A stretch of DNA of 64,000 nucleotides from NCBI RefSeq assembly GCF_900177045.1, contig NZ_LT841358.1, positions 1,265,396-1,329,395 on the forward strand, read 5' to 3'. The notes under the pieces are model-generated. The model ran no database searches, was not told the DNA's origin, and saw only the letters and a program-made list of their open reading frames with translations. This DNA is from Candidatus Nitrosotalea okcheonensis. Lineage in GTDB: Archaea; Thermoproteota; Nitrososphaeria; Nitrososphaerales; Nitrosopumilaceae. Of this stretch, positions 1 through 64,000 are shown one piece after another. The translations under genes and the position numbers were made by a program. The stretch's first letter is position 1. Each line of letters begins with the position of its first letter.

Positions 1-1808
1 AACATGCTTTGCATGAGAAAGATTGCTCGCTCTGCATCCTCCCCATCAACTTGTGTTTTCATCAATAATCTAGCTCTTGCTGTTGCCAATCTTACAAGTC
101 CCTCTAATTGTCTGGGTGTTACTGTAATCATCCCTTCAGATTCTACATTTCTCATGGTCATATAGTAATTCAGGATCAGATCTTCTGCTTCTGGAGTAAG
201 ATTGGGATCGAATCTCTTTGCAAATGAGAGATATTTTGTAAGAATATCAACATCAATTAGCGATTTGGTATCAGTTCCGGATACCCTATGTAAATTCAAT
301 ATGTGTCTTGCAATTCGTGTATCCCTTTCTTTTGATGGAATATCTCTAACAACAAAAATAAGATCAAAACGAGTTAAGAGTGGAACTGGAAGATTAACAT
401 TTTCAGTTATATTCTTGAAAGGATCATATTTTCCAAACATGGGGTTTGCAGCAGCTAAAATTGAAGTTCTGGCATTCAATGTTGCAACAATTCCACCCTT
501 TGCAATACTTACTGACTGTTGTTCCATTGTTTCATGCAGTGCACTTCTATCTTCAGGTTTCATTTTATCAAATTCATCTATACATACAAGACCTTGATCG
601 CCTAATACTACAGCGCCAGCCTCAAGCATCATTATACCAATTTTATCCCTGACAACTGCGGCTGTAAGTCCTGCAGCAGTAGAACCTCTACCAGATGTAT
701 AAAGTCCCCTTGGTGCAATTCTTGCACAAAATTTTAACATTTCACTTTTTGCTGTACCAGGATCACCTACTAGAAAGACATTGATATCACCACGAATTTT
801 AGCACCATCGGCAAGGATTTTTTGAGTAGATCCTACAATCAGTAATAAAATGGCCTCTTTAATTATATCATGTCCACTCACATGTGGTGCAAATGAAGCA
901 ACAAGCCTATCATAGATATCAGGATTTTTAACAAGTGATTTGATTATTTTTTCTTCATCGATGGAGATTTCTTCCCGTTCAGTGCTTCTAGAAGTCTTAT
1001 TTCCACGTCCACGATGAAACTCGATATTATTTCCTTGAATTCTTAATCTATAGATACCACTTTTTCCTCTCATAGAAGGTATGTGTTCTTGTTCAATTCT
1101 CACAATTCCTGTAAGTATTATACGATCTCCTGGTCTTGCATTATCGACCAAGTCTTGCAAGACTGTTACATCAAGATAGTGAGGTAATTGACCTGGGGGC
1201 AAATCTTCTGGTAATTCTTGCAGCCTAACCATTTGGAAATCAATAAACTTGCTTTGTTCTGGATTTATCTCAAGATCTCTGTGAGTACATTTTCCATTAT
1301 CACATTTTAACGGCTCTTTGAACTCTAGACCTTTTTCCTGAATTCTCACGGTCTTGTGGTTATCAGGACAAAAGTAAACTAGTTCTTTTGCAAGTGGTTT
1401 AATTTCAGAAGATCTAACAACCATGCCAGATACACTAATTACTTTTCCAATAACCTCTGCGTTTACTTCACGTAAGCTTCTCTGTGATGGATAGTTTGAA
1501 ATTCTTACTCTAATATCATGCCGGATTTTTTCTGCATATTGTGGAAATCTTTCTTTAAGAATATCTTTTATTGCCCCACCAAAGGCTCTGAGTATTTCAT
1601 CAGGATCAGTGGTAAATACAGATTCAATTTCAGGGTATGATACCAAATCATTGTAATCAACTACGATATATTGTGTTTTCTTTGCCATCATTTGGTCTAT
1701 TTCATCAACATATTTGTAAACATCAGACTTGTCTTTGAATTGGCTCAAAAAATCTTTTACTTGATCTTGAAGTTTGCTCTTGGAGATAGATTCGGGTTGG
1801 GTAGTCAT
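1..1808 (-). CDS. mcm: Replicative DNA helicase MCM (3' end outside window)
   Basis: Hexameric 3'-5' helicase that unwinds DNA at the fork as part of the CMG-like complex. About 602 codons are visible and the frame is still open at the window edge, so the C-terminus is missing. The N-terminal region carries a Cys-rich zinc site near residues 145-175. The AAA+ core has Walker A GDPGTAKS near residue 350, Walker B CIDEFDKM near 408 and the arginine-finger segment PLLTRFDLIF. The ATG at 1806-1808 overlaps the stop of the upstream GINS gene by 4 nt (ATGA), so the two are translationally coupled and co-transcribed. The replication role is known for the family; the complex with the neighbouring GINS protein is inferred from context. 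Confidence 0.97.
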   Translation of the reverse strand, partial: MTTQPESISKSKLQDQVKDFLSQFKDKSDVYKYVDEIDQMMAKKTQYIVVDYNDLVSYPEIESVFTTDPDEILRAFGGAIKDILKERFPQYAEKIRHDIRVRISNYPSQRSLREVNAEVIGKVISVSGMVVRSSEIKPLAKELVYFCPDNHKTVRIQEKGLEFKEPLKCDNGKCTHRDLEINPEQSKFIDFQMVRLQELPEDLPPGQLPHYLDVTVLQDLVDNARPGDRIILTGIVRIEQEHIPSMRGKSGIYRLRIQGNNIEFHRGRGNKTSRSTEREEISIDEEKIIKSLVKNPDIYDRLVASFAPHVSGHDIIKEAILLLIVGSTQKILADGAKIRGDINVFLVGDPGTAKSEMLKFCARIAPRGLYTSGRGSTAAGLTAAVVRDKIGIMMLEAGAVVLGDQGLVCIDEFDKMKPEDRSALHETMEQQSVSIAKGGIVATLNARTSILAAANPMFGKYDPFKNITENVNLPVPLLTRFDLIFVVRDIPSKERDTRIARHILNLHRVSGTDTKSLIDVDILTKYLSFAKRFDPNLTPEAEDLILNYYMTMRNVESEGMITVTPRQLEGLVRLATARARLLMKTQVDGEDAERAIFLMQSM

Positions 1809-2320
1809 TTTTTATCACCCATTATTTGTCTTTTAAACTCAGTACTGTTGTTGTGAATATAATCAAATAATGTTCTCTCTTCTATTGTTAATTTTTTCGC
1901 TAAATCAGCAGTCATCTTGGATGAATCTGCCAATCGAATTATTTTTCCTTGGCGTTTACGAATAAGAGAATTCAACATGCTTTCTATTTTATCACGATCT
2001 TCTTGTGGAAGCCTGCGTGTAAATGAATTTACTTTGATGTAAAAATCAAGATCCAATGTAGAGAGATCAAAATCACCTTGTACATTTTCTTTCATAACTG
2101 CCTGCTTTAGGGCCACAATCATATCAGTATCTTGCACTTCAATCAATTTTTCTGAGGATAATACTTCAGCTATCCATCTAGGCATACTCAACATATCACC
2201 TTGTTTGGCTTCTATTGATGTCAAAGGTGCCTCTATTTTCAAATCATAGCCAAAGTTGACTTTGACATCCTGTAGGCGATATCCTATACTATGTACTTGT
2301 ATGAGTTCTGAAATGTGCAA
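1805..2320 (-). CDS. GINS complex subunit, Gins23-type
   Basis: Replication factor linking MCM and Cdc45/RecJ-like protein at the fork. The protein has 171 residues. A short beta-rich segment comes first (residues about 15-50, with the conserved-looking MPRWIAEVL), followed by an alpha-helical domain, which is the B-A order of archaeal Gins23 rather than Gins51. In Sulfolobus the Gins23 gene also neighbours MCM (established knowledge). The start is a TTG, supported by a strong Shine-Dalgarno AAAGGAGGATC about 10 nt upstream (reverse complement of roughly 2328-2338). Its stop overlaps the MCM start. The subunit subtype is an inference from domain order; GINS family membership is fairly sure. 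Confidence 0.85.
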   Translation of the reverse strand: MHISELIQVHSIGYRLQDVKVNFGYDLKIEAPLTSIEAKQGDMLSMPRWIAEVLSSEKLIEVQDTDMIVALKQAVMKENVQGDFDLSTLDLDFYIKVNSFTRRLPQEDRDKIESMLNSLIRKRQGKIIRLADSSKMTADLAKKLTIEERTLFDYIHNNSTEFKRQIMGDKK

Positions 2321-2619
2321 TTTACTCGATCCTCCTTTGAGCAGCTAAAGGGATCGATCGATCAATTCTGTTAACCATTTAGTTCGATCATTTGATCTAA
2401 ATTCTATCTGTACAAATTTGTTCCTGTTCATAACTAAAATAGCATCCCTCTCATTTAACATGGAATTCCAAGTCACCATCTTAACAACATCTCTTTTTTC
2501 AACAATAATAACAATCGGTTATAATGGTAATACCCAATATTTGCATAAGATCAGTGATGATAATTCCAAGCATGAATTCTTAAACTTAATTTTATTAGTA
2601 AGTGAAAGACGTATTCACT
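2321..2619. promoter_or_regulatory. Divergent promoter region between gins and rfcS
   Basis: This 299-bp gap separates two divergent replication genes. It contains the GINS Shine-Dalgarno, a GATC-rich patch with the self-complementary GATCGATCGATC at 2352-2363, and a TATA-like TTAATTTTAT at about 2586-2596. The TATA-like element is about 26-30 nt before the ATG at 2620, which suggests a leaderless rfcS transcript. No further gene is seen. Confidence 0.5.
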
Positions 2620-3576
2620 ATGAATGAATCTTCAATGTGGGTAGAAAAATATCGCCCTACCAAGATCTCGTCAATTATAAATCAAAAAGAAATAGTGGGT
2701 AGTCTGCGATCTCTTTTAAAAAACACATCAGAGATGCCTCATCTGTTATTTTCTGGCTCCGCGGGAGTTGGTAAAACTACCACTGCATTGTGCCTTGCGA
2801 GGGAGATCCTAGGTGATTCATGGCGTGAATATACTCTAGAATTGAATGCATCCGATGAACGTGGTATCAATATGGTCAGAGAAAGAGTAAAGAAATTTGC
2901 AAGGTTTTCCGGTTTAGATACTAGTATTCCTTTCAAGCTTATAATTTTGGATGAAGCTGATGAGATGACCTCAGATGCTCAAACTGCCCTGAGAAGGATT
3001 ATTGAAGACACTGCAAAACATTGTAGATTTATCATGATTGCAAATAATATATCAAGGATTATAGAACCTCTTCAGAGCAGATGCGCTGTTTTTAGATTTA
3101 CAAGAATATCTGAAGAAGATATAATTATTCACTTGGAAGAAATTTGTAAAAAAGAAAAAATAAAATACACTCAAGAAGGCTTGAAGACTTTATACCAACA
3201 TTCAGAAGGAGATATGCGTCATTCCATAAACATGTTACAAGCTACAGCAAGTGTTGGAATAATAAATGAAGATAATGTAAAGACCTCAGCAGGACTTGCC
3301 AAGACCAGCGATGTAAGTGTCATTTTGAAACTTGTGCTTGGAGGAAAAATTTCAGAAGCTAGGAACAAAATGATTGAACTCATCAAAGTTTATGGAATGT
3401 CAGAGTCAGACTTTTTGAAATATCTGAATGAAGAATGTTACAAAATTAAGACTAGTCATTTATCACAGATGTTAGAGGCTATAGCAAAATATGATTACCG
3501 GTTAATCATAGGAGCCAATCCAGAGATTCAGCTGTCTGCCTTATTGGCAGAACTTGGAAATATAGAAAAAGAGTAG
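2620..3576 (+). CDS. rfcS: Replication factor C small subunit
   Basis: Clamp-loader small subunit that, with RfcL, loads PCNA onto primed DNA using ATP. The 318-residue product opens with the typical WVEKYRP motif (residues 7-13). It has Walker A GSAGVGKTT (about 46-54), Walker B LIILDEADE (about 107-115) and the SRC motif in LQSRCAVFRF (about 151-160) that acts in trans on the neighbouring ATP site. A GTG at 2602 would add six residues, but the ATG at 2620 is preferred. It sits about 26 nt after a TATA-like element, and the family normally starts a few residues before the EKYRP motif. Full length for the family. Confidence 0.96.
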   Translation: MNESSMWVEKYRPTKISSIINQKEIVGSLRSLLKNTSEMPHLLFSGSAGVGKTTTALCLAREILGDSWREYTLELNASDERGINMVRERVKKFARFSGLDTSIPFKLIILDEADEMTSDAQTALRRIIEDTAKHCRFIMIANNISRIIEPLQSRCAVFRFTRISEEDIIIHLEEICKKEKIKYTQEGLKTLYQHSEGDMRHSINMLQATASVGIINEDNVKTSAGLAKTSDVSVILKLVLGGKISEARNKMIELIKVYGMSESDFLKYLNEECYKIKTSHLSQMLEAIAKYDYRLIIGANPEIQLSALLAELGNIEKE

Positions 3577-3942
3577 CGCAGAGAGGGCAGATAAACATTT
3601 TGCTAACCCATAATGAATAATTTTTGTACTTGGTTAAAGCAACAATCCTTGCGGGTCATCCCATGATCCATTGAGACTCGTGCTACTTTAATGAAATGAT
3701 TTGAGTCAACTAAGATTTCAACCACACAGTTTAGATCTCCCTTTTAGTACGGGTCCACAGGGAGATTGTTGTCTTCAATAATATTTTGACTACTTGTGTT
3801 TGAAATTATATGAACCGTGGAAACATATAACCATTCTAAGATTTAACTTTAGTGAGGAAGGTTTGTTGCTATTCATAAGATTAATAAAAATTCGGTATTA
3901 ATGAGATCATGTATTTTTCATTCGATAAATGATTCTCAATTT
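3577..3942. other. Intergenic stretch with one hairpin and one possible micro-ORF
   Basis: These 366 bp hold no confident gene. The visible structure is a perfect 7-bp stem (3735-3741 with 3760-3766, ATCTCCC/GGGAGAT, 18-nt loop). On the minus strand its lower arm doubles as a possible Shine-Dalgarno (AAGGGAG) for a 40-codon ORF at 3603-3725. The rest is A+T-rich. I recognised no tRNA, C/D or H/ACA guide RNA. Confidence 0.4.
3603..3725 (-). CDS. Possible 40-residue micro-ORF
   Basis: On the minus strand a GTG opens a 40-residue frame ending in TAG at 3603-3605. The peptide contains DSNHFIKVARVSMDHG and a CC pair. It is preceded by AAGGGAGAT about 9 nt upstream, a fair Shine-Dalgarno that is buried in the 3735-3766 hairpin. 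I do not recognise the sequence. It may equally be a relic or chance frame; only the ribosome-binding site and a non-random look speak for it. Confidence 0.22.
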   Translation of the reverse strand: MVEILVDSNHFIKVARVSMDHGMTRKDCCFNQVQKLFIMG

Positions 3943-4194
3943 TCATTTATTATCATTCAAAATATCAATGACTTCTTGTACCCTTTGAGGATTTAGAGCA
4001 TATTGTGGCCCATAGGATGTAGGATGTTGTAAAATCAAATTTTCTTTGACAAGTTTCTTTAGTTTCTTGTCAACATCACCTTTTAGATGGGATGGAAATC
4101 CGGTCTTTAGGTTTTCAAGTGAAATGTGTTTTTTGCCAATTCGATTATCATAGAATAGCTTTCTCAGTATAGCTTTGCTTACATCATCTATCAA
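3943..4194 (-). CDS. Small winged-helix-like protein, hypothetical
   Basis: An 83-residue basic protein of helices and a short C-terminal segment (LVKENLILQHPTSYGPQYAL) that looks like a winged-helix recognition/wing unit. It is possibly a DNA-binding protein of the type common in thaumarchaea. The start is TTG. A TATA-like ACTTATATC lies about 26 nt upstream (about 4218-4226), consistent with a leaderless message, and no upstream ATG fits. It is divergent from the next wHTH gene, with which it shares a short A+T-rich promoter. Function unknown; DNA binding is inference. Confidence 0.65.
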   Translation of the reverse strand: MIDDVSKAILRKLFYDNRIGKKHISLENLKTGFPSHLKGDVDKKLKKLVKENLILQHPTSYGPQYALNPQRVQEVIDILNDNK

Positions 4195-4287
4195 TGGTTC
4201 TTATTGCTATACAATTGATATAAGTATTATGTAATTATTTACCTATTAATGGGTAATTTTATATATAATTCTACAGAGATAATACAT

Positions 4288-4644
4288 ATGAAGAAAAAGA
4301 TTTCTGGAAACAGGGCATTACAAAGTGGTCCTCTAGAAAGTGTATTCCCAGGAAGCACCTCAAAGATTCTGGATTTCCTTGCAACTTTCAAAGATTGGGA
4401 TTACTCTGTTTCAGACATAGCAAAAAACTCTGGAATATCCTTCAAAACAGCATTGAATGAAATCAAGAATTTAGAACAACAAGGTGTTATATTTAGAACT
4501 AGAACTGTTGGAAAAGCCATAATGTACAAGCTTAATTTGGATTCAAAACAGGGATATTATATTGGCAAGCTAATCTTTGAACTTGCAACAAAAAGATCTC
4601 TAGAATCATCAGAAACTAAAACCAAGACTAAAGTAACTGCATAA
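4288..4644 (+). CDS. Winged-helix transcriptional regulator (ArsR/MarR-like)
   Basis: A 118-residue protein with a clear HTH. Residues about 35-65 contain WDYSVSDIAKNSGISFKTAL, then the recognition helix NEIKNLEQQG and a wing (VIFRTRTVGKAIMYKLN). The C-terminal tail is Lys/Thr-rich. The frame opens earlier (4249), but that start lies inside a TATA box (TTTATATATAA, about 4258-4268). The ATG at 4288 is 26 nt after it and is taken as a leaderless start. It has no ligand-binding domain of recognisable type; targets unknown. Confidence 0.8.
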   Translation: MKKKISGNRALQSGPLESVFPGSTSKILDFLATFKDWDYSVSDIAKNSGISFKTALNEIKNLEQQGVIFRTRTVGKAIMYKLNLDSKQGYYIGKLIFELATKRSLESSETKTKTKVTA

Positions 4645-4839
4645 ATTCTTTTATCATTATTCTATTTCTAGCTCAGTGAATTTCGCAATATGCCATTCTG
4701 GAAAAGATAACCTATTTCCTTGTCTGTAGGTTTTGTATGAATCTGTTCCATATATCCACCAACGGGGATAATTTTAGACCCATCTTTACATAAAATTAGA
4801 ATTGGACTGAGAAACTAATCGCCATTTTGGACTATTGGA

Positions 4840-5265
4840 TCAAACCTTTGATTTACACAAACTACAGTATCCGTAAAAGTCAAAATTTCCCCGTAATATT
4901 CTGTATCTTGATCTCGTTGCTACTCTGCTTTGAATCTCTTTTATTGACGCATCATCTAGATCTTCGATTTTTCCACAGTTAAGACATATCAAGTTGATAT
5001 GCTCTCCAGTATTTGCATCAAACCTAGATTCTCCTTTTACTTCTATTTCATTAACAAGTTTATTGCTCCTCATTAGATCAAGAGTTTTATAAACAGTAGA
5101 AAGACTTACCATCGGGTATTTCTTTTGGACAAATTTGTGTATTTGTTCAGCACTGGGATGTTCTTCACTTTTCATAACGTAGTCAACTATGGCAATTCTT
5201 TGAGGGGTAATTCTGAATCCTTCTTTTCTTAATGATAATACAACTTGATCCAGTTTGTATTGCAT
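4840..5265 (-). CDS. Fur/PerR-family metal-dependent repressor
   Basis: Ferric-uptake-regulator family repressor. The N-terminal winged helix (residues 1-80) includes GFRITPQRIAIVDYV and the recognition segment VSLSTVYKTLDLM. The C-terminal dimerisation domain has two CxxC pairs (Cys94/Cys97 and Cys134/Cys137) forming the structural zinc site, plus FDANTGEHINL (His89) at the regulatory metal site. The frame also opens at an ATG six codons earlier (5283). The ATG at 5265 is preferred because a TATA-like TTTAAATA lies about 26 nt upstream of it. Divergent from dps across two palindromes, so autoregulation and control of dps in response to peroxide or metal are likely (inference). PerR and Fur function cannot be told apart by eye. 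Confidence 0.9.
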   Translation of the reverse strand: MQYKLDQVVLSLRKEGFRITPQRIAIVDYVMKSEEHPSAEQIHKFVQKKYPMVSLSTVYKTLDLMRSNKLVNEIEVKGESRFDANTGEHINLICLNCGKIEDLDDASIKEIQSRVATRSRYRILRGNFDFYGYCSLCKSKV

Positions 5266-5296
5266 AGTTCTTTTATGTTGCATAATATATTTAATA

Positions 5297-5321
5297 GTTA
5301 TTATTACTAATTAATAATAAC
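5297..5321. promoter_or_regulatory. Fur/PerR-like operator palindrome
   Basis: Perfect inverted repeat with 10-bp arms (GTTATTATTA / TAATAATAAC) around a 5-nt spacer, placed midway between the divergent fur-family and dps genes. The A+T-rich dyad resembles PerR/Fur boxes. It adjoins the fur TATA on one side and lies upstream of the dps TATA on the other. Confidence 0.65.
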
Positions 5322-5326
5322 AATTA

Positions 5327-5345
5327 AATAGGAATTGTTCCTATT
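5327..5345. promoter_or_regulatory. Second palindrome over the dps promoter
   Basis: Perfect inverted repeat with 8-bp arms (AATAGGAA / TTCCTATT) and a 3-nt centre. It overlaps the TATA-like TTAAATA and the presumed transcription start of dps. Its sequence differs from the 5297-5321 dyad, so it may bind a different regulator. Confidence 0.5.
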
Positions 5346-5352
5346 AATGTGT

Positions 5353-5829
5353 ATGAAAACAAATATTGGAATCTCTGAACAGAACCAAAAAGCAGTATCA
5401 GGGATCCTAAGTAAGTTACTTGCTGATGAATACGTCTTGTATACGAAGACAAGAAACTACCATTGGAATGTAATAGGACCACACTTCAATGATCTTCACA
5501 AGTTCTTTGAAGGACAGTACGAGTCTCTTGATGCAAGTATAGATGAGATTGCAGAAAGAATCAGATCTCTTGGTTCCAAGGTTCCGTCTACCCTTGGTGA
5601 GTTTGTCAAAACCTCTAGACTTGCAGAACATCCAGAAAAATACCCAGATGCTCAAACGATGGTACAAAACCTACTTGCTGACCATGAAAAAGTAATCCAG
5701 TACCTAAGAGAGGACGTGGGTGCATGTGATGAAAAATACCATGATGCTGGAACTCAAGACTTTCTCACTGGTTTAATGGAAGAACATGAAAAGACTGCTT
5801 GGATGCTTCGATCCGTTTTGGAGAAATAA
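5353..5829 (+). CDS. dps: Dps-family ferritin-like DNA protection protein
   Basis: Dodecameric mini-ferritin that oxidises and stores iron, using peroxide, and protects DNA. The 158 residues are typical for the family. The ferroxidase signature lies at residues 37-69: HWNV, then the DLH histidine, and DEIAER, with His37, His49, Asp64 and Glu68 as the expected ligands. The frame also contains TTG 5335 and ATG 5347, but ATG 5353 lies 26 nt after the TATA-like element. Regulation by the adjacent divergent Fur-family repressor is the obvious inference. Confidence 0.93.
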   Translation: MKTNIGISEQNQKAVSGILSKLLADEYVLYTKTRNYHWNVIGPHFNDLHKFFEGQYESLDASIDEIAERIRSLGSKVPSTLGEFVKTSRLAEHPEKYPDAQTMVQNLLADHEKVIQYLREDVGACDEKYHDAGTQDFLTGLMEEHEKTAWMLRSVLEK

Positions 5830-5860
5830 AACTTTCCCAATTCTTTTTAAGTGAAATTAA

Positions 5861-6016
5861 ATGACTCAAATTAGATCTGAGCAAATAACTGATGAATGTC
5901 TTACTATCTGCAAGAAGGTGCTAATTTGCATGGAGTGTGGAAGTGTTAATACTAGAATTGATGATAAATTTTTGTTCTGTACTTAGTGTGGGAAAAAATT
6001 CCAATTCATGAAGTGA
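5861..6016 (+). pseudogene. Zinc-ribbon micro-protein interrupted by an in-frame TAG
   Basis: From ATG 5861 the frame encodes 41 residues up to Cys-Thr, then TAG (5984-5986), then nine more sense codons beginning Cys-Gly and a TGA at 6014. Read through, it makes a textbook zinc ribbon: CMEC near residues 23-26 and C-T-(TAG)-C-G with the second pair split by the stop. The stop removes the fourth zinc ligand. Simplest reading: a nonsense mutation (or sequencing error) in a small zinc-ribbon gene. Stop-codon readthrough is conceivable but has no support here. Confidence 0.6.
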
Positions 6017-6040
6017 TAGATCAAATCCTGTAAGACTTGG

Positions 6041-7228
6041 TTATGATATAACCGTAAACAAGGCTAGCATTCCAGCTGGGATATGATCATTGACATGACA
6101 GTGATACAGCCAAGTACCTGTGTTATCGGGATACATGTCAAGTACCTTCATACTCATTGGCAATAATTCTACCATGTCTGTACGCATTCCATCCATTAGG
6201 AGTGTCTGTCCATGCCAGTGAGGTGTATGCAAATCAGTCTCTGTTCCCATTCCTACAACATACCACCGAACATGAGTATTTGCTTTCATTACCAGTCCTG
6301 GCAGATTCCCATACATGTATCCGTTTATTGCATGTCGCATGTTGCTTTCCTGAAAATCAGCATCATCAACATTTACACTTGATGAATTTTGTGTAAATGT
6401 TTTGATGTTGTAATCAAGATATGGACTTTTGTTTTCATTAAATATTGCAAACATTGTCACAAATTCCTTGTCTACACCCTTTGGAGTACCATCAGGGTTT
6501 GCCTCTCCATGTCTTGTTACAATAATCGGTCCTGCAAGTCCTGCATAGGTATCTCCCACTTCATCGACATGTGAGTGATACATCCAAACTATTGAGCTTG
6601 GATCATGTGGTCCAGGCCCAGCACGTTCTGGAACCTGCCAGATGTAAGTGTAATTTCCACCTGGTGGTACTGCATCACCTTTTTTCTCAGACGTTTGGAC
6701 TCCATCATTGTATAATGCCCCCTCTGAATCTTTTTGATAAAAAACACCGTGAGGATGAATGCTAAATGGAAAACGTGCATTATTTTTAAAAACGACTTTG
6801 ATTGTATCTCCTACTTCTGCATGCATTACAGGTCCCAGTATTCCAAGATGTTGCCATTTGTCAGGAATTGGTTTTAGTGTTGTAAATGTATCATCAGTAT
6901 ATTCTCTGTATATTGCTTTGAGTGATACCTTTCCAATCCTGTCCTTGCCATTTTCCATGTAAACATTTGCAATATCATCAAATGGTTTTCCTGTTATCTG
7001 GTTTATTCCAGTTGGGGCAAAATTCCACTTGACCTCGTCTGCTGCTATGTAGTAAGTGCGTGTTTGTCCATGATAGTTTGCATCTGCAAAACTAATTGGA
7101 GCAACATTGTCATTGTAATTAAGGTCATGACTATGATGGTCACCTGTTAAAGATTGGTAACCTACAAGAGATGCAAATGCTGCAAACGATATTGCAAGTA
7201 CGACTAGGGCAATTTTGATATAACTCAT
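6041..7228 (-). CDS. Two-domain multicopper oxidase, membrane-anchored or secreted
   Basis: Extracytoplasmic copper oxidase of 395 residues with an N-terminal hydrophobic segment (about 4-24). Copper motifs are HPHG (158-161), YHSH (217-220), HTPHWHG (334-340) and YHCHVNDHIPAGM (375-387). The type 1 site is present only in the C-terminal half (Cys377, His382, Met387); the N-terminal half has Ser where the Cys would be, the arrangement of type B two-domain oxidases. Relatives include laccase-like enzymes and NirK; the substrate cannot be read from sequence. The ATG at 7228 is chosen over 7246 because GGAGGAG lies 9 nt before it. Last gene of the operon with the pentapeptide protein and broken ZIP gene. 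Confidence 0.88.
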   Translation of the reverse strand: MSYIKIALVVLAISFAAFASLVGYQSLTGDHHSHDLNYNDNVAPISFADANYHGQTRTYYIAADEVKWNFAPTGINQITGKPFDDIANVYMENGKDRIGKVSLKAIYREYTDDTFTTLKPIPDKWQHLGILGPVMHAEVGDTIKVVFKNNARFPFSIHPHGVFYQKDSEGALYNDGVQTSEKKGDAVPPGGNYTYIWQVPERAGPGPHDPSSIVWMYHSHVDEVGDTYAGLAGPIIVTRHGEANPDGTPKGVDKEFVTMFAIFNENKSPYLDYNIKTFTQNSSSVNVDDADFQESNMRHAINGYMYGNLPGLVMKANTHVRWYVVGMGTETDLHTPHWHGQTLLMDGMRTDMVELLPMSMKVLDMYPDNTGTWLYHCHVNDHIPAGMLALFTVIS

Positions 7229-7232
7229 GATT

Positions 7233-7990
7233 TTAGGCTCCTCCAAGTGAGACTATAAGATCAGTAACAAAGCCAGCACATAGCCCAACAAAAATGCCAA
7301 TCATGATAACATTATTGGTAGTTTGTTTTCTTCCAGCATATACATCAACATTGAGACATAAATTAGTGCACCGCCTGCAATTGATAAGAACAGTATGTAT
7401 GCAACATTTGAAAATACCAAGCTTCCCAAGATAGTTCCAACAAATATTGGTCATCCGCCAACAAGACCTGCAAGTATCAAAAAGCGAGCAGTAGGTCTTT
7501 TCAAGACTCCAGTAAGCGGACCTGCTATTCCAAATCCCTCTGTTGTATTATGAGCTCCAATTCCTACTGCAATCATCATTGCAAGCCTGTATGCACTAAT
7601 TTCATGAAATGACTGACGAAGATGATCATCTCCCTGTTTTATGCTTTCTAGAGACAGTACCTGTGGAACTCTTTTTGTCATCGCTCTATGCTCATACAAT
7701 ACAAGCCCAAGCAACCCAATTGCAATTCCTCCAAATAGTGCAACAAGATCTATTACTGCATCCCCAAGTGATGCCTTTCCTGCAGATGCGTCAGTTGCAG
7801 CACTAGTTGCAGACTCCCATGTATGACTAAATACATCTATGATGAGAAATACCAAAATTCCTAATGCAAACGCGTTAAGAAATCCTTTTGCCCTGGTGGA
7901 TAAATTCTTCATTACTACAAGCGGCAGACCCAAGAAAATAGTAAAACCAGCTATTGCGCCAAGTAACAAAAGTTGAGTATAGTCAATCAT
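7233..7990 (-). pseudogene. ZIP-family metal transporter, broken by TGA and a frameshift
   Basis: ZIP permease for divalent metals. The first 180 codons run in one frame from ATG 7990, with several membrane segments and the ZIP motif HNTTEG in TM4. A TGA at 7451-7453 then interrupts a Gly-Gly-Pro turn. Beyond it the same frame still encodes membrane protein sequence (PIFVGTILGSLVFSNVAYIL...), until about 7350-7365, where coding potential moves to another frame. That frame encodes the last helix (NNVIMIGIFVGLCAGFVTD) and ends at TAA 7233. Two separate lesions therefore split the gene. ATG 7990 overlaps the stop of the pentapeptide gene (ATGA). Decay is the simplest reading; consensus error is the alternative. 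Confidence 0.82.
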
Positions 7991-8727
7991 GTGGTATCCT
8001 TGTCCACTATCCGACAGACAGGATTTCCATGACATGACATATCAGCTCCAGAATAATCAAGTCCTCCTACGTTTGTACCAGTAAGGTCAGCATCTTCAAA
8101 ACTGCCACCGGTTATGTCAGAATTTGCCAAGTTTGCACTACCAAGGTTTGCGCTTGTAAACACAGCATTTCTCATGTCCACATTTGTGAGTATGACATTT
8201 TGCAAATCAGCGTTATACAAATTTGCACCAATAATATTGGTATGAGATAGATCAAGAGCTACCAATCTGGCATTACTAAAATCTACACCCGGAAATCTGG
8301 CACCAATAGTGTTTGCCCCACTCAAGTCTGCCCCCGATAGATTTGTATGATAAAAGTCAGCATATCTCAAATCGGCACCTCTAAGGTCTGCACCAGACAA
8401 ATTGGAATAGGCAAAACTGCCTCCAGACAAGACAGCGTTTTGCAGATTTGCGCCTGAAAGATTTACATTATAAAATAATGCATTCTTGGCAACAGTCTTT
8501 GAGAGGTTTGCTCCAGTCATATCGGCAAAATGAATCTCGGTGTGAGCCATTTTGCAATTGCTCAAGTTTATTTTCGGAGTTGGTACCGCAAAGCAACTGT
8601 TTGATTTTATAGTAGAATGGTGTGTTGGGACATTTCTAAAATCTTGTGCAAAAACATTTGTTGTAGAAACAGAAGTTATTGCAATTACACTTACAAACAA
8701 GAGTAACATAGTTTTCATTGTCTTCAT
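7987..8727 (-). CDS. Secreted pentapeptide-repeat protein
   Basis: A 246-residue protein with a signal peptide (hydrophobic about 8-24, AxA-like end near residue 27) followed from about residue 50 by some 30 A(D/N)LxX-type pentapeptides such as ADLRG and ANLQN. These fold as a right-handed quadrilateral beta-helix. The C-terminus has a Cys pair (CHGNPVC) that could form a disulfide. First gene of the operon with the ZIP transporter and multicopper oxidase. A TATA-like TTAAATA lies about 26 nt upstream, with a DtxR-like box between it and the start, so expression is probably metal-controlled. Biochemical role unknown; a surface scaffold or metal-handling role is inference. Confidence 0.88.
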   Translation of the reverse strand: MKTMKTMLLLFVSVIAITSVSTTNVFAQDFRNVPTHHSTIKSNSCFAVPTPKINLSNCKMAHTEIHFADMTGANLSKTVAKNALFYNVNLSGANLQNAVLSGGSFAYSNLSGADLRGADLRYADFYHTNLSGADLSGANTIGARFPGVDFSNARLVALDLSHTNIIGANLYNADLQNVILTNVDMRNAVFTSANLGSANLANSDITGGSFEDADLTGTNVGGLDYSGADMSCHGNPVCRIVDKDTT

Positions 8728-8741
8728 TAGGCAAGCCTAAT
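8726..8741. promoter_or_regulatory. DtxR/MntR-like operator of the pentapeptide-ZIP-MCO operon
   Basis: ATTAGGC-AA-GCCTAAT, an inverted repeat with perfect 7-bp arms and a 2-nt centre. It matches the known form of DtxR/IdeR/MntR-class boxes (TTAGGnnnnCCTAA). It sits between the TATA-like element (about 8750-8757) and the ATG at 8727, overlapping the expected transcription start, a position typical of a repressor site. The regulator itself is not in the window. Confidence 0.65.
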
Positions 8742-8903
8742 TGTGACATGTATTTAATTTGCTCAATTGACACAATTGTTGAAAACACATTCTAATTCCA
8801 ACAACATGGAATAATATCATAAAATGAAATGAAAATAATTTTTTGGAATATGAAAATGTAATCTGGACAGAATTTAATTCATATAATGCTGCTACTATAA
8901 CTC

Positions 8904-9206
8904 ATGTCACAAATTATCAAACAAAACAGAACCTGGGTTTTAATGAGCCAGCTCAGAGACAACACCACAAAAGAAGACTTGGAAAAGATTACTCCATCAA
9001 TAATTGAACTGGTGTACAAATGGCAATCCAAGGGCAGATTCATTTGGTCTGGACCATTAAGCGACGAAAAAACAGGCATGGCCATATTTGAAGCGACTGA
9101 AGAGGAAGCACAAGAATTCCATGAGGAATATGGAAGGATATGCTCAGAAATGCTGGATCATTCCCTGTACCAGTGGGAGTCTATCCCATTTCTCTCCATG
9201 CTGTAA
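8904..9206 (+). CDS. YCII-like small protein
   Basis: A 100-residue soluble protein resembling the YCII-related fold, a ferredoxin-like alpha/beta dimer. It contains the pattern GRFIWSGPLSDEKTGMAIFE followed by an acidic helix. ATG 8904 lies about 26 nt after TTCATATAATG, suggesting a leaderless mRNA. The next gene follows after 21 nt with its own Shine-Dalgarno, so the two form an operon. Family assignment is tentative; function unknown. Confidence 0.7.
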   Translation: MSQIIKQNRTWVLMSQLRDNTTKEDLEKITPSIIELVYKWQSKGRFIWSGPLSDEKTGMAIFEATEEEAQEFHEEYGRICSEMLDHSLYQWESIPFLSML

Positions 9207-9227
9207 TTCAGGTCTAACTGGAGAGAC

Positions 9228-9419
9228 ATGTCCGTATTCAAGCGAGGTGATAGAGTAAGAGTAGTAGAATCTAGTGAAAACTCTACCAAAACTTACGTCA
9301 TCAAGAAGATTTTTGAATCGGATGATGGTATTCCCCTTTATTTGTTAAAATCAGAGACTAGTTGTGCATTGAGCCTGTTCTATGAAAATGAAGAAGCAGG
9401 GCTTGAAAGAGTGACATGA
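9228..9419 (+). CDS. Hypothetical 63-residue protein, SH3/KOW-like
   Basis: A small charged protein beginning MSVFKRGDRVRVVE, a pattern common in SH3-like or KOW barrels. CTGGAGAG lies about 7 nt before the ATG, a good Shine-Dalgarno, and it is cotranscribed with the YCII-like gene. No catalytic motif. Function not known. Confidence 0.65.
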   Translation: MSVFKRGDRVRVVESSENSTKTYVIKKIFESDDGIPLYLLKSETSCALSLFYENEEAGLERVT

Positions 9420-9514
9420 TTTTAGATCCATGTTTTAAAAAATTAGAACATGAAAATGTGACATTCATTGTTTTTAATTATTATTCGTTATAACTATCAA
9501 ATGTGTTTTGCATG

Positions 9515-9667
9515 TCACATGTAATTTTTGTGGCAAGAAAACGCATTGGTCATAAGATCACTGGCATAACTGCTTGTACATTGCTTAGACATTCCAAACC
9601 GCAGTTCTTGTAAATTACAACCAGGATATCCAAACATTTGGATTTGACCAGTGATCTCTTTTTTCAT
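9515..9667 (-). CDS. Possible 50-residue Cys-containing ORF
   Basis: An ATG-initiated minus-strand frame in an otherwise empty stretch. The peptide has three Cys and a C-terminal CHKNYM. A TATA-like AAATATC lies roughly 20-25 nt upstream. I do not recognise it. The region also contains an inverted repeat (9555-9564 with 9648-9657, 10-bp arms) and an inner 7-bp hairpin at about 9629-9644. The same DNA could instead be a structured RNA or recombination remnant. Confidence 0.3.
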   Translation of the reverse strand: MKKEITGQIQMFGYPGCNLQELRFGMSKQCTSSYASDLMTNAFSCHKNYM

Positions 9668-9714
9668 ATCTTTTTTGCCAAGATATTTCACAATTTACAT
9701 AACAAGATCTTGTT

Positions 9715-10059
9715 TTATATTGAATTAATTTTTCTCCACATCACAGATCGGATGATGAAAAAATCATCCTTCTTGACTGAATTTTCATAATCTGTGTCAG
9801 CTATTATTTTGTGTATAAATTCAATTTCTTTTTTTGTCCATTCGTTTATTTTTTTATCATCTTTGATTTTTAAGATCCGCTAGATACATTCACCATAGTT
9901 AGATATTCTTCCATGTGATTGGTTCTCAAGTCTCAACCTATCCAGAAAAGCGCAAGCAGTGTCAGCGTTTTCAGGTAAGAATTTTCTATGAAAGTCAGCC
10001 TTAGAGTATTCGATCCTGGCCCGGTTATTATGGATGTCAAGATTTATGGTTTTGTTCAT
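9715..10059 (-). pseudogene. Relic of a tyrosine-recombinase integrase (N-terminal part)
   Basis: From ATG 10059 a 115-codon frame runs to TAA 9715 with one internal TAG (9880-9882). The translation resembles the N-terminal SAM-like core-binding domain of archaeal integrases: RLRLENQSHGRISNYGECI, the TAG, then RILKIKDDKKINEWTKKEIE and a helix that would lead to the catalytic domain. The catalytic Arg/His/Tyr half is absent. It begins 71 bp from tRNA-Ser, a usual integration target. Interpreted as the decayed end of an integrated element; family assignment is by pattern, not by search. Confidence 0.55.
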
Positions 10060-10129
10060 ATCATCATAATATGGCCTAGTTTAAAAACGGGAAAATTGTT
10101 CATTGTGGGATTTCATTGATAAGAATAAC

Positions 10130-10212
10130 GCAGAGAGAGGGATTTGAACCCCCGGGTGCTTGCGCACATAGGCTCTCAAGGCCCACGCCATGCCGGGCTA
10201 GGCGACCTCTGC
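10130..10212 (-). tRNA. tRNA-Ser (TGA anticodon)
   Basis: An 83-nt class II tRNA. The acceptor stem GCAGAGG pairs with TCTCTGC (one G-T), followed by discriminator G. The anticodon stem TGGGC/GCCTA encloses the loop CTTGAGA, giving anticodon TGA for serine. A long variable arm (GTGC..GCAC) fits Ser, and the T-loop TTCAAAT has a 5-bp stem. No CCA is encoded. An integrase relic lies beyond its 3' end. Confidence 0.93.
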
Positions 10213-10319
10213 AAGTTTTTTTTATAAGGACTTGTTAAAATTTGTTTAAGATCGTAGTTTTTAGAACTAAGACATACCATGTGTGATAATAACAAGAAAA
10301 AGAAAAGGGACGAAAAATT

Positions 10320-10874
<555 letters not shown>

Positions 10875-10894
10875 TTATTTAAACCTAGACAAAA

Positions 10895-11341
10895 CTAAGT
10901 AAATTTTATAATCTCTTTTTCATGGATGTCTTGATTTAACTGATCAACCTTGATTGCTTTTGTGGGACAAACTTCAACGCAGGCCATACACCAAATACAA
11001 TCAGCTTCTTTCACAGGATTTGCTTTGTCAGTGTAATCTTTTCTATCATTTCTACCAGTTTCACCAGGATTTTTGTACCATTCAAAAACCTTGACAGGAC
11101 AGCTCATCAAGCATATACCGTCAGCAATACAAGAATCCCAGTCTACAGCTACAAATGTACCATGAATTCCTATTGGCTTGATTTCTTCACCTATAGCTTG
11201 AGAGTCAGCTTTTACTTTTGGATCTATTGATGCTTCAGCAAGACGTCCAGGACCCCATACCAAATGATAATTTTCGCTTAGTGGATCTTTGAACTTTTCA
11301 ATCGCATGATGATTTGTAGGAAAGTTTTGATCTATAGGCAC
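10895..11341 (-). CDS. zfx: Zinc-type dicluster ferredoxin, short paralog
   Basis: A 148-residue paralog of the ferredoxin immediately downstream, with the same ordered motifs: [10 protein letters not shown] in the N-terminal extension, [16 protein letters not shown], and [12 protein letters not shown]. It is closer in length to characterised zinc ferredoxins. The start is GTG, about 26 nt after TATA-like CTTTAAATAA, so leaderless. Each gene of the tandem pair has its own promoter, suggesting separate regulation despite a recent-looking duplication. Confidence 0.9.
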   Translation of the reverse strand: MPIDQNFPTNHHAIEKFKDPLSENYHLVWGPGRLAEASIDPKVKADSQAIGEEIKPIGIHGTFVAVDWDSCIADGICLMSCPVKVFEWYKNPGETGRNDRKDYTDKANPVKEADCIWCMACVEVCPTKAIKVDQLNQDIHEKEIIKFT

Positions 11342-11416
11342 AATATTTGAGATTATTGTTAGTTATTTAAAGTGTATACAAGATAAATTCATATCTTTCA
11401 CAAATTGTCCTAGTTT

Positions 11417-12088
11417 GTGGGAATTTTCAAATATGATGTATATCGCAACCCTAACGTAGGTATCTATGCCAAGTGTAATGACAAATTTGTTTTTGTCCCA
11501 AATGGATTTGCCACTACAAAAGCAAAAAACCTTGCAGAATTTTTAAAAACAGATTATGTCTTCACGTCAGTTGCAAATACAAGATTAATTGGACCATTGA
11601 TGGTAGTAAATAACAATGGATTATTGTTGCCACGTAATTGTCATGAAGAAGAAATATCACATTTGAAAAAATCAACTGGACTCAATGTTGACATACTTGA
11701 CACAAAACACAACGCATTAGGAAATCTAATTTGTGCAAACGATAAAGGAGCAGTAATGTCACCACTCATTCCAACAGAATATGTAAAGAAAATCGAAGAT
11801 GTATTAAAAGTCAATGTGATAAGAAAAAGAGTTGCAGGATATCATCAAACTGGTGCAATGACGGTGGCAAATTCCAGAGGAGGAGTCATTCACCCATCTA
11901 CAGAGGAAGAAGATATCAAGATGATATCACATGTACTAGGCATAGAGTTAGAACCTGCAACTATCAATGGCGGATCTCCTTATCTATCCTCAGGCATGTT
12001 GGTAAATAATAATGCGATAGTTGTTGGAGGCCTCACAAACGGTCCTGAGCTAGTAATGCTGACGAAGGCATTTAGAGTTGAAGACTAG
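11417..12088 (+). CDS. eif6: Translation initiation factor 6 (aIF6)
   Basis: Anti-association factor that binds the large ribosomal subunit near uL14/L24e and prevents premature joining. The 223 residues show the five-fold repeated alpha/beta unit, with recurrent NNN/NG turns (VVNNNGLLLP, CANDKGAVMSP, VANSRGGVIHP, LVNNNAIVVGG). GTG 11417 follows TTCATATC by about 26 nt, so the message is probably leaderless. Its 3' end overlaps the convergent hisS by 17 nt. Full length for the family. Confidence 0.96.
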   Translation: MGIFKYDVYRNPNVGIYAKCNDKFVFVPNGFATTKAKNLAEFLKTDYVFTSVANTRLIGPLMVVNNNGLLLPRNCHEEEISHLKKSTGLNVDILDTKHNALGNLICANDKGAVMSPLIPTEYVKKIEDVLKVNVIRKRVAGYHQTGAMTVANSRGGVIHPSTEEEDIKMISHVLGIELEPATINGGSPYLSSGMLVNNNAIVVGGLTNGPELVMLTKAFRVED

Positions 12089-13358
12089 ATTTTACATCAT
12101 TTAGCATAACATCAAGTTGTATCTGTTTTTCAGAACCATCTTCCATATTTCGAATTATTACGCAGTTATCAGCATATTCCTTTGGTGCCACTATTATAAC
12201 ACGCTTTGATGTAGAGGCAATTTCCATCTGTTTCTTCAGAGATTTCCCAGATAGATCTACATCTGTGGGAATACCATTTAGGCGTAGTTTGGATGCAACA
12301 TTAATTGCAATTTTTTGCATATCACTATTAATAAAAACTACAGATACACGGGATTCTGAATTCTTTGTGCTTACTTGTTGTTTTTCTAATAACAGTGCAA
12401 TTCGTTCTACTCCTCCAGCTGCACCAGTTGCTCCAAGATCACTTCTTCCAAAGGCCCTAGTCAATGTATCATATCTTCCACCACCAACCAGTGCACCCAC
12501 ATCAAAATTTTTCTCAAATACTTCAAAAATAATTCCAGAATAATAATCAAGACCTCGTACTATGCCAAAATTTATTCTAGCATTATTTACACCGCGATTT
12601 TTTAGAGTATCAAACAATTGTAAAATTTTATCCCAGTTTTTTATTTGACTAGTATCAATTTGTTTTTCTATTTCATTAGGAAGTCCCTTGATCTCAGAAA
12701 ATTTAAGAATTTGTTCTAATTCTGGTACAGAGTAACCCTTTTCTTGATATTCGTTAATGATATCTTGTTTTCTCTTTTTTTGGATCTTATCAACAGCCCT
12801 TAGTATATCACCAATTACATTTGGCGAATCAGACTTGAAAACATCTTTGACATATGATTCTACAAGTTCTCTGTCACATATATCAATTACAATATTTTCA
12901 AGTCCTAATCTAGATATGAATTTAGATGTAAAATCAATTATTTCTGCATCGGACTCTATACTTGGTTCTCCATAGATTTCTATGTCCCATTGATGAAAAA
13001 ACCTATACCTACCTTTTTGCGGTTCATCATAACGCCATACACCACCAAATGTCGAAATTTTGGTAGGCAAGCGTATAGATTTTTGCGATGTAGCAAAACG
13101 CGTAAGACCAATTGTAAAATCAAAACGTAATGCCACTTCGCGGTCTCCTTTGTCAGTAAAGTGATAAATTTCATTTTTTATTGATGGACCACTTTTTGTT
13201 TCTATCACAGATAACAATTCAATTGGAGACGGTTCCATGAATTGAAAACCAAACAAATTTGATGTCTCAATGAATTTTTGACGCACGTATTCAATTGTAG
13301 AAGATTCCATTGACTCAATATCTCTCATACCGCGTGGTAATTCCAATTTCAAACTCAT
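12072..13358 (-). CDS. hisS: Histidyl-tRNA synthetase
   Basis: Class II synthetase charging tRNA-His. About 428 residues. Visible motifs are LPRGMRDIE at the start, motif 2 (RYRFFHQWDIEIYGE), the histidine-specific RGLDYYSGIIFEV, motif 3 (GATGAAGGVERIALLLE) and a C-terminal anticodon-binding alpha/beta domain. The frame opens 14 codons earlier, but ATG 13358 (MSLKLELPRG) matches the family start. Convergent overlap with aIF6 at the 3' end and divergent from archease. Confidence 0.95.
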   Translation of the reverse strand: MSLKLELPRGMRDIESMESSTIEYVRQKFIETSNLFGFQFMEPSPIELLSVIETKSGPSIKNEIYHFTDKGDREVALRFDFTIGLTRFATSQKSIRLPTKISTFGGVWRYDEPQKGRYRFFHQWDIEIYGEPSIESDAEIIDFTSKFISRLGLENIVIDICDRELVESYVKDVFKSDSPNVIGDILRAVDKIQKKRKQDIINEYQEKGYSVPELEQILKFSEIKGLPNEIEKQIDTSQIKNWDKILQLFDTLKNRGVNNARINFGIVRGLDYYSGIIFEVFEKNFDVGALVGGGRYDTLTRAFGRSDLGATGAAGGVERIALLLEKQQVSTKNSESRVSVVFINSDMQKIAINVASKLRLNGIPTDVDLSGKSLKKQMEIASTSKRVIIVAPKEYADNCVIIRNMEDGSEKQIQLDVMLNDVKSSLQL

Positions 13359-13437
13359 TCTTTTTCTAATGCATTTAGACTTTCTGATTACTAAAATCAT
13401 AGTTAGAATAAATAGTGCACTACAAACCTACCAATTC

Positions 13438-13854
13438 GTGGCTTATCGATATTTAGATCATATGACAGATGCGTTCATCGAGGTAACTGGAGATACGATA
13501 GATGAAGCATTTGAAAATGCAGGCATATCAGTTGTAGATACAATTGTTGACATCAAGTTGGTTGAGAACAAAGAAGATAGAGAAATCAGACTCTATGCAG
13601 ATGACCTGAAAAGTTTACTATATAGCTGGCTTGAGGAAATAATTATTCTTACAATAACAGACGGATTTGTAGGAAAAATATTTCATGTAAAAATAACAAA
13701 AAATGATAGATATCACCTACTGGCAAAAGTTAGTGGAGAGGAAATTAATTTTGAAAGGCATCATTTCAAAATGGAGATCAAGGCACCTACATATCATTTA
13801 ATGGAGATAAAAGACGAGAAACCAGTTTTGATGCAATTTATTCTTGATCTATAG
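13438..13854 (+). CDS. Archease, activator of RtcB RNA ligase
   Basis: A 138-residue archease, which stimulates the RtcB tRNA ligase that joins tRNA exons after intron removal. Typical N-terminal YRYLDHMTDAFIEV and the acidic metal-binding residues (Asp near the start, Asp of the C-terminal ILDL) are present. GTG 13438 is preferred over the ORF's first start because a TATA-like TTAGAATAAATAG is centred about 26 nt before it, and family members begin right before the YxxLDH motif. Relevant here because the window's initiator tRNA carries an intron. Confidence 0.9.
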   Translation: MAYRYLDHMTDAFIEVTGDTIDEAFENAGISVVDTIVDIKLVENKEDREIRLYADDLKSLLYSWLEEIIILTITDGFVGKIFHVKITKNDRYHLLAKVSGEEINFERHHFKMEIKAPTYHLMEIKDEKPVLMQFILDL

Positions 13855-13894
13855 GCTAAATTATTAAATAGCCTTTATCCACAGCAAGTCAGGT

Positions 13895-14275
13895 TTGGTA
13901 GACGAAGAATTAGAAAAAATTATGAAAAAGAAGTTAGAAGAGATGAAGTCATACAAGGAACCAGAGATTCTGGATCTCATCGATTCTAATTTTGATAAAT
14001 CCATAATTGGTGATACACCGATAATCATAGATTTTTGGGCTACATGGTGTGGTCCATGCCAGTTTATGTCTCCAATTTTTGAAAAAATCGCAAAAAAATA
14101 CAAAACCATTAGATTTGCGCGTGTAAATGTAGACAATGCCCCAGGCATATCTCAGAGATATGGTGTTTATTCAATTCCAACATTTATTGTATTTAATAAT
14201 GGTGAGCCTGTTGACAAGGCAATGGGAGCAATTGGAGAACCTGGACTGCATATGCTTGCACAAAAATATGCCTAA
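13895..14275 (+). CDS. Thioredoxin
   Basis: Thiol-disulfide oxidoreductase of 126 residues. Active site WCGPC in IIDFWATWCGPCQFM (about residues 44-58), the cis-proline segment YSIPTFIVF and a final helix. The charged N-terminal helix (about 30 residues, Glu/Lys-rich) is an extension over the minimal fold. TTG start about 26 nt after TATTAAATAG. Its TAA overlaps the convergent aIF5B stop. Confidence 0.93.
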   Translation: MVDEELEKIMKKKLEEMKSYKEPEILDLIDSNFDKSIIGDTPIIIDFWATWCGPCQFMSPIFEKIAKKYKTIRFARVNVDNAPGISQRYGVYSIPTFIVFNNGEPVDKAMGAIGEPGLHMLAQKYA

Positions 14276-16056
14276 TAGGCATAAAGTGGGTTAATTTTTC
14301 TCTGGATATCTATTATCTCTCTTAGAACTTGGAATTCCTCAGGACTCAATTTGTGAGAGAATGTTTTCAATAACAATTTTGCTTCAGGAGAGGGTGGTAA
14401 AGAATAAAAAACTTCTTCTTCAGATATTTGTCTGCCTATCGTTACATTTTGGATTGAGACAGCTACTTCTTTACCCTTTTTTGCAACATCAACGCTTTTG
14501 CCGTTATCTTGAATTTGATGTACAACACCAATTTTTCTGCCATTTGAATTCATGACAGATATTTTTTGCTTCAATACACCTGCATCTACTAATACCCCAA
14601 AAACTGCGGGGTTGTTCTTTCTAAACACATAACCTTTGAGAAATGTAAATTTGCATATCGGCGTAAGTTCTTGGAAAATTGCGTTCTCTTCATTTGCAGT
14701 ATCATCCTGAACCCAATTGACATAATTATCAATCAAACTGTAAATTACCTGGTCATGAAAAATCTTGATGTGACTGGCATCTGCCTCTTCCTGAGCATCC
14801 TGCAAAATCTTTACATTAAATGCTATTATCACACCCAGATGTCTATCGCGTTCTTTTATTGCTAGTGCCTCCATAACATCTCGCCTTGTTACAGGCCCAA
14901 TATCTGCCATGGATATGGATATGTTTTGTTTTTTCAGCATATCAGTCAAAGCTTCTAGCGAACCAATTGTATCACATTTTAGAATTATTCCTTTTGTATC
15001 AGTTTTGATAAATACTGATTTCATTTCTGATTCGATCAATTTTTTAAATTCTTCAATCTTAGATTCATCGGTAGTTGCATAGACAGGGCTTCCTGGAAGT
15101 GCACCTTCTAGATCAGGTGATGCAATTTTGATGCCAGCTGCTGCAATCACCTCATTTACTGGCATAAATTTATCCCTAGGATCACGCATTTCATCGAGAG
15201 GTTTTGGAAGAAGTATTGCCTTGGGTTTTGTCACTATTACTGAATCTCTCTTGGAAACTAGAATGAAATCACCTTTTCTCAAAGTACCATCGATTAAGAC
15301 AATGTTTGCCGTCATTCCTAGACCAATCTCTTCTTTTACCTCAAGAACTATGCCTCTTGTCTGTTTCTCCGTTTGGTCCAATTTTTTTTGCATGTATTGT
15401 TGTGTGAGTCCTACCAAGACTGCCAGCAACTCAGGCATTCCTTCTCCACTTCTGGCACTGACTGGAACTATTGCTACTTCTTTTAGAAAATCCTTTACTC
15501 TGTAAAATGCCTCCGAATTATATCCTAAAACAGATAATGTCCCTACCACATTATACAACAACTCATCAAGTGCTGTCTGTACAAATTGATCCTGTTCCTT
15601 GACAGATTGTGAAATAAATTTTGTTGTAGGATTTTTTTTCCATCCAGAAATCATGTCCACCTTATTCAATGCTATTACAAACGGTACTTTCCTACTCTGT
15701 AAGATTTTTAGACTTTCGTTAGTTTGGGGTTGAAATCCTCGATTTACATCTACAACTAGAATTGCAATGTCTGCAGCAGAACCGCCCCTTGCTCGAAGAT
15801 TTGTAAATATTTCATGCCCTGGAGTATCAATAACAAGCAAACCCGGAATTTCTTGATTTCCTCCACCCATTTTTGCAAAAAGAGGCCCACAAACTTTCTT
15901 TAATGTTTCAGTAGGAAGAAAACTTGCACCAATATGCTGCGTAATACCTCCAGCTTCCCTTGATTGTACACCCGTACCTCGTATCTTATCTAGCAGAGAT
16001 GTTTTACCAGAGTCTACGTGACCCAGAACTGCTACTATGGGCTGTCGTATTTGCAA
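14272..16056 (-). CDS. infB: Translation initiation factor aIF5B
   Basis: GTPase that promotes subunit joining and initiator tRNA positioning. 594 residues, the archaeal length without the long eukaryotic N-terminus. G1 GHVDSGKT (12-19), switch II DTPGHE, G4 NKVD and G5 VSARSGEG are present, followed by beta-barrel domain II, the alpha/beta/alpha domain III and the C-terminal barrel. TTG start 6 nt after the ndk stop; AAGTAG lies in between but is a weak Shine-Dalgarno. It forms the conserved archaeal cluster L7Ae-S28e-L24e-Ndk-aIF5B. Confidence 0.96.
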   Translation of the reverse strand: MQIRQPIVAVLGHVDSGKTSLLDKIRGTGVQSREAGGITQHIGASFLPTETLKKVCGPLFAKMGGGNQEIPGLLVIDTPGHEIFTNLRARGGSAADIAILVVDVNRGFQPQTNESLKILQSRKVPFVIALNKVDMISGWKKNPTTKFISQSVKEQDQFVQTALDELLYNVVGTLSVLGYNSEAFYRVKDFLKEVAIVPVSARSGEGMPELLAVLVGLTQQYMQKKLDQTEKQTRGIVLEVKEEIGLGMTANIVLIDGTLRKGDFILVSKRDSVIVTKPKAILLPKPLDEMRDPRDKFMPVNEVIAAAGIKIASPDLEGALPGSPVYATTDESKIEEFKKLIESEMKSVFIKTDTKGIILKCDTIGSLEALTDMLKKQNISISMADIGPVTRRDVMEALAIKERDRHLGVIIAFNVKILQDAQEEADASHIKIFHDQVIYSLIDNYVNWVQDDTANEENAIFQELTPICKFTFLKGYVFRKNNPAVFGVLVDAGVLKQKISVMNSNGRKIGVVHQIQDNGKSVDVAKKGKEVAVSIQNVTIGRQISEEEVFYSLPPSPEAKLLLKTFSHKLSPEEFQVLREIIDIQRKINPLYAY

Positions 16057-16062
16057 CTACTT

Positions 16063-16464
16063 TCACTTGAATACCACAGCTATTTCTTTTTCAAAACTTT
16101 CCTTAGAGTCAGAAGCATGTATGATATTATCAGAGATGCCCAGTCCAAAGTCTCCTCGTATTGTTCCCGGTGCAGCATCAAATGATTTGGTTGAGCCTAT
16201 CATTAGTCTAGTTGTTGCAATTGCATTATTTCCTTCTACAATAGCTGCAACCACACTTCCTGAAGTAATAAAAGAAACCAATTCTCCAAAGAATGGCTTT
16301 GTGTTATGTACTGAATAGAATTCTTCTGCCATTTGTTTTGTAAAAGTAAACATTTTCAATTTCAAAATATTAAATCCCCTGTGTTCAAATCTAGAGATAA
16401 TATCACCAACTAGTTTTCTTTCTACACCGTCGGGCTTTACAATGAATAACGTCTGTTCAGTCAT
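16063..16464 (-). CDS. ndk: Nucleoside diphosphate kinase
   Basis: Transfers gamma-phosphate between nucleoside triphosphates and diphosphates. 133 residues with the start [12 protein letters not shown], the Kpn-loop region and the active-site motif NIIHASDS containing the phosphorylated His. Placed one nucleotide after L24e and immediately before aIF5B, the usual archaeal ribosomal neighbourhood. Full length. Confidence 0.97.
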
Positions 16465-16465
16465 T

Positions 16466-16669
16466 TTATTTTTTGACCTTTATTCCGCCCTTGACATATT
16501 TATTAGTCCACTTGAGTCTTCTGGGATCACGCTTTAGGACTAGCATGTTCTTTTTGCACTTTGAAGAACAAAACCAAAACACTGAACCGTCATTTTTTAC
16601 AAGCATGGTACCAGAACCCTTTGCTACAGGTCTATTACAAAAACTACAAGGCTTGACTAGAACACTCAA
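16466..16669 (-). CDS. rpl24e: Ribosomal protein L24e (eL24)
   Basis: Large-subunit protein of 67 residues with a C4 zinc finger: CSFC near residues 8-11 and CSSKC around 34-38. The tail is very basic ([16 protein letters not shown]). It neighbours the aIF6 binding site on the ribosome. Second-last ribosomal gene of the L7Ae-S28e-L24e series before ndk. Confidence 0.96.
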
Positions 16670-16675
16670 TTTTTA

Positions 16676-16882
16676 TCACTTTATCTTTCTCGCTTCACGT
16701 TCTGTTTCTCTCAATATTAGAATGTCAGACATTCTTACAGAACCTTTTACATTTCTTGTTAGAATTCTTCCTCTGTCTTTACCATCTAGTATCTTTACTC
16801 TAACCTGAATAACTTCACCAGCAATTCCGGTCCTTCCCACTATTTGTATAACTTCGGCAGAGGTAGGAACTTCAGTACTCAT
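16676..16882 (-). CDS. rps28e: Ribosomal protein S28e (eS28)
   Basis: Small-subunit OB-fold protein of 68 residues. The pattern [22 protein letters not shown] and the C-terminal LRETEREAR are diagnostic. Its ATG overlaps the L7Ae stop by 4 nt, so translation is coupled. Confidence 0.96.
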
Positions 16883-17274
16883 TTGCTAGCTTGACCGCCT
16901 TTTATCTGCGATAACGATGCCACAATTTGGTCTACAATGTGTTGAGCATCTCCAGAATCTAGTATCGCAGCAGCAGCAGAGGTAACATCAATTCCCAAAG
17001 ACTTGCCAAGATCTTGTCTACTTGGAACAAAACCATATGGAATTCCGTGTTCCTCACACAGTATAGGAAGGTGAGCAACTACCTCTGGTGGTTCTACATC
17101 TTCTGCAATAATCACCAGTTTACTTATTCCTCTTTCGATTGCTTTTGTAACTTCATTGGTACCTTTCTTTACTTTACCACTTTGATGTGCGACTCTTACG
17201 GCCTCATAAATTGGGCTAACCAAGTCAGTGGGCACCTGAAACTTAACATAATAAGCCTTAGCCAGATGTATCAC
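16879..17274 (-). CDS. rpl7ae: Ribosomal protein L7Ae
   Basis: Kink-turn RNA-binding protein of the large subunit and of box C/D, H/ACA and RNase P particles. It has the motif [14 protein letters not shown] and [17 protein letters not shown]. The frame's first start is GTG 17274 (131 aa). Family proteins normally begin at A-K-A-Y-Y; here the codon before that is CTG, preceded by GGTGAT about 4 nt away, so a CTG start at 17265 cannot be excluded. First gene of the ribosomal/aIF5B cluster. Confidence 0.94.
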
Positions 17275-17325
17275 CCATTGGGATCATTTCCATTCTTTCT
17301 GTCTTTTCAATTGGTTTTAAAAGTG

Positions 17326-18672
17326 TTATCTGTCAAGTGTGGTCTTTACCTTTTGCAAGTATTTTGCAAAAATTTCATCTAATTTAGATTGAGAGTACGA
17401 TTCAGCATAAATTCTGGCTATTGGTTCAGTACCACTCAACCGTACCATTATCCAACTAGAGTCATCTAATGATAATTTAATTCCATCAATAAGATCTTTT
17501 TTGTAAGGTTCTGTTTTTAGAATTTTAACTATTTTTTTAAAATCATCTTTTGAACATTCTATTTTTCCTTTCGTGGTAAAAGATGGAGGTAGCATACCCA
17601 TTTCTTTTGATAAAGAATTTTTGCTACTTGCTAGAAGATCAAGTAAGATGGCCATAGTCATAGAGCCATCTCTGACCTGATTATGTTTACCATACATAAA
17701 ACCACCATTTTCTTCAAAACCAATAATTGCATTTTCTTTCACCATTTTGCGTGAAACCTCAACACTACCCACTTTGGTTCGTAAAACTTGTGATTCCGAG
17801 TCCTTTGCAATTTTTTCTATTACAAATGTGGAATTAACAGATGTAACTATCGTGGATTTTGGTTGTTTTTTTAGAATGTATTTAGATAAAAGTAATGCAG
17901 ACCTATCACCCGTGAGAATTTTTCCTGTCTCATCGCAAAAAATACTTCTATCACCATCTCCATCAAATGCTATACCAAGATCAGCTTTTGATTTTATTAT
18001 CATACTTGAAAGTTTGTCCAAATTTTGGGGTGTTGGTTCTGATCCTCTGCCTGGAAAAGTACCATCTATTTTTTCATTGATTAGGATTGTCTCACATCCA
18101 AATTCCTTACATAGAATAGGAGCCGTTACTGCCTGAGCTCCATTACCAAGATCTAGCACTATCTTGAGATTTTGTGATTTAATTTTACTTGAATTAACTT
18201 GTTTTTTAATTCCAGAAAGATATGTATGTACAGCATTTGATTCCTTTTTAATCAAGCCAAACTTCTTTGAGATCGTCCATTTTTTCGTAAAGTAAAATTC
18301 TTCTACTTTGAGCTCATCTTCTCTTGAAATTTCAATGCCGTCCTTTGCAACAACCTTTAGCCCATTATACTTTGGTGGGTTATGTGATGCAGTTATCATA
18401 ATTCCTCCATTATATCCAAGTTTTTTTGTGGCAAATTGTAAACACGGGGTAGGAACTAGGCCACATACTGCAGAATCGAGACCTAGTGAGCTCAGTGCTG
18501 CAGTTACTATTTTTGATATTACTACACTTGATTCTCGTCCATCATAACCCACTAAAATTGGTCCTTTTTTGAAAAAACTTGCAATTGACAGAGTAATTTT
18601 TGATATAAAATCAAGGGTGAGATCTTCTCCAAATACTCCCCTGACACCATTAGTTCCAAATAATTTCGCCAT
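17326..18672 (-). CDS. Phosphoglucosamine/phosphomannomutase family enzyme
   Basis: Alpha-D-phosphohexomutase of 448 residues, needed for UDP-GlcNAc or GDP-sugar precursors for glycoprotein and lipid glycosylation. Four-domain family signature: FGTNGVRG start, phosphoserine loop TASHNPP (about 99-105), metal loop DGDGDR (about 240-245), sugar loop EENGG (about 315-319) and phosphate-binding RLSGTEP near the C-terminus. The FGTNGVRG opening is GlmM-like. ATG 18672 (MAKLFGTNG) is chosen over 18687; a TATA-like AAATTTATC lies upstream. Substrate preference is inferred. Confidence 0.92.
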   Translation of the reverse strand: MAKLFGTNGVRGVFGEDLTLDFISKITLSIASFFKKGPILVGYDGRESSVVISKIVTAALSSLGLDSAVCGLVPTPCLQFATKKLGYNGGIMITASHNPPKYNGLKVVAKDGIEISREDELKVEEFYFTKKWTISKKFGLIKKESNAVHTYLSGIKKQVNSSKIKSQNLKIVLDLGNGAQAVTAPILCKEFGCETILINEKIDGTFPGRGSEPTPQNLDKLSSMIIKSKADLGIAFDGDGDRSIFCDETGKILTGDRSALLLSKYILKKQPKSTIVTSVNSTFVIEKIAKDSESQVLRTKVGSVEVSRKMVKENAIIGFEENGGFMYGKHNQVRDGSMTMAILLDLLASSKNSLSKEMGMLPPSFTTKGKIECSKDDFKKIVKILKTEPYKKDLIDGIKLSLDDSSWIMVRLSGTEPIARIYAESYSQSKLDEIFAKYLQKVKTTLDR

Positions 18673-18719
18673 ACGCACCATCAACAATAGATAAATTTGT
18701 CTTAAAAGTCATGGTGCAT

Positions 18720-18804
18720 GCGGGAGTTGCCAAGCCTGGTCAAAGGCGCAGGGCTTAGGACCCTGTCTTTTAGGAGTTCGTGGGTTCAAATCCCACCTCC
18801 CGCA
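18720..18804 (+). tRNA. tRNA-Leu (TAG anticodon)
   Basis: An 85-nt class II tRNA. Acceptor GCGGGAG pairs with CTCCCGC, discriminator A. Anticodon stem CAGGG/CCCTG with loop CTTAGGA gives anticodon TAG (leucine, CUA). Variable arm about 14 nt. T arm GTGGG-TTCAAAT-CCCAC. No intron and no encoded CCA. Confidence 0.95.
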
Positions 18805-18805
18805 T

Positions 18806-18994
18806 TTATTGAACTATACAAAGCTGCATTTCTTTATGATTGCGAAAATGAACACTACAAAAGTTATTCGAGCATTCGTAACAATGCCAGTCACCTATCG
18901 TAGAGCACACTTTACAAATTTTTATAGGATTATTGTGATCATAACTATTTCCTCTATTATGGGATCTGTGAGAAGTTTTTTGTTTATCCATCAT
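18806..18994 (-). CDS. Small zinc-finger protein, B-box-like
   Basis: A 62-residue protein. The C-terminal half has the spaced ligands CKVC-x7-HCYEC-x4-CSVHF-x2-H, a cross-brace arrangement like B-box or AN1-type zinc fingers. The N-terminal 25 residues are polar and His/Asn-rich. Two tandem ATGs (18994 and 18991); upstream TTTTAATTTAAATGAGGAAG offers both a TATA-like and a GAGGA Shine-Dalgarno element. Probably real because the Cys/His spacing is too regular for a chance frame. Function unknown. Confidence 0.7.
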   Translation of the reverse strand: MMDKQKTSHRSHNRGNSYDHNNPIKICKVCSTIGDWHCYECSNNFCSVHFRNHKEMQLCIVQ

Positions 18995-19143
18995 TCTTCC
19001 TCATTTAAATTAAAATTTGAAAAACTTCCATTCAACAACACATTACAGAATTACAATATCTAGTTGGACTAGCATTCTTACAATACGTCATATTCCAAAA
19101 GGCTATTTAAGTATTAATAAGTGCAGTACGTCTAACAATTAGA

Positions 19144-20001
19144 ATGGATAAGACGACTGTAGAACTTGTTATAGTTGGAAAAGACCATGAAGGCGTAGTA
19201 GCAGGTTTTACTAATTTCATTTTTCAAAATAATGGAAACATAGAGAAAATTAATCAAAATGTAGTAAAGGGACTTTTTGGAATGTATCTAGAAGCATCCT
19301 TTACAAAAAAACTGGATGTAAAGAAATTCAGTAAAGAAGCTGAGATCTTGGCAAAGAATCTCAGAATGGAAGTCAATATTCACTATGAAGTATCAAAAAG
19401 AAAAAGAGTGGCAGTGCTTGTAACAAAAGAACCTCATTGTCTTGAAGCTATTCTAGATGCAAGGATGAAGGGTAAGATCAAAGGAGAGATCGTGGTACTA
19501 ATAGGCACTGAAAATACTTTAGAATCTTTAGCAAAAAAGGCTAATATTCCATTTATCATGATAAATGAAAAGGATCAGGCAAAGGCAGAACAGAAAATAA
19601 TTTCTGTCATAAAAAAATTTAATGTTGATTTAATAGTACTTGCAAGATACATGCGAATACTTTCCCCTAACTTCGTATGGAGATATCCAAACAGAGTCAT
19701 CAACATACATCCATCCCTTTTGCCTGCATTTCCTGGCGCTTTTGCTTATGTTCAAGCATATGAGCGAGGAGCAAAAATTGTAGGATGTACCGCACATTAT
19801 GTGACTGAAGATTTGGATCAAGGTCCCATAATTTTCCAAGATGCTTTTGCCATAGATGAAGATGAAACTTTAGAGTCATTGAAAAAGAAAGGACAGAAGT
19901 TAGAAGCTAGTACATTACTAGAAGCTGTAAAAATGCATCTCGATGGAAGATTAGAGGTATATTGGGGTAAAGTACATGTTAAACCCAAGAGATCTAGATG
20001 A
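19144..20001 (+). CDS. purU: Formyltetrahydrofolate deformylase-type protein
   Basis: 285 residues: N-terminal ACT domain (about 1-80, VELVIVGKDHEGVVAGF) joined to a formyltransferase fold (about 87-275). The catalytic segment has NIHPSLLPAF and VGCTAHYVTEDLDQGPII, with the conserved Asn/His/Asp. PurU hydrolyses 10-formyl-THF to formate and THF; a role in supplying formate or C1 balance is known for the family. Overlaps the next gene by 4 nt (ATGA), so co-translated with a creatininase-family protein. ArfB-like formamide chemistry next door makes a formyl-handling pair plausible (inference). Confidence 0.9.
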   Translation: MDKTTVELVIVGKDHEGVVAGFTNFIFQNNGNIEKINQNVVKGLFGMYLEASFTKKLDVKKFSKEAEILAKNLRMEVNIHYEVSKRKRVAVLVTKEPHCLEAILDARMKGKIKGEIVVLIGTENTLESLAKKANIPFIMINEKDQAKAEQKIISVIKKFNVDLIVLARYMRILSPNFVWRYPNRVINIHPSLLPAFPGAFAYVQAYERGAKIVGCTAHYVTEDLDQGPIIFQDAFAIDEDETLESLKKKGQKLEASTLLEAVKMHLDGRLEVYWGKVHVKPKRSR

Positions 20002-20726
20002 TAATAAGAGACCTCACAAATACAGATATTCTCAAAATAGCAAGGAGTGGATCAGTTGCATTAATTCCAGTCGGATCAATTGAGCAACATGGTCCTCATC
20101 TTCCCATATCCACTGATTCTGACATAGTGTCACACATAGCAAGACAGGTATCAGAAAAAAATGGATTTTTGTTACTGCCTACCCTTCAATATGGAGTTTC
20201 TTTTGAACATCATCCATTCTTCAACCTGAGTCTATCAAGTCCTACTTTAGAGAAGATTCTGATTGAGTTGTGTGTTTCATTGTCAAAAAACCATGTCGAT
20301 ACAGTCATAATCCTGAATGGGCACCATGGAAATCTAGACGCATTAAAAAAACTACCAGGCAAAGTTTCCAAGAAAACCGGTGTCAAACAGCACATCTTAG
20401 TTTATTCATACTGGCATTTTATGAGAGAGGAGTTTGATCATGCAGGATTTGTTGAAACATCCATCATGTTAGCAATATCAGACAAAGTACAGATGAACAA
20501 GGCTGAAAAAGGATTCATTCCGGGTAACTTGTCAAAGGCTGAATTGAGTCGACTAGGCAAGAAGGCAAACAGGTCATTTATTGCAGTAACAAAGAATGGT
20601 GTCTGGGGAGATCCCACTACGGCCACAGCCAAGGATGGAAAAATGATTCTAAAGGAAATAATTACAAATTTGGTAAAAGCGAGTCAAACTTGCCTTACTG
20701 GAACAGGTCGAAAAATTCACCAATGA
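19998..20726 (+). CDS. Creatininase-family amidohydrolase (possible ArfB)
   Basis: Metal-dependent amidohydrolase of 242 residues. Ligand motifs are LIPVGSIEQHGPHLPISTD (Glu, His and Asp ligands, about 22-40), LNGHHGNLDA (about 110-119), and a Glu in HAGFVETSIML. The family includes ArfB, the archaeal formamide hydrolase making the common riboflavin/F420 precursor, creatininase and MftE. In an F420-making thaumarchaeon ArfB is the best guess, supported only by family and phylogenetic context. Translationally coupled to purU. Confidence 0.82.
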   Translation: MIIRDLTNTDILKIARSGSVALIPVGSIEQHGPHLPISTDSDIVSHIARQVSEKNGFLLLPTLQYGVSFEHHPFFNLSLSSPTLEKILIELCVSLSKNHVDTVIILNGHHGNLDALKKLPGKVSKKTGVKQHILVYSYWHFMREEFDHAGFVETSIMLAISDKVQMNKAEKGFIPGNLSKAELSRLGKKANRSFIAVTKNGVWGDPTTATAKDGKMILKEIITNLVKASQTCLTGTGRKIHQ

Positions 20727-20771
20727 AATTTTAATATATACCCTCCATAGAGTGGGTAATAAGTGAAATAA

Positions 20772-21002
20772 ATGTCAGTAGATATGGCAGTAAAAGTACT
20801 TGATGAAAGCCTAAACAAGGTTGTGCTTATCAAGCTGAAAGGCGGTAAAGTGATAAGAGGCAACCTTCATGGTTTTGACCAACACATGAACCTGCTACTT
20901 GAATCTTCAGAAGAGATTCCTTCTGAAGGAGAGACAAAAAGCCTTGGAACCATAGTTGTCAGAGGAGACAACGTAGTTATCATATCCCCTCCACCAAAGT
21001 GA
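20772..21002 (+). CDS. Sm-like archaeal protein (LSm/SmAP)
   Basis: RNA-binding heptamer-forming protein of 76 residues. Sm1 motif around [24 protein letters not shown] (Asp-x-His-Met-Asn at the uridine pocket) and Sm2 motif [15 protein letters not shown]-like TTTAATATATACC is about 35 nt upstream of the ATG. L37e follows after 7 nt, the classic archaeal LSm-L37e pair. Confidence 0.96.
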
Positions 21003-21009
21003 GTGTATT

Positions 21010-21177
21010 ATGACTAAAGGTACTACCTCAATGGGAGGCTATACAAGAAAACACGTACACATCAGATGTAGAAGGTGTGGAAAGAATGCATACCACATAC
21101 GACACAAAAGATGTGCTAGTTGTGGTTATCCTGAGGCTAAGATAAGAAAATACAACTGGATCAAATGGTATACCTAA
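21010..21177 (+). CDS. rpl37e: Ribosomal protein L37e (eL37)
   Basis: A 55-residue very basic protein with a C4 zinc finger: CRRC and CASC, followed by [12 protein letters not shown]. It lies 7 nt after the LSm stop with GTGAG just upstream, and its TAA directly abuts the ATG of the following coiled-coil gene. Full length for the family. Confidence 0.95.
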
Positions 21178-22128
21178 ATGGAAGAAATAGCGCTAGTTTT
21201 TAGCTCTCTTGCAGGCGCATGTACGGCAGTTGCACTCGACAAGATTCCAAAGATAAAACGCAATAAACAAACTCCAACTATTAATTCTGCAATAACAAAT
21301 CAATTACATTCACTAAGAATGGAAAAGGAAATACTCTCAAAAACCATTACAAGGCTTCACCAACAAGAATCAGATGTTACAAAAATACAAAAAGACAAGC
21401 TTTTGCTTCGTTATCAACATCAACTTGGAACAGTCATTACCAAGATTGAAAAACTTGAAGTTGCAAGCAAGTATCCAGATTTAGGCCAAGTTGGAGATAG
21501 TTTGATTTCACTAATGGACAACAAACTTTCACAGTTAGATCAACGATTGCATGAGATTTCTTCGAAGATCACAGTAAATACAATTACTCAACCTAAACAA
21601 GTGGAAAAACCTATGGAGACAATACTAGAAAGTACTCAGGTCAGGAAAATAGAGCCAAAAATAGAGATTCAAAAAGAAAAAATTGAGATTCAAGAGAAGA
21701 CAACAGTAAAGTCAGAAAGAACATCCGAGTGGTTACCCCCAATTGAAGTTCCAACACATGAAAAACACAGAACGGTAGAATTGAGTACCTTAACAGAGAT
21801 CACAAGTAAGATTCCACAGTTCCCCGCTGATCTTATCAGACCTGCACAAATTGAACCGCAGGTTCCTCAAGTAATCATTGAACCAATACTAGTTGAAGAG
21901 CCAATACAAGTTCCTCATCCTAACACACATGGTATAACAGAAGAGATTTTGCCAGAAATACCAAAGCCAGAATCAATACAACAGGAATCAGAAAGAAAGA
22001 TACAGCTTCCAGCAGCAATCAAGATACCAGAAGAAGAAAAGCTGGAAGATGATGACAAGGATTTGGACAAGATAAAAAGCGAAATAATGAAGGCATTATC
22101 AAAGCTAGAACAAGTAGAGGTAGAATAA
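21178..22128 (+). CDS. Hypothetical coiled-coil protein with Pro/Glu-rich tail
   Basis: 316 residues. A short hydrophobic N-terminus (about 3-20, ALVFSSLAGACTAVAL) might be a membrane anchor. Residues about 40-130 form a strong heptad coiled coil, then a low-complexity region of Glu, Pro, Ile and Gln with KIEIQ/KPE-like repeats (about 140-270). A charged helical C-terminus (KIKSEIMKALSKLEQVEVE) ends it. No enzymatic motif. It starts directly after the L37e stop and ends directly before RpiA, so it belongs to the LSm-L37e-RpiA-TtuA operon. Function unknown. Confidence 0.85.
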   Translation: MEEIALVFSSLAGACTAVALDKIPKIKRNKQTPTINSAITNQLHSLRMEKEILSKTITRLHQQESDVTKIQKDKLLLRYQHQLGTVITKIEKLEVASKYPDLGQVGDSLISLMDNKLSQLDQRLHEISSKITVNTITQPKQVEKPMETILESTQVRKIEPKIEIQKEKIEIQEKTTVKSERTSEWLPPIEVPTHEKHRTVELSTLTEITSKIPQFPADLIRPAQIEPQVPQVIIEPILVEEPIQVPHPNTHGITEEILPEIPKPESIQQESERKIQLPAAIKIPEEEKLEDDDKDLDKIKSEIMKALSKLEQVEVE

Positions 22129-22803
22129 TTGACAGTAGATGATGCCATTGAGGCATTATCACCACAGGCACTAAAAATGATCAAAAACAATTTTGTTATA
22201 GGTCTTGGAAGTGGAAGAGCGGCAACTGTAATAGTGAAGCTATTATCACAATACATTAAAAAGAATAAATTTTTTGTCAAGGCAATACCTACATCGCTGC
22301 AGATCAAGATAGAGGCAGAAAAGGGTGGAATTCCAATAATAGATGCAGATCAGATTAATCACATAGATTTGGTCTTTGACGGGGCAGATCAAATAGACGT
22401 AAAAGGAAACATGATCAAGGGTGGAGGGGGTGCTCTTTTACGAGAGAAAATTCTGATAAGCATTGCAAAAAAGGTTGTGATAGTGGCGGATGAATCAAAA
22501 TTTGTCAAAAAACTTGATCGAAGTGTACCTGTAGAGGTGCACCCATTTGCAAGAAATACAGCTGATAAACAAATAAGAGAATACGGAGGAATACCACACC
22601 TCAGATTGTTAGAGCGTGGATATCCATTTGTGACTGAAAATGGAAACATCATACTGGATTGTAACTTTGGCCAAATACAGAATCCAAAAGAACTAGCATC
22701 AAAAATAATAGGAATTCCAGGCGTTATCGAGGTTGGAATATTTCCAAAGCCAGATATTATTTACAAGACAAGGAAAAATGGCAAGTATGAGACCATACAA
22801 TAA
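22129..22803 (+). CDS. rpiA: Ribose-5-phosphate isomerase A
   Basis: Interconverts ribose-5-phosphate and ribulose-5-phosphate for nucleotide and histidine synthesis. 224 residues with GLGSGRAATVIVKLL phosphate-binding loop (about 25-39), the catalytic DGADQID segment (about 84-90), KGGGGALLREK and the ADESKFV lysine region. TTG start immediately follows the upstream TAA, with AGAGGT about 10 nt before. In an organism without the oxidative pentose pathway it links the fructose-6-P-derived pentoses to PRPP. Confidence 0.95.
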   Translation: MTVDDAIEALSPQALKMIKNNFVIGLGSGRAATVIVKLLSQYIKKNKFFVKAIPTSLQIKIEAEKGGIPIIDADQINHIDLVFDGADQIDVKGNMIKGGGGALLREKILISIAKKVVIVADESKFVKKLDRSVPVEVHPFARNTADKQIREYGGIPHLRLLERGYPFVTENGNIILDCNFGQIQNPKELASKIIGIPGVIEVGIFPKPDIIYKTRKNGKYETIQ

Positions 22804-22821
22804 CACAGGAAGAATTTTACC

Positions 22822-23730
22822 ATGAAATGCGATCGTTGTGAAAATGTAGCTGCTTATTCAAGAAAGTATTCCGGAGAGAATCTTTGTTCCAGTTGCTTTT
22901 CAAGATCAATCGTACACAAAACTACAAAAACAATGACCAAGTACAACATGATAAAACCTGGCGATGTAGTGGGTGTTGCAGTATCAGGCGGAAAGGATTC
23001 TCTTTCATTGTTACAGATACTAAAAGAAATTTCCCTAGATCACCATTTTACATTAAAAGCTATTACAGTTGATGAAGGAATTCCAGGATACCGAGATGAA
23101 GCTCTTAAGATTGTAGAAGAGTTTTGTAGAAAAATTGATGTGGAACACAAGGTATATCCATACAATTCTCTTTTTGGTGCAACGTTAGAACAGACATTAG
23201 AACATAGAAGCAATGAAAAAACTTCATCGTGTTCCATATGTGGCGTATTAAGAAGAAGGGCAATAGATTTTGGCGCCATTGATCTAAAAGTTGATGTAAT
23301 AGCAACAGGTCACAATCTGGACGATATGTTACAGACGTTTATTATCAACATTATTTCAGGCGATACAAAAAAAATTGGTTGGATGGATCCTGATACTTCG
23401 GAAAACAAGATACGAAAAATAAAACCGTTCTATGAGATTTATGAAAATGAGATTATCTTCTATGCGTTCACAAACGAAATTCCATTCCAGTCAGAAGAAT
23501 GCCCTCACATGAATGAAGGAATTAGAACAGAAATTCGTAATTTTTTAAATTCCCTAGAAAAGACCCATAGTGGAATCAAAAATAACATGTTCAAGTCAAT
23601 TTTGAAGATCTCGTCCACCCTCAAAGACTCCAACAATTCAGAATGGAAAACGTGTTCAGAGTGTGGTAGCGAATGCACAGGAGACATATGCTCTGTCTGT
23701 AGTACATTAGCCAATCTACGATTGAACTAA
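22822..23730 (+). CDS. tRNA thiolation enzyme, TtuA/NcsA (CTU1) family
   Basis: A PP-loop ATP pyrophosphatase that adenylates tRNA uridine before sulfur transfer. 302 residues. N-terminal zinc finger (CDRC and CSSC), PP-loop VSGGKDSL (about 54-61), catalytic pair CSICG near residue 137, and a C-terminal zinc finger (CSEC, CSVC). Sulfur in this family comes from a ubiquitin-like carrier activated by an E1-like protein. Such a carrier/E1 fusion is encoded at 40201-41517, so a functional link is plausible (inference). Whether it makes s2U54 or s2U34 is unresolved. Confidence 0.92.
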   Translation: MKCDRCENVAAYSRKYSGENLCSSCFSRSIVHKTTKTMTKYNMIKPGDVVGVAVSGGKDSLSLLQILKEISLDHHFTLKAITVDEGIPGYRDEALKIVEEFCRKIDVEHKVYPYNSLFGATLEQTLEHRSNEKTSSCSICGVLRRRAIDFGAIDLKVDVIATGHNLDDMLQTFIINIISGDTKKIGWMDPDTSENKIRKIKPFYEIYENEIIFYAFTNEIPFQSEECPHMNEGIRTEIRNFLNSLEKTHSGIKNNMFKSILKISSTLKDSNNSEWKTCSECGSECTGDICSVCSTLANLRLN

Positions 23731-23769
23731 ATCCTAATGCAGATAAAGAACTTGTATTACAATAAATTC

Positions 23770-24086
23770 GGTAGTAGGTAGGGTTGGGGCGCTAGCCGTG
23801 CCCTATCTCTGAAACCGGCTATATGCAGAGACCAGTAACTGCTGGATAAATCTCTAGATAGACGGTACTCGCAGGACTTGCGGATATGAAATCACGCCGA
23901 AGCGGGTGGATACAGGACTGAAGTTATCCGAAGGGATGACTCTCAAGTTCTAACTGCCGAAAGGGATGAGGTCCGGGAGGGAGCAATCCTAAGGTAGAGC
24001 ATCCACGCTGCTTCGTCTACGTGGCGGATCTTGCTTGACTTGAGATGAGACCGCTTGTTTAGACTGGAACTAGCGGATCTACTACC
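23770..24086 (+). ncRNA. Signal recognition particle (7S) RNA
   Basis: About 317 nt whose ends pair (GGTAGTAG at 23770-23777 with CTACTACC at 24079-24086). The 5' part has the Alu-domain-like GGGGCGCTAGCCGTGCCC. The S domain contains helix 8 with the SRP54 site: GAGGTCCGGGAGGGAGCAAT and the following CCTAAGG, which matches the universally conserved GGTCCGG-AGG-AGCA pattern. The length fits archaeal 7S RNA. It was checked against RNase P RNA, whose conserved blocks are absent. The scaffold of SRP binds SRP19 and SRP54. Confidence 0.9.
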
Positions 24087-24115
24087 TTAATATTCTTAAA
24101 TCAAAGAGGAACAAC

Positions 24116-24445
24116 GTGGAAGGATTAGTTTCAGGAAAGAAAAGAACTTATGACGAATTTAGATCAAATATGCCTTCAGGTGTAGCTACTCTATTTGATG
24201 AACTTCGTAGATATTGTTTGACTCTTGGAAAAAATGTAATCGAGGACATTCGTATGCACCGGATTGTATTTGCAAAATCAATTAAATTCCGAAGTTTTGC
24301 AGACATTGAACCACAACGAGATTCCATCATCATAAAGATCAAAAAAGATAGAAAGGAGCCAGAAAAGGAAATACAGATAAAACTAGATGACAATCTCGAT
24401 GAAATCAAGAAACTTCTTTTGAATGCATATACTAGCATTCATTGA
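24116..24445 (+). CDS. DUF5655-like small protein
   Basis: A 109-residue protein whose body (LRRYCLTLGKNVIEDIRMHR, then FRSFADIEPQRDSIII) follows the DUF5655 pattern, a small restriction-endonuclease-related or nucleic-acid-associated fold of unknown role. GTG start with AGAGGAAC about 5 nt before it. It lies just after the SRP RNA and overlaps the convergent acylphosphatase by 7 nt. Family call from pattern only. Confidence 0.7.
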   Translation: MEGLVSGKKRTYDEFRSNMPSGVATLFDELRRYCLTLGKNVIEDIRMHRIVFAKSIKFRSFADIEPQRDSIIIKIKKDRKEPEKEIQIKLDDNLDEIKKLLLNAYTSIH

Positions 24446-24720
24446 TAATGAATCATGAAATTAGTGAATTCCCCAACGTATCTTTCTTCAGTAACTGTTA
24501 ATTCTTTTACAACTGCACCAGCAGGTCCAAACCTGGCCCATTCCACTACAGCATCTACGTTTGAATCATTTCCTTCCAAGATGGCTTCTACCCTATCATC
24601 TTGAAGATTTCGGACCCAGCCCAGGACATTATTTTTTTCAGCAGTCTCCATCATCCCTTGACGAAAGTAAACACCTTGTACTCTCCCTTCTACCAAAAGA
24701 TGAACTCTCTTTAAATTCAT
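24439..24720 (-). CDS. acyP: Acylphosphatase
   Basis: Hydrolyses acyl phosphates such as carbamoyl- and 1,3-bisphosphoglycerate. 93 residues. The active-site motif VEGRVQGVYFRQGM includes the catalytic Arg, and NLQDDRVEAILEG includes the Asn. The family's last residues (GEFTNFMIHY) are present. Monocistronic-looking, convergent with the DUF5655-like gene. Confidence 0.94.
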   Translation of the reverse strand: MNLKRVHLLVEGRVQGVYFRQGMMETAEKNNVLGWVRNLQDDRVEAILEGNDSNVDAVVEWARFGPAGAVVKELTVTEERYVGEFTNFMIHYQ

Positions 24721-24760
24721 GAATATTTATTTTCTAAAACTAGTATTTAGTCTTGAGGAA

Positions 24761-25492
24761 TTATGCTCGTTCTTTCATTCTGGATCGTCCAGTCTTTCTA
24801 GCGGCAATGCTTCCAACCTTACGTCCAGGCGGGGCGTTTCGTGAAACTGTAGAACTTCTTCCAACATGTTGATGTCTTCCACCACCATGTGGGTGAACGT
24901 ATACAGCTTGTGCAACACCTCTTACTATTGGATACTTGTGTCCCTTTGAACGCTTTCTTCTCCATGCAGGTCCTGCTCGCATGAATGGTCTATCTCCAAC
25001 ACCTCCTCCAGCAAGAACTCCTATCATTGCACGGTTCTGTGGGTTAAGGGTCGTGAATTTTCCAGATGGTAGTTTTATTGTTACACCTTCAGAGCTATGT
25101 GAGAAAACTGTTGCATATGTTCCAGCAGATTTTACTATTGCTCCGCCATCACCAAAATGCTTCTCCACATTGCATACTATGGTACCATCAGGGATATTTT
25201 GGACACTGATAACGTTACCCGGAGAAATATCAGACTTTAAACCAAATTGAAATTTAGAACCAATTTTAGTACCAAGAACAGATGGAACAAAAGAGAATAA
25301 GCCGGTCTCAAATCTAACTTTAGCTAGAGGCGCATCCCTTCCTGTCTCATGAACAATGTCGACTACTTTGGCCTCGTGCTGTTCTGCCAATTGGAATCGA
25401 GGATACTTGGCTGGAAGTAACTTTCCAGTAGAAGCTGCACGGAATTGCATTCCACCTCTACCTCGTCTTCTTACTAATGGTCTCTTACCCAA
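24761..25492 (-). CDS. rpl2: Ribosomal protein L2 (uL2)
   Basis: Peptidyl-transferase-centre protein of 243 residues. Features are the SH3-like barrels, GGGVGDRPFMRAG and the essential-histidine segment VYVHPHGGGRHQHVG near the C-terminus. The start is TTG (GKRPLVRRRGRGG). It stands outside the main S10/spc operon, as in other thaumarchaea where uL2 is detached. Confidence 0.96.
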   Translation of the reverse strand: MGKRPLVRRRGRGGMQFRAASTGKLLPAKYPRFQLAEQHEAKVVDIVHETGRDAPLAKVRFETGLFSFVPSVLGTKIGSKFQFGLKSDISPGNVISVQNIPDGTIVCNVEKHFGDGGAIVKSAGTYATVFSHSSEGVTIKLPSGKFTTLNPQNRAMIGVLAGGGVGDRPFMRAGPAWRRKRSKGHKYPIVRGVAQAVYVHPHGGGRHQHVGRSSTVSRNAPPGRKVGSIAARKTGRSRMKERA

Positions 25493-25530
25493 AGTACCGG
25501 TTTTGGTTTATCTTGTAAATTTTAATCTTC

Positions 25531-25550
25531 TGATCCTTTGTTCAGGATCA
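25531..25550. promoter_or_regulatory. Inverted repeat between rpl2 and cdc48
   Basis: TGATCCT and AGGATCA form perfect 7-bp arms around a 6-nt loop in the 101-bp divergent gap. It may be an operator for either gene, or a stem in the rpl2 leader. Confidence 0.35.
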
Positions 25551-25563
25551 AAGACGACAAAGG

Positions 25564-25571
25564 TATAAAAA
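25564..25571 (+). promoter_or_regulatory. TATA box of cdc48
   Basis: TATAAAAA centred about 26 nt before the GTG start at 25594, the standard archaeal spacing for a leaderless transcript. One of the clearest promoters in the window. Confidence 0.7.
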
Positions 25572-25593
25572 TTAGTTTGAGGGTGCTAAATCT

Positions 25594-27795
25594 GTGAGCC
25601 AGAACACACTTTCCCTTAAGGTACTTGAGGCTTATACTCGTGATGTAGGGAGAGGAGTGGCACGTATTGATTATGATTCCATGGATTCACTTGGGGCTTC
25701 AACAGGAGATGTTATTGAAATCAAAGGAAAACGAAGAACCGTAGCCAAGTGCTTACCGCTTTATCCTTCGGATGAAGGAAAAGGGATTATCAGAGTAGAC
25801 GGTCTAGTTAGAAATAATGCAGGAATTGCAATAGGTGACACCGTTGCTGTCAGAAAGATAAAAGCAGTGGCTGCTGAGAAAGTAGTGGTTGCCCCATTAG
25901 AGGCAATACCACCGATTGATGAAAGGTATCTTGCTGATGCACTGGAAAGTGTTCCATTGATAAAAGGAGATAATGTGATGGTGCCGTATTTTGGAGGAAG
26001 ACTAACTTTTCAAGTTATTGGTGTTACACCAGCAGCTGATGCTGTACTTGTCACACAAAAGACAGTATTCCACATTGCAGAAAAAGGAGAAACTCTTCGT
26101 GGTGTACCACAAGTAACCTATGAAGACATTGGAGGATTAACGGATGAAATTAAGAAAGTTAGAGAAATGATAGAACTTCCACTAAGACACCCAGAAATTT
26201 TTGAAAAACTTGGAATTGAAGCTCCAAAAGGAGTATTATTGTATGGACCTCCAGGAACTGGTAAAACATTGCTGGCAAAGGCGGTCGCAAATGAAAGCAA
26301 TGCACATTTCATTAGCATATCAGGACCAGAGATAATGAGCAAGTTTTATGGTGAAAGTGAAGCTAGACTCAGAGAGATTTTCAAGGAAGCAAAAGAGAAA
26401 TCACCATCCATCATATTTATTGATGAAATTGATTCGATAGCTCCAAAAAGAGAAGAAGTTACTGGAGAGGTAGAAAGAAGAGTGGTTTCTCAACTGCTAT
26501 CACTAATGGACGGTCTAGAGGCTAGAGGAAAAGTAATTGTCATCTCTGCAACCAACAGGCCAAATGCAATTGATCCAGCTCTTAGAAGACCTGGAAGATT
26601 CGATAGAGAGATTGAGATCAAGGTACCAGACAAAAAGGGTAGAAAAGACATCTTGATGATACATACAAGAAATATGCCACTAAGTGACGATGTCAATGTA
26701 GACAAGATTGCTTCAATAAGCCACGGCTATGTTGGAGCTGATTTAGAGTATTTATGTAAAGAAGCTGCTATGAAGTGTCTTAGAAGATTACTCCCCGAAC
26801 TGAATCTGGAAGACGAAAAGCTTCCACCAGAAACACTTGACAAATTAGTAGTCAACGGTGACGATTTTCAAAATGCCATAAGAGAAGTTACTCCATCAGG
26901 AATGCGTGAAGTGTTCATTGAGAATCCCGATGTAAGTTGGGATGAAGTCGGCGGACTTGAAAATGTAAAGAGAGAGCTGCAAGAAGCTGTAGAATGGCCA
27001 ATGAAATATCCTACTCTATACTCAAAGCTGGGACATAGAATGCCAAGAGGAATATTGTTACATGGTCCCAGTGGAACTGGAAAAACCCTAATGGCAAAAG
27101 CTGTTGCAACTGAAAGTGAGGCCAATTTTATTTCTGTGAGGGGACCAGAGTTACTATCAAAATGGGTTGGAGAATCAGAACGCGGAATAAGAGAAATATT
27201 TAGGCGAGCAAGACAGGCATCACCATGTGTAATATTTTTCGATGAGATCGATTCTATTGCACCAATACGCGGAGTTGGAGGAGAGACGGCAGTGACAGAA
27301 AGAGTAGTAAGCCAGCTTTTGACAGAATTAGACGGTATAGAGAGTTTGCACGGAGTTGTAGTACTTGCTGCAACCAACAGAGCAGACATGATAGATACCG
27401 CATTGCTAAGACCTGGCAGATTTGATAAGATAATACTTGTTCCATTACCAGACAAGGAAGGAAGGAAAAAGATTTTGGCTATAAATACAAAGGAGATTCC
27501 GGTAATAAGAGAATCAATGGCAAATGGCATAAAGAATCCAGACTTTGTAGACATTGATAAAATTGCAGAAGCAACCGATGGAATGAGTGGTGCAGATGTG
27601 GCATCAATAGCAAACACTGCAGTATCACTTGTAATACACGAGTTTCTTGACAAGTATCCTGATCAAAAAGAAGCTGAAAAACAGGCTGCAGAGGCAAAGG
27701 TAACCATGAGACATTTTGAAGAGGCAGTGAGAAAAGTAAAGACACAAAAGGAATTAAAGATAGGCGAAAAAGTCGCAGTTCCATACTATAGGTAA
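25594..27795 (+). CDS. Cdc48/VCP-like AAA+ ATPase (CdcH type)
   Basis: Hexameric unfoldase of 733 residues: double-psi-barrel N domain (about 1-180), D1 with Walker A GPPGTGKT (218-225) and Walker B DEID (about 276), D2 with Walker A GPSGTGKT (490-497) and DEID (about 549). D2 has Ser in place of the usual Pro. Both second-region-of-homology arginines are present ([18 protein letters not shown] and its D2 equivalent). The C-terminal YYR resembles the HbYX motif used to dock on the 20S proteasome. GTG start, leaderless, with its own strong TATA. Degradation and disassembly roles are known for the family. Confidence 0.96.
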
Positions 27796-27865
27796 TTTAA
27801 ACTTAGGAAAAATCATACTAAACTGCAAAAACCCTTAAGTAATTTTAGACCACTCCAGCATTGAT

Positions 27866-28558
27866 TTGCCAGTAGTCAATGTATTTGTAGATGAAGCCGG
27901 AGATCTCGGGTTTTCTAAAACTTCTACCAAATCTTTTGTCCTAAGTTATGTAATCATGATAAATGATGTTCCAATATTCATTCGCAACAAAGTTAGACGA
28001 TTATTAAAAAATACAAACACTAGACGCAGAATTAGAGGCAAGGCTGAAGAATTCAAATTTTCAAATGATGATCATACAACTCGTCAAAGATTACTTGGAA
28101 AGATCAAGACATTTGATCTTTCCATAGGCACCGTGGTAATTATGAAAGATAGCGTAAAGGAGAATTTGAAAGAAAGTCAGTCTGCATTATACAACTATCT
28201 AGCTGTGAATTATGTAATCAATACTATCGTCAATTCATACCTAAAACCATGGGTACCATACAATGAGATTCATTATACCATAGACCGAAGCCTGTCTGAA
28301 AAAGCAATAAAACATTTTAACAGATATTGTGAGGAGAAAATCTCTTTTGTGAAGAAAGACAGACAGTTCAAAGGAGACATCATAGTAAAAATCAAACATT
28401 CTGATTCTAGGAATGATGTTTGTCTGCAAATTGCTGATTATATAGCAGGAAGCATCTTTGCCAAGTCTGAAAGACTGGATAACAAGTATTATGATCTAAT
28501 CAAGGGAAAGATAAAACACAAAGATCAGTGGGATTGGCATAATAGAATTAATTGGTGA
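27866..28558 (+). CDS. DUF3800 protein (RNase H-like fold)
   Basis: A 230-residue member of the DUF3800 family. Acidic motifs at expected places: VFVDEAGDLGFS (about 6-17), HYTIDRSL (about 134-141), and DVCLQIADYIAGSIF (about 190-204). These match the family's putative metal-binding nuclease-like core. TTG start with TTAAGTAATTTTA about 26 nt upstream. Such genes are frequent in mobile and defence-associated regions, but the neighbours here are housekeeping genes. The last codons overlap the first copy of a 48-bp direct repeat. Function not established. Confidence 0.85.
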   Translation: MPVVNVFVDEAGDLGFSKTSTKSFVLSYVIMINDVPIFIRNKVRRLLKNTNTRRRIRGKAEEFKFSNDDHTTRQRLLGKIKTFDLSIGTVVIMKDSVKENLKESQSALYNYLAVNYVINTIVNSYLKPWVPYNEIHYTIDRSLSEKAIKHFNRYCEEKISFVKKDRQFKGDIIVKIKHSDSRNDVCLQIADYIAGSIFAKSERLDNKYYDLIKGKIKHKDQWDWHNRINW

Positions 28559-28593
28559 CTCTGAACTTACTTGTTCCATCCTGTTCCACAGGC
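28546..28593 (+). repeat. 48-bp direct repeat, copy 1
   Basis: Copy 1 of a near-identical pair; it differs from copy 2 (28955-29002) at two positions. It covers the last codons and stop of the DUF3800 gene. The repeat contains two TGTTCCA units 10 bp apart. Confidence 0.85.
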
Positions 28594-28729
28594 ATCTACC
28601 TTTCAGCTCAGATCCTACTAGTTGCCTAGTAGACTTTACTCACCTGTCTTAGGTTAGGTACAAACAGTGGTATTAACTTTTAGTATATTATAATAGTAGA
28701 TAATTTCATTAATCATAGTAAGACTAGAA
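28594..28729. promoter_or_regulatory. Leader of the DUF2283 gene with hairpin and promoter
   Basis: Contains a perfect hairpin (CTACTAG, loop TTGC, CTAGTAG at 28615-28632) that could terminate DUF3800 transcription. A TATA-like run TTTAGTATATTATAA follows at about 28679-28692, ahead of ATG 28730. Confidence 0.4.
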
Positions 28730-28954
28730 ATGGCTTTAGTAAAATACGATAAGAAAGCTAATGCGTTATACGTGAGATTGGCTCCAAGTAAAAAACACAT
28801 CAAGGAGACAATATCCTTGGGAGAAGACAGGTTTGTTGATTTGGATGATAAGGGTCATGTAGTAGGCTTTGAGATTTTGTTTCCAAAGTCCATGCCAAAA
28901 GAGGCTGCAAAAGCTATCATCCGTTCTAAAGATATCATAGAATTGACACAATAA
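28730..28954 (+). CDS. DUF2283 protein
   Basis: A 74-residue protein matching the DUF2283 pattern: VKYDKKANALYVRLAP at the start and VDLDDKGHVVGFEIL in the middle. The family is often found near small toxin-like or mobile genes, but its activity is unknown. It lies exactly between the two copies of the 48-bp direct repeat, and its stop is just before copy 2, so gene and one repeat form a roughly 409-bp unit. Its own promoter and the surrounding repeat suggest it arrived as a module (inference). Confidence 0.85.
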   Translation: MALVKYDKKANALYVRLAPSKKHIKETISLGEDRFVDLDDKGHVVGFEILFPKSMPKEAAKAIIRSKDIIELTQ

Positions 28955-29002
28955 AATTAATTGATGACTCTGAACCTACTTGTTCCATCCTGTTCCACAG
29001 GC
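28955..29002 (+). repeat. 48-bp direct repeat, copy 2
   Basis: Second copy, directly after the DUF2283 stop, 409 bp from copy 1, with two substitutions (positions 10 and 21 of the repeat). No inverted-repeat termini or transposase were found with it. Confidence 0.85.
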
Positions 29003-29181
29003 CCATTTTAGAAATCTGTTGAAATAATGAAGATAAGTGCGCTTGTAGCCTCTGACTTGAGGAACTTTTCGTACACATCCATGCTTTTGTCCATATTTTC
29101 TATATCATGACTCTCGATTTAAGTATGGATTCCTTTAGCTTTCCGGTAATTTTAATAAAATAACTTTTCTAGTTCTATCAG

Positions 29182-30465
29182 ATGTCACAATTTGGATACA
29201 GGGGTAAAGGACTTGAATTTCTTACAAGTAATAAGATAGCGATAGGAAGTCAGGTAAAGATTCACGCAGATTCAGTTTACTCGGGGGTCATAATGCCAAG
29301 ATATGAACACAGTGATGACCACCACATTGTTTTAAAATTGAAAAGCGGATACAACATAGGGTTAGAACTTGATAAGATAAAAAAAATAGAGATGGAAGCA
29401 GCACCTGTAATAAAAAAAGAAACAACATACAATTCACAGTCGAATTCAAAACTTCCAAAAATTCTCCTCTTATCAACAGGCGGGACAATTGCAAGCAGGA
29501 TAGATTATAGAACTGGTGCAGTCACTCCAGCTCTTACTGCTGCAGAGCTTAATGCAAGTGTTCCAGAACTTGCAACCATTGCAAACATAGACACTGAAGT
29601 ACTTTTTTCAGAATATTCTGAAAATTTGCTTCCACACCACTGGATAGAGATTGCAGAAAAACTTGATTCTTATTCCAGATCAGAATATGACGGAATCATA
29701 GTGGCTCATGGTACAGACACTATGCAATATACAGCATCAGCGCTAGCATTTTCTTTAGCAGGATTCCCAAAACCAATTGCGCTTGTAGGCTCACAGAGAT
29801 CATCAGATAGACCATCATCAGATGCTGCACTGAATCTAATTGCCGCCACAATATTTTTGACAGAGATACATTCCTCAGGAATTTTTGTAATAATGCATAA
29901 TAGTTCAAACGATGATGAAATTGCTTGCAACTGGGCAACACGTGTAAGAAAAAACCACACTAGTAGACGAGATGCATTCAAGACAATAGGTGGCCCTCCT
30001 GCATATATTGTAAAATCAAAAAGTATTGAAAAAGACAGGATGTTTAATGTTCCAGAAAAGGAATACATGCCTAGGATCAAGTTTGACGATCATGTCTTGT
30101 TGCTAAAATATTATCCAGGCCTTGATTCCAAGATCATCGAGTATGCAATAGATTCAGGATATAGGGGAATAATTATTGAAGGAACTGGACTTGGTCATGT
30201 TGGAAAAACAATGTATGAGTCAATAGAAAAGGCAAAGAAAAATGGATTGTTTGTTGGAATGACATCGCAATGTATTGATGGAATGGTAAGAATGACCGTC
30301 TATGACAGTGGAAGAGATCTTTTGAATCTAGGGGTCATGCCACTTGGAAACATGATACCTGAGACAGCTCTTGTAAAAACAATGTGGGCATTGGCCAATT
30401 CCGAAAATTCTGACGAAATGACAAAACTGATGAAAGAGAATATTGCTCTTGAATTTTCAGACTAA
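29182..30465 (+). CDS. gatD: Glu-tRNA(Gln) amidotransferase subunit D
   Basis: Asparaginase-like subunit that releases ammonia from glutamine or asparagine for Gln-tRNA(Gln) formation. 427 residues: small N-terminal beta domain (about 1-85), then the AnsA-type catalytic domain with LLSTGGTIASR (first catalytic Thr, about 96-106), VAHGTDTMQYTASAL (Thr-Asp pair, about 172-186) and a C-terminal lobe with GTGLGHVG. ATG 29182 is 26 nt after TTTTAATAAAAT, leaderless. gatE follows after 32 nt with its own TATA-like element; the GatDE pair is archaea-specific. Confidence 0.96.
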   Translation: MSQFGYRGKGLEFLTSNKIAIGSQVKIHADSVYSGVIMPRYEHSDDHHIVLKLKSGYNIGLELDKIKKIEMEAAPVIKKETTYNSQSNSKLPKILLLSTGGTIASRIDYRTGAVTPALTAAELNASVPELATIANIDTEVLFSEYSENLLPHHWIEIAEKLDSYSRSEYDGIIVAHGTDTMQYTASALAFSLAGFPKPIALVGSQRSSDRPSSDAALNLIAATIFLTEIHSSGIFVIMHNSSNDDEIACNWATRVRKNHTSRRDAFKTIGGPPAYIVKSKSIEKDRMFNVPEKEYMPRIKFDDHVLLLKYYPGLDSKIIEYAIDSGYRGIIIEGTGLGHVGKTMYESIEKAKKNGLFVGMTSQCIDGMVRMTVYDSGRDLLNLGVMPLGNMIPETALVKTMWALANSENSDEMTKLMKENIALEFSD

Positions 30466-30497
30466 GCTTTAAAGCAAGTACGAGAATAAAATTACAA

Positions 30498-32405
30498 ATG
30501 TCCGAAATCCAAATTGATAAAATAGGACTTCTTGTAGGATTAGAAATCCATCAACAACTTGCAACCGGAGCCAAGTTATTTTGTAGATGTAAGCCCATCG
30601 AGTCAGAGGAATATCCGATTAAATTTTCACGTAAATTGAGGATAACCAGTAGTGAGTTAGGAGAGTTTGATCCTAGTGCTATTTTTGAAAAAAGTAAGGA
30701 AAAGACAATTGTGTATTATGCAAATCCAGAGAGTAGCTGTCTAGTAGAACAAGACGACGAGCCTCCGCATGATCTTGATCCTAATGCAAAAGAGACTGTT
30801 TTGATTATGTCATCTGCATTAAAATCAAACATTTTCAATGAAATCTATGTAATGAGAAAACTTGTGATTGATGGTTCCAATACCTCAGGTTTTCAAAGAA
30901 CTATGCTGGTGTCTATGGGTGGAAATCTTGAAGTCAATGGTAAGAAAGTAGGGGTCCAGAGCATCTGTCTTGAGGAAGATGCTGCAAAACTGCTTCAAGA
31001 CTTGAAAGATACAAGAGAATACAGTTTGGATAGATTAGGAATACCTCTAGTAGAAATTGCATTGGATCCTGTATCTGGCACACCAGAAGAAATCAAAAAT
31101 ATTGCTTTGACTTTGGGTCGAATGTTGCGAGCAACAAAAAGAGTAGGAAGAGGCATTGGGTCAATTAGGCAAGATGTTAATGTGTCAATAGAAGGAGGTG
31201 GTTCGGTAATAGAAGTAAAAGGCGTACAGAAATTAGATCAGTTAGAAAAAGTTATTGAGTATGAGGCAAAAAGACAGCATGGTCTTAAAATCATTGCTGA
31301 GAAATTAAGAACGTTAAAAATTGAAAAAATATCCAAGACGCAGGATGTAAAAGATGTGTCAAACATCTTCAAGAGCTGTAAATCAAAAATTATCCAAAAA
31401 TCTCTTTCAGAAGGTTCCTCAATAAAGGCAATGAGAATCAAAGGATATGCCGGAATGTTTGGATGGGAACCATATCAGGGAATAAGATTAGGAAAACAGT
31501 TGGGCGAGCTGGTCAGATTCTTTGGCTTGGGCGGTCTGTTTCATTCTGACGAACTACCAAACTATGGTATTGAAGAGTCAGAAATTCAAGAAATAAGAAG
31601 CATACTTGAGATAAAACCTAGTGATGCGTTCATCATCTTGGCTGGAAATGAGAGAAAACTCGACACAGTGATTGAGTCTATCATAAAACGAATTGAAGAT
31701 GCAAGAAATGGAATACCAGCAGAGACAAGAGCTGCTACAGTCACAGGTGAAACAGTGTTTCTACGACCAAGGCCGGGTTCGTCTAGGATGTATCCAGAGA
31801 CAGACATACCGCCAATTATTGTAAACAACATAGAGATAGAGCAAGCAAGAGATAAAATTCCAAAATCATGGGAAGAAAATCTCATAGCGTTACAAAATCA
31901 ATATGAACTAAATCAACAACTTTCAGCCCAGATATTTGACTCTGAATATCTAGATCTGTTTGAGACAATATGCAAAGACAAGAGAGTATCTCCCAATTTT
32001 GTGGCCTCGACTCTTTGTAGTACAATTACAAATTTGGAACGACAGGGAATGGATTCAGAATTATTGAGGACCACCGATATTTTAGAAGCTTTTAGTTTAG
32101 TAACTGAAGGAAAAATAGCAAAAGAATCACTTGAGATGATATTTGAGAGCGTAATGAGTGGAAAGTCAAAAACGATTATGGAAGCAATCAAGTCTAATGC
32201 GTTGAATACCATGGAAGATACTGAATTACATAAAATATTAGATGAGTTGGTAAAGTCTAATTTGAAAATGATTGAAGATCAGGGATTAAGATCTATGGGA
32301 CCATTAATGGGTTTAGCCATGAAAACACTACGCGGTAAAGTAGACGGTCAGAAATTAAATCAATTATTAGAAGACAAGATAAAGATCAAGATAGATGGTA
32401 AATAA
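30498..32405 (+). CDS. gatE: Glu-tRNA(Gln) amidotransferase subunit E
   Basis: tRNA-binding kinase/transamidase subunit of 635 residues. GatB-like cradle with LLVGLEIHQQLATGAKLFC and DEPPHDLDP in the first 100 residues, catalytic loop VPLVEIALDP-type segment (GIPLVEIALDPVSG), then the AspRS-like GAD insertion typical of GatE (about 280-400), the linker with ETRAATVTGETVFLRPRPG, and a helical YqeY-like tail. TATA-like GCTTTAAAGC about 26 nt upstream. Confidence 0.96.
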   Translation: MSEIQIDKIGLLVGLEIHQQLATGAKLFCRCKPIESEEYPIKFSRKLRITSSELGEFDPSAIFEKSKEKTIVYYANPESSCLVEQDDEPPHDLDPNAKETVLIMSSALKSNIFNEIYVMRKLVIDGSNTSGFQRTMLVSMGGNLEVNGKKVGVQSICLEEDAAKLLQDLKDTREYSLDRLGIPLVEIALDPVSGTPEEIKNIALTLGRMLRATKRVGRGIGSIRQDVNVSIEGGGSVIEVKGVQKLDQLEKVIEYEAKRQHGLKIIAEKLRTLKIEKISKTQDVKDVSNIFKSCKSKIIQKSLSEGSSIKAMRIKGYAGMFGWEPYQGIRLGKQLGELVRFFGLGGLFHSDELPNYGIEESEIQEIRSILEIKPSDAFIILAGNERKLDTVIESIIKRIEDARNGIPAETRAATVTGETVFLRPRPGSSRMYPETDIPPIIVNNIEIEQARDKIPKSWEENLIALQNQYELNQQLSAQIFDSEYLDLFETICKDKRVSPNFVASTLCSTITNLERQGMDSELLRTTDILEAFSLVTEGKIAKESLEMIFESVMSGKSKTIMEAIKSNALNTMEDTELHKILDELVKSNLKMIEDQGLRSMGPLMGLAMKTLRGKVDGQKLNQLLEDKIKIKIDGK

Positions 32406-32413
32406 GCAAAAAA

Positions 32414-32498
32414 TGCGGGAGGTGGGATTTGAACCCACGAACTCCTAAGAGATAAGGTTCTGAGCCTTACGCCGTTGACCAGGCTAGGCGACCCCCGC
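32414..32498 (-). tRNA. tRNA-Leu (CAG anticodon)
   Basis: An 85-nt class II tRNA. Acceptor GCGGGGG pairs with the 3' CCTCCCGC region (with one mismatch or wobble), discriminator A. Anticodon stem TAAGG/CCTTA with loop CTCAGAA gives CAG (leucine, CUG). Variable arm and T arm (GTGGG-TTCAAAT-CCCAC) are nearly identical to those of tRNA-Leu(TAG) at 18720. No intron. Confidence 0.94.
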
Positions 32499-32560
32499 AA
32501 CAACGTGAGAATTAAGATCCTACAATAAGTTCTTTTTTATATTCATCCATCCATTTGAAG

Positions 32561-33121
32561 TCATTCGTTTCCATTGATCATTTTATCAATTACAGGCACT
32601 GCATTTTTTAGCTCGCGGATCCTCGTAGCCCTATGGTCATCAAATGATTCATTCCAAGGTTGTGAGTAAAGTATCACAGATTTTCCTTCATCCAGTATGC
32701 TTTGTGCATTAAGTGGAGAATCATCAATAAATACATCATAGTCCAGTCGCGATTTTTCTATTCCTTCTAATACACCAACATAGTTTTTGAAATTTATTTT
32801 ATGTAGTCTAAGCCAGTTTTTTACATCACTATGTGTAGATTCATCTCTTGCTGTTACAATATCAACAGTACCAAGATTTGATAGTTGTGTAGTAGCATGT
32901 GCAATATTGTTTTCGGTAGGAGGCATATTTTTCCAAGATTTCCAACAAATTGAAAGCTCATTGTAAAAATCAAATTTATCTATACTGTGTTTTCTCCAAA
33001 AGTCCCACTCAGATATTTGAGATTTCAATATCGTTGGTCTTATTTTATTACTATATGATAACCACGATGTGATTACATCTGCTAAAACTCCATCCACATC
33101 AAGCGCTATTCTCAATGTCAC
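32561..33121 (-). CDS. HAD-family 5'(3')-nucleotidase-like phosphatase
   Basis: HAD hydrolase of 186 residues. Motif I LDVDGVLAD (Asp nucleophile and Asp acid, about 7-15), motif II VTARDEST (about 89), and motif IV VFIDDSPLN (about 130). The small cap with WDFW/YNEL resembles deoxyribonucleotidase-type HADs. GTG start overlapping the dnaJ stop by one base, so it is co-translated with dnaJ. Substrate unknown; nucleotide specificity is only a suggestion from the family. Confidence 0.85.
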   Translation of the reverse strand: MTLRIALDVDGVLADVITSWLSYSNKIRPTILKSQISEWDFWRKHSIDKFDFYNELSICWKSWKNMPPTENNIAHATTQLSNLGTVDIVTARDESTHSDVKNWLRLHKINFKNYVGVLEGIEKSRLDYDVFIDDSPLNAQSILDEGKSVILYSQPWNESFDDHRATRIRELKNAVPVIDKMINGNE

Positions 33122-34230
33122 TAACTCCTGCTAAAACTATCTTTTAATTCTTCAAGTAATTTACGTTGGTGTTTGTCTATCTTGGTAGGTATATTGATAA
33201 CAAGTCTGACATATTCATCTCCCCTACCCCTGCCACTCTGGCGAGGAAGCCCTTTTCCTTTTAGTTTAACTATTGTGTTTGGTTGACTTCCTGATTCTAC
33301 CTCAAGTTTTTCTTGTCCCTCGAGTGTTTCAACCAAAATATTTTTGCCCAATGCTGCATCAATCATCGATATATTTGCATCATAAAAAACATCAGCACCA
33401 TCTCTCTTGAATTTATCATGTGGTTGCACTCTTATTCTAACAATTAGATCACCGTTTACACCATTTTGAACTGATTCGCCTTCACCCGGAATTCTATATT
33501 CTCCATCCTCTACTCCCGGAGGAATTTCAAATGAAAATTTCTTTGTTGCTTTTTGCTTGCCAGATCCCTTACATTTTGAGCATGGTCTTTCTATTATCTT
33601 ACCCTGTCCTCTACAAGTATTACATGGTTGCACAGTTACAAATGTAGAAAATCCACTACTTCGTGATACTCTTGTCTGACCTTGACCGTTACATACAGAA
33701 CATGTCCTCACAGATGTGCCAGGAGCACAGCCTGATCCGTTGCAAGTATCACAGTTTACTAGTCGTGGTAGGTCAATTTCTTCTTTTTTCCCCTTGAATG
33801 CTTCTTCAAGTGTCAGTGCTGTTTCATACACAAGATCAGAACCTCTTGATCTTCCAGATCCTCCAAAATCAAATCCGCCAAATCGAAATCCACCACCTCT
33901 ACCAAAAATAGATTCAAAAATAGACTCAAAACCGCCAGCGCCTCCAAAGATGTCTTCAAAGTTAGCTTTGGAACCTTGAAAAATATCATCTGTACTATAT
34001 TTCCCATCTACGCCAGCATGGCCATGTGTATCATAGATTTTACGTTTTTCCACATCAGATAATACTGCATATGCTTCTGAAATTTCCTTAAAGTGCTCTG
34101 CAGCGTCAGGTGATTTATTTTTATCAGGATGAAATTTCAGAGCAAGTTTTCTATATTGCGATTTTATCTCATCTGGATTTGAGCTTTTTGAGACTCCCAG
34201 AACCTCATAATAGTCACGTTTAGCACTCAT
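33121..34230 (-). CDS. dnaJ: Chaperone DnaJ (type I Hsp40)
   Basis: Co-chaperone stimulating DnaK ATPase. 369 residues: J domain with KFHPDKN (about 30-36), Gly/Phe-rich region (about 85-130), four CxxCxGxG zinc repeats starting CDTCNGSG, CSVCNGQG, CNTCRGQG and CSKCKGSG (about 160-225), and C-terminal substrate domains. ATG 34230 is preceded by TTTATAC at 34258-34264, so besides readthrough from dnaK it has its own leaderless promoter. Confidence 0.97.
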   Translation of the reverse strand: MSAKRDYYEVLGVSKSSNPDEIKSQYRKLALKFHPDKNKSPDAAEHFKEISEAYAVLSDVEKRKIYDTHGHAGVDGKYSTDDIFQGSKANFEDIFGGAGGFESIFESIFGRGGGFRFGGFDFGGSGRSRGSDLVYETALTLEEAFKGKKEEIDLPRLVNCDTCNGSGCAPGTSVRTCSVCNGQGQTRVSRSSGFSTFVTVQPCNTCRGQGKIIERPCSKCKGSGKQKATKKFSFEIPPGVEDGEYRIPGEGESVQNGVNGDLIVRIRVQPHDKFKRDGADVFYDANISMIDAALGKNILVETLEGQEKLEVESGSQPNTIVKLKGKGLPRQSGRGRGDEYVRLVINIPTKIDKHQRKLLEELKDSFSRS

Positions 34231-34266
34231 GATAATTCAACTCGTGTCTATTCCCTTGTATAAAGA

Positions 34267-36114
34267 TCAGTTTGGTGAATTACCTGCATCTTGTCCAGTC
34301 GCACCAGGTTCACTTTGGGTAGTTGCCTCCGGTCCACCTTGTGCAGCTGCACCGGGTGGTGGTGTGACATTTTTGTAAAGTTCAGTACTGATATCGTTTA
34401 TCAATTTGGTTAATGAATCAAGTTTTGGCTTTATTTCTTCAATACTTTTGTCAAGAACATCTTTTAGTTCTTTTATTGCATTACTTACCTGAACACCCTG
34501 ATCTTGTGATATCTTGTCTTTCTGTTGGCTGATCAAAGTTTCAGCTGCATAGATAGATTGCTGTGCTTCATTTTTGATCAATACCTCCTCTTTCTTCTTT
34601 TTGTCCTGCTCAGCGAAGAGTTCAGCATCTTTTGTCATTTTTTCTATATCCCCTTTGGCAAGTTTTGTGCTTGCAGTAATGGTTATCTTTGCTTCTTTTT
34701 GCGTAGCTAGATCTTTTGCTGTAACATTGAGTATGCCGTTTGCATCAATATCAAATTTGACCTCAATTTGTGGAATACCCCTAGGAGCAGGAAGAATTCC
34801 TGAAAGATTAAAGCTTCCAAGGGACACATTATCTGCAGCCATTGGTCTCTCTCCTTGAACTACATGTATAGTTACAGCAGTTTGGTTATCCGCAGCAGTA
34901 GTGAAAACTTTGCTCTTGGAGGTAGGAATTGTGGTATTCCTGTCAATTATGGGTTCTCGTAATCCTCCTAACACTTCTAAACCAAGTGTAAGAGGGGTAA
35001 CATCAAGAAGTACAATATCGCTTGTAACTTCGCCACCAATAATTCCTGCCTGAACTGCAGCACCTAAAGCAACAGCCTCCATTGGATCGATCCCTGCCTC
35101 AGGTTCTTTTCCCATTAAATTAGCGACAAATTTTTTGACCAGAGGAATTCTAGTAGGACCACCGACCAAGATAATTTTACTAACATCTGCAGGAGTAAGC
35201 TTTGCATCTTCCATAGATTTCGTAACAGAAGGTCTGCATCTTTCCACTATTGGATTGATGAGTTCCTCAAACTTTGCCCGGGTTATTTTTAATTCAAGGT
35301 TCTTGGGTCCTGAGGATTGATCATATGATATGAACGGTAAGTTGATATCTGTTTCAAATATTGAGGAGAGTTCAATCTTTGCCTTTTCAGCAGCTTCCCT
35401 TACTCGTACCATCGCTGCATTATCTTTTGAGATATCAATTCCAGATGTTTTTCTAAAACTGTCAACAATATAATCAATCAAAACTTTATCCATGTCTGTA
35501 CCTCCAAGTTGAGTATCTCCAGAAGTACTCATGACTTCAAACACACCACCACCCATTTCCATTATGGTTACATCAAGTGTTCCTCCACCCAAGTCAAATA
35601 CCATAATTTTCATATCTTGTTTTAATTTGTCTAGGCCAAAGGCAAGTGCAGCAGCAGTTGGTTCATTTATTATTCTTACAACATCAAGACCCGCAATTTG
35701 TCCAGCGTCTTTGGTTGCTTGTCTCTGATTATCATTAAAATATGCAGGTACTGTGATTACCGCTTTTTCAACCTTGTCCCCAGTAAATGCCTCAGCATCC
35801 CGCTTTATTTTTTGTAGGATGAATGCAGAAATTTGTTGAGGTTTGTATTCTTTATCATAAATTTTAAAAAAATGATCTGTTCCCATCTTTCTTTTTGCTG
35901 CAATTACTGTACCTTCTGGATTGGTTACTGCTTGTCTTCTAGCTGGTTCACCAACTATGAGTTGACCATCTTTTGTGAGTCCTACAACAGATGGAAATGC
36001 TTTTCCCCCAACTGTGGTTCCCTCTGACGCTGGAATAAGGGTAGGTTTTCCACCCAGCATAACAGCTGCAGCAGAATTACTTGTTCCCAAATCAATACCA
36101 ATAATTTTAGCCAT
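34267..36114 (-). CDS. dnaK: Chaperone DnaK (Hsp70)
   Basis: ATP-dependent chaperone of 615 residues. Nucleotide-binding domain with [12 protein letters not shown] at the start, [14 protein letters not shown] near residue 170 and [12 protein letters not shown] near 310; linker [12 protein letters not shown]; substrate domain and a C-terminal tail rich in Pro, Gly, Ala and Gln. The tail is unlike the bacterial EEVD-type ends. Overlaps grpE by 8 nt. Hsp70 is patchy in archaea and generally regarded as bacterial in origin; its presence is normal for thaumarchaea. Confidence 0.97.
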
Positions 36115-36679
36115 TTACATTCATCTCTTTTATATTTCTCTTAGATATCTCCACTAAGCTTGGTCTAATAACTCTCTCTTTCAAAATATATCCTTTACGG
36201 AACTCTGCAGTGATAGTATTATCATCCAATGTTGAATCTTCTTTTACAGATATTGCCTCATGCAATTTAGGATCAAAGATCTCGCCCATTGCTTCAATTG
36301 ATTTCACCCCAAATTCGGCTAGAAACGCATCCATATTTTTCAAAATAGCATCTAAACCTTGAGTATTTGCATCTTGTTTTGATAAGACATCTACAGCACG
36401 TACAAAATCATCATATATTCCAAGAAATTTGAGAATAACACCATCAGTGATCGAGTTAACACGATTCTGAATATCAACATCTGATCTTTTCTTTAGATTT
36501 TCAAAATCTGCAAGTAGGTATTGGATTTTTTTTTCACAAGAGGAGACCTTTTCTTTTTCTTGTTCTAGTTGAACTTTCATTGTTTCAAGTTCTTGGGAGG
36601 ATTCCATCTCGTTTTTATTGTTATGATGTTCTTGGTTTTCGGTTAAATCATTTTGAGATACATCCGATGTGTCAAACAT
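36107..36679 (-). CDS. grpE: Nucleotide exchange factor GrpE
   Basis: Hsp70 exchange factor of 190 residues. Long acidic N-terminal coiled coil (about 25-85), then the beta domain with [20 protein letters not shown] and the final [17 protein letters not shown] motif. ATG 36679 lies about 27 nt from TATA-like TATTATAATA (about 36706-36718), which overlaps the stop of the upstream Rossmann-type gene. First gene of grpE-dnaK-dnaJ-HAD. Confidence 0.94.
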
Positions 36680-36708
36680 ACTACGATATTTTTTGGGATA
36701 TGCCCTTA

Positions 36709-37842
36709 TTATAATATCTCACAAAGAGGATTCGTTTTAATTACAATAACATCAGAATCTTTTCCATTTTTAGTAATCTTCTCATAATCGAATTTTGAGC
36801 ATGCCACTATGATTGTGGTCTTATCACTATGGAAAATATCTAATTCCTGCCCTTGATGTATCTCTACATCACCTATGTAATCGCGTAGTTTTGTAACAAG
36901 AGAGTTTAACATATCTACCTTGTCTCCTCTCATCTCGTAAGAGTCCTGAGTCCAAACCAAAACCACTTTGGTTCTGCTTGCTTTTAGTTCATTTTTTTTC
37001 AACGTTGAACGAATTTCGTCAATTAGTCTCTTGACATAACCTTCGATTCCCTTTATACTTCCATTTACCAAATACATCATAGTACCTGCGCCTTCTACAG
37101 ATGTACCAAGTGATCTTAAATCATATAGTCCATTTGTCATATCATCAAGAAATAGATCATTATATTCAGTAAGAACAAGATCGTTTCTTGTCTGGGAATC
37201 CTGTGCGAACTTGGAAACTTCTAGAACACTCGATAAACTTGCGAATTGAGTAAGAATTTTAGTTGCATGCAAAATTTCAGATGAGGGTATGGAGACAAAC
37301 TTTTTGCCTTTTTTATCAGATTCCAACAATTTGGAAAGCTTGTCATCATTTTTTGCATTAAATGAACCAATAATTTCAGGGGTATTATTTTTTGAAAGAG
37401 GATAATAAAAATATGAAATATTTTTACCCATCTCAAGACCAGAGACATGTTCAAGCAGAGAAATAGTTTCGTTATTTCCCCCTATACCAGTCGGAAGGTT
37501 GTAAATTACTGAGCCACCTTTCTTTATTGATGATGTAGCATCTTTAAATTTTGAATGAATTTCCATCTTTGCTTCTTGTCCGGTCTTTCTTATTCTAGGG
37601 GCAAAGAAAAGATATTCAGCGTGAGATATAGCAACATCTATGGGTTCAACACCCAAAAGTGGCTCATCCTCTTTTAATGATGTAACATTAGGATATGTCT
37701 TTGCAATCTCTGCCTTGAGGGAAATTGCCATATGGGCAGATTCGTCAACAATGAAAACATCAGCTCCTTTCATTGCCATTTGGCAAGCAATAGAGTATCC
37801 CTCGGTGCTCAAGCCATACACAACAATTTTTGTTGCAACCAA
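36709..37842 (-). CDS. Hypothetical Rossmann-fold protein
   Basis: 377 residues. The N-terminus is a dinucleotide-binding-like unit (KIVVYGLSTEGYSIACQMAMKGADVFIVDE, with G-x-x-x-x-G-x-x-x-A spacing), followed by patterns reminiscent of nucleotide-sugar or 6-phosphogluconate-type dehydrogenases (YLFFAPRIRKTG, GGSVIYNLPTGIGGN). The rest is unfamiliar. TTG start. It lies upstream of grpE in the same direction, but grpE has its own TATA. Probably a thaumarchaeal family; dehydrogenase activity is not claimed because catalytic residues are not evident. Confidence 0.75.
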   Translation of the reverse strand: MVATKIVVYGLSTEGYSIACQMAMKGADVFIVDESAHMAISLKAEIAKTYPNVTSLKEDEPLLGVEPIDVAISHAEYLFFAPRIRKTGQEAKMEIHSKFKDATSSIKKGGSVIYNLPTGIGGNNETISLLEHVSGLEMGKNISYFYYPLSKNNTPEIIGSFNAKNDDKLSKLLESDKKGKKFVSIPSSEILHATKILTQFASLSSVLEVSKFAQDSQTRNDLVLTEYNDLFLDDMTNGLYDLRSLGTSVEGAGTMMYLVNGSIKGIEGYVKRLIDEIRSTLKKNELKASRTKVVLVWTQDSYEMRGDKVDMLNSLVTKLRDYIGDVEIHQGQELDIFHSDKTTIIVACSKFDYEKITKNGKDSDVIVIKTNPLCEIL

Positions 37843-38009
37843 ACCATCCGGACTATGAGTACGGGCTAAGAAAAACTTTGCCTACCATAAATATCAGGAT
37901 TAATATCGAATTCCATGTTATTGATATAGGTTGATGAATGCGTTAAGATGATTCTTTAGAGTCGGTAACTGTTTAAAAATCAAAGCGGCATAAGGATGTG
38001 GTCTTATTT

Positions 38010-39145
38010 TTACTTGGAGTCATGGTGTCCTGAATTGTTATCATGATTTGAGTTATGATCTGTATCATGATCATGATCCACATCTATCTTGGTATTAACC
38101 GTGGCCGTGCCAGAGTTGTTTCCTATTGTAATCTGTACTGGTACAGGATTTGCAGTTCCGGTCAGATTTGCATGCTCAGCCTCTACCTTGAGTTTAGATG
38201 TATTGCTGCCAAGTGATTTTATGGATGCCTCGATATGCACACCATTTATGACACCCTTAAACTCGTAGTTCTTGTCATCTTGTTTGAAAGATCCTGCAGG
38301 AATTATTGTAGAGAATGTTCCAACCTGTAATGATATGTTGTCTGTTGCCGGGTTGAATCCGCTACTTCCTGTACCAAGAGTGAACTTGAACTTGAGCTCA
38401 AAGTGTGTGTAATTGTCTTCGATGTGGACCTTGGCTGTAAATGAGGAGAAGGAAATTGGTTTTACAGTCTGTAATAGTCGATGTACTGGAAAGATCATTT
38501 GTGTCACCTGAATATGCTGCGGTGATACTATGAGATCCTACTGATAGTGTAGATGTAGCAAGTGTTGCAGTACCTCCTGATATCGTGACTGGTGCTTGTG
38601 GTGTTTCATCAATGCTAAATGTTACAGTGCCTGTTGCGGTATTTGGTGATATCATAGCTGTAAATGTTACGGAATTACCAAATGTGGATGGGTTGGCTGA
38701 TGAGGATATTGATGTGGTTGTGGACTACTGTAACTGTAAATTGTGTCTGCGTCTGGACTATTGCAACGTTACTACCACTGGTTATGTAAATATCAGAGTT
38801 TACTGGATCAAATATTGTATAGTAATAGTAAGGTGCACTAGGTAATGTAACTGGATTAATGAAAGTGTTAGTTGCAGTATCTATTACATTTAGTCTAGTA
38901 CCTGAAAAGTCTGGCACATAGACAAATCCGTTCATTGGATCAAATGCGACACCGTTTGGACCGCCAGTAGAACCTGTAAGAATAGTAGAAACGTTGTTGT
39001 TTGAGGTATCTATTATAGAGATAGTGTTAGATCCAAAGTTTGCAACGTATATCTTTCCATTTGCAGGATCATATACTATACCCCTTGGCAAGATACCTAG
39101 GACAGCCCGAAAAAGGCCTAAGGTAAAACTTTTTCCACCCTTAGA
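38010..39145 (-). pseudogene. Remnant of YVTN beta-propeller/Ig-like surface protein
   Basis: Three overlapping frames together make one protein. Frame 1 (39145 to about 38725) has YVTN-type propeller repeats (GKIYVANFGSNTISIIDTS, GFVYVPDFSGTRLNVIDTA). Frame 2 (about 38722 to 38470) has a Big_3-like Ig domain (TFGNSVTFTAMISPNTATG..TAAYSGDTND). Frame 3 (about 38468 to 38010) has a beta-rich C-terminal domain ending in a His/Asp-rich tail (DVDHDHDTDHNSNHDNNSGHH). Reading shifts at about 38722-38728 and 38464-38475 each correspond to one extra base or two missing ones. No start or signal peptide precedes the propeller; a stop is in frame at 39146-39148. So the gene is truncated and twice frameshifted, or the consensus is wrong. 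Confidence 0.78.
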
Positions 39146-39160
39146 TTATACCAGAAATGT

Positions 39161-40183
39161 TTGAAAATCTGGTTTGACATTCTTACTCCTAAACAGCTGC
39201 TTTTCTTTGCTCCAATGGTAAGTAAATTGAGTAAAAATCACAAAATACTATGTACTTCACGAAATTATCGTGAAGTTGTAGAATTATCCAAGATAAAAAA
39301 TGTGGATCTAAAGTTAGTTGGAAAACATGGTGGCTCTACCAAAGAGGGAAAACTTTACTCAAGCATACAGAGAATGAACCATCTTTTAGAGGAGATAATA
39401 AAGTTCTCACCTGATTTGACCGTTAGTTTCTGTTCGCCTGAAGCTGCAAGAATTTCCTATGGAATAGGAATCAAGCATGTAGCATTTTCAGATTCTCCCC
39501 ATGCAGAAGCTGTAATGAGACTTGCATTACCCTTAGTACAGAAACTACTCATTCCTTGGGTTATACCCAAGAATGAGTTTGTCCGATATGGAATTTCAAA
39601 AAAAGATATCATGCATTACAAAGCCATTGATGCATCTGTAATAGTAAGAGAAAGATCGAGAATTAGAAGAGTGAAGGTTGACAAAACTAAAAAGACAATT
39701 GTGATAAGACCAGAAGAGTCAGAGGCTGCATATATTCTAGGAAAGACTGTGAGTGACAACATAATTTATGAAGCAAGTAAGGAAAACAATCCCTACAATA
39801 TCATAGTCTTGGCAAGGTATGTAATACAAAAGAAGAGACTGGAAGAAAAATTTGGTAAAAAAGTCATCATAATGGATAAAGTTGTAGATGGTAAATCACT
39901 CCTTAGCATTACAGATCTTTTCATTGGTTCAGGAGGTACTATGACTGCAGAAGCTGCATTGATGGGAATTCCAACTATATCATATGATGCAGTACCAAAT
40001 TATATTGAGAAATATCTTGTACGAGTAGGACTTGTAAAAAGAGAAACAAATCCAAAGAAAATTTCATTCTTGATCAAAAAAATGATAAGCGGTGGTGAAA
40101 CAAATAAACAAAGAGCAAAAACTATTCTAGACTCAATGGAGGATCCTTATTTGAAACTAGTTCAAACAATAAAGGAAGTGTAG
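39161..40183 (+). CDS. DUF354 protein, GT-B glycosyltransferase-like
   Basis: A 340-residue DUF354 protein. Begins KIWFDILTPKQLLFFAPM and contains FSDSPHAEAV, VVDGKSLLSITDLFIGSGGTMTAEAALMG-type GT-B nucleotide-sugar site (around 250-280), and PTISYD. These resemble the UDP-GlcNAc 2-epimerase/MurG-like fold. TTG start immediately upstream of the KIWFD motif. A role in archaeal surface glycan synthesis is an inference from fold and neighbourhood (the YVTN surface-protein relic). Confidence 0.85.
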   Translation: MKIWFDILTPKQLLFFAPMVSKLSKNHKILCTSRNYREVVELSKIKNVDLKLVGKHGGSTKEGKLYSSIQRMNHLLEEIIKFSPDLTVSFCSPEAARISYGIGIKHVAFSDSPHAEAVMRLALPLVQKLLIPWVIPKNEFVRYGISKKDIMHYKAIDASVIVRERSRIRRVKVDKTKKTIVIRPEESEAAYILGKTVSDNIIYEASKENNPYNIIVLARYVIQKKRLEEKFGKKVIIMDKVVDGKSLLSITDLFIGSGGTMTAEAALMGIPTISYDAVPNYIEKYLVRVGLVKRETNPKKISFLIKKMISGGETNKQRAKTILDSMEDPYLKLVQTIKEV

Positions 40184-40200
40184 ATTTTCGAAAAAAATTG

Positions 40201-41517
40201 TTATGCGTTAACTAATTTTTTGTATAATGTAATGGCAGAATTTTCATCCTTTTCGCCAACAATTACAGCAGAACCACGTTTTAAGAAACTTACAAAGATG
40301 TCATTGGAAGAAATTGACAATCCTAACTCACCTTGATTTTGCACTTTGAAGCCTTTTTCTGATGCAGCACTTGTTATTTTTGGAACATCAATCTCAATCA
40401 TTGTTGTAGGAGTGATAGAAAATGTACGCTTTCCCCTATTGCGTCCACATAACTCTTCAACAATGAGTTCTTGAGAAGGCAATTCCTCATGTTTGCCCGA
40501 ACCACATTCAGAACATTCATCTACTTTGTTGAAAACTGCAGTATTGAAATCAAGATTATCAAGATCAATGTAAAGTAATTTGTTTGCCAAAGTGGGTGCT
40601 CTTCCTATGATGACTTTGACTGCTTCTGCAACCTCAATTCCTCCAACAATAGAAAGTATTGATGGGTGAACGCCTTCAGTACTACATGTAGGCATAGAAT
40701 TTTCATCAAGTGATGGAAATATGCAGTGATAGCATGCGGTTTGATGTGGCAGTATGGTAAATACTTGCCCTGAAACTCCCACTGCTGCCCCTGTCACAAA
40801 TGGAATGTTTTTTTTTATGCAGGCCTTGTTAAGAGAATACCTGGCGTTAACGCTGTCAAGTGCATCAATTACAACGTCACATCCCTCCACTACATCTAGT
40901 GCAGTATAGTCATTTACAGAAACAGGTAATGCTTCAATTATCACATCTGAATTCATTTTTTTGAGCTTTTTTGCAGCAACCTCGACTTTGATCTGACCTA
41001 CATCAGATTCATCAAACATTGTTTGTCTATGTAGATTTGATATTTCTATTACATCCCTATCCACAATTCTTATCGTTCCTATTCCCATGGCAACCAGTCG
41101 AGTCACTATTGGATTACCTAGCCCACCTACCCCAACAACGCATACTTTTGATTTTTTGAGTTTGATCTGACCTTCATAACCAATCTCTTCCAACATTACT
41201 TGTCTTGAATATCTTTCAAGATCCTTACTTGAAAGATCAGAACCACCTGCTACTGCAGGCAAAATGTAAATCTCGTCTCCATCATTTAGCACTGTTTCCA
41301 GACCTCCCGAAAATTTCATGTTTTTTCCGTTTATGTATATATTGATAAGTGATCGGGGAGAACCGTCTGGGTTAAGAACTCGTCTTTTGAATTCATCTCC
41401 TAGTTGTTCTGAAATTTTAATAAATGCTTCAGAGAGAGTGGTTGCTACCAAGTCTATTTTTTTCTCCCCACCACCTTTATTCAGTACAGAAGGAATAGTG
41501 AATTTGATATTAGCCAT
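40201..41517 (-). CDS. Ubiquitin-like sulfur carrier fused to E1-like MoeB/ThiF/UbaA enzyme
   Basis: 438 residues in three parts. Residues 1-92 form a MoaD/SAMP-type beta-grasp domain ending AVAGG (Gly91-Gly92). Residues about 93-340 are an E1-like adenylyltransferase: LERYSRQ, the GVGGLG nucleotide loop (129-134), RDVIEISNLHRQ, the catalytic-cysteine segment PTCSTEG (Cys277) and a zinc site from Cys262/Cys265 and Cys334/Cys337. A C-terminal domain (about 362-438) follows. The Gly-Gly that E1 would activate is internal, so it must be cleaved, act on another carrier, or be inactive. The start codon directly abuts the threonine synthase stop (TAG-ATG). Adenylation is family knowledge; the fusion's mechanism is inference. 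Confidence 0.9.
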   Translation of the reverse strand: MANIKFTIPSVLNKGGGEKKIDLVATTLSEAFIKISEQLGDEFKRRVLNPDGSPRSLINIYINGKNMKFSGGLETVLNDGDEIYILPAVAGGSDLSSKDLERYSRQVMLEEIGYEGQIKLKKSKVCVVGVGGLGNPIVTRLVAMGIGTIRIVDRDVIEISNLHRQTMFDESDVGQIKVEVAAKKLKKMNSDVIIEALPVSVNDYTALDVVEGCDVVIDALDSVNARYSLNKACIKKNIPFVTGAAVGVSGQVFTILPHQTACYHCIFPSLDENSMPTCSTEGVHPSILSIVGGIEVAEAVKVIIGRAPTLANKLLYIDLDNLDFNTAVFNKVDECSECGSGKHEELPSQELIVEELCGRNRGKRTFSITPTTMIEIDVPKITSAASEKGFKVQNQGELGLSISSNDIFVSFLKRGSAVIVGEKDENSAITLYKKLVNA

Positions 41518-42735
41518 CTATCTCACCAATGCCAATATTTTTCCAACATCAGCCTGCATTACTTGAGGTTTTGCCAGTACTTCCATCATGACTTCTGTTG
41601 TCTTTAGTCCATTACCTGTAACATAACATACGGTACAATCGTTCTTGTCAATCTTTCCTTCATCAACCATTTTCTTCAATACTGCTACAGAGACACCGCC
41701 TGCTGGTTCCGTGAATATACCTTCAGTTCGTGCTAGTAATAGTATAGCATCCAAGATTTCTTTATTGTTTGATTCTTCAGCAAAACCATTGTATTGTTGC
41801 AGACGTCGTAATACATACTGACCATCTCCTGGATCACCTATGGCTAAACTTTTTGCAATGGTATCTGGAATTTCCACCGGTGTCACTTCTGAAAGATTTT
41901 TCTTAAAGGCATCAACAATTGGTGCACATCCATGAGGTTGAGCTGCAATCATGTGCATGTTAGAAACTTGATTTATCAATGAGACATTTTCAAGTTCTTC
42001 AAATCCCTTACAAATGGCATTTAACATTGCTCCACTTCCAACGGGTACAATAAGTTGATCTGGTACTTTCCAGTCAAGTTGCTCTGCTACTTCATAAGCT
42101 AGTGTTTTTGAGCCTTCAACATAGTAGGAACGCATGTTTATGTTAACTATCCCTATCCCTTTGCTATCACCTATTTGTGCGGCAATTCTATTTGCATCAT
42201 CATAAGTTCCATCAACTGAAATAAAATTAGCCCCGTAAGAGAGAGCTTGTGTTATTTTTGCATGTTCGATATCACTTGGTGCAAATATGTAACATGGAAA
42301 ATCACCTTTTGCTGCATGAGCTGCTGTAGCTGATGCCAAATTTCCAGTTGATGCACACCCTACAGCAGACAAACCGAATTCTTTTGCTTTTGATACAGCT
42401 ACACCTGCAGGTCTGTCTTTGAAGGAGAAAGTTGGATTCATTGAATCATTTTTTATATAAAGATTATTCAGGCCTAGTGCTTTACCCAGTTTTTCTGCCT
42501 TGATCAATGGAGTCATTCCAGCTCCAATACTTACTATGTTAGATTTTGATTCAATTGGTAAGAGTTCATGATACCTCCAGTAGGTATGTTCACGATTTGA
42601 AAAAGTATTCTTGTTTACGGATGGAAAATCATAGTGTACATCAAGAGGACCAAAACAGTCTTCACAGATATACTTGAATGTAGGAGTATATTCTTTCTTA
42701 CACTCTCTGCACTGTAGAAATTTTATCTTTCCCAA
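41518..42735 (-). CDS. thrC: Threonine synthase family PLP enzyme
   Basis: 405 residues. An N-terminal zinc ribbon (Cys9, Cys12, Cys24, Cys27) precedes a fold II PLP enzyme with the lysine in NPTFSFKDRPAG (Lys106), the phosphate loop CASTGNLAS and VPVGSGAMLN. Threonine synthase converts phosphohomoserine to threonine. Related enzymes use thiocarboxylated carrier proteins as sulfur donor, which is relevant because the next gene encodes such a carrier fused to its E1. TTG start with an A+T-rich TATA-like element about 22-26 nt upstream and a 15-bp palindrome beyond it. Confidence 0.9.
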   Translation of the reverse strand: MGKIKFLQCRECKKEYTPTFKYICEDCFGPLDVHYDFPSVNKNTFSNREHTYWRYHELLPIESKSNIVSIGAGMTPLIKAEKLGKALGLNNLYIKNDSMNPTFSFKDRPAGVAVSKAKEFGLSAVGCASTGNLASATAAHAAKGDFPCYIFAPSDIEHAKITQALSYGANFISVDGTYDDANRIAAQIGDSKGIGIVNINMRSYYVEGSKTLAYEVAEQLDWKVPDQLIVPVGSGAMLNAICKGFEELENVSLINQVSNMHMIAAQPHGCAPIVDAFKKNLSEVTPVEIPDTIAKSLAIGDPGDGQYVLRRLQQYNGFAEESNNKEILDAILLLARTEGIFTEPAGGVSVAVLKKMVDEGKIDKNDCTVCYVTGNGLKTTEVMMEVLAKPQVMQADVGKILALVR

Positions 42736-42783
42736 GATAGTTCTAACTTCTTAAAATAGTACATAAAAAATCCTAATATTAAT

Positions 42784-42798
42784 TTAAGTGACACTTAA
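42784..42798. promoter_or_regulatory. Palindrome upstream of thrC
   Basis: TTAAGTG-A-CACTTAA, perfect 7-bp arms, about 50 bp upstream of the thrC start and beyond its TATA-like element. A further TTAAGTG half-site follows at about 42815. It may bind an activator or repressor of the thrC-E1 operon, or act on the divergent gene at 42969. Confidence 0.4.
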
Positions 42799-42968
42799 TT
42801 CTAAAACAATAAGATTAAGTGAAAATTAATATAAATTTAGACATAATTTCAAAAAAGATCTAATAACAAAAGAGTCCATAACTTGAAAATTTTGTAAATT
42901 AAGAGATTTTATGAATTTTTTACAATTAGAAGAAATATTAATAATAACATCAAAACAAAATTCAAAAA

Positions 42969-43472
42969 TTGAAAATAAAAGAGAGAACAAAAAAGAAGAA
43001 ACATACTGGAAAAATAATTGCTTTAATCGTAATAGTAGGCATAGCTTCAGCAGTAGCATACTCGTATTATCAACAAAAAGAATCAGAGGCACATCAATGG
43101 CATTGGGTTTCATCAGGTCCATTTTCAATCAATAAGAACCAATACAAGCTTGGAGAAAATATTTTCATGATAGTAAATGGCTTACAACCAACCGATGTGG
43201 GAGAAATTGACATTGTAGATCCAGAGGGAGGTGTTTATAGCAAGATACCATTTAATGGAACGATGAAGTCTAGTTTTAAACAGTTTTTCAAACCAGTTAC
43301 TGAAAGAAGTTTAGCATTATGCAATGCTACAGCTCTTGTTGGTAATTGGAACATAGTATTCAAAGGAGTTTCCTACAAATCAATACCATTTAAAATTATA
43401 AATGAATTCATCCCGGGAGAAGAGAGTGGTTCTGGTATGGCACCAGTACCTAAAGGGTTATATCCATGTTAG
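42969..43472 (+). CDS. Membrane-anchored extracytoplasmic protein, hypothetical
   Basis: 167 residues: Lys-rich N-terminus, one membrane segment (IIALIVIVGIASAVAYSYY, about 16-34), then a beta-rich exterior domain with HQWHW near residue 43, two Cys (CNAT and the C-terminal YPC) that could form a disulfide. TTG start about 26 nt after AATATTAATAAT, leaderless. It ends 2 nt before the convergent hisI stop. No family recognised. Confidence 0.8.
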   Translation: MKIKERTKKKKHTGKIIALIVIVGIASAVAYSYYQQKESEAHQWHWVSSGPFSINKNQYKLGENIFMIVNGLQPTDVGEIDIVDPEGGVYSKIPFNGTMKSSFKQFFKPVTERSLALCNATALVGNWNIVFKGVSYKSIPFKIINEFIPGEESGSGMAPVPKGLYPC

Positions 43473-43474
43473 AG

Positions 43475-43807
43475 TTATTTTTCCAAAATATTGTGAAAAC
43501 ACACTCTATCTCCAGTGTGACATGCAGGTCCGCTTGGCTCCACTAGATATACAATTGCATCTGAATCGCAATCCACCAAGATTTCTTTGACTTTTTGTAT
43601 ATTTCCTGATTCTTCACCTTTCATCCATAGCTTGTTTCTAGATCTGCTCCAAAACCACGAGTTACCAGTTTTTTGTGTGAGTTCAAGAGACTCTTTATTT
43701 GCATATGCAAGTGTTAAGATTTCCTTAGAGTGGACATCTTGAACAATTACTGGTACAAGACCATCACTTTTTGCAAAATCAATATCATTTATTTTTTTAT
43801 TCATCAT
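43475..43807 (-). CDS. hisI: Phosphoribosyl-AMP cyclohydrolase
   Basis: Third step of histidine synthesis. 110 residues, the monofunctional archaeal form without the HisE domain. Contains [20 protein letters not shown] and the zinc/magnesium ligands DCDSDA and the [12 protein letters not shown] cysteines. Last gene of the his operon, 29 nt after hisF. HisE is not fused or adjacent. Confidence 0.95.
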
Positions 43808-43836
43808 AACACCATTGCTTGAGCCCTATTTTTCTG

Positions 43837-44640
43837 TTATAGTCTAACAGGCACTCCATTTTCCTTGAGATATTCTTTTACCCTATCTACAGAGTGAGTC
43901 TTGTAATGAAATATCGATGCAGCCAGAGCAGCATCTACATTGGTTTGCAGAAAGACATCAAGCATGTGTTTTGGTTTGCCACATCCTCCTGATGCCACAA
44001 CTGGTATATTTACAGCATTAACTATTTCTTTGATTAGTTGTACGTCATAGCCCTCCTTTGTTCCATCCATATCTATACTTGTTAACAAAATCTCACCTGC
44101 GCCGCGTCTTTCTACCTCTTTTGCCCAATCTATGGCATCAAAATTAGTGGGAGTTTTTCCACCATAAATATAGACTTCGAACCAAAACTTTTTGGAATCA
44201 GATGTAAAGATGTGTCTATCTTCCTTTATCTCATAATTGCGTTTTACATCCATCGCTATCACTACACATTGTTTACCGAAAATTTCCATTAATTTTGTTA
44301 TGATTTCTGGATTTTTCACTGCACCAGTGTTAATGGCAACCTTGTCAGCCCCACTGAGAAGAATATCTCTTGCATCCTGCAAGTTTTTTACGCCACCACC
44401 TACAGTGAATGGAATATCAATTACTTGAGCTACTTTTTGTACAAGACTTTTGATTGTCTCTCGCTGCTGTTCAGAAGCTGTTATGTCAAGAAAGACTAGT
44501 TCGTCGGCTCCCTCTTGACTATATTTTTCTGCAAGTAAAACAGGATCGCCTGCATCTTTTATCGATTTAAAATGCATTCCCTTTACTACTCTGCCATTAT
44601 CAACATCAAGACAAGGTATTACTCTCTTGGTTAAAGTCAT
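43837..44640 (-). CDS. hisF: Imidazole glycerol phosphate synthase, cyclase subunit
   Basis: TIM-barrel cyclase of 267 residues with catalytic Asp in [14 protein letters not shown] (Asp11) and the later IDMDGT segment (Asp about 150-160 region), plus VGGGVKN and ASGGCGKP phosphate loops. Overlaps hisA by 4 nt (ATGA). Works with HisH, which supplies ammonia. The product AICAR feeds purines. Confidence 0.96.
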
Positions 44641-45344
44641 GCTAGCGTCTTAACCTCTTCTACAGATATCTTTCCATCATATAATGCCTTACCAAGAATT
44701 ACACCGGCAGCGCCACATTTTTTTACATTTACAATATCTTGCAAGTTAGATATTCCACCACTTGCAATTATACTTGTATTCTTTATACTGCATGATTTTT
44801 GTAAAGAGTCAAGATCCGGACCATGTAATGTTCCATCCCGTTCCACCGTAGTTATGAGAAATTGGGAATATCCAAGTCTCACAAAATTTTCAATTCCCGG
44901 AATAAGTTCTATTCCAGTACTCTCTTTCCAGCCACTGATCACGATTTTGCCTCCCATTTGATCTGCAGATATCACAATTCGTTCTTTTCCAAATTTCTTT
45001 GAAACATATTCTAGGATCTCTTTATTTTTGAAAGCAATTGTTCCAAGAACCACTTTGGAAGAAAATTGTAATGCATTTTCTATCATTTCCTTCGTGCGTA
45101 GTCCTCCTGCAGCCTCAACAGGTATAGAAACCGAGTGCGTAATTTTTTCAATTGTTTGTAGATTTGAACCTGTTCCAAGAGTAGCATCCAAATCTACCAC
45201 ATGAAGCATGTCTGCACCAGCTTTTTCCCATTTTTTTGCCATTCCAATAGGATCAGAACTGTATACAGTTTTGTTTTTCGGATCTCCCTTTACTAGACGC
45301 ACTACTTTGTTGTCCATGATATCAATGGCAGGAATTACCTTCAC
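44637..45344 (-). CDS. hisA: ProFAR isomerase
   Basis: TIM-barrel Amadori isomerase of 235 residues: [20 protein letters not shown] (catalytic Asp8), [11 protein letters not shown], and [10 protein letters not shown] phosphate loops. Coupled by 4-nt overlaps to hisH upstream and hisF downstream. Confidence 0.95.
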
Positions 45345-45946
45345 TTTTTACACACTCGTAAAAAGTTCTTGATCATGATAGAGCCAACTTTACTTGATTT
45401 CTCAGGATGAAATTGTGTTCCAAATAATGTTTGATTTTCAATTACAGCAGGAACATTTATTCCATAATCAGAATCTGCCATGATAATTTCTTCATTTTTT
45501 GGTTTTATCCTATAAGAATGAACAAAGTAAACCCATGATCCTTCCTTTACTCCATCTAGTAATACACTTGGTTTTTTTATTTGAAGATTATTCCAACCCA
45601 TATGTGGAATCTTGAATTTGTTTGGAAGAAGTATTACTTCACCATCTAAAATTCCCAGTCCTCCAAGTTTTCCTTCCTCACTTTTCTCAAAAAACATTTC
45701 CATGCCCAAACAAATACCCAATACAGGAATCTGATTCTTTATCAAGTCCTGAAATACAACTTTTGAAGTATTGAGACTCTTGATTGCAGGATCAAAATTT
45801 CCCACACCAGGCAAAAATAATCCAGAATAATTTTTTATTTTTTCAAGATTAGTTATGATATCTACCTGTGCTTCATTTTTTTCTAATGATGATTTCAGAC
45901 TGAATATGTTTCCTGCTCCATAATCAAATATTGCAACCTTGACCAC
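45341..45946 (-). CDS. hisH: Imidazole glycerol phosphate synthase, glutaminase subunit
   Basis: Class I glutamine amidotransferase of 201 residues: FDYGAGNIFSLKSSL, oxyanion region LPGVGNF, nucleophile in GICLGMEMFFEKSEEG, and catalytic His/Glu in GTQFHPEKSS. GTG start overlaps the hisB TAG by one base. It delivers ammonia to HisF. Confidence 0.96.
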   Translation of the reverse strand: MVKVAIFDYGAGNIFSLKSSLEKNEAQVDIITNLEKIKNYSGLFLPGVGNFDPAIKSLNTSKVVFQDLIKNQIPVLGICLGMEMFFEKSEEGKLGGLGILDGEVILLPNKFKIPHMGWNNLQIKKPSVLLDGVKEGSWVYFVHSYRIKPKNEEIIMADSDYGINVPAVIENQTLFGTQFHPEKSSKVGSIMIKNFLRVCKK

Positions 45947-46533
45947 TACATAGCACCCTTTGTACTTGGTATTCCTTTTTGCTTGTTGTCATAGCCTGCA
46001 GCTGTTCTCCAAGCTACTGCAAATGCCTTTATTGCAGCTTCAATCTTGTGGTGATCATTGTCTCCATATTTTACTGATACGTGCATACATATGTTTAGAT
46101 TCTGAGCCAGTGATCGGAAAAAGTGTTCCAAGTCCTCTTTTGAGATTCCTTCTATTTGATTTCTCTTAATAGACAAGTCAATCCTTTGATATTGTCTTTT
46201 GATAAGATCTAAAGATGCATCTGCAAGAGACTCATCCATCGGTACTGAAGCATATCCAAATCTTACAATTCCTGTTCTGTCACCCAGAGATTTGTCCATT
46301 GCATTTCCAAGAGCTATAGCTGTATCCTCGATCAGGTGATGATCTATCCCATCCATGGATTTTGCACTCAGTTTCAGATCAAGCATGGCATGCTTTGACA
46401 ATGACGTAACTAGGTGATCAAGAAATGGTAAACCCGTCTTAATAGAAATCATCCCAGTCCCGTCTAGATTTACCTCAACTAGTACCTCGGTTTCCTTAGT
46501 TTTCCTATTGATGTGTGATTTTCTAGATTTCAT
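45946..46533 (-). CDS. hisB: Imidazoleglycerol-phosphate dehydratase
   Basis: Monofunctional IGPD of 195 residues. Manganese-binding signatures [31 protein letters not shown] and [15 protein letters not shown] are all present. It lacks the histidinol-phosphatase half found in enteric HisB; the HAD gene upstream may fill this role. ATG has GGGGATTTTA just upstream. Confidence 0.96.
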
Positions 46534-46564
46534 TAAAATCCCCGAGTAGAGAAGGGGTTTATGC

Positions 46565-47545
46565 CTAGACTAGATTTAATGTCTTCGGAATTTGATCTAT
46601 TGATTTAACTATAATGTCAGCATTGTTGTTCTCAAATAGAGATTTTTTTGCTTCAGGGTCCTTGCTAGTACCATATACGCCACAAAAGACAGTAGGCATT
46701 CCAGATTCATCAACCTTGCGTGCCATGATATAGTCTTCCATAGAGTCACCCACATATAGCGAAACACTTGCATTCATACCCCTTATTGTGGACATGAGAG
46801 ACTGGGGGTTTGGTTTTGCCATCTCACGTGGTTCATCCTCAAGAAATTTTGAATTATTCAGATCAAATTCTTTGAATAAATCTTTGAGAGAGTGTTTTGC
46901 AGACAAGTTTCCCCTACCTGTTACAATAGCAATTCTCTTGTCAAACCTCTGATGGAGTTTTGTAATAAGATCTTCATTTAAAAGCACAACATCATTTTCG
47001 ATCAATCCAAGACCATGAAAAAATTGTGGTTTTCTCTTGTATAGCTGTTCATATAATTCAGAGCCATAAAACATTTCATCAAATATTGAAGAGAGCGGAT
47101 TTTGAAATTTTTTACCAGGATATGCTAGTTTTTGTCTTATATCAGAAACATCAACATTTATGACATTCAAATATTTTTCAACAGATCTTATTCCAGTTTG
47201 ATCCGCATTTTCAATTACTTGCAGAATAAAATCATGGAATGGAGTGTTTCTTTTTTTTGCTGCAACAATGCCAAGTATTAACGCATATGTCACATCAATT
47301 TCGTCATTAAAGCCTCCGCTGTTCTTGAAGCCTTCTATCATTTTTGTTGTTACCAAACCAGATTCGTTTATCTGTGCCATTTCTTTAGTAATAAAATCCA
47401 CAGTTTTTTTTATAGCCAAATCATATGAGTTGGATACATCTATGAGAACCCCATCGCAATCAAATATTATAGAGTCTAGATTTTTCATCTTCTCAATCTT
47501 TGTGGAATCTATTACAATTCCTTCTCCTATTTCCTTCAAAATCAA
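46565..47545 (-). CDS. HAD hydrolase of the his operon, candidate histidinol-phosphatase
   Basis: 326 residues. HAD subfamily IA motifs: [13 protein letters not shown] (nucleophile, about 27-39), IVTGRG (about 210), and [12 protein letters not shown] (about 265-276). The large helical cap is about 130 residues. Coupled by 4-nt overlap to hisC and followed by hisB, and no other phosphatase is in the operon, so removal of phosphate from histidinol-phosphate is the likely job (inference). A family of HADs in archaeal and eukaryotic his contexts with this cap is known; activity is not proven by sequence. Confidence 0.82.
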
Positions 47546-48612
47546 TTTAATAAATCCCGTATGGCAGTAAGGAATTTAGAATTCATATCTTGTGAACCTA
47601 TTGTAACTCGCAGACATCCCTCATGCGTTCCAATCTTGCCAATATTTTTAATTGCTATTCCTTGCTCAATCAATGCTTTGTAGATTCGTTGACTAGAACC
47701 ACCAGCTGCAAAGAGAACAAAATTTGCTTTTGAGTCAAACACCTCAAATATCTTCATCTGTCTCAGATTGGAAATAATTCGTGAACGTTCCTTCTTGACA
47801 AGATTTACAATATCTTCAAAATATTTTGATTGTTGTAAGGCCATGATACCAACCTCTATAGCTATTGCATTCAATGGGTATGGGTATTGAATTACTCTTG
47901 TGAATGTGTCAATTATCTCAGAATTGGCTACAAAGTATCCAATTCTGAGCCCTGCTAATCCAAATGATTTGGACAGGGTCCTGAGTACAACAAGATTATT
48001 GATTTTCTTTGTCATTTCCATAATAGAATAATCAGAAAATTCTACATATGCCTCATCCATGATTATGAGACCCCTGAATTCATGAATCAATTTTTCAAGA
48101 TCTCGTTTCTCAAACTGGAATCCAGTTGGATTGTTTGGGGTATCAAGATAGAGAATGTTAGCTTTTTTGGAGTGTGACAAGAATTTTTCTAGATCGAGAG
48201 TCATATTTTTGTCAAATGGAATTTTTATTGTTGGAATAGAATATAATTTACATCGTTCTTCAAAGAATCCAAAAGTTGGATCCGATGTAAGAATTTTAGT
48301 ATCCTTCGAAGCAAAATTACTCAGAAAAAGATCAATTATTTGATCAGAGCCATTTCCAACACCAATCATCTCTTTTGGTGTTCCTACGTATTTTGAAATA
48401 TTCTGAGCTAATTTTTCTGTTCCCCCCAGAGGGTATTCCCGTACATCCATATTTTCTTTGACTTCATTTATCAATTTTTCAAGGAATTCTTGAGATACGG
48501 CATAGTTTTCGTTCGAGTCAAGTTTTATCGCATTAGAATGTTTTTCAGGCTTTTTGTAACCTGTAAGCCGGGAATATTTTTTTAATTCCTTCTCAAACCA
48601 ATCTTTTCTCAT
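47542..48612 (-). CDS. hisC: Histidinol-phosphate aminotransferase
   Basis: Fold I PLP aminotransferase of 356 residues. Substrate/PLP motifs LDSNENYAVS, VGNGSDQIIDLF, LDTPNNPTG, MDEAYVEFS, and the PLP lysine in RTLSKSFGLAGLRIGY. Couples at both ends through 4-nt overlaps with hisD and the HAD gene. Confidence 0.95.
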   Translation of the reverse strand: MRKDWFEKELKKYSRLTGYKKPEKHSNAIKLDSNENYAVSQEFLEKLINEVKENMDVREYPLGGTEKLAQNISKYVGTPKEMIGVGNGSDQIIDLFLSNFASKDTKILTSDPTFGFFEERCKLYSIPTIKIPFDKNMTLDLEKFLSHSKKANILYLDTPNNPTGFQFEKRDLEKLIHEFRGLIIMDEAYVEFSDYSIMEMTKKINNLVVLRTLSKSFGLAGLRIGYFVANSEIIDTFTRVIQYPYPLNAIAIEVGIMALQQSKYFEDIVNLVKKERSRIISNLRQMKIFEVFDSKANFVLFAAGGSSQRIYKALIEQGIAIKNIGKIGTHEGCLRVTIGSQDMNSKFLTAIRDLLN

Positions 48613-49883
48613 GACAATCTGCCCTTTACTGCTTCATAGTGATTTGTCAAGCCTTCAGCTTCAGTTAGAGCTTTCATATATTTTGAAATTTTCTTCAAGG
48701 CAGATTCCGAGGATTCTATTTGGGTTTGTATCTTCATGTAATCTAACACACCCAATGAGCCTCTGGTTCTTCCAAATCTGTTGGTTGGAAGTATGTGGTT
48801 TGATCCTAGTAGATAATCACTGGCTGATGACGGGGTATTTTTTCCCACTAATGTAAGTCCTGCAGATGTGATCTTCTTTGCTACTTGTTGTGGTTTTTTT
48901 GTGATTATTTCTAGGTGTTCAGGTGCAAGTCTATTTGCAAAATTGACCATTTGCTGCTCTGTATTACAAATAGCAATAAACCCATTTTTTTGTAGGCTCT
49001 CTTTTACAATAGAGGATCTCTTGATTGTTTTAATTTTTTTCTGTAATAATTTAAGTACTTTATTTTTTAATATTGAGGAATTTGTAATTAGACAACACAT
49101 CGTATCAGGACTGTGCTCTGCCTGAGAGATCAAATCAAGTGCAACAAATTCAGCATCTGCGGTAGAATCTGCAAGTATGGCAAGCTCAGTAGGACCTGCA
49201 ATCATATCAATTGAAACAACTTCGCTGAGAAATGATTTTGCAAGGGTGACAAATACGCCACCTGGACCCACTATCTTGTCTACCTGTGGTATTGACTCGG
49301 TACCATATGCCAAGGCTGCAATAGCCTGTGCACCGCCTATTCTATAGAACTCATCTACGCCACAAATATCGCCAGCTACTAGCGTCAATGGATCTATCTT
49401 CCCTTTTTCGTTAGATGGTGATACCGCTATTATTTTCTTGACACCGGCGACCTTTGCTGGAACAGCAGACATGACAATAGTACTAGGATATCTTGCTTTT
49501 CCTCCAGGGATGTAGCAGCCCACAGTATCAATTGGTAAAAATATTTTTTTTATTACAATTCCATCAATTGTCACAGATACATCTTGTAGTTTTTTTCGTA
49601 TCACGTTTTCAGATTTTTCTAATCGGGTCTTTGCAATTCTTATTCCAGCAATCTGTTCTTTTGTGACCTGTAAGTATGCTGACTTGATCTCTTGTTGTGT
49701 AATTTTTAAAGAGCGAGTTTTTACCCCAGTGAATTTTGTTTCGTATTCCTTGAGAGCCTTATCTTTTCGCTTTTGTACATCAGATATGATGGATAAGACT
49801 TGTTGTCTTATTGTGTTATTTGTTTTTGGTCTCACAGATTCTATAATAGAATCCATATTTTTGATATCTATGATTCGCATCAA
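48609..49883 (-). CDS. hisD: Histidinol dehydrogenase
   Basis: Zinc enzyme oxidising histidinol to histidine in two NAD-linked steps. 424 residues with CYIPGGKARYPSTI-type NAD loop, DMIAGPTELAILAD, AEHSPDTMCCLIT (metal and catalytic His region), and RTRGSLGVLDY. Overlaps hisG by 4 nt. Confidence 0.96.
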   Translation of the reverse strand: MMRIIDIKNMDSIIESVRPKTNNTIRQQVLSIISDVQKRKDKALKEYETKFTGVKTRSLKITQQEIKSAYLQVTKEQIAGIRIAKTRLEKSENVIRKKLQDVSVTIDGIVIKKIFLPIDTVGCYIPGGKARYPSTIVMSAVPAKVAGVKKIIAVSPSNEKGKIDPLTLVAGDICGVDEFYRIGGAQAIAALAYGTESIPQVDKIVGPGGVFVTLAKSFLSEVVSIDMIAGPTELAILADSTADAEFVALDLISQAEHSPDTMCCLITNSSILKNKVLKLLQKKIKTIKRSSIVKESLQKNGFIAICNTEQQMVNFANRLAPEHLEIITKKPQQVAKKITSAGLTLVGKNTPSSASDYLLGSNHILPTNRFGRTRGSLGVLDYMKIQTQIESSESALKKISKYMKALTEAEGLTNHYEAVKGRLS

Positions 49884-50857
49884 CTTTCCTCATCGCGTTT
49901 TATCTCCTCAAGTGCAAGTATCTGTTTTGGTTCATGTACTACTAGACCTTGAGCGATTTTTCGTAATTTTGGAATCATTTTATGGAATTCAGATTTTGGA
50001 ATTACAGTATTGATACCATACCATCCTTTTTCACTCAGAGGACTTATTGTAGGACGTTTGAGAGAAGGAAGGTCATGCAGTAATTTGTCAAGATGCTCTT
50101 CTTTTACGTTTAAGAATAGATGGAGATGTTTTTTTCCTTCGACTGCACCTCTTAGCATAGTTACTATATCATAGATTTTCTCTCGTTTGGATTTATCTTT
50201 GAGTGATATTTTATTTGCAATTAATACTGCAGATGACTCCATCACAGTTTCAATTATCTTGAGTTGATTTTGTGTAAGAGTGGTACCAGTCTCTGTTACA
50301 TCTATTATAGCATCAACATCTTCCGGAGGTTTTGCTTCGGTAGCACCAAAAGATAAGAAGATCTGAACATTCTTGTTAGAACCCTGGCTTAACCAAGGAG
50401 TTACAATGATGGGTTGTTTTGAACCATAAAGTTTCTTGTAATTTTTACACTGCATGATAAATTTGGCGGTTGTATTCAGATACTCAGAAGAGATTCGCAG
50501 TATTTTTTTCTTCTTTGCATAAGACAGTATCATATCATCTAATGATTTGAAATTATAAGAGTCAGGTATTGCAATTACAAGTTTTATCTTACCATATTCT
50601 AAATCAAGAAGTATTTCTACATCAGAATTTGTTTCCTTGACCCAATCTCTTCCTGTTATACCTACATCATACAGACCTGCAAATACCAGATTTGGAATTT
50701 CTTGAGGGCGTAGCATCTTGACCGCAATTTGTGGATCATCTAATATCACACGGTAGGTCCTATCTCTTCTAACTACACGTGTCCATGATCTCTCAAGTAT
50801 CTTAAAAGTCGCTTCTTCTATACTGCCTTTTGGAACAGCAAATTTTACTATAGTCAA
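49880..50857 (-). CDS. hisG: ATP phosphoribosyltransferase, long form
   Basis: First step of histidine synthesis, joining PRPP and ATP. 325 residues, so the long HisG-L type with a C-terminal ACT-like regulatory domain that binds histidine (about 225-310), independent of HisZ. Catalytic region AVPKGSIEEAT, and the PRPP-binding DVTETGTTL. TTG start about 26 nt downstream of AAATATATATCC, which is the main his-operon promoter. Confidence 0.94.
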   Translation of the reverse strand: MTIVKFAVPKGSIEEATFKILERSWTRVVRRDRTYRVILDDPQIAVKMLRPQEIPNLVFAGLYDVGITGRDWVKETNSDVEILLDLEYGKIKLVIAIPDSYNFKSLDDMILSYAKKKKILRISSEYLNTTAKFIMQCKNYKKLYGSKQPIIVTPWLSQGSNKNVQIFLSFGATEAKPPEDVDAIIDVTETGTTLTQNQLKIIETVMESSAVLIANKISLKDKSKREKIYDIVTMLRGAVEGKKHLHLFLNVKEEHLDKLLHDLPSLKRPTISPLSEKGWYGINTVIPKSEFHKMIPKLRKIAQGLVVHEPKQILALEEIKRDEES

Positions 50858-50897
50858 TGTAGTCCTAACAAACTTCTTTGGATATATATTTAGTCGC

Positions 50898-52163
50898 CTA
50901 GAGATTCTCTAGAATCTCCTTTGCCCGGGTTACGGAGATATTTCCTTCTCTAGTCATTTCTGCTATCACGTAAGATATCTTTTCGGGTGGAACACCTGCA
51001 CTTACGGCTATGTTTTGTGCATGTAGTTTCATGTGTCCTTTTTGAATCCCCTCTGAAGATAATGCTCGTAGAGCACTAAGATTTTGTGCAAGGCCTGCAG
51101 CTCCCATAATACAAGATAATTCACGGGCCGATTTTACGCCTAGAATTTTTACACATGTCTTTATCATAGGATGAATGTTTATGATTCCACCAACTATTCC
51201 TACTGACATTGGTACTTCAATCTCCCCAACTAGGTTCCCATCATTATTCTTTTTCCACTTTGTAAGTGAGGTGTATTTACCATGCCTTGATGCATATGCA
51301 TGTGCTGCAGCTTCTATTGCTCTTGTGTCTTGTCCAGTAGAATTTGCAACTGCTATTATTCCATTCATTATTCCTTTGTTGTGTGTAACAGCTCTGTAAG
51401 GATCATTTGCAGCAAATTCATAAGCCCAAATTATGTTATTTACAATATCTTCTCCACCTAATTCTTCTTTGTCAAATATAGCATTACCCTTCACTAATCT
51501 TTTTGTTGAATAATTGGACAATATTTTCAGAATTACTCTTCCTCCAGTTATTTTCTCAATTAGTGACGCAACAGATTCACACATTGTATTGGTTACATTA
51601 GCACCCATTGCATCACCTACATCTATTAGAATTTCAACTACAAGCATAGGACCTGACTCGGTTATAACTTCTTTACATGAAATTGTTTTGGCTCCTTTTC
51701 CCATTTTGGAGAGAGTTTTACTTTTAGAGTTTGCAAGAATAATAATCTCCTCAGATTTTTCCATTATTTTTGATGTGCCAAATTTTACATCAACTTCAAC
51801 AACCTGAATTTGACCAATACTGTACGAGTTATCAGCTTCCATTGTAAAGCCTCCATGTTTTCTTGCAATCTTTGCTGCTTTTGATGCTGCCGCAATGACT
51901 GAAGGTTCTTCTATTACCATTGGAATTAGGTAGTCCTTTCCATTGATTTTGAAATTTGTTGCTATTCCAAGTGGATATGACATAATTCCAATTGCGTTTT
52001 CAACCATGTTGTTGGCTTGATCAAAGCTAATACCTCCTTCGCTTTTCAGAATTTTGATGTCTTCTTCTGAAAGATCAGAGAATGATTCTAATACTTTTAG
52101 TTTTTCATCCCTTGTCTTTTCATGAAATTTTGGAATTGTTGAATCAGTCAATTTACTTAACAA
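50898..52163 (-). CDS. HMG-CoA reductase, class II-like
   Basis: Makes mevalonate for archaeal isoprenoid lipids. 421 residues. Motifs follow the class II form: ENAIGIMSYPLGIATNF, VIEEPSVIAAASKAAK (catalytic Glu), DVGDAMGANVTNTMCE (Asp) and HNKGIMNGI (Lys). The C-terminal KGHMKLHAQNIA holds the catalytic His. The start overlaps the upstream sugar-dehydrogenase stop by 11 nt. Class assignment is by motif shape; a bacterial-type reductase in an archaeon suggests ancient transfer. Confidence 0.9.
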   Translation of the reverse strand: MLSKLTDSTIPKFHEKTRDEKLKVLESFSDLSEEDIKILKSEGGISFDQANNMVENAIGIMSYPLGIATNFKINGKDYLIPMVIEEPSVIAAASKAAKIARKHGGFTMEADNSYSIGQIQVVEVDVKFGTSKIMEKSEEIIILANSKSKTLSKMGKGAKTISCKEVITESGPMLVVEILIDVGDAMGANVTNTMCESVASLIEKITGGRVILKILSNYSTKRLVKGNAIFDKEELGGEDIVNNIIWAYEFAANDPYRAVTHNKGIMNGIIAVANSTGQDTRAIEAAAHAYASRHGKYTSLTKWKKNNDGNLVGEIEVPMSVGIVGGIINIHPMIKTCVKILGVKSARELSCIMGAAGLAQNLSALRALSSEGIQKGHMKLHAQNIAVSAGVPPEKISYVIAEMTREGNISVTRAKEILENL

Positions 52164-53247
52164 TCCTCAACAGTTTATCATCTTTGCTGTCTGGAAATCC
52201 TTGTCCATCTGTATTTCCTGTAAGTATATACAGATAGTCATCAGGTCCTACTCCAACCTCACGAATTCTCCCCAGTCCATCCAATATGATCTTTTGTGAT
52301 GTGACATTACCGTTAGAAATAGGAAGCTGGTACAAGTTATTGCCGCGAAGAGTTGCTAATATGAGACTATTTTTGAAATCAAGCTTTCCCGAACCATAAT
52401 ATGCAATTCCTGCAGGCTCTATGCTGATATCATAACATTTGAGAGCAGGTTGATATTCCTTTGATCCAGTGCATTCTTGGTTTGGCCAGCCATAGTTTTT
52501 GTCTTTCTCAATAAGGTTTATTTCATCATTTTTTGTTGGTCCTTCTTCAGTCTCGTAGAGATTTCCTTGATCATCCCACGCTAGTCCCTGTGGGTTTCTG
52601 TGACCAAGTGAATAAACGGGTGAATTTGGATCAGGATTATCACTTGGGATAGAGCCATCATCATTTAATCTTAATATTTTTCCAGCAAGCGAAGTTATAT
52701 CTTGAGCAGCATTTTGATCAGTTGCATCACCTGTACCTATGTAGAGTTTTTTGTCAGGGCCAAATTTGATTACGCCACCGTCATCAAATTCCGCACCAGG
52801 AATTTTATCAAGTATCACCTTTGCATCTACTATTTTGTTATTAGATTCTGTAATTCGTAGTACTTTATTCCATAACTTGTCTCCCTCTTTGTATGTATAA
52901 TAAACATACAGAAAATGGTTTTGTACAAAATCTGGATGTGCTGTTACTCCGAGAAGACCTGCATCTGAAATATCAGCAACCCGGAAATCAGCTACAGATT
53001 CATTTACAAGTATGCCATGATCTACAACCCTTAGCCTTCCAACTTTTTCAGTAAAAAAGATTTTCCCATCGCCAAATGTTAATGCCCATGGATTTTGTAG
53101 ATTTGTTGCAACAATTTGCACCGCATCATTTCCTGAAGAACTAGTATTCGGTTTTGGAATTACAATGGAACCTGATGGTGAAGTAATAATCAAGATGGAA
53201 GCTGCAACTGCTGCTGCTATTGCCAATATTCTAGTTTTTTTATCCAC
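52153..53247 (-). CDS. PQQ-dependent sugar dehydrogenase-like protein (GSDH)
   Basis: 364-residue extracytoplasmic six-bladed propeller. N-terminal membrane/signal segment (about 5-24), linker rich in Ser/Pro, then blades with NPWALTFGDGKIFFTEK, GLLGVTAHPDF, GVIKFGPDKKLYIGTGDATD and GHRNPQGLAWD containing the usual active-site His and PQQ-contact Arg/Asn. The family oxidises aldoses such as glucose with PQQ. Genes for PQQ synthesis are not in this window and the electron acceptor is unknown, so activity is inferred. Confidence 0.88.
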   Translation of the reverse strand: MDKKTRILAIAAAVAASILIITSPSGSIVIPKPNTSSSGNDAVQIVATNLQNPWALTFGDGKIFFTEKVGRLRVVDHGILVNESVADFRVADISDAGLLGVTAHPDFVQNHFLYVYYTYKEGDKLWNKVLRITESNNKIVDAKVILDKIPGAEFDDGGVIKFGPDKKLYIGTGDATDQNAAQDITSLAGKILRLNDDGSIPSDNPDPNSPVYSLGHRNPQGLAWDDQGNLYETEEGPTKNDEINLIEKDKNYGWPNQECTGSKEYQPALKCYDISIEPAGIAYYGSGKLDFKNSLILATLRGNNLYQLPISNGNVTSQKIILDGLGRIREVGVGPDDYLYILTGNTDGQGFPDSKDDKLLRIVK

Positions 53248-53330
53248 GGTACAAAGACTTTAGAAATCCTATTAATTATTTCTAAATTCTTTTAAAGAGT
53301 ATATATCACCCTTGAGGCTTTTCTTCACTT

Positions 53331-53435
53331 AGCGGGGTGGGGAAGTCAGACTAAGGGGCTAAGTCATCCCGGCGGGCTCATAATCAATACTGATGAGATA
53401 CCCGCAAGTCAGTAGTTCAAATCTACTCCCCGCTA
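53331..53435 (+). tRNA. Initiator tRNA-Met (CAT) with intron
   Basis: Acceptor AGCGGGG pairs with CCCCGCT plus discriminator A. Anticodon stem GCGGG/CCCGC shows the three consecutive G-C pairs of initiators, and A1-T72 is the archaeal/eukaryal initiator pair. Loop CTCATA(intron)A gives anticodon CAT. A 17-nt intron occupies the canonical 37/38 site. The D-stem GGGA/TCCC closes an abnormal 23-nt loop (53344-53366). Removing only the 17-nt intron leaves 88 nt, about 12 more than normal, all in this D-loop, which contains CTAAG twice. A second non-canonical intron is possible. Promoter AGTATATATC is about 26 nt upstream. Confidence 0.9.
53383..53399 (+). other. Canonical 37/38 intron of initiator tRNA
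   Basis: 17-nt ATCAATACTGATGAGAT. The intron's ATGAG pairs with the anticodon loop CTCAT, giving the 4-5 bp central helix of a bulge-helix-bulge motif, with bulges near AAT and ATA at the two splice sites. Removal would be by EndA and joining by RtcB (archease gene at 13438). Confidence 0.8.
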
Positions 53436-53449
53436 TCTTCAAGACAACT

Positions 53450-54775
53450 TTAATTTGCTCTAGTGAACCATTTTTTAGAATTATGAAATTCCATATTGGT
53501 GTTAATTTTACCAGTTCTCTGCATGGGACGTGTAAGATGCCTATGTGCAGACACCACAGGTAGATAGAATTGTTTACGGATTTGCCTTGGAATTTCTTGC
53601 TTTATTTTAACCGAACCAGTATTTCCACATTTTGAGCATTTGTATCCCTGATTTTTCCCCTTTGATTTCATACGCTTGTTGCATTTTATACAAATTGGAT
53701 TTATCATAATCATATGTTTTTGGAGGCCAAGTACCTCAAGAAATTCTACATTTAGAACTTGTTTATGTTTTTTTGATGATTTTCTTATGCCTCCGCCAAT
53801 TTTTATCAGGTCTCCATCCATCAGCTTTTCTGCAACAGTAGTGAGTCGGGTTGGTTTGTATACCGCACATTTTACTGCAATTTCATTCTTAGATATCGAG
53901 AAAAACACATGCCCGCCAGGAACTGTTTTAGGTTTTTCAGATACCTTTCCAATTACATAACCAGAAGAAAATGGTTTTAGGTTTTTTACATCAAGTTCAT
54001 TCTGTAGATGATCACCTGTACCTTGGTTTGAACGGAACACCATATAACCACAGAATTTTTCTTTCGATTGTACAAGAGACGCACCTTTTATTACAGCGTC
54101 AGGATCTTCGCCACGTACCCCGAATAGTACTGGATCAGGACCATGTGGTGCAATCAGGATTCTATTCTTTGATTCATCAAAACTGTTGAATGTTTTAGGA
54201 AATGTTATTTGTTGCATTTTTTGTACACTATCTTTGAGAATTTCCCTTTTTTTCCCTAGGTTTGTTTTATTTCTATATGAGATTAATTCGAAAGTATGAT
54301 CTCTGAAATCATATCCTATTGCGCCTATTGCTCCTATTAGTCCCTGACCATTACCAAGATGATATGTTTCAAGTCCATTATCTTGTATGAATTTTTTTAC
54401 TTCTTTTCTGCTCACTAGACGATACAATGCCATCTTTCCAAATTTAGCAAAATTTTCTGGAATATTTTTATGTTCATAGAAAACCAGTCCTGGGTTTGCA
54501 CCATCTTTTACAGCAGAATACTTTTGAATATACTTGACGACATTTTTTTTAATCAACTGAGGTCTTGTAGTCTCAAGTTTTAATGCAACAGCACCATTTC
54601 CCCTAGTTTTCCACGGTACATTTGGATTGAATCGAATTAAGTATGGATAATCAAGAAACTTGACTTTTTCTTTTTTCAGATATTCTACCACTTTGTAAGC
54701 AAGAAAAGTGGTACACATTCCTTTTCTGGAATCCGTATCATCAAAGCCAATATGAAGAATAGATGTTTCTTTCAT
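53450..54775 (-). CDS. tiaS: tRNA(Ile2) 2-agmatinylcytidine synthetase TiaS
   Basis: Modifies C34 of tRNA-Ile(CAU) to agmatidine so that it reads AUA. 441 residues. HIGFDDTDSRKGMCTTFLAY (kinase-like domain, about 8-27), NGQGLIGAIGAIG, RGEDPDAVIKG and an OB-fold; a zinc ribbon near residue 370 (CIKCNKRM...CSKCGN) and a C-terminal helical end. It lies just after the initiator tRNA, on the opposite strand, and overlaps the RAM protein gene by 4 nt. Confidence 0.92.
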   Translation of the reverse strand: MKETSILHIGFDDTDSRKGMCTTFLAYKVVEYLKKEKVKFLDYPYLIRFNPNVPWKTRGNGAVALKLETTRPQLIKKNVVKYIQKYSAVKDGANPGLVFYEHKNIPENFAKFGKMALYRLVSRKEVKKFIQDNGLETYHLGNGQGLIGAIGAIGYDFRDHTFELISYRNKTNLGKKREILKDSVQKMQQITFPKTFNSFDESKNRILIAPHGPDPVLFGVRGEDPDAVIKGASLVQSKEKFCGYMVFRSNQGTGDHLQNELDVKNLKPFSSGYVIGKVSEKPKTVPGGHVFFSISKNEIAVKCAVYKPTRLTTVAEKLMDGDLIKIGGGIRKSSKKHKQVLNVEFLEVLGLQKHMIMINPICIKCNKRMKSKGKNQGYKCSKCGNTGSVKIKQEIPRQIRKQFYLPVVSAHRHLTRPMQRTGKINTNMEFHNSKKWFTRAN

Positions 54776-55002
54776 TCGATTACAGTCATGGTAAGAGTTG
54801 TACGTACATTTTTGAGTTGCCTTATGTTATTTGAGATGGTTTTCTTTAGGGTTTCATTATCTGGCGCTTCTACCTTCACCACCAGATCGTATGCGCCATA
54901 CAGAACATAGGTGTATTTCACACTTTCCATATTTTTTAGCTGGTTAAGCAGTTCATTTTCTGCTCCCAATTCTGCATTTATCAATACAAAGGCAATTGGC
55001 AT
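54772..55002 (-). CDS. Stand-alone Lrp/AsnC ligand-binding (RAM/SAM) domain protein
   Basis: A 76-residue domain: LINAELGAENELLNQLKNM, VKYTYVLYGAYDLVVKVEA and LTMTVIE, which match the ligand-binding half of Lrp/AsnC regulators without the DNA-binding helix-turn-helix. ATG 55002 is preferred; the longer frame to 55230 is antisense to dph2 and shows no conserved-looking sequence. A TATA-like TTTAATAT is about 26-30 nt upstream. It may bind amino acids and modulate full-length Lrp proteins (inference). Confidence 0.85.
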   Translation of the reverse strand: MPIAFVLINAELGAENELLNQLKNMESVKYTYVLYGAYDLVVKVEAPDNETLKKTISNNIRQLKNVRTTLTMTVIE

Positions 55003-55085
55003 TAGTTTGGTCTTTAAAATGTGTGATATTAAATATTGTGGCCAGTTCGTTTGATTTAAATTAAAAAAACAATTGTCGATAGCGA

Positions 55086-56081
55086 TTGATAGTAATAGAC
55101 GAGAAAAAGATTTTTGAGGAGATAGAAAAAAGAAAACCTGTTTCAGTGGCGTTAAACGGGCCTGATGGAATAATACCAAAGATCCAAGAGACAGCTTCAA
55201 GAATAATGACAAGGTCAGGAATTCCGGCATACGTACTGGCAGACAGCTGTTTTGGAACCTGTGATCTTAACTCAAATGGTGCCAAAGTATTAGGAGCTGA
55301 GATTCTATTTCACATAGGACATACTATCAACTCAACGAGTTTTGGCGACAACATAATTCTCATAGATGCCTTTGATGACATGTCATTTGAAAATATTGCA
55401 AGAAAATGTGCAGAAGAGATGAAGGAAAAAACAGTCTCGCTTGTTACAGATAGTCAACATCTACATGAAATTGACAAGGTAAAGAAGATATTTGAAGAAA
55501 ATGGGGTTACAGTGAAAATTGGAAAAGGTAAGGGTCAGTTAAATGACGGACAGGTGTTTGGATGTGAGTTTTATCCAGTTGCTGAGACCAAGGATGTAGT
55601 TGAAGCAAATGTATTTCTTGGACAGAGTAATTTTCATGCAGCAGGAATTGCCTTGTCTACCAACCTACCAACATATGTACTTGATCCATATTTCAATGAG
55701 GTCAGGGAGGTTACGGAATTTGCAAGAAAACTGCAGAGAAAAGCAATATTGACAGTTTACAAGGCTGCAGAAGCAGAAACATTTGGAATAATTATCGGAT
55801 TGAAGGAAGGCCAATTTTCAAAAGTTACTGCACTCAAGTTCAGGAAGGAATTGGAAAACATGGGAAAGAAAGTTCAACTCTTTGCCATAACAGATATTTC
55901 AGATGACAAATTACGCAACCTCAAGGGAATTGATGCCTTTATTCAGGTTGCATGTCCAAGAATATCAACCGACAATCATTTTCACAAGCCAGTTTTGTCT
56001 ACTCCTCAAGCAAATGCTTTACTGAGGATATTAAGAAAAGAAAACATGGAAGGATTCTTGGAAATCCCACACTGGCTATAA
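55086..56081 (+). CDS. dph2: Diphthamide biosynthesis radical enzyme Dph2
   Basis: 4Fe-4S enzyme that starts diphthamide formation on EF-2. 331 residues with three-domain Dph1/2 fold. Cluster cysteines are expected in ADSCFGTCD (Cys55, Cys59), FGCEFYPV and VACPRIST. TTG start, about 26 nt after TTTAAATTAAAA, so leaderless. Divergent from the RAM-domain gene; followed by csl4 at 18 nt. Confidence 0.93.
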   Translation: MIVIDEKKIFEEIEKRKPVSVALNGPDGIIPKIQETASRIMTRSGIPAYVLADSCFGTCDLNSNGAKVLGAEILFHIGHTINSTSFGDNIILIDAFDDMSFENIARKCAEEMKEKTVSLVTDSQHLHEIDKVKKIFEENGVTVKIGKGKGQLNDGQVFGCEFYPVAETKDVVEANVFLGQSNFHAAGIALSTNLPTYVLDPYFNEVREVTEFARKLQRKAILTVYKAAEAETFGIIIGLKEGQFSKVTALKFRKELENMGKKVQLFAITDISDDKLRNLKGIDAFIQVACPRISTDNHFHKPVLSTPQANALLRILRKENMEGFLEIPHWL

Positions 56082-56099
56082 ACAATTATAATCATCAAA

Positions 56100-56669
56100 T
56101 TGCAAATCAAGGCATTGTCTCAGAAACCAACCCTTCCAGGGGATAAAATTGCAATAATTGAAGAGTTTGAGATGGGCAACAATACCTTCGATGACGGTCA
56201 GTCAATAAGATCATTAGTCATAGGTACCCCAGAATTTGATAAAACAAACCGCATAGCAAAAATCAATGAGATACGAAAACCGGCAGTTGCTAAAACAAAT
56301 GATGTGATAACAGGGAATATTTCAGCATTGATGAATAACATGTTTGCCATAAACATTTTGTACATAAATGGAAAACCTACACATTCAGGTCTAGAATGCA
56401 TTTGTCAAGCAAAAGGAGCAAAGAAGAGAATTCTTGTAAGAGTAGGTGATATAGTATCTGCAAAAATAATCAATCTCCTCAACGGTGTTGTACATGCAAC
56501 AATTAGTGAACCCGAACTTGGAGTTTTGTTTACCCAGTGTAATAAGTGTGGAGGAAAAGTTGTTGCAATGGGCAGTAACATAAAATGCGTAGATTGCGGA
56601 TACATAGAAGAGAGAAAGCTGTCAACCAGATTTGGAAACAGCGATTTTATAAAATTCAATTCCAACTAA
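56100..56669 (+). CDS. csl4: Exosome RNA-binding subunit Csl4
   Basis: Cap protein of the archaeal RNA exosome. 189 residues: N-terminal domain with PTLPGDKIAIIEEFEMG, central S1 domain (about 70-140, VRVGDIVSAKIINL) and C-terminal zinc ribbon (QCNKCGG, KCVDCGY). TTG start shortly after dph2. prephenate dehydratase follows after 4 nt. Confidence 0.93.
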   Translation: MQIKALSQKPTLPGDKIAIIEEFEMGNNTFDDGQSIRSLVIGTPEFDKTNRIAKINEIRKPAVAKTNDVITGNISALMNNMFAINILYINGKPTHSGLECICQAKGAKKRILVRVGDIVSAKIINLLNGVVHATISEPELGVLFTQCNKCGGKVVAMGSNIKCVDCGYIEERKLSTRFGNSDFIKFNSN

Positions 56670-56673
56670 AAAT

Positions 56674-57489
56674 ATGTTAAAAGTAGCATTCCAAGGAGAG
56701 CCAGGAGCATACAGCCAAGCTGCTGCAATTAGTTTTTTCAAAGAATCAATAGAGACAATCCCACATCCTACATTTTACGAGGCGTTAGATTCTACAGAAA
56801 ATGGAAGATCTGATTATACTATACTCCCTGTAGAAAATTCACTGGAGGGAAGTGTTGGTGAGAGCTATGATTTGTTACTTACCACCAAGCTTAGTGTAGT
56901 AGATGAGACATATCATAGAATATCTCATTGTCTTATCGGTTTACAGAGTTTGGAGGAAATTGACACTGTGTATTCTCATCCACAGGCACTTGGTCAGTGT
57001 AGAAAATTCATTCAAGAGAACCACTTGAGGCCCATACCAACTTATGATACTGCTGGGAGTGTAAAGATTCTTCTAGAACTCAATAAGAACAACATTGCCT
57101 GCATTGCCAGCAGAAAAGCAGCTGAGATATACAATGTTCCAATAATAAGAGAGGGGATAGAGGACAACTCAAATAACTATACCAGATTTCTCATCTTGGC
57201 AAACAAGAGAAAAGAGAGAACATCCAAAGACAAGACATCGATAATTTTTGCTATAAAACACATCCCAGGTGCACTCTATAACATTCTTGAGAAATTCAAC
57301 ATAAGTAACATCAATTTAACAAAGATTGAATCTCGTCCCACAAAAAGTACCCCTTGGGAATACAACTTTTACGTGGATTTTGAGGGCCATCAAGATGATA
57401 GAAACATACAAGATACTCTTGAGAAGATAAAGGCAAACACAACATTTCTTAAGATACTAGGTTCCTATCCACGAGCTGAACTAGTCTAG
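56674..57489 (+). CDS. pheA: Prephenate dehydratase
   Basis: Converts prephenate to phenylpyruvate in phenylalanine synthesis. 271 residues. Catalytic domain with FQGEPGAYSQAAA, VENSLEGSVGESYDLL and the TRFLIL region near residue 170; a C-terminal ACT domain (about 185-265) has the ESRPTK motif that binds Phe for feedback control. Overlaps by 4 nt with the convergent membrane protein at 57486. Confidence 0.95.
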   Translation: MLKVAFQGEPGAYSQAAAISFFKESIETIPHPTFYEALDSTENGRSDYTILPVENSLEGSVGESYDLLLTTKLSVVDETYHRISHCLIGLQSLEEIDTVYSHPQALGQCRKFIQENHLRPIPTYDTAGSVKILLELNKNNIACIASRKAAEIYNVPIIREGIEDNSNNYTRFLILANKRKERTSKDKTSIIFAIKHIPGALYNILEKFNISNINLTKIESRPTKSTPWEYNFYVDFEGHQDDRNIQDTLEKIKANTTFLKILGSYPRAELV

Positions 57490-57950
57490 AACCCTTTTGG
57501 CTTTCTAATTGAAAATACTGCACTTATTCCAATTATTAGGATTCCGGATGATATGACCAGTAGATGTGATGTGAATATTAACGGATTTGTAACTGCTTCT
57601 AGTTTTCCAGTTACATGAAGTACTGAATCTCCAGTGTTTGTTATGTTGATAAAGTGTTGTCCATTATCAAGACTATACCAATCCAAACTTATTTCCTTTT
57701 GGAAATCTTTGTCGATTTGCAGACCTGTACTAGGTGTTTTCATATGTATATGAAATGAACTTCCAGTAACATTAAGAAGTTCATGATAATGTTTTTCTGC
57801 ATCGAACTGAAAGACATCGTTTTTGCCAACATCTACGACATCAGTAACATCATGTACATTAGTCATAATTGACTGTAACATGAAAAAGGTACCCAGTATA
57901 ACAGCTACCAGACCTATTCCAATTCCAGCTACTGATTTTTTTGTAAGCAT
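57486..57950 (-). CDS. Membrane protein with extracytoplasmic domain, hypothetical
   Basis: 154 residues with two membrane segments (about 7-28 and 124-146) bracketing an exterior domain of about 95 residues. That domain is rich in Asp and His (YHELLNVTGSSFHIHM) and in beta strands (LDWYSLDNGQHFINITNTG). It resembles other thaumarchaeal two-TM exterior proteins but has no known family by eye. Convergent with pheA. Confidence 0.75.
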   Translation of the reverse strand: MLTKKSVAGIGIGLVAVILGTFFMLQSIMTNVHDVTDVVDVGKNDVFQFDAEKHYHELLNVTGSSFHIHMKTPSTGLQIDKDFQKEISLDWYSLDNGQHFINITNTGDSVLHVTGKLEAVTNPLIFTSHLLVISSGILIIGISAVFSIRKPKGF

Positions 57951-57987
57951 TATGGAAAAATTAATTCGTGATTATATTTAAAGTAAA

Positions 57988-59427
57988 TCACATCAATTCG
58001 ACATCATGTGGTTGACTTTCTGCATATCCTGCAGTTGACATTTTTATAAATTCTGCATTCTGCTGCATTTGTGAGATATTATTTGCACCACAATAGCTCA
58101 AACCGGAACGAATTCCTCCAGTTAGTTGTTTTATTATATCAGTTACACTACCCTTGTACGGAACCATTGCCTCAACACCCTCTGCAACATAATCGTTAAG
58201 ATCTTCTACCATCGAAGCATTGCTAGTTTCTTTATTTTTTCTTCCAAGAGCTGCATAAAATGATGCCATTCCCCTGTAAATCTTGTATCTCTTTCCATTT
58301 TTCATCATAAACGAACCTGGACTTTCGTCGGTTCCACCTAACAAGCTTCCAACCATCAGAGTAGACGCTCCTGCTGCAAGTGCTTTAGTAGCATCACCTG
58401 ATGTTCTTACTCCACCATCAGATATTATTGGAATATCATATTTTTTACCAACTTGTGCACAATCTATTACAGCAGTAAGTTGAGGCACTCCAGAACCGGT
58501 GATTACTCTAGTGATGCATATAGAACCAGAACCTACTCCCACTTTTACTGCATCCACTCCAGCTTTGATTAGATCTTCTGTTCCTTGAGCAGTAGCCACA
58601 TTTCCTGCAATTAATTCACAGTTTGGAAATGCTTTTTTTATCAACCGAACTGTGTTGAGCGCGTTTTCGCTATGACCATGTGCAATGTCTACTACTATAA
58701 CATCTGCACCTGCATCTAACAATGCTTCAGTTCGTTCCATAAAATCACCTTTTACACCAACTGCTGCACCAACTAGTGGCCTTCCCTTTTTGTCCTTTGA
58801 TGCATGTGGATAATTACCAGAATTTATAATGTCTTTACTAGTGATCAAGCCTTTGACATGTCCCCTTTCATCTAAAAGTGGTAATTTTTCAATGCAATTT
58901 TTTCTCAGTATGTCCTTGGCTTGAACTATGTCTACTCCAAATTGTGCAGTAATAACATCATCAGTCATGACTTCGGTGACCTTTTTACTTTCATCTTTAG
59001 GTTCTAACATTACAATATCTCGCCTTGTCAGTATTCCAGCTAATTGACCCTGACTGTCTGTCACAAGCAATCCTGAAGCTCCTTTTTCCCTCATGGATTC
59101 AATAGCTTCACGCACTGTTTGATCTGGATGTATAGTATACGGATTTTCAATTATTATGCTACCTGAACGTTTAGTCTTGAGCACTTCATTTACCTGTTCG
59201 GAGATGGTAAGAAATCTGTGTATGATTCCAATGCCTCCCTCTCTTGCTATTGCTACTGCCATGGCAGATTCAGTAACAGTGTCCATGTTTGCACTAATGA
59301 TCGGGATGTTAAGAGCGATATTTTTGGAAAGTTTTGTTTGTAAATTTGTCTGAGATCTAGTAACTATACCAGATCGTTTGGGAACAAGGAGTACATCATC
59401 AAATGTTAGTCCTTCCCGTATTTCCAA
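57988..59427 (-). CDS. guaB: IMP dehydrogenase
   Basis: Rate-limiting step of GMP synthesis. 479 residues: TIM barrel with FDDVLLVPKRSG, two CBS domains inserted at about 95-205 (regulatory), then the catalytic loop VGVGSGSICITRVITGSG with the active-site Cys and the flap. The C-terminal Tyr/Arg region GLSYCGANNI is present. guaA is encoded 2.3 kb away in the same window, on the other strand. Confidence 0.96.
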   Translation of the reverse strand: MEIREGLTFDDVLLVPKRSGIVTRSQTNLQTKLSKNIALNIPIISANMDTVTESAMAVAIAREGGIGIIHRFLTISEQVNEVLKTKRSGSIIIENPYTIHPDQTVREAIESMREKGASGLLVTDSQGQLAGILTRRDIVMLEPKDESKKVTEVMTDDVITAQFGVDIVQAKDILRKNCIEKLPLLDERGHVKGLITSKDIINSGNYPHASKDKKGRPLVGAAVGVKGDFMERTEALLDAGADVIVVDIAHGHSENALNTVRLIKKAFPNCELIAGNVATAQGTEDLIKAGVDAVKVGVGSGSICITRVITGSGVPQLTAVIDCAQVGKKYDIPIISDGGVRTSGDATKALAAGASTLMVGSLLGGTDESPGSFMMKNGKRYKIYRGMASFYAALGRKNKETSNASMVEDLNDYVAEGVEAMVPYKGSVTDIIKQLTGGIRSGLSYCGANNISQMQQNAEFIKMSTAGYAESQPHDVELM

Positions 59428-59457
59428 CTAAACCTTCTTGATTAGAATGAAAATCTG

Positions 59458-60324
59458 TTATAAGCCTTTCTTGAAATTTTGCAAGTTTTTTACGATCTGT
59501 ACAACATTACTTGTGGCCTTGACATTATGAGTCCTTATCAAATCAGCACCATTTAAAGCGGCAAAAGTTTCTGCTGCAAGAGATCCATATAGTCGATTTG
59601 CAGGATCAGACTCCCCCAATAGTTCTCCTATGAATGATTTTCGTGAAACCGAAATAAGAATTGGATATTCCTGTTTTATGTGATTTAGATTTTTCAACAC
59701 CAGCATATCTCTTTGTAACCAGTCAGAATTTATTTTTGTAGACAGTATACCTTGTGCATTTTTTCTAAAAAAACCAATAGCTGGATCTACTACAATTTTG
59801 TTTCTAGGTATTCCAGATTTTAATGCCAGTGTAATACTCTGGCCAATCAATCTTCTTGCCTGTGAGACCTGATTTCCTTCGACTAGCTTGTTACTAAATG
59901 CGCATAAAATAACAGATGGACAGTATTTTTCAAGTACATTAATCATGTTTTTGTCATGCTTTAATCCCGAGACATCATTAACTATTTCTGCACCTAATTG
60001 AAGAGCAGTTTCTGCCACCTTTGCCCTACATGTATCAATCGAGATGGGCAATTTGGAGACCTTTTTAATAGCATCTATAGCATTTGCGATTCTTTTTATC
60101 TCCTGATTTTCTGACACAAGAGTCTTGAGATAGGGTGCGGTAGACATTCCCCCAACATCAATAAAATTAGCACCTTCCTCTTCCATCAATTTGGCGGTCT
60201 TTTCTATGATTTTTTTATCAGTAAATATTGATTTTTTATAAAATGATTCCGGACTTGTATTAATTATTCCCATTATTCGTATTGGATTAGAACCACCTAC
60301 GCGCACTCTTGCCAACTGATGCAT
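59458..60324 (-). CDS. folP: Dihydropteroate synthase-like enzyme
   Basis: TIM-barrel enzyme joining pterin to p-aminobenzoate-type acceptor. About 288 residues: RIMGIINTSPESFYKK, FIDVGGMSTAP (pterin site), SIDTCRAKVAETAL and PILISVSRKSFIGELLG (phosphate-binding Lys/Ser). ATG 60324 (MHQLARV) is preferred to 60384, which overlaps mptE. Divergent from mptE, and the two enzymes act consecutively in pterin/folate biosynthesis. Confidence 0.85.
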   Translation of the reverse strand: MHQLARVRVGGSNPIRIMGIINTSPESFYKKSIFTDKKIIEKTAKLMEEEGANFIDVGGMSTAPYLKTLVSENQEIKRIANAIDAIKKVSKLPISIDTCRAKVAETALQLGAEIVNDVSGLKHDKNMINVLEKYCPSVILCAFSNKLVEGNQVSQARRLIGQSITLALKSGIPRNKIVVDPAIGFFRKNAQGILSTKINSDWLQRDMLVLKNLNHIKQEYPILISVSRKSFIGELLGESDPANRLYGSLAAETFAALNGADLIRTHNVKATSNVVQIVKNLQNFKKGL

Positions 60325-60360
60325 ATGGTTTATGATTACCCCAGATACATTTAGACTTAC

Positions 60361-61098
60361 ATGACTTTGAATGGTTGGCAACAAAAATATCTAGAAATCC
60401 TTAAAGAATTCAATTACGATAGATCTAGAGAGATAAAATCAGCCAAGATCCTCAATTCATTTCTAAAAGATAAATTTCAGATGAATATTTTGGAGCGAAA
60501 AATTAGAAATAAGACTGTTTTTATCATTGGAGCAGGTCCATCTTTGAGTCATTCCTTGATATATCTTAAAAAATTCAAAGGTTTCACAAAAATTGTTGCA
60601 GATGGTGCATCACAAGCAATGCTTGAAAATAACATGATACCCGATATCATAGTAACAGATCTTGATGGAAATATAGAGTCCCTCAGAAAATCATCCGAAT
60701 TAAAATCAATAATGATTGTGCATGCACATGGAGACAATATTAGTAGACTGCCATATGCAGTTTCATTCAGATATTGCACAGGAACTACAGAGGATAAGCC
60801 ATTTGGAAAAATTAGAAACTTTGGAGGGTTCACAGACGGCGACAGGTGTGTATTTCTTGCCAATCATTTTGGAGCATCTAAAATTATTCTGATTGGAATG
60901 GATTTTGGTATGCATGTAGGAAAATATTCCAAAGATGGAGCATATAACAGACCTGTAAAGATAAAAAAGATGAGAAAAGCAAAATCACTCTTAGAATGGC
61001 TAGCCTCAAAGAGTAATGCAGATCTCTATACAACATCTCAATCAATAACAGGATTCAAAAATATAAAATTGGCAGATCTTCAAAGAGTAGTCAGATGA
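60361..61098 (+). CDS. mptE: 6-hydroxymethyl-7,8-dihydropterin pyrophosphokinase MptE
   Basis: A 245-residue DUF115 protein of the archaeal pyrophosphokinase type, which activates hydroxymethyldihydropterin for the DHPS reaction. Visible are the FIIGAGPSLSHSL motif, VADGASQAML, VTDLDGN and a GFTDGDRC segment for metal/ATP. Head-to-head with folP and 36 nt apart by the preferred start. Confidence 0.88.
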   Translation: MTLNGWQQKYLEILKEFNYDRSREIKSAKILNSFLKDKFQMNILERKIRNKTVFIIGAGPSLSHSLIYLKKFKGFTKIVADGASQAMLENNMIPDIIVTDLDGNIESLRKSSELKSIMIVHAHGDNISRLPYAVSFRYCTGTTEDKPFGKIRNFGGFTDGDRCVFLANHFGASKIILIGMDFGMHVGKYSKDGAYNRPVKIKKMRKAKSLLEWLASKSNADLYTTSQSITGFKNIKLADLQRVVR

Positions 61099-61143
61099 TA
61101 AGATTTGTTTTAATATTTATATCCACTTAACAATAGAAAAAAC

Positions 61144-61698
61144 ATGGATTATTCAGAGGAGAATCTGCGTGATATTTTAGAATTAAGGGAGTGGATCTCT
61201 GAAGAAATTGAGAAAAGAGAAAGAGAGGTAGACAAGTTTAAGCATAATCTTCGCATTCTTGATTCTCTTGTAAAACAATCAAGTTTTAGTAAAGCATCTT
61301 CACTTGTGTCCAACAAACAGAACATACCACAGAGTCAGCCAACATCTTCTGTCACACCCATCAAGACACAAGACAATAAAATTTTAGCAAATGTACATGT
61401 AACTTTAGATGAGCTAGTGATCATCCCATCAGAAGATATCATGTTAGATGTGGAAACTCATCCATTCAAATCATTTTTCCTAGGAAGAATAATTGGAGGA
61501 ATGGAAAACCAAGACAAACTTGATGTCCAGAATGGCATAATCCCACAAAATGCTGTAATATCATGTCTAGTAAACAAAAACGGTAACAGGATCAGTGAAA
61601 TTCTCATCAAGAATTATCGTCAAAAGGAAAGGGTAAACGAGATAATAAATACAATAACTTGGTCATTTTCAAGAATGCTTGAAAATTCTCAAAAGTGA
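61144..61698 (+). CDS. Hypothetical coiled-coil/alpha-beta protein
   Basis: 184 residues. N-terminal coiled coil with EIEKREREVDKFKHNL (about 12-45), a Ser/Gln/Pro-rich linker (about 55-75), then a C-terminal domain (about 80-180) with IIPSEDIMLDVETHPFKSFF and ISEILIKNYRQKERV. Reads as a conserved thaumarchaeal protein but no family recognised. Stop at 61698 is 4 nt before the guaA ATG, so the two are co-expressed. Confidence 0.8.
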   Translation: MDYSEENLRDILELREWISEEIEKREREVDKFKHNLRILDSLVKQSSFSKASSLVSNKQNIPQSQPTSSVTPIKTQDNKILANVHVTLDELVIIPSEDIMLDVETHPFKSFFLGRIIGGMENQDKLDVQNGIIPQNAVISCLVNKNGNRISEILIKNYRQKERVNEIINTITWSFSRMLENSQK

Positions 61699-61702
61699 TA
61701 TC

Positions 61703-63226
61703 ATGGACAAGATAATTGTATTAGATTTTGGTTCGCAGTATAGTCACCTCATTTGTAGAAGAATTAGAGAATTTTCAGTCTACTCAGAACTTGTTCCGTA
61801 TGATATATCATTGGAAGAACTACAGAAAATGAATCCCAAGGGCATAGTATTCAGCGGAGGACCTGCAAGTGTATACAATAAAGATTCACCACAACCGACA
61901 AACGGAATATTTGAGATAGGACTTCCAGTACTTGGCATATGTTATGGCCACCAATTAATTGTAAATAAATTTGGAGGTAAAGTAAAGAGTTCTCACAAGG
62001 AATATGGATCTTCCTTGCTTAGCATAGACAACAATTCTGATCTGCTAGCAGACATGGGTCAATCAACAAGAGCTTGGATGAGCCATGGCGATGCTGCTGA
62101 AACTTTACCAGAGGGATTTACTGTAATAGGTCATACCGAGAATTCTTTTGCAGCTGCAATCGCAAACAAGCAAAAAATGGTATATGGCATCCAGTTTCAC
62201 CCAGAGGTAATTCACACTGAAAATGGAATTCAAGTTCTCAAGAATTTTGTCCTAAACATATGTAAAGCAAAACAAGACTGGACCTTAGAGAATTTCATAG
62301 AATCAACAGTATCAGACATTTCAAAGATTGATGGTAATGTATTGTGTGGAATAAGTGGAGGTGTTGACTCTACAGTAGCTGCATTGTTGATTCAAAAAGC
62401 AATAGGAAACAGACTCGGGTGTGTTTTTGTAGATAATGGCCTTTTACGAATGAATGAAGAGATAGAGGTAGAAAACATGTTTGAAAATAATTTTGGGATG
62501 AATTTTACAGTAATAAATGCCAAAGAAAGATTTCTCACAAGACTTGAAGGAGTAACTGATCCTGAACAGAAACGAAAGATTGTAGGAGAAGAATTTATCA
62601 AAATATTCACAGAATTTGCTGAGAAGAACGGTCCCTTCAAATGGTTGGCCCAAGGTACACTCTATCCAGATGTCATAGAAAGTGGAGTTTCAAAAGGCCC
62701 TGCAGCAGTAATTAAAACCCATCATAATGTTGGCGGATTACCTTCATGGTTGAACTTGCAAGTTTTGGAACCACTCAGATTCTTGTACAAGGATGAGGTA
62801 AGAAAAGTTGGTAAGATCCTGGGTGTTCCAGATAAACTCCTTTATCGCCATCCGTTTCCCGGACCTGGCCTTGCAGTAAGAATAATGGGTGAAGTCACTC
62901 CAGAGAAATTGCAGATTACAAAACAGGCAAGCAAGATTGTAGAAGATGAGCTTGTATCATCAGGATGGCATGGAAAGGTTTGGCAAGCATATGCAGCAGT
63001 TGGAGATGATAGAGCTGTAGGAGTAGTTGGTGATGAAAGAAGATATGGTCATGTAGTTCTTGTTAGGATAGTTGATTCTATTGATGCCATGACTGCAGAC
63101 TGGACAAGATTACCGTCTGAGATACTTGAAAGAATCAGTAATAGAATCACAAATGAAGTAGAAGATGTAGCTTGGGTTAGCTATGTAATTTCAAGTAAAC
63201 CACCTGCTACAATAGAGCCTCAGTAA
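61703..63226 (+). CDS. guaA: GMP synthase (glutamine-hydrolysing)
   Basis: Aminates XMP to GMP. About 507 residues: class I glutaminase with VLDFGSQYSHLI, nucleophile Cys in GICYGHQ, and FHPE; then the ATP-pyrophosphatase PP-loop CGISGGVDSTVAAL (about 226-239) and C-terminal dimerisation domain with RHPFPGPGLAVR. Single-chain form, unlike the split GuaAa/GuaAb of many archaea. ATG 61703 with GTGAT just upstream is chosen over TTG 61679. Confidence 0.96.
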   Translation: MDKIIVLDFGSQYSHLICRRIREFSVYSELVPYDISLEELQKMNPKGIVFSGGPASVYNKDSPQPTNGIFEIGLPVLGICYGHQLIVNKFGGKVKSSHKEYGSSLLSIDNNSDLLADMGQSTRAWMSHGDAAETLPEGFTVIGHTENSFAAAIANKQKMVYGIQFHPEVIHTENGIQVLKNFVLNICKAKQDWTLENFIESTVSDISKIDGNVLCGISGGVDSTVAALLIQKAIGNRLGCVFVDNGLLRMNEEIEVENMFENNFGMNFTVINAKERFLTRLEGVTDPEQKRKIVGEEFIKIFTEFAEKNGPFKWLAQGTLYPDVIESGVSKGPAAVIKTHHNVGGLPSWLNLQVLEPLRFLYKDEVRKVGKILGVPDKLLYRHPFPGPGLAVRIMGEVTPEKLQITKQASKIVEDELVSSGWHGKVWQAYAAVGDDRAVGVVGDERRYGHVVLVRIVDSIDAMTADWTRLPSEILERISNRITNEVEDVAWVSYVISSKPPATIEPQ

Positions 63227-63285
63227 AAATAGCCTAGCTAAAATTCACGGAACTTTATTTTAAGATATTTTTTAAAATAGAAAAA

Positions 63286-64000
63286 CTAGGGTGCTACGTT
63301 TATTCTGGCAGTCGGTGGTTGACTGTCCTGAACTATTGTAATCTTTACTGTGCTGGTATCTGTACCATATGGGTTGCTCACGGTAAGTTTGAACTCCACT
63401 ACTTTTTGTTGACCATAGTCAGCAGACGGTGAGTAGAATGATGGATTAGCAGTATTACCCAATATTAGAATGACTGGGTCACCGCTGATTTGTTTCCACT
63501 TGTATGTTATACCATCACCTGTGCTAGCACTACCATCTAATACGACTCTGCTATTTGGTGAGACTGTTTGATCTGGGCCTGCATTAGCAACCGGTGGTTG
63601 TCCTGCTGGTGGGAGGTTGTTGATTTTTACAGTAACAGAACATGATGGAATATTAACCATGTTGTCAGATACATCTAGTGTGAATTGAAGTGTACCACTT
63701 GTACCACTTGGAGTTGGTGCTACAAATGTTGGACTCATGTCGGTACTAGAAGATAATTGTACTGGCTGTCCAGAAATTTGTCTCCAATAGTATGAGATTG
63801 TATCACCACTTGGGTTTGCAACTGATACTGGCAACCTAACTAGAGAATTAGAATTAACAGAAGCATCTTGACATGTTACAGTAGGATCTTGGTGAGTGCT
63901 TTTAACAGTAACCTTTGTCATGGCTGCTGCCTTGCCTCCATTTCCATCATCTGCAGTGAATACGAATAGTAAAGTTGCAGTTTGACCAGGCGCTACAGCT
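63286..64000 (-). CDS. Surface protein with PKD/Ig-like repeats (5' end outside window)
   Basis: The reading frame continues through the right edge, so an in-frame ATG at 63921 is unlikely to be the true start. About 237 residues seen. At least two PKD/Ig-like domains recognised by ISYYWRQISGQP, GDGITYKWKQISGDP, TFVAPTPSGTSG and PVANAGPDQTVSPNSRVVLDGS. Thr/Ser/Pro-rich linkers are typical of S-layer or adhesion proteins. C-terminus (QPPTARINVAP) ends abruptly after a repeat, with no anchor visible. Confidence 0.85.
   Translation of the reverse strand, partial: AVAPGQTATLLFVFTADDGNGGKAAAMTKVTVKSTHQDPTVTCQDASVNSNSLVRLPVSVANPSGDTISYYWRQISGQPVQLSSSTDMSPTFVAPTPSGTSGTLQFTLDVSDNMVNIPSCSVTVKINNLPPAGQPPVANAGPDQTVSPNSRVVLDGSASTGDGITYKWKQISGDPVILILGNTANPSFYSPSADYGQQKVVEFKLTVSNPYGTDTSTVKITIVQDSQPPTARINVAP

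Follow-up and report, generated by a model that had tools for sequence, protein, structure and literature searches.

The window analysed here is a stretch of 64,000 bases (C1:1265396-1329395) in the 1,972,585-base, single-contig genome of Candidatus Nitrosotalea okcheonensis, and on its minus strand it carries a gene for a secreted pentapeptide-repeat protein, a ZIP transporter pseudogene and a gene for a two-domain multicopper oxidase (Table 1). A first-pass annotation had described a pentapeptide-ZIP-multicopper oxidase operon under a metal-responsive box; all three genes are there, but the ZIP is no longer intact and the oxidase lies beyond the segment which that annotation covered. Read on the minus strand, the promoter runs from an upstream palindrome (TTCCATGTTGTTGGAA) through a TATA-like element (TTAAATAC) and the box to the ATG of the pentapeptide gene, the A of which is at 8727, and the box does lie between the TATA-like element and the first gene's start, as had been claimed. 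Its core is a 14-mer (TTAGGCAAGCCTAA, 8727-8740), and a TTAGG-N4-CCTAA palindrome at a promoter is the form of a DtxR-family operator. The box would be expected to overlap the start of a leaderless transcript, the position of which we infer. The TATA-like element keeps its position in related pentapeptide promoters, 11 of the 12 that were listed have the box directly against the start codon, and the aligned pentapeptide proteins (n = 11) share four invariant cysteines.

Table 1. Coordinates of features at the operon and of the four exact boxes in the genome
Feature	Position	Strand	Remarks
Two-domain multicopper oxidase, ceruloplasmin type, 401 aa	6041..7246	-	copper ligands and four iron-site residues conserved
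ZIP transporter pseudogene	7233..7990	-	30-residue deletion, in-frame TGA 7451-7453, frameshift near C-terminus
Secreted pentapeptide-repeat protein, 246 aa	7987..8727	-	Pfam PF00805, E=1e-40; signal peptide by eye
Palindromic box ATTAGGCAAGCCTAAT (16-mer)	8726..8741	.	putative DtxR-type operator, overlaps first gene's ATG
TATA-like element	8750..8757	-	TTAAATAC; plus strand reads GTATTTAA; sequence reading
Second palindrome, TTCCA-N6-TGGAA (TTCYA-N6-TRGAA class)	8796..8811	.	upstream of TATA
Exact site 1	window 8726-8741		pentapeptide-(ZIP)-oxidase operon
Exact site 2	L002		second pentapeptide gene, then broken ZIP
Exact site 3	L001		between ArsR-like gene and intact divergent ZIP
Exact site 4	L004		23 bases before another intact ZIP

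The deletion in the window ZIP takes out the first HNxxEG motif, and no intact frame with both HNxxEG motifs was found there. The ZIP copy at L002 is broken too (L002:315-780), the paralogues at L001 and L004 are intact, and three relatives (L079, L083, L095) have the pentapeptide and oxidase genes with no ZIP between them. Because the window and L002 copies are broken and the ZIP is gone from these relatives, the conserved core of the operon is the pentapeptide and oxidase genes; metal import by the operon itself, as first proposed, is not supported, with a ZIP that is a pseudogene here and missing altogether in close relatives, and import would instead fall to the boxed ZIPs that are intact, those at L001 and L004. 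Where the oxidase gene is not directly behind a pentapeptide box it has a box of its own (L267, L268, L271, and L270 with one mismatch), and at L272 none was found within the sequence stretch examined.

Both ZIP copies downstream of pentapeptide genes have decayed under a conserved promoter, and the two other boxed ZIPs have stayed intact. Beside the operon a Fur-family gene (4840-5283, minus strand, PF01475) is divergent from a ferritin-like gene (5335-5829, PF00210); these neighbours fit an iron neighbourhood and prove nothing. A CbtA-like gene (predicted cobalt transporter; L002:1821-2540) lies about 300 bases beyond the second pentapeptide promoter, and at L063:3527-4802, as in L085, the ZIP gene gives several overlapping matches that look like a partial duplication.

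A ceruloplasmin-type oxidase

The closest solved relatives of the oxidase are ceruloplasmins, with 819-833 bits over three repeats, compared with about 68 bits for two-domain laccases, and it aligns with each of the three human ceruloplasmin repeats at 271-285 bits. The T1 and T2/T3 copper ligands are conserved, and E300, H305, E336 and D387 align with human E935, H940, E272 and D1025, iron-site residues which we take to act in iron oxidation. E272, E935 and D1025 of ceruloplasmin are described as an acidic cavity triad near the T1 copper (PMC6900326). The oxidase has two domains, and the six-domain ceruloplasmin architecture was not found in it. What had been called a copper enzyme can be refined to the ceruloplasmin (ferroxidase) type, and we regard it as a putative ceruloplasmin-type ferroxidase.

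Within the phylum, close relatives (E<=1e-30) are limited to 11 of 398 genomes and 3 of 163 genera, so that conservation across ammonia-oxidising genera, by which MCO1 is recognised, was not found for this oxidase. In Herbold et al. (PMC5767755), MCO1 is given as absent from four Nitrosotalea species, and a pentapeptide protein of Nitrosotalea is listed as expressed. Because of that absence and the few close counterparts in the genera searched, the window oxidase is probably an enzyme other than MCO1.

Genomic distribution of the box

The first-pass annotation had assigned the box to the DtxR class and had named, among its checks, a genome scan, a look at orthologous promoters and a search for DtxR-family genes; neither of the two findings that it would have taken as refutation was made, since the genome has DtxR-family genes and the box recurs at orthologous promoters. 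The scan returned only four exact TTAGG-N4-CCTAA sites, every one at a ZIP or pentapeptide promoter; at L001 two divergent promoters each have their own TATA and their own box, the second box being TTAGCTGGTCCTAA. A looser pattern (TTAGSNNNNSCTAA) gave six sites, five at ZIP or pentapeptide loci and the sixth inside a 409-aa open-reading frame. Total box counts were dropped as evidence: in this genome (four exact sites against seven) and in most of its genus the reversed pattern is at least as frequent, and in the window one site with at most one mismatch compares with 1.74 expected by shuffling, a count that is not enriched; the box is judged non-random because of its position, not its number.

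We fetched 58 loci, those encoding relatives of the intact ZIP, and at 38 of them an exact box was met again at the orthologous promoters, in a zone from -200 to +12 around the start of a ZIP or pentapeptide gene. A stricter zone retains 36 loci and 37 of 41 boxes, leaving out L022 and L061 through an offset start. Among 56 stretches upstream of ZIP genes, 35 have an exact box; 200 mononucleotide shuffles gave 0.005 on average and 1 at most. These stretches come from related loci, so that the events are not independent. The 20 box-less loci include L041, L044 and L046 of Nitrosopumilus/Nitrosarchaeum type, loci labelled Bathyarchaeota, and others, with partial or degenerate sites at L037, L043, L060 and L066. 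Within the genus we took 19 box loci, one per genome, from the 33 other same-genus genomes with a site, and in 18 of these (exception, L082) the box is at ArsR-like, ZIP, pentapeptide or oxidase genes.

Allowing one mismatch gave 27 sites in the 1.97 Mb genome, most of those examined lying inside open-reading frames; as extra regulon members they were set aside apart from the site at suf, which was kept because it recurs in relatives. One further genome (G082) has 30 exact boxes, mostly identical (TTAGGCTGGCCTAA), across 3.2 Mb, probably a dispersed repeat and not a regulon.

Boxes at iron genes in other archaeal families

Elsewhere among the archaea the box is found at FTR1-DtxR loci of other families (L155, L157), DtxR-FeoB loci (L156, L159), FeoB (L167), ArsR-like-DtxR operons behind twin boxes (L152-L154) and suf genes (L260, L261), the genomes with a box at FTR1, FeoB, suf or DtxR genes being G039, G055, G050, G051, G043, G110 and G117. 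DtxR genes of the type of L006, a protein of the present genome described below, lie inside boxed operons with FTR1 in G039 and G055 and beside an FTR1-like frame in G051, and together with an ArsR-like gene behind twin boxes in G043, G110 and G117; other DtxR genes stand behind boxes with FeoB in G039 and G050, and the FeoB of G055 has twin boxes (FeoB of G050 and the FTR1-like frame of G051 were identified by eye). In order-level genomes we looked at 26 places with a box: DtxR, FTR1, FeoB or suf genes account for 11, and the other 15 adjoin no recognisable iron gene, 8 falling within open-reading frames. Several regions had been picked for a nearby DtxR gene, so that these figures do not give an unbiased rate. 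Of 29 loci inspected upstream of sufB, 20 have a box with at most one mismatch and 15 the second palindrome (13 have both, 7 have neither); going by the genome-wide site density, hardly any such box would be expected. Boxes at FTR1, FeoB, DtxR and suf genes point to iron, and the DtxR-class assignment is strengthened by those at the FTR1, FeoB and DtxR genes of other families.

In the present genome both palindromes lie close together upstream of sufBD (L166:1542-1580, G000:C1:24041-24079), with near-constant spacing in many relatives. In family f2, exact boxes stand 4-5 bases before genes of unknown function (L162:1825-3000, L164:1202-1962, with L077; 385 aa and 240-247 aa). A box near an MntR-like gene (G053:C39) was set aside as lying inside an open-reading frame.

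DtxR-family proteins of the genome

The search for DtxR-family genes gave two that exceed the Pfam cut-off, besides one weak match. L006, a 146-aa protein (G000:C1:1643279-1643716), matches PF01325 with 58.3 bits (cut-off 26) and PF02742 with 67.9 bits (cut-off 27), and its PDB relatives are SloR, ScaR, MntR and DtxR, the matches spanning residues 16-140 only. Aligned with MntR it has M for D and C for E and keeps EH, and we take M and C at the metal-selective positions to be those of the Fe-type DtxR ligand set (M10, C102, E105, H106). Neither the ancillary site-1 ligands (H79, H98 in DtxR numbering) nor an SH3-like third domain was found in L006, which ends at 146 aa, and it scores 57 bits against 290 for the NCBIfam actinobacterial DtxR equivalog. 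By sequence, L006 is a member of the DtxR family and not IdeR itself. The one metal sensor first proposed would likely be this Fe-ligand DtxR-like protein, and not the MntR-like L005.

Other observations speak against this assignment. No exact box stands at the L006 gene in this genome. In 13 same-family genomes the L006-type and ArsR-like genes are both there and no exact box was found, so the presence of a repressor does not predict the box; an L006-type match is absent from 11 of 37 same-genus genomes, 8 of which are still boxed, including G003 (99% completeness). Co-occurrence of the box with the L006-type or ArsR-like gene was set aside as an indecisive test, the proteins occurring in box-less genomes and L006 being absent from boxed incomplete MAGs.

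A putative iron regulon

The best reading of the locus is an iron-type DtxR operator with an unusual regulon. We put at roughly two in three the probability that the box is the operator of an iron-type DtxR-family repressor, most likely L006, of a regulon with an Fe(II) oxidation-uptake module. Metal-bound repressor would occupy the start site, shortly after the TATA, and prevent transcription, and would come off the box as iron falls, the direction of control being presumed. The regulon would comprise the pentapeptide-(ZIP)-oxidase operon, the second pentapeptide gene, the two intact ZIPs, the ArsR-like gene and probably sufBD. Together the ceruloplasmin-type oxidase, if active as a ferroxidase, and the intact ZIPs encoded elsewhere may form the Fe(II) oxidation and uptake module, with the pentapeptide protein as its exported partner, and the palindrome upstream of the TATA would be the probable site of the ArsR-like winged-helix protein.

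This second palindrome occurs in 10 of 12 pentapeptide promoters and in 30 of 56 ZIP upstream stretches (200 mononucleotide shuffles: mean 0.085, maximum 1). The genome has 35 TTCYA-N6-TRGAA sites against 19 for the reversed control, most of them in open-reading frames, and four intergenic ones fall in boxed promoters, suf included; of five genus g31 loci, one (L293) has it ahead of the oxidase gene. As a rule the ArsR-like winged-helix gene runs divergently from the ZIP, and in one family it shares an operon with a DtxR gene. Its product has a predicted winged-helix fold (pLDDT 87.6), nearest to NolR and archaeal ArsR-like regulators, and no conserved Cys or His among 33 distinct sequences (Cys in 4, His in 8). 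Because of this fold, the lack of conserved Cys and His, and the persistence of the second palindrome upstream of the ArsR-like gene in the box-less L044 (L046 has only a degenerate form), the ArsR-like protein probably reads the second palindrome. NolR-like proteins read TTAG-containing sites, which keeps the reverse pairing in play, with the ArsR-like protein on the TTAGG box and the DtxR proteins acting elsewhere. We consider this unlikely: the ArsR-like gene abuts the box in most ZIP loci and stands with DtxR behind the twin boxes of L152-L154, its predicted fold agrees, and three same-genus genomes without exact boxes (G012, G015, G024) also lack a full-length orthologue, but boxes at DtxR, FTR1 and FeoB genes occur in G055 and G050 without an ArsR-like match, the protein is present in 13 genomes without an exact box, L044 has the other palindrome, and the ArsR-like protein lacks conserved metal ligands. 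In G020 (L094:1638-3008) a 456-aa protein without Pfam match replaces the ZIP, divergent from a boxed ArsR-like gene.

That the module serves copper, its oxidase and ZIP cooperating in copper uptake as for other ammonia-oxidising archaea, seems improbable to us. The ZIP and multicopper oxidase pairs of these archaea are discussed as copper uptake or hydroxylamine oxidation in PMC7785015 and PMC5767755. In Nitrososphaera viennensis under copper limitation, MCO1 rises by log2 0.81 and two ZIP-type permease genes by 1.33 and 1.39, a moderate rise for which the authors propose copper uptake (PMC7785015). Against this, the window oxidase is not close to the enzymes of other ammonia oxidisers, as its few close relatives indicate (11/398 genomes, 3/163 genera), it is ceruloplasmin-like with iron-site residues, and in other families the box goes with iron genes. 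A lack of copper may also raise iron genes indirectly, via a disabled copper-dependent ferroxidase; if the oxidase is such an enzyme, copper shortage would starve the cell for iron, so the viennensis data do not decide. In the literature searched we found no report of iron control of MCO/ZIP pairs, the papers there proposing copper uptake, and none of such a regulon in the lineage; an earlier prediction may exist, Leyn and Rodionov reportedly having studied archaeal DtxR regulons.

Returning to the iron-type operator, a fuller scenario can be drawn, although we hold it as less likely than not: in acid-soil ammonia-oxidising archaea one iron-type DtxR repressor and an ArsR-like partner, on two separate palindromes, would control an exported iron module. 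Its two-domain ceruloplasmin would oxidise Fe(II) on the outer side of the membrane, the pentapeptide protein, capped by cysteines, would hold or present the Fe(III), and uptake would fall to the ZIP paralogues; the response of such genes to copper in the lineage would then be secondary iron starvation. Control of the box by the MntR-like L005, with a regulon answering to manganese, is in our view quite improbable. L005 is encoded in the genome, passes the NCBIfam MntR cut-off (138.3 against 138 bits) and keeps the Mn ligands (MEDYLE and DVEGIEHH), and ZIP proteins can carry Mn, but the boxed DtxR genes of relatives are L006-type or other, save for one in-ORF site in L160, box-associated genes elsewhere are iron genes (FTR1, FeoB, suf), and the recognition helix of L005 is unlike that of the L006 type. 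A chance palindrome would suit a genome total under its reversed control, but is scarcely credible for a box that recurs in ZIP upstream stretches far beyond the shuffle maximum of 1 and abuts the ATG in all but one of the pentapeptide promoters.

Iron acquisition and sensing in ammonia-oxidising archaea are poorly known. With a ceruloplasmin-type oxidase and a conserved, putatively iron-type operator that pentapeptide, oxidase, ZIP and suf genes have in common, an iron role becomes directly testable, and genes often assigned to copper uptake may instead serve iron. The presence in an archaeal operon of one two-domain unit resembling ceruloplasmin also bears on the origin of six-domain ferroxidases.

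Comparison with known systems

The likeness to the DtxR/IdeR iron regulon lies in the TTAGG...CCTAA arms (the IdeR box is TTAGGTTAGGCTAACCTAA), the placement over the promoter, and the iron transporters and autoregulated repressors of relatives. In contrast, the box here is a single 14-bp unit or tandem pairs and not the 19-bp overlapping form of IdeR, L006 has no third (SH3-like) domain, a secreted pentapeptide protein and a ceruloplasmin-like oxidase belong to the regulon, and a second, separate palindrome lies upstream. With the MCO1-ZIP pair of ammonia-oxidising archaea the operon shares adjacent MCO and ZIP genes and the same archaeal lineage (PMC5767755, PMC7785015), but the former paper gives MCO1 as absent from the four Nitrosotalea species, and the oxidase has no close counterpart in most genera searched. 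Vertebrate ceruloplasmin and hephaestin resemble the oxidase at about 280 bits per ceruloplasmin repeat, with copper ligands and iron-site residues kept, whereas the archaeal enzyme, a ferroxidase only putatively, has two domains, not six, and is exported and encoded in an operon with a pentapeptide protein. As in yeast Fet3p-Ftr1, a copper oxidase would hand iron to a permease, which here would be a ZIP and not FTR1, the ZIP of the operon being dead and intact ZIPs with the same box lying elsewhere in the genome.

Follow-up and report, generated by a model that had tools for sequence, protein, structure and literature searches.

The 64,000-nucleotide window of Candidatus Nitrosotalea okcheonensis DNA analyzed here encodes a ubiquitin-like (Ubl) sulfur carrier fused to an E1 enzyme. 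Comparison with related proteins suggests that the fused chain is probably a pro-carrier, from which a JAMM protease would release the carrier by a cut after Gly92; the chain's own E1 half would then thiocarboxylate the carrier, and the enzyme ThrC2 would use it much as CysM uses CysO. The architecture, the strictly kept Gly-Gly, the conserved operon, the intact catalytic residues of E1 and JAMM and the co-distribution are seen in the sequence itself; every step after translation (the cleavage, the protease, the thiocarboxylation, the substrate and product of ThrC2) is a prediction built on them.

The fusion protein and its domains

The features of the locus are as follows, in positions of the window.

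41518..42735, minus strand: ThrC2, a PLP enzyme of the threonine synthase family, encoded at the head of the operon (PRK08197, TIGR00260; conserved neighbour)
40201..41517, minus strand: Ubl-E1-TBP fusion gene (P0001), ATG at 41517, stop at 40201, 438 aa
41242..41517, minus strand: CysO-type beta-grasp sulfur-carrier domain, residues 1-92 (ThiS PF02597; phmmer match to CysO 3dwg_C)
41242..41247, minus strand: Gly91-Gly92 (the same in 99/99 fused orthologues; C-terminus of nine unfused ones), with the predicted cut behind Gly92
41212..41241, minus strand: variable linker, residues 93-102 (SDLSSKDLER; no invariant position; 9-32 aa; pLDDT <50 at 88-110)
40498..41211, minus strand: MoeB/ThiF-type E1 domain, residues 103-340 (PF00899, E 1.6e-73; invariant residues; Foldseek)
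40684..40686, minus strand: Cys278, ThiF-type catalytic-position cysteine (invariant)
40204..40494, minus strand: TBP-like C-terminal domain, residues 342-438, with Cys357 in EELCGR (name taken from PMC2948915)

The original prediction of a Ubl carrier joined in frame to an E1, with Gly91-Gly92 internal and 346 further residues behind it, was confirmed by the 438-aa open reading frame, in which no internal stop was found between 41517 and 40201 on the minus strand, and by Pfam. The ThiS match (residues 35-92, E 1.5e-8, above the cut-off) ends exactly at Gly92, and the ThiF match covers residues 103-334 (E 1.6e-73). At the junction, the peptide FSGGLETVLNDGDEIYILPAVAGG runs up to Gly92 and is followed by SDLSSK. 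The carrier half matched Mycobacterium tuberculosis CysO (3dwg_C) in phmmer with an E value of 2.5e-13 and has the same eight-residue tail, ILPAVAGG. As the Gly-Gly of the encoded product is internal and its C-terminus is not a free Gly-Gly, we classed the carrier as a putative pro-form and not as CysO; a free Gly-Gly end would arise only after the predicted cleavage.

The E1 domain contains a GVGGLG P-loop, R105, R154, K177 and D221, and C262, C265, C335 and C338 are its zinc cysteines. At the catalytic position, the cysteine is Cys278, and not Cys277 as originally proposed. The GxGGxG loop, the ATP-site Arg, Lys and Asp residues, the catalytic-position Cys and both CxxC pairs were invariant in the 99 fused sequences, and the best Foldseek matches of the domain were ThiF and MoeB. 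The domain is of the MoeB/ThiF type and is predicted to adenylate the Ubl C-terminus.

In the AlphaFold model of the whole chain (mean pLDDT 78), the Ubl, E1 and C-terminal domains are separate and the stretch 88-110 falls below 50. This model supports an exposed, flexible junction; at such a pLDDT, it carries no information on docking. The conserved internal Gly-Gly with an accessible linker after it fits a cleaved Ubl fusion of the MoaX type, and cleavage after the second Gly is predicted here. The C-terminal domain was modeled with a pLDDT of 84 and a half-TBP topology, its matches to TBP being weak (Foldseek E about 0.1); Ubl, E1 core and this TBP-like domain in one chain make up the thaumarchaeal Ubl-E1-TBP architecture. 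Within the domain, which has no known sulfurtransferase fold, Cys357 (40447-40449, minus strand) lies in the motif EELCGRxxGKRTFS and was invariant in 99/99 sequences; it could be a sulfur-handling residue. The convergent neighbour of the fusion gene encodes a DUF354 protein of unknown function (39161-40183, plus strand).

The internal Gly-Gly is invariant among fused orthologues

A relative of the fusion protein was present in 164 genomes of a class sample of 200, and 99 distinct fused proteins were compared. Gly91 and Gly92 were invariant in all 99, as were L86, P87, A88 and V89, and no orthologue lacked the Gly-Gly, as the original prediction required. Not one of the ten positions after Gly92 was invariant. 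The linker varied from 9 to 32 residues, mostly being only 9-10 residues long, and the residue directly after Gly92 was Ser in 76 sequences and Ala in 18, with L, E, Q, T and D each occurring once. Since the Ubl domains of the fused orthologues diverge to 47% identity (median 67%), shared ancestry alone does not explain the constraint on the Gly-Gly.

Two other readings were rejected. A frameshift or assembly artefact was ruled out by the 99 distinct fused orthologues, which include complete single-contig genomes. Intein-like self-cleavage was rejected as unlikely, since the residue after Gly92, which would have to be a nucleophile, varies as described above.

Unfused, re-split and independently fused relatives

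In lineages that are not ammonia oxidisers, ThrC2, Ubl and E1 each have a gene of their own, arranged in this order (loci L071, L072, L073, L075, L077, L081, L248, L089 and L100). In these unfused loci, the carrier ended exactly at the Gly-Gly, directly before the stop codon, in 9/9 cases (hereafter GG-stop). By this comparison, the ThrC2-Ubl-E1 operon is older than the fusion.

The fused state has changed repeatedly, at least three changes being needed on the E1 tree. In a Nitrosocaldus-like family, G077 and G079 are fused, and G067 and G098 have been re-split by frameshift. Both re-split carriers keep the Gly-Gly and then continue into unrelated tails of 8 and 15 residues (NSKGYGYG and SRSSINITSSTGVWI, respectively). 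Such tails behind a preserved Gly-Gly would make sense only with trimming after the Gly-Gly, or if these copies were decaying; decay is disfavoured because the Ubl domain is preserved.

A separate fusion was found in a distant clade (G020 and G209; branch support 100/100), with a JAMM gene immediately preceding the fusion. A CysM gene in turn precedes this JAMM gene in G209, as it does in G210, a related genome without the fusion, whose carrier ends in the Gly-Gly plus a 15-residue tail. CysM-JAMM-(Ubl-E1) operons were seen in other Nitrososphaeria at L094 (5006-7776), L095 (3536-6862) and L083 (5539-7421), CysM not being seen adjoining the last of these.

Carriers and E1 enzymes elsewhere in the genome

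We searched the genome of Ca. N. okcheonensis for other carriers; the host is close to Candidatus Nitrosotalea, at 98% identity to a MAG from this genus. A ThiS-profile search to E 10 returned the fusion gene and a Ubl-Cgi121 fusion; beyond these two, the profile found no further ThiS-fold carrier with an E value better than 0.1. The stand-alone carrier that the original prediction had named as a refutation was thus not found in this genome. With this carrier set, the cell would have no Ubl with a free Gly-Gly end in the absence of proteolysis, unless a carrier escaped the profile. Among relatives of the E1 in the genome, only the one E1 was found.

The Ubl-Cgi121 gene (L093:4216-4995, minus strand; genome C1 about 1132200-1133000) places a Ubl ahead of Cgi121, a subunit of KEOPS, so that the Gly-Gly is again internal (VVHGG-RSKR). 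It belongs to a thaumarchaeal fusion already reported in PMC2948915 and is possibly also a JAMM substrate. A search for MoaE in this genome was negative at E values up to 1, the control search being positive in 13/14 genomes, and molybdopterin synthesis was thus ruled out as the use of the carrier here.

Candidate JAMM proteases

The check for a JAMM/MPN protease that the original prediction proposed found two elsewhere in the genome: the Pyrococcus furiosus JAMM1-like JAMM-A at C1:316640 (151 aa) and JAMM-B at C1:752413. Neither adjoins the fusion gene, and in ammonia-oxidising archaea in general the JAMM genes lie apart from it. JAMM-A matched P. furiosus JAMM1 (5ld9) with an E value of 6e-13 and carries the catalytic set, E and HSHP...SxxD; JAMM-B matched AfJAMM. 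We describe JAMM-A only as PfJAMM1-like, since it scored 53 bits against the 130-bit cut-off of the NCBIfam desampylase model, which is named for haloarchaeal enzymes.

A JAMM was present in 186/200 genomes of the class sample, and the fusion was found in none of the 14 genomes without one. Family f7 has carriers of the GG-stop kind (sequence complete in three), and its four genomes all lacked a JAMM, with the same result under looser limits. JAMM typing by BLAST covered only about 30 genomes; in it, 8/10 GG-stop genomes lacked JAMM-A, the exceptions being G150 and G208. By family, a JAMM-A-like protease occurred in 8/8 with residues after the Gly-Gly and in 2/6 with GG-stop (one-sided Fisher p 0.015, uncorrected for kinship), and this association comes from few independent lineages.

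Six fused genomes (G099, G113, G117, G136, G167 and G179) had only weaker JAMM scores. Of these, the two that were typed had JAMM-A (G136) and only JAMM-B (G117); G117, G167 and G179 are MAGs with fragmented assemblies. JAMM-B may be an alternative candidate protease. JAMMs also persist in many genomes that have lost the fusion, and JAMM-A occurs in the GG-stop genomes G150 and G208, so these proteases have other substrates.

ThrC2 departs from the threonine synthase pattern

The stop codon of ThrC2 (41518-41520) abuts the ATG of the fusion gene. ThrC2 exceeded the cut-offs of two NCBIfam models, with 312 bits for PRK08197 and 295 bits for TIGR00260, and the nearest solved structures are threonine synthases. 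The canonical motifs of that enzyme, GSFKDRG, GNTSAS, NSVNPxRxEGQKT and GNAGN, are replaced in the commonest ThrC2 variants, which account for most of the 164 distinct sequences and read NINMR(S/P)(Y/H)YVEGSKT, FSFKDRP, GNLASA and SGAML at the four active-site loops. In threonine synthase, the Arg of NSVNPxRxEGQKT binds the substrate phosphate. Because the canonical active-site motifs are replaced, we did not assign ThrC2 as a threonine synthase; it may be a neofunctionalised partner of the carrier.

A second ThrC (C1:463134) keeps NSVNPxRxEGQKT and is found in nearly all ammonia oxidisers, including those without the fusion and ThrC2. The GG-stop lineages G165, G170, G186 and G195 also carry such a second, canonical ThrC. 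Where the fusion was lost, ThrC2 was lost with it and the canonical ThrC stayed; as the two genes adjoin, this joint loss could be a single deletion. Many near-complete reduced genomes (e.g., G031, G068, G071 and G083) are without ThrC2 and the fusion and keep two JAMM matches and the canonical ThrC, and the ThrC2-fusion system is therefore dispensable.

Five further PALP-family enzymes are encoded in the genome (C1:417201, 463134, 680552, 373333 and 644785). The CysM-like enzyme at C1:680552 was ruled out as an obligate partner of the carrier, since it is missing from the complete fused genomes G046, G066, G088 and G132 and present in fusion-less genomes. Our search of the literature on ThrC2 in thaumarchaea found none.

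Comparison with known systems

The fusion was catalogued in 2010 as Ubl-E1-TBP in Thaumarchaeota (PMC2948915) and reported in 2024 as MoaD-MoeB, cluster 356.1, in 61/98 Thaumarchaeota (PMC11237513); both describe the same protein family and architecture as here. In their accessible text, the fusion is only listed, with nothing on whether the Gly-Gly is conserved, on an operon with ThrC2, on ancestral unfused forms or on a correlation with proteases, and the phrase threonine synthase is absent from PMC2948915. The searchable literature yielded no account of the ThrC2-Ubl-E1 operon, of its ancestors with GG-stop carriers, of re-split forms with tails or of the co-distribution with JAMM-A.

Release of fused Ubls by JAMM/JAB proteases was proposed in 2006 (PMC1779556). 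The precedent invoked by the original prediction, JAMM cleavage of MoaD-MoaE-type fusions, is documented for HvJAMM1, which cuts SAMP1-MoaE exactly after the last Gly and on which the cleavage in vivo depends (PMC4443979). The scheme proposed here is similar in that a JAMM would cut exactly after the Gly-Gly of an N-terminal Ubl and thereby activate the protein; unlike the present fusion, SAMP1-MoaE was engineered in Haloferax, with MoaE as the partner. M. tuberculosis MoaX, a fused MoaD-MoaE, is cleaved at Gly82-Ser83 and is inactive otherwise (PMC4326299). It shares the internal Gly-Gly followed by Ser and needs cleavage for function, whereas its partner domain is MoaE and not E1.

Closest to the carrier itself is CysO of M. 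tuberculosis, which is thiocarboxylated by MoeZ and used by CysM with O-phosphoserine, the adduct being hydrolysed by Mec+ (PMC3227635). Both systems have a CysO-type carrier with the identical eight-residue tail, and the scheme proposed here likewise includes E1 activation, a PLP enzyme and a JAMM. In contrast to CysO, the carrier studied here is fused to its E1, which ends in a TBP-like domain and not in a rhodanese. The PLP partner in the operon is a ThrC paralogue outside the CysM family, a CysM-like enzyme being encoded elsewhere, and the operon contains no JAMM, which is found in the operon only in the separate clade (L083, L094 and L095).

PMC5764234 cites Krishnamoorthy and Begley (2011) for the HcyS-HcyF-HcyD-MetY system of Wolinella. 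There, a metalloprotease reportedly trims the residue after the Gly-Gly, whereupon the carrier is thiocarboxylated and serves a PLP enzyme. The same three elements recur in the proposed scheme: trimming of the residues after the Gly-Gly, thiocarboxylation and use by a PLP enzyme. HcyS differs in its one-residue tail, its separate E1 and its use of MetY instead of a ThrC paralogue. The fusion protein itself was already known, and the system is a variation on sulfur-carrier systems of the CysO/HcyS kind.

Alternative explanations

One alternative to a pro-carrier would be a chain that is never cut, with the Ubl serving as a fixed docking or regulatory domain in the E1 active site and the E1 acting on another carrier in trans. 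A tethered substrate mimic is sterically plausible, and the linker of mostly only 9-10 residues would suit it, yet the genome shows no free carrier, both glycines are invariant while the sequence after them is free to change, the two re-split relatives keep the Gly-Gly and the unfused orthologues end at GG-stop. The docking-only option of the original prediction is disfavoured by these data, and we consider it improbable. Nearly as doubtful is the notion that the fusion serves only for equal dose, with a general or unrelated protease, or an internal start of the E1, in place of a dedicated JAMM step. Mycobacterial MoaX is indeed cleaved by a protease that its authors had not identified. Here, however, the stretch of P0001 from Gly92 to the conserved helix of the E1 contains no start codon, an internal start would leave the Gly-Gly end unfreed, this very bond is the one that a JAMM-type protease cleaves in fused SAMP1, and the distribution of JAMM-A fits a dedicated JAMM step.

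The two remaining alternatives concern ThrC2 and are unlikely to a similar degree, though each carries some weight. If the chain is cut after Gly92, the carrier might serve tRNA thiolation or protein conjugation, like SAMPs or Urm1, and not amino-acid synthesis by ThrC2: archaeal SAMPs and Urm1 do both jobs in the literature, a desampylase-like JAMM is present, and the absence of MoaE excludes molybdopterin use in this genome. Against such a role stand the CysO-like character of the carrier, the ThrC2-Ubl-E1 order conserved from the unfused lineages on, and the dispensability of the system, the fusion and ThrC2 being missing from many near-complete reduced genomes. ThrC2 might instead be an ordinary threonine synthase to which the adjoining carrier-E1 gene has no functional relation, as its TIGR00260 score of 295 bits and the threonine synthases nearest to it among solved structures would suggest. 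This is countered by the second ThrC with the canonical motif in nearly all ammonia oxidisers, even where ThrC2 is gone, by the NINMR(S/P)(Y/H)YVEGSKT of the commonest ThrC2 variants at the canonical motif, by the GG-stop lineages that keep a canonical ThrC beside ThrC2, and by a ThrC2-Ubl-E1 order older than the fusion.

Proposed mechanism and significance

According to the pro-carrier model, the ThrC2-(Ubl-E1) operon would yield Ubl-E1 as one zymogen-like chain. A JAMM/MPN+ metalloprotease, most likely JAMM-A, would cut after Gly92 in the flexible linker, releasing a CysO-type carrier of 92 residues that ends in Gly-Gly and leaving an E1 that begins near Ser93. With ATP, the E1 would adenylate Gly92, leading to the thiocarboxylate. 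ThrC2 would then take the carrier-bound sulfur to form cysteine or homocysteine, the role that CysM plays for CysO, and the same JAMM may, like Mec+, also detach the product from the carrier. Neither the upstream ThrC2 gene nor the CysO identity of the carrier was part of the original prediction. Its reading of a pro-carrier cut after the Gly-Gly is well supported, if indirectly, by the invariant Gly-Gly, the GG-stop forms, the tails, the lack of a free carrier in the search of this genome and the PfJAMM1-like protease; its description of a self-contained carrier/E1 as a new wiring was too strong, the fusion having been reported in PMC2948915 and PMC11237513.

A protein that had previously only been listed thus becomes part of a testable sulfur-transfer system, with a defined predicted cut site and a named candidate protease. 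Its relatives amount to natural experiments on one carrier, which is found with a GG-stop end, with a tail after the Gly-Gly or inside a fusion, and its PLP partner ThrC2 has visibly departed from the threonine synthase pattern. More tentatively, the full scheme may hold: cysteine or homocysteine would be made through a protein thiocarboxylate, with the threonine-synthase-derived ThrC2 in the place of CysM or MetY, the chain would be inactive until cut by a JAMM, and its maturation would supply carrier and activator in a fixed 1:1 ratio. If so, a sulfur amino acid would be formed in ammonia-oxidising archaea by a protein-thiocarboxylate route, and the fusion would illustrate a way of holding carrier and E1 at one-to-one and gating them by proteolysis.
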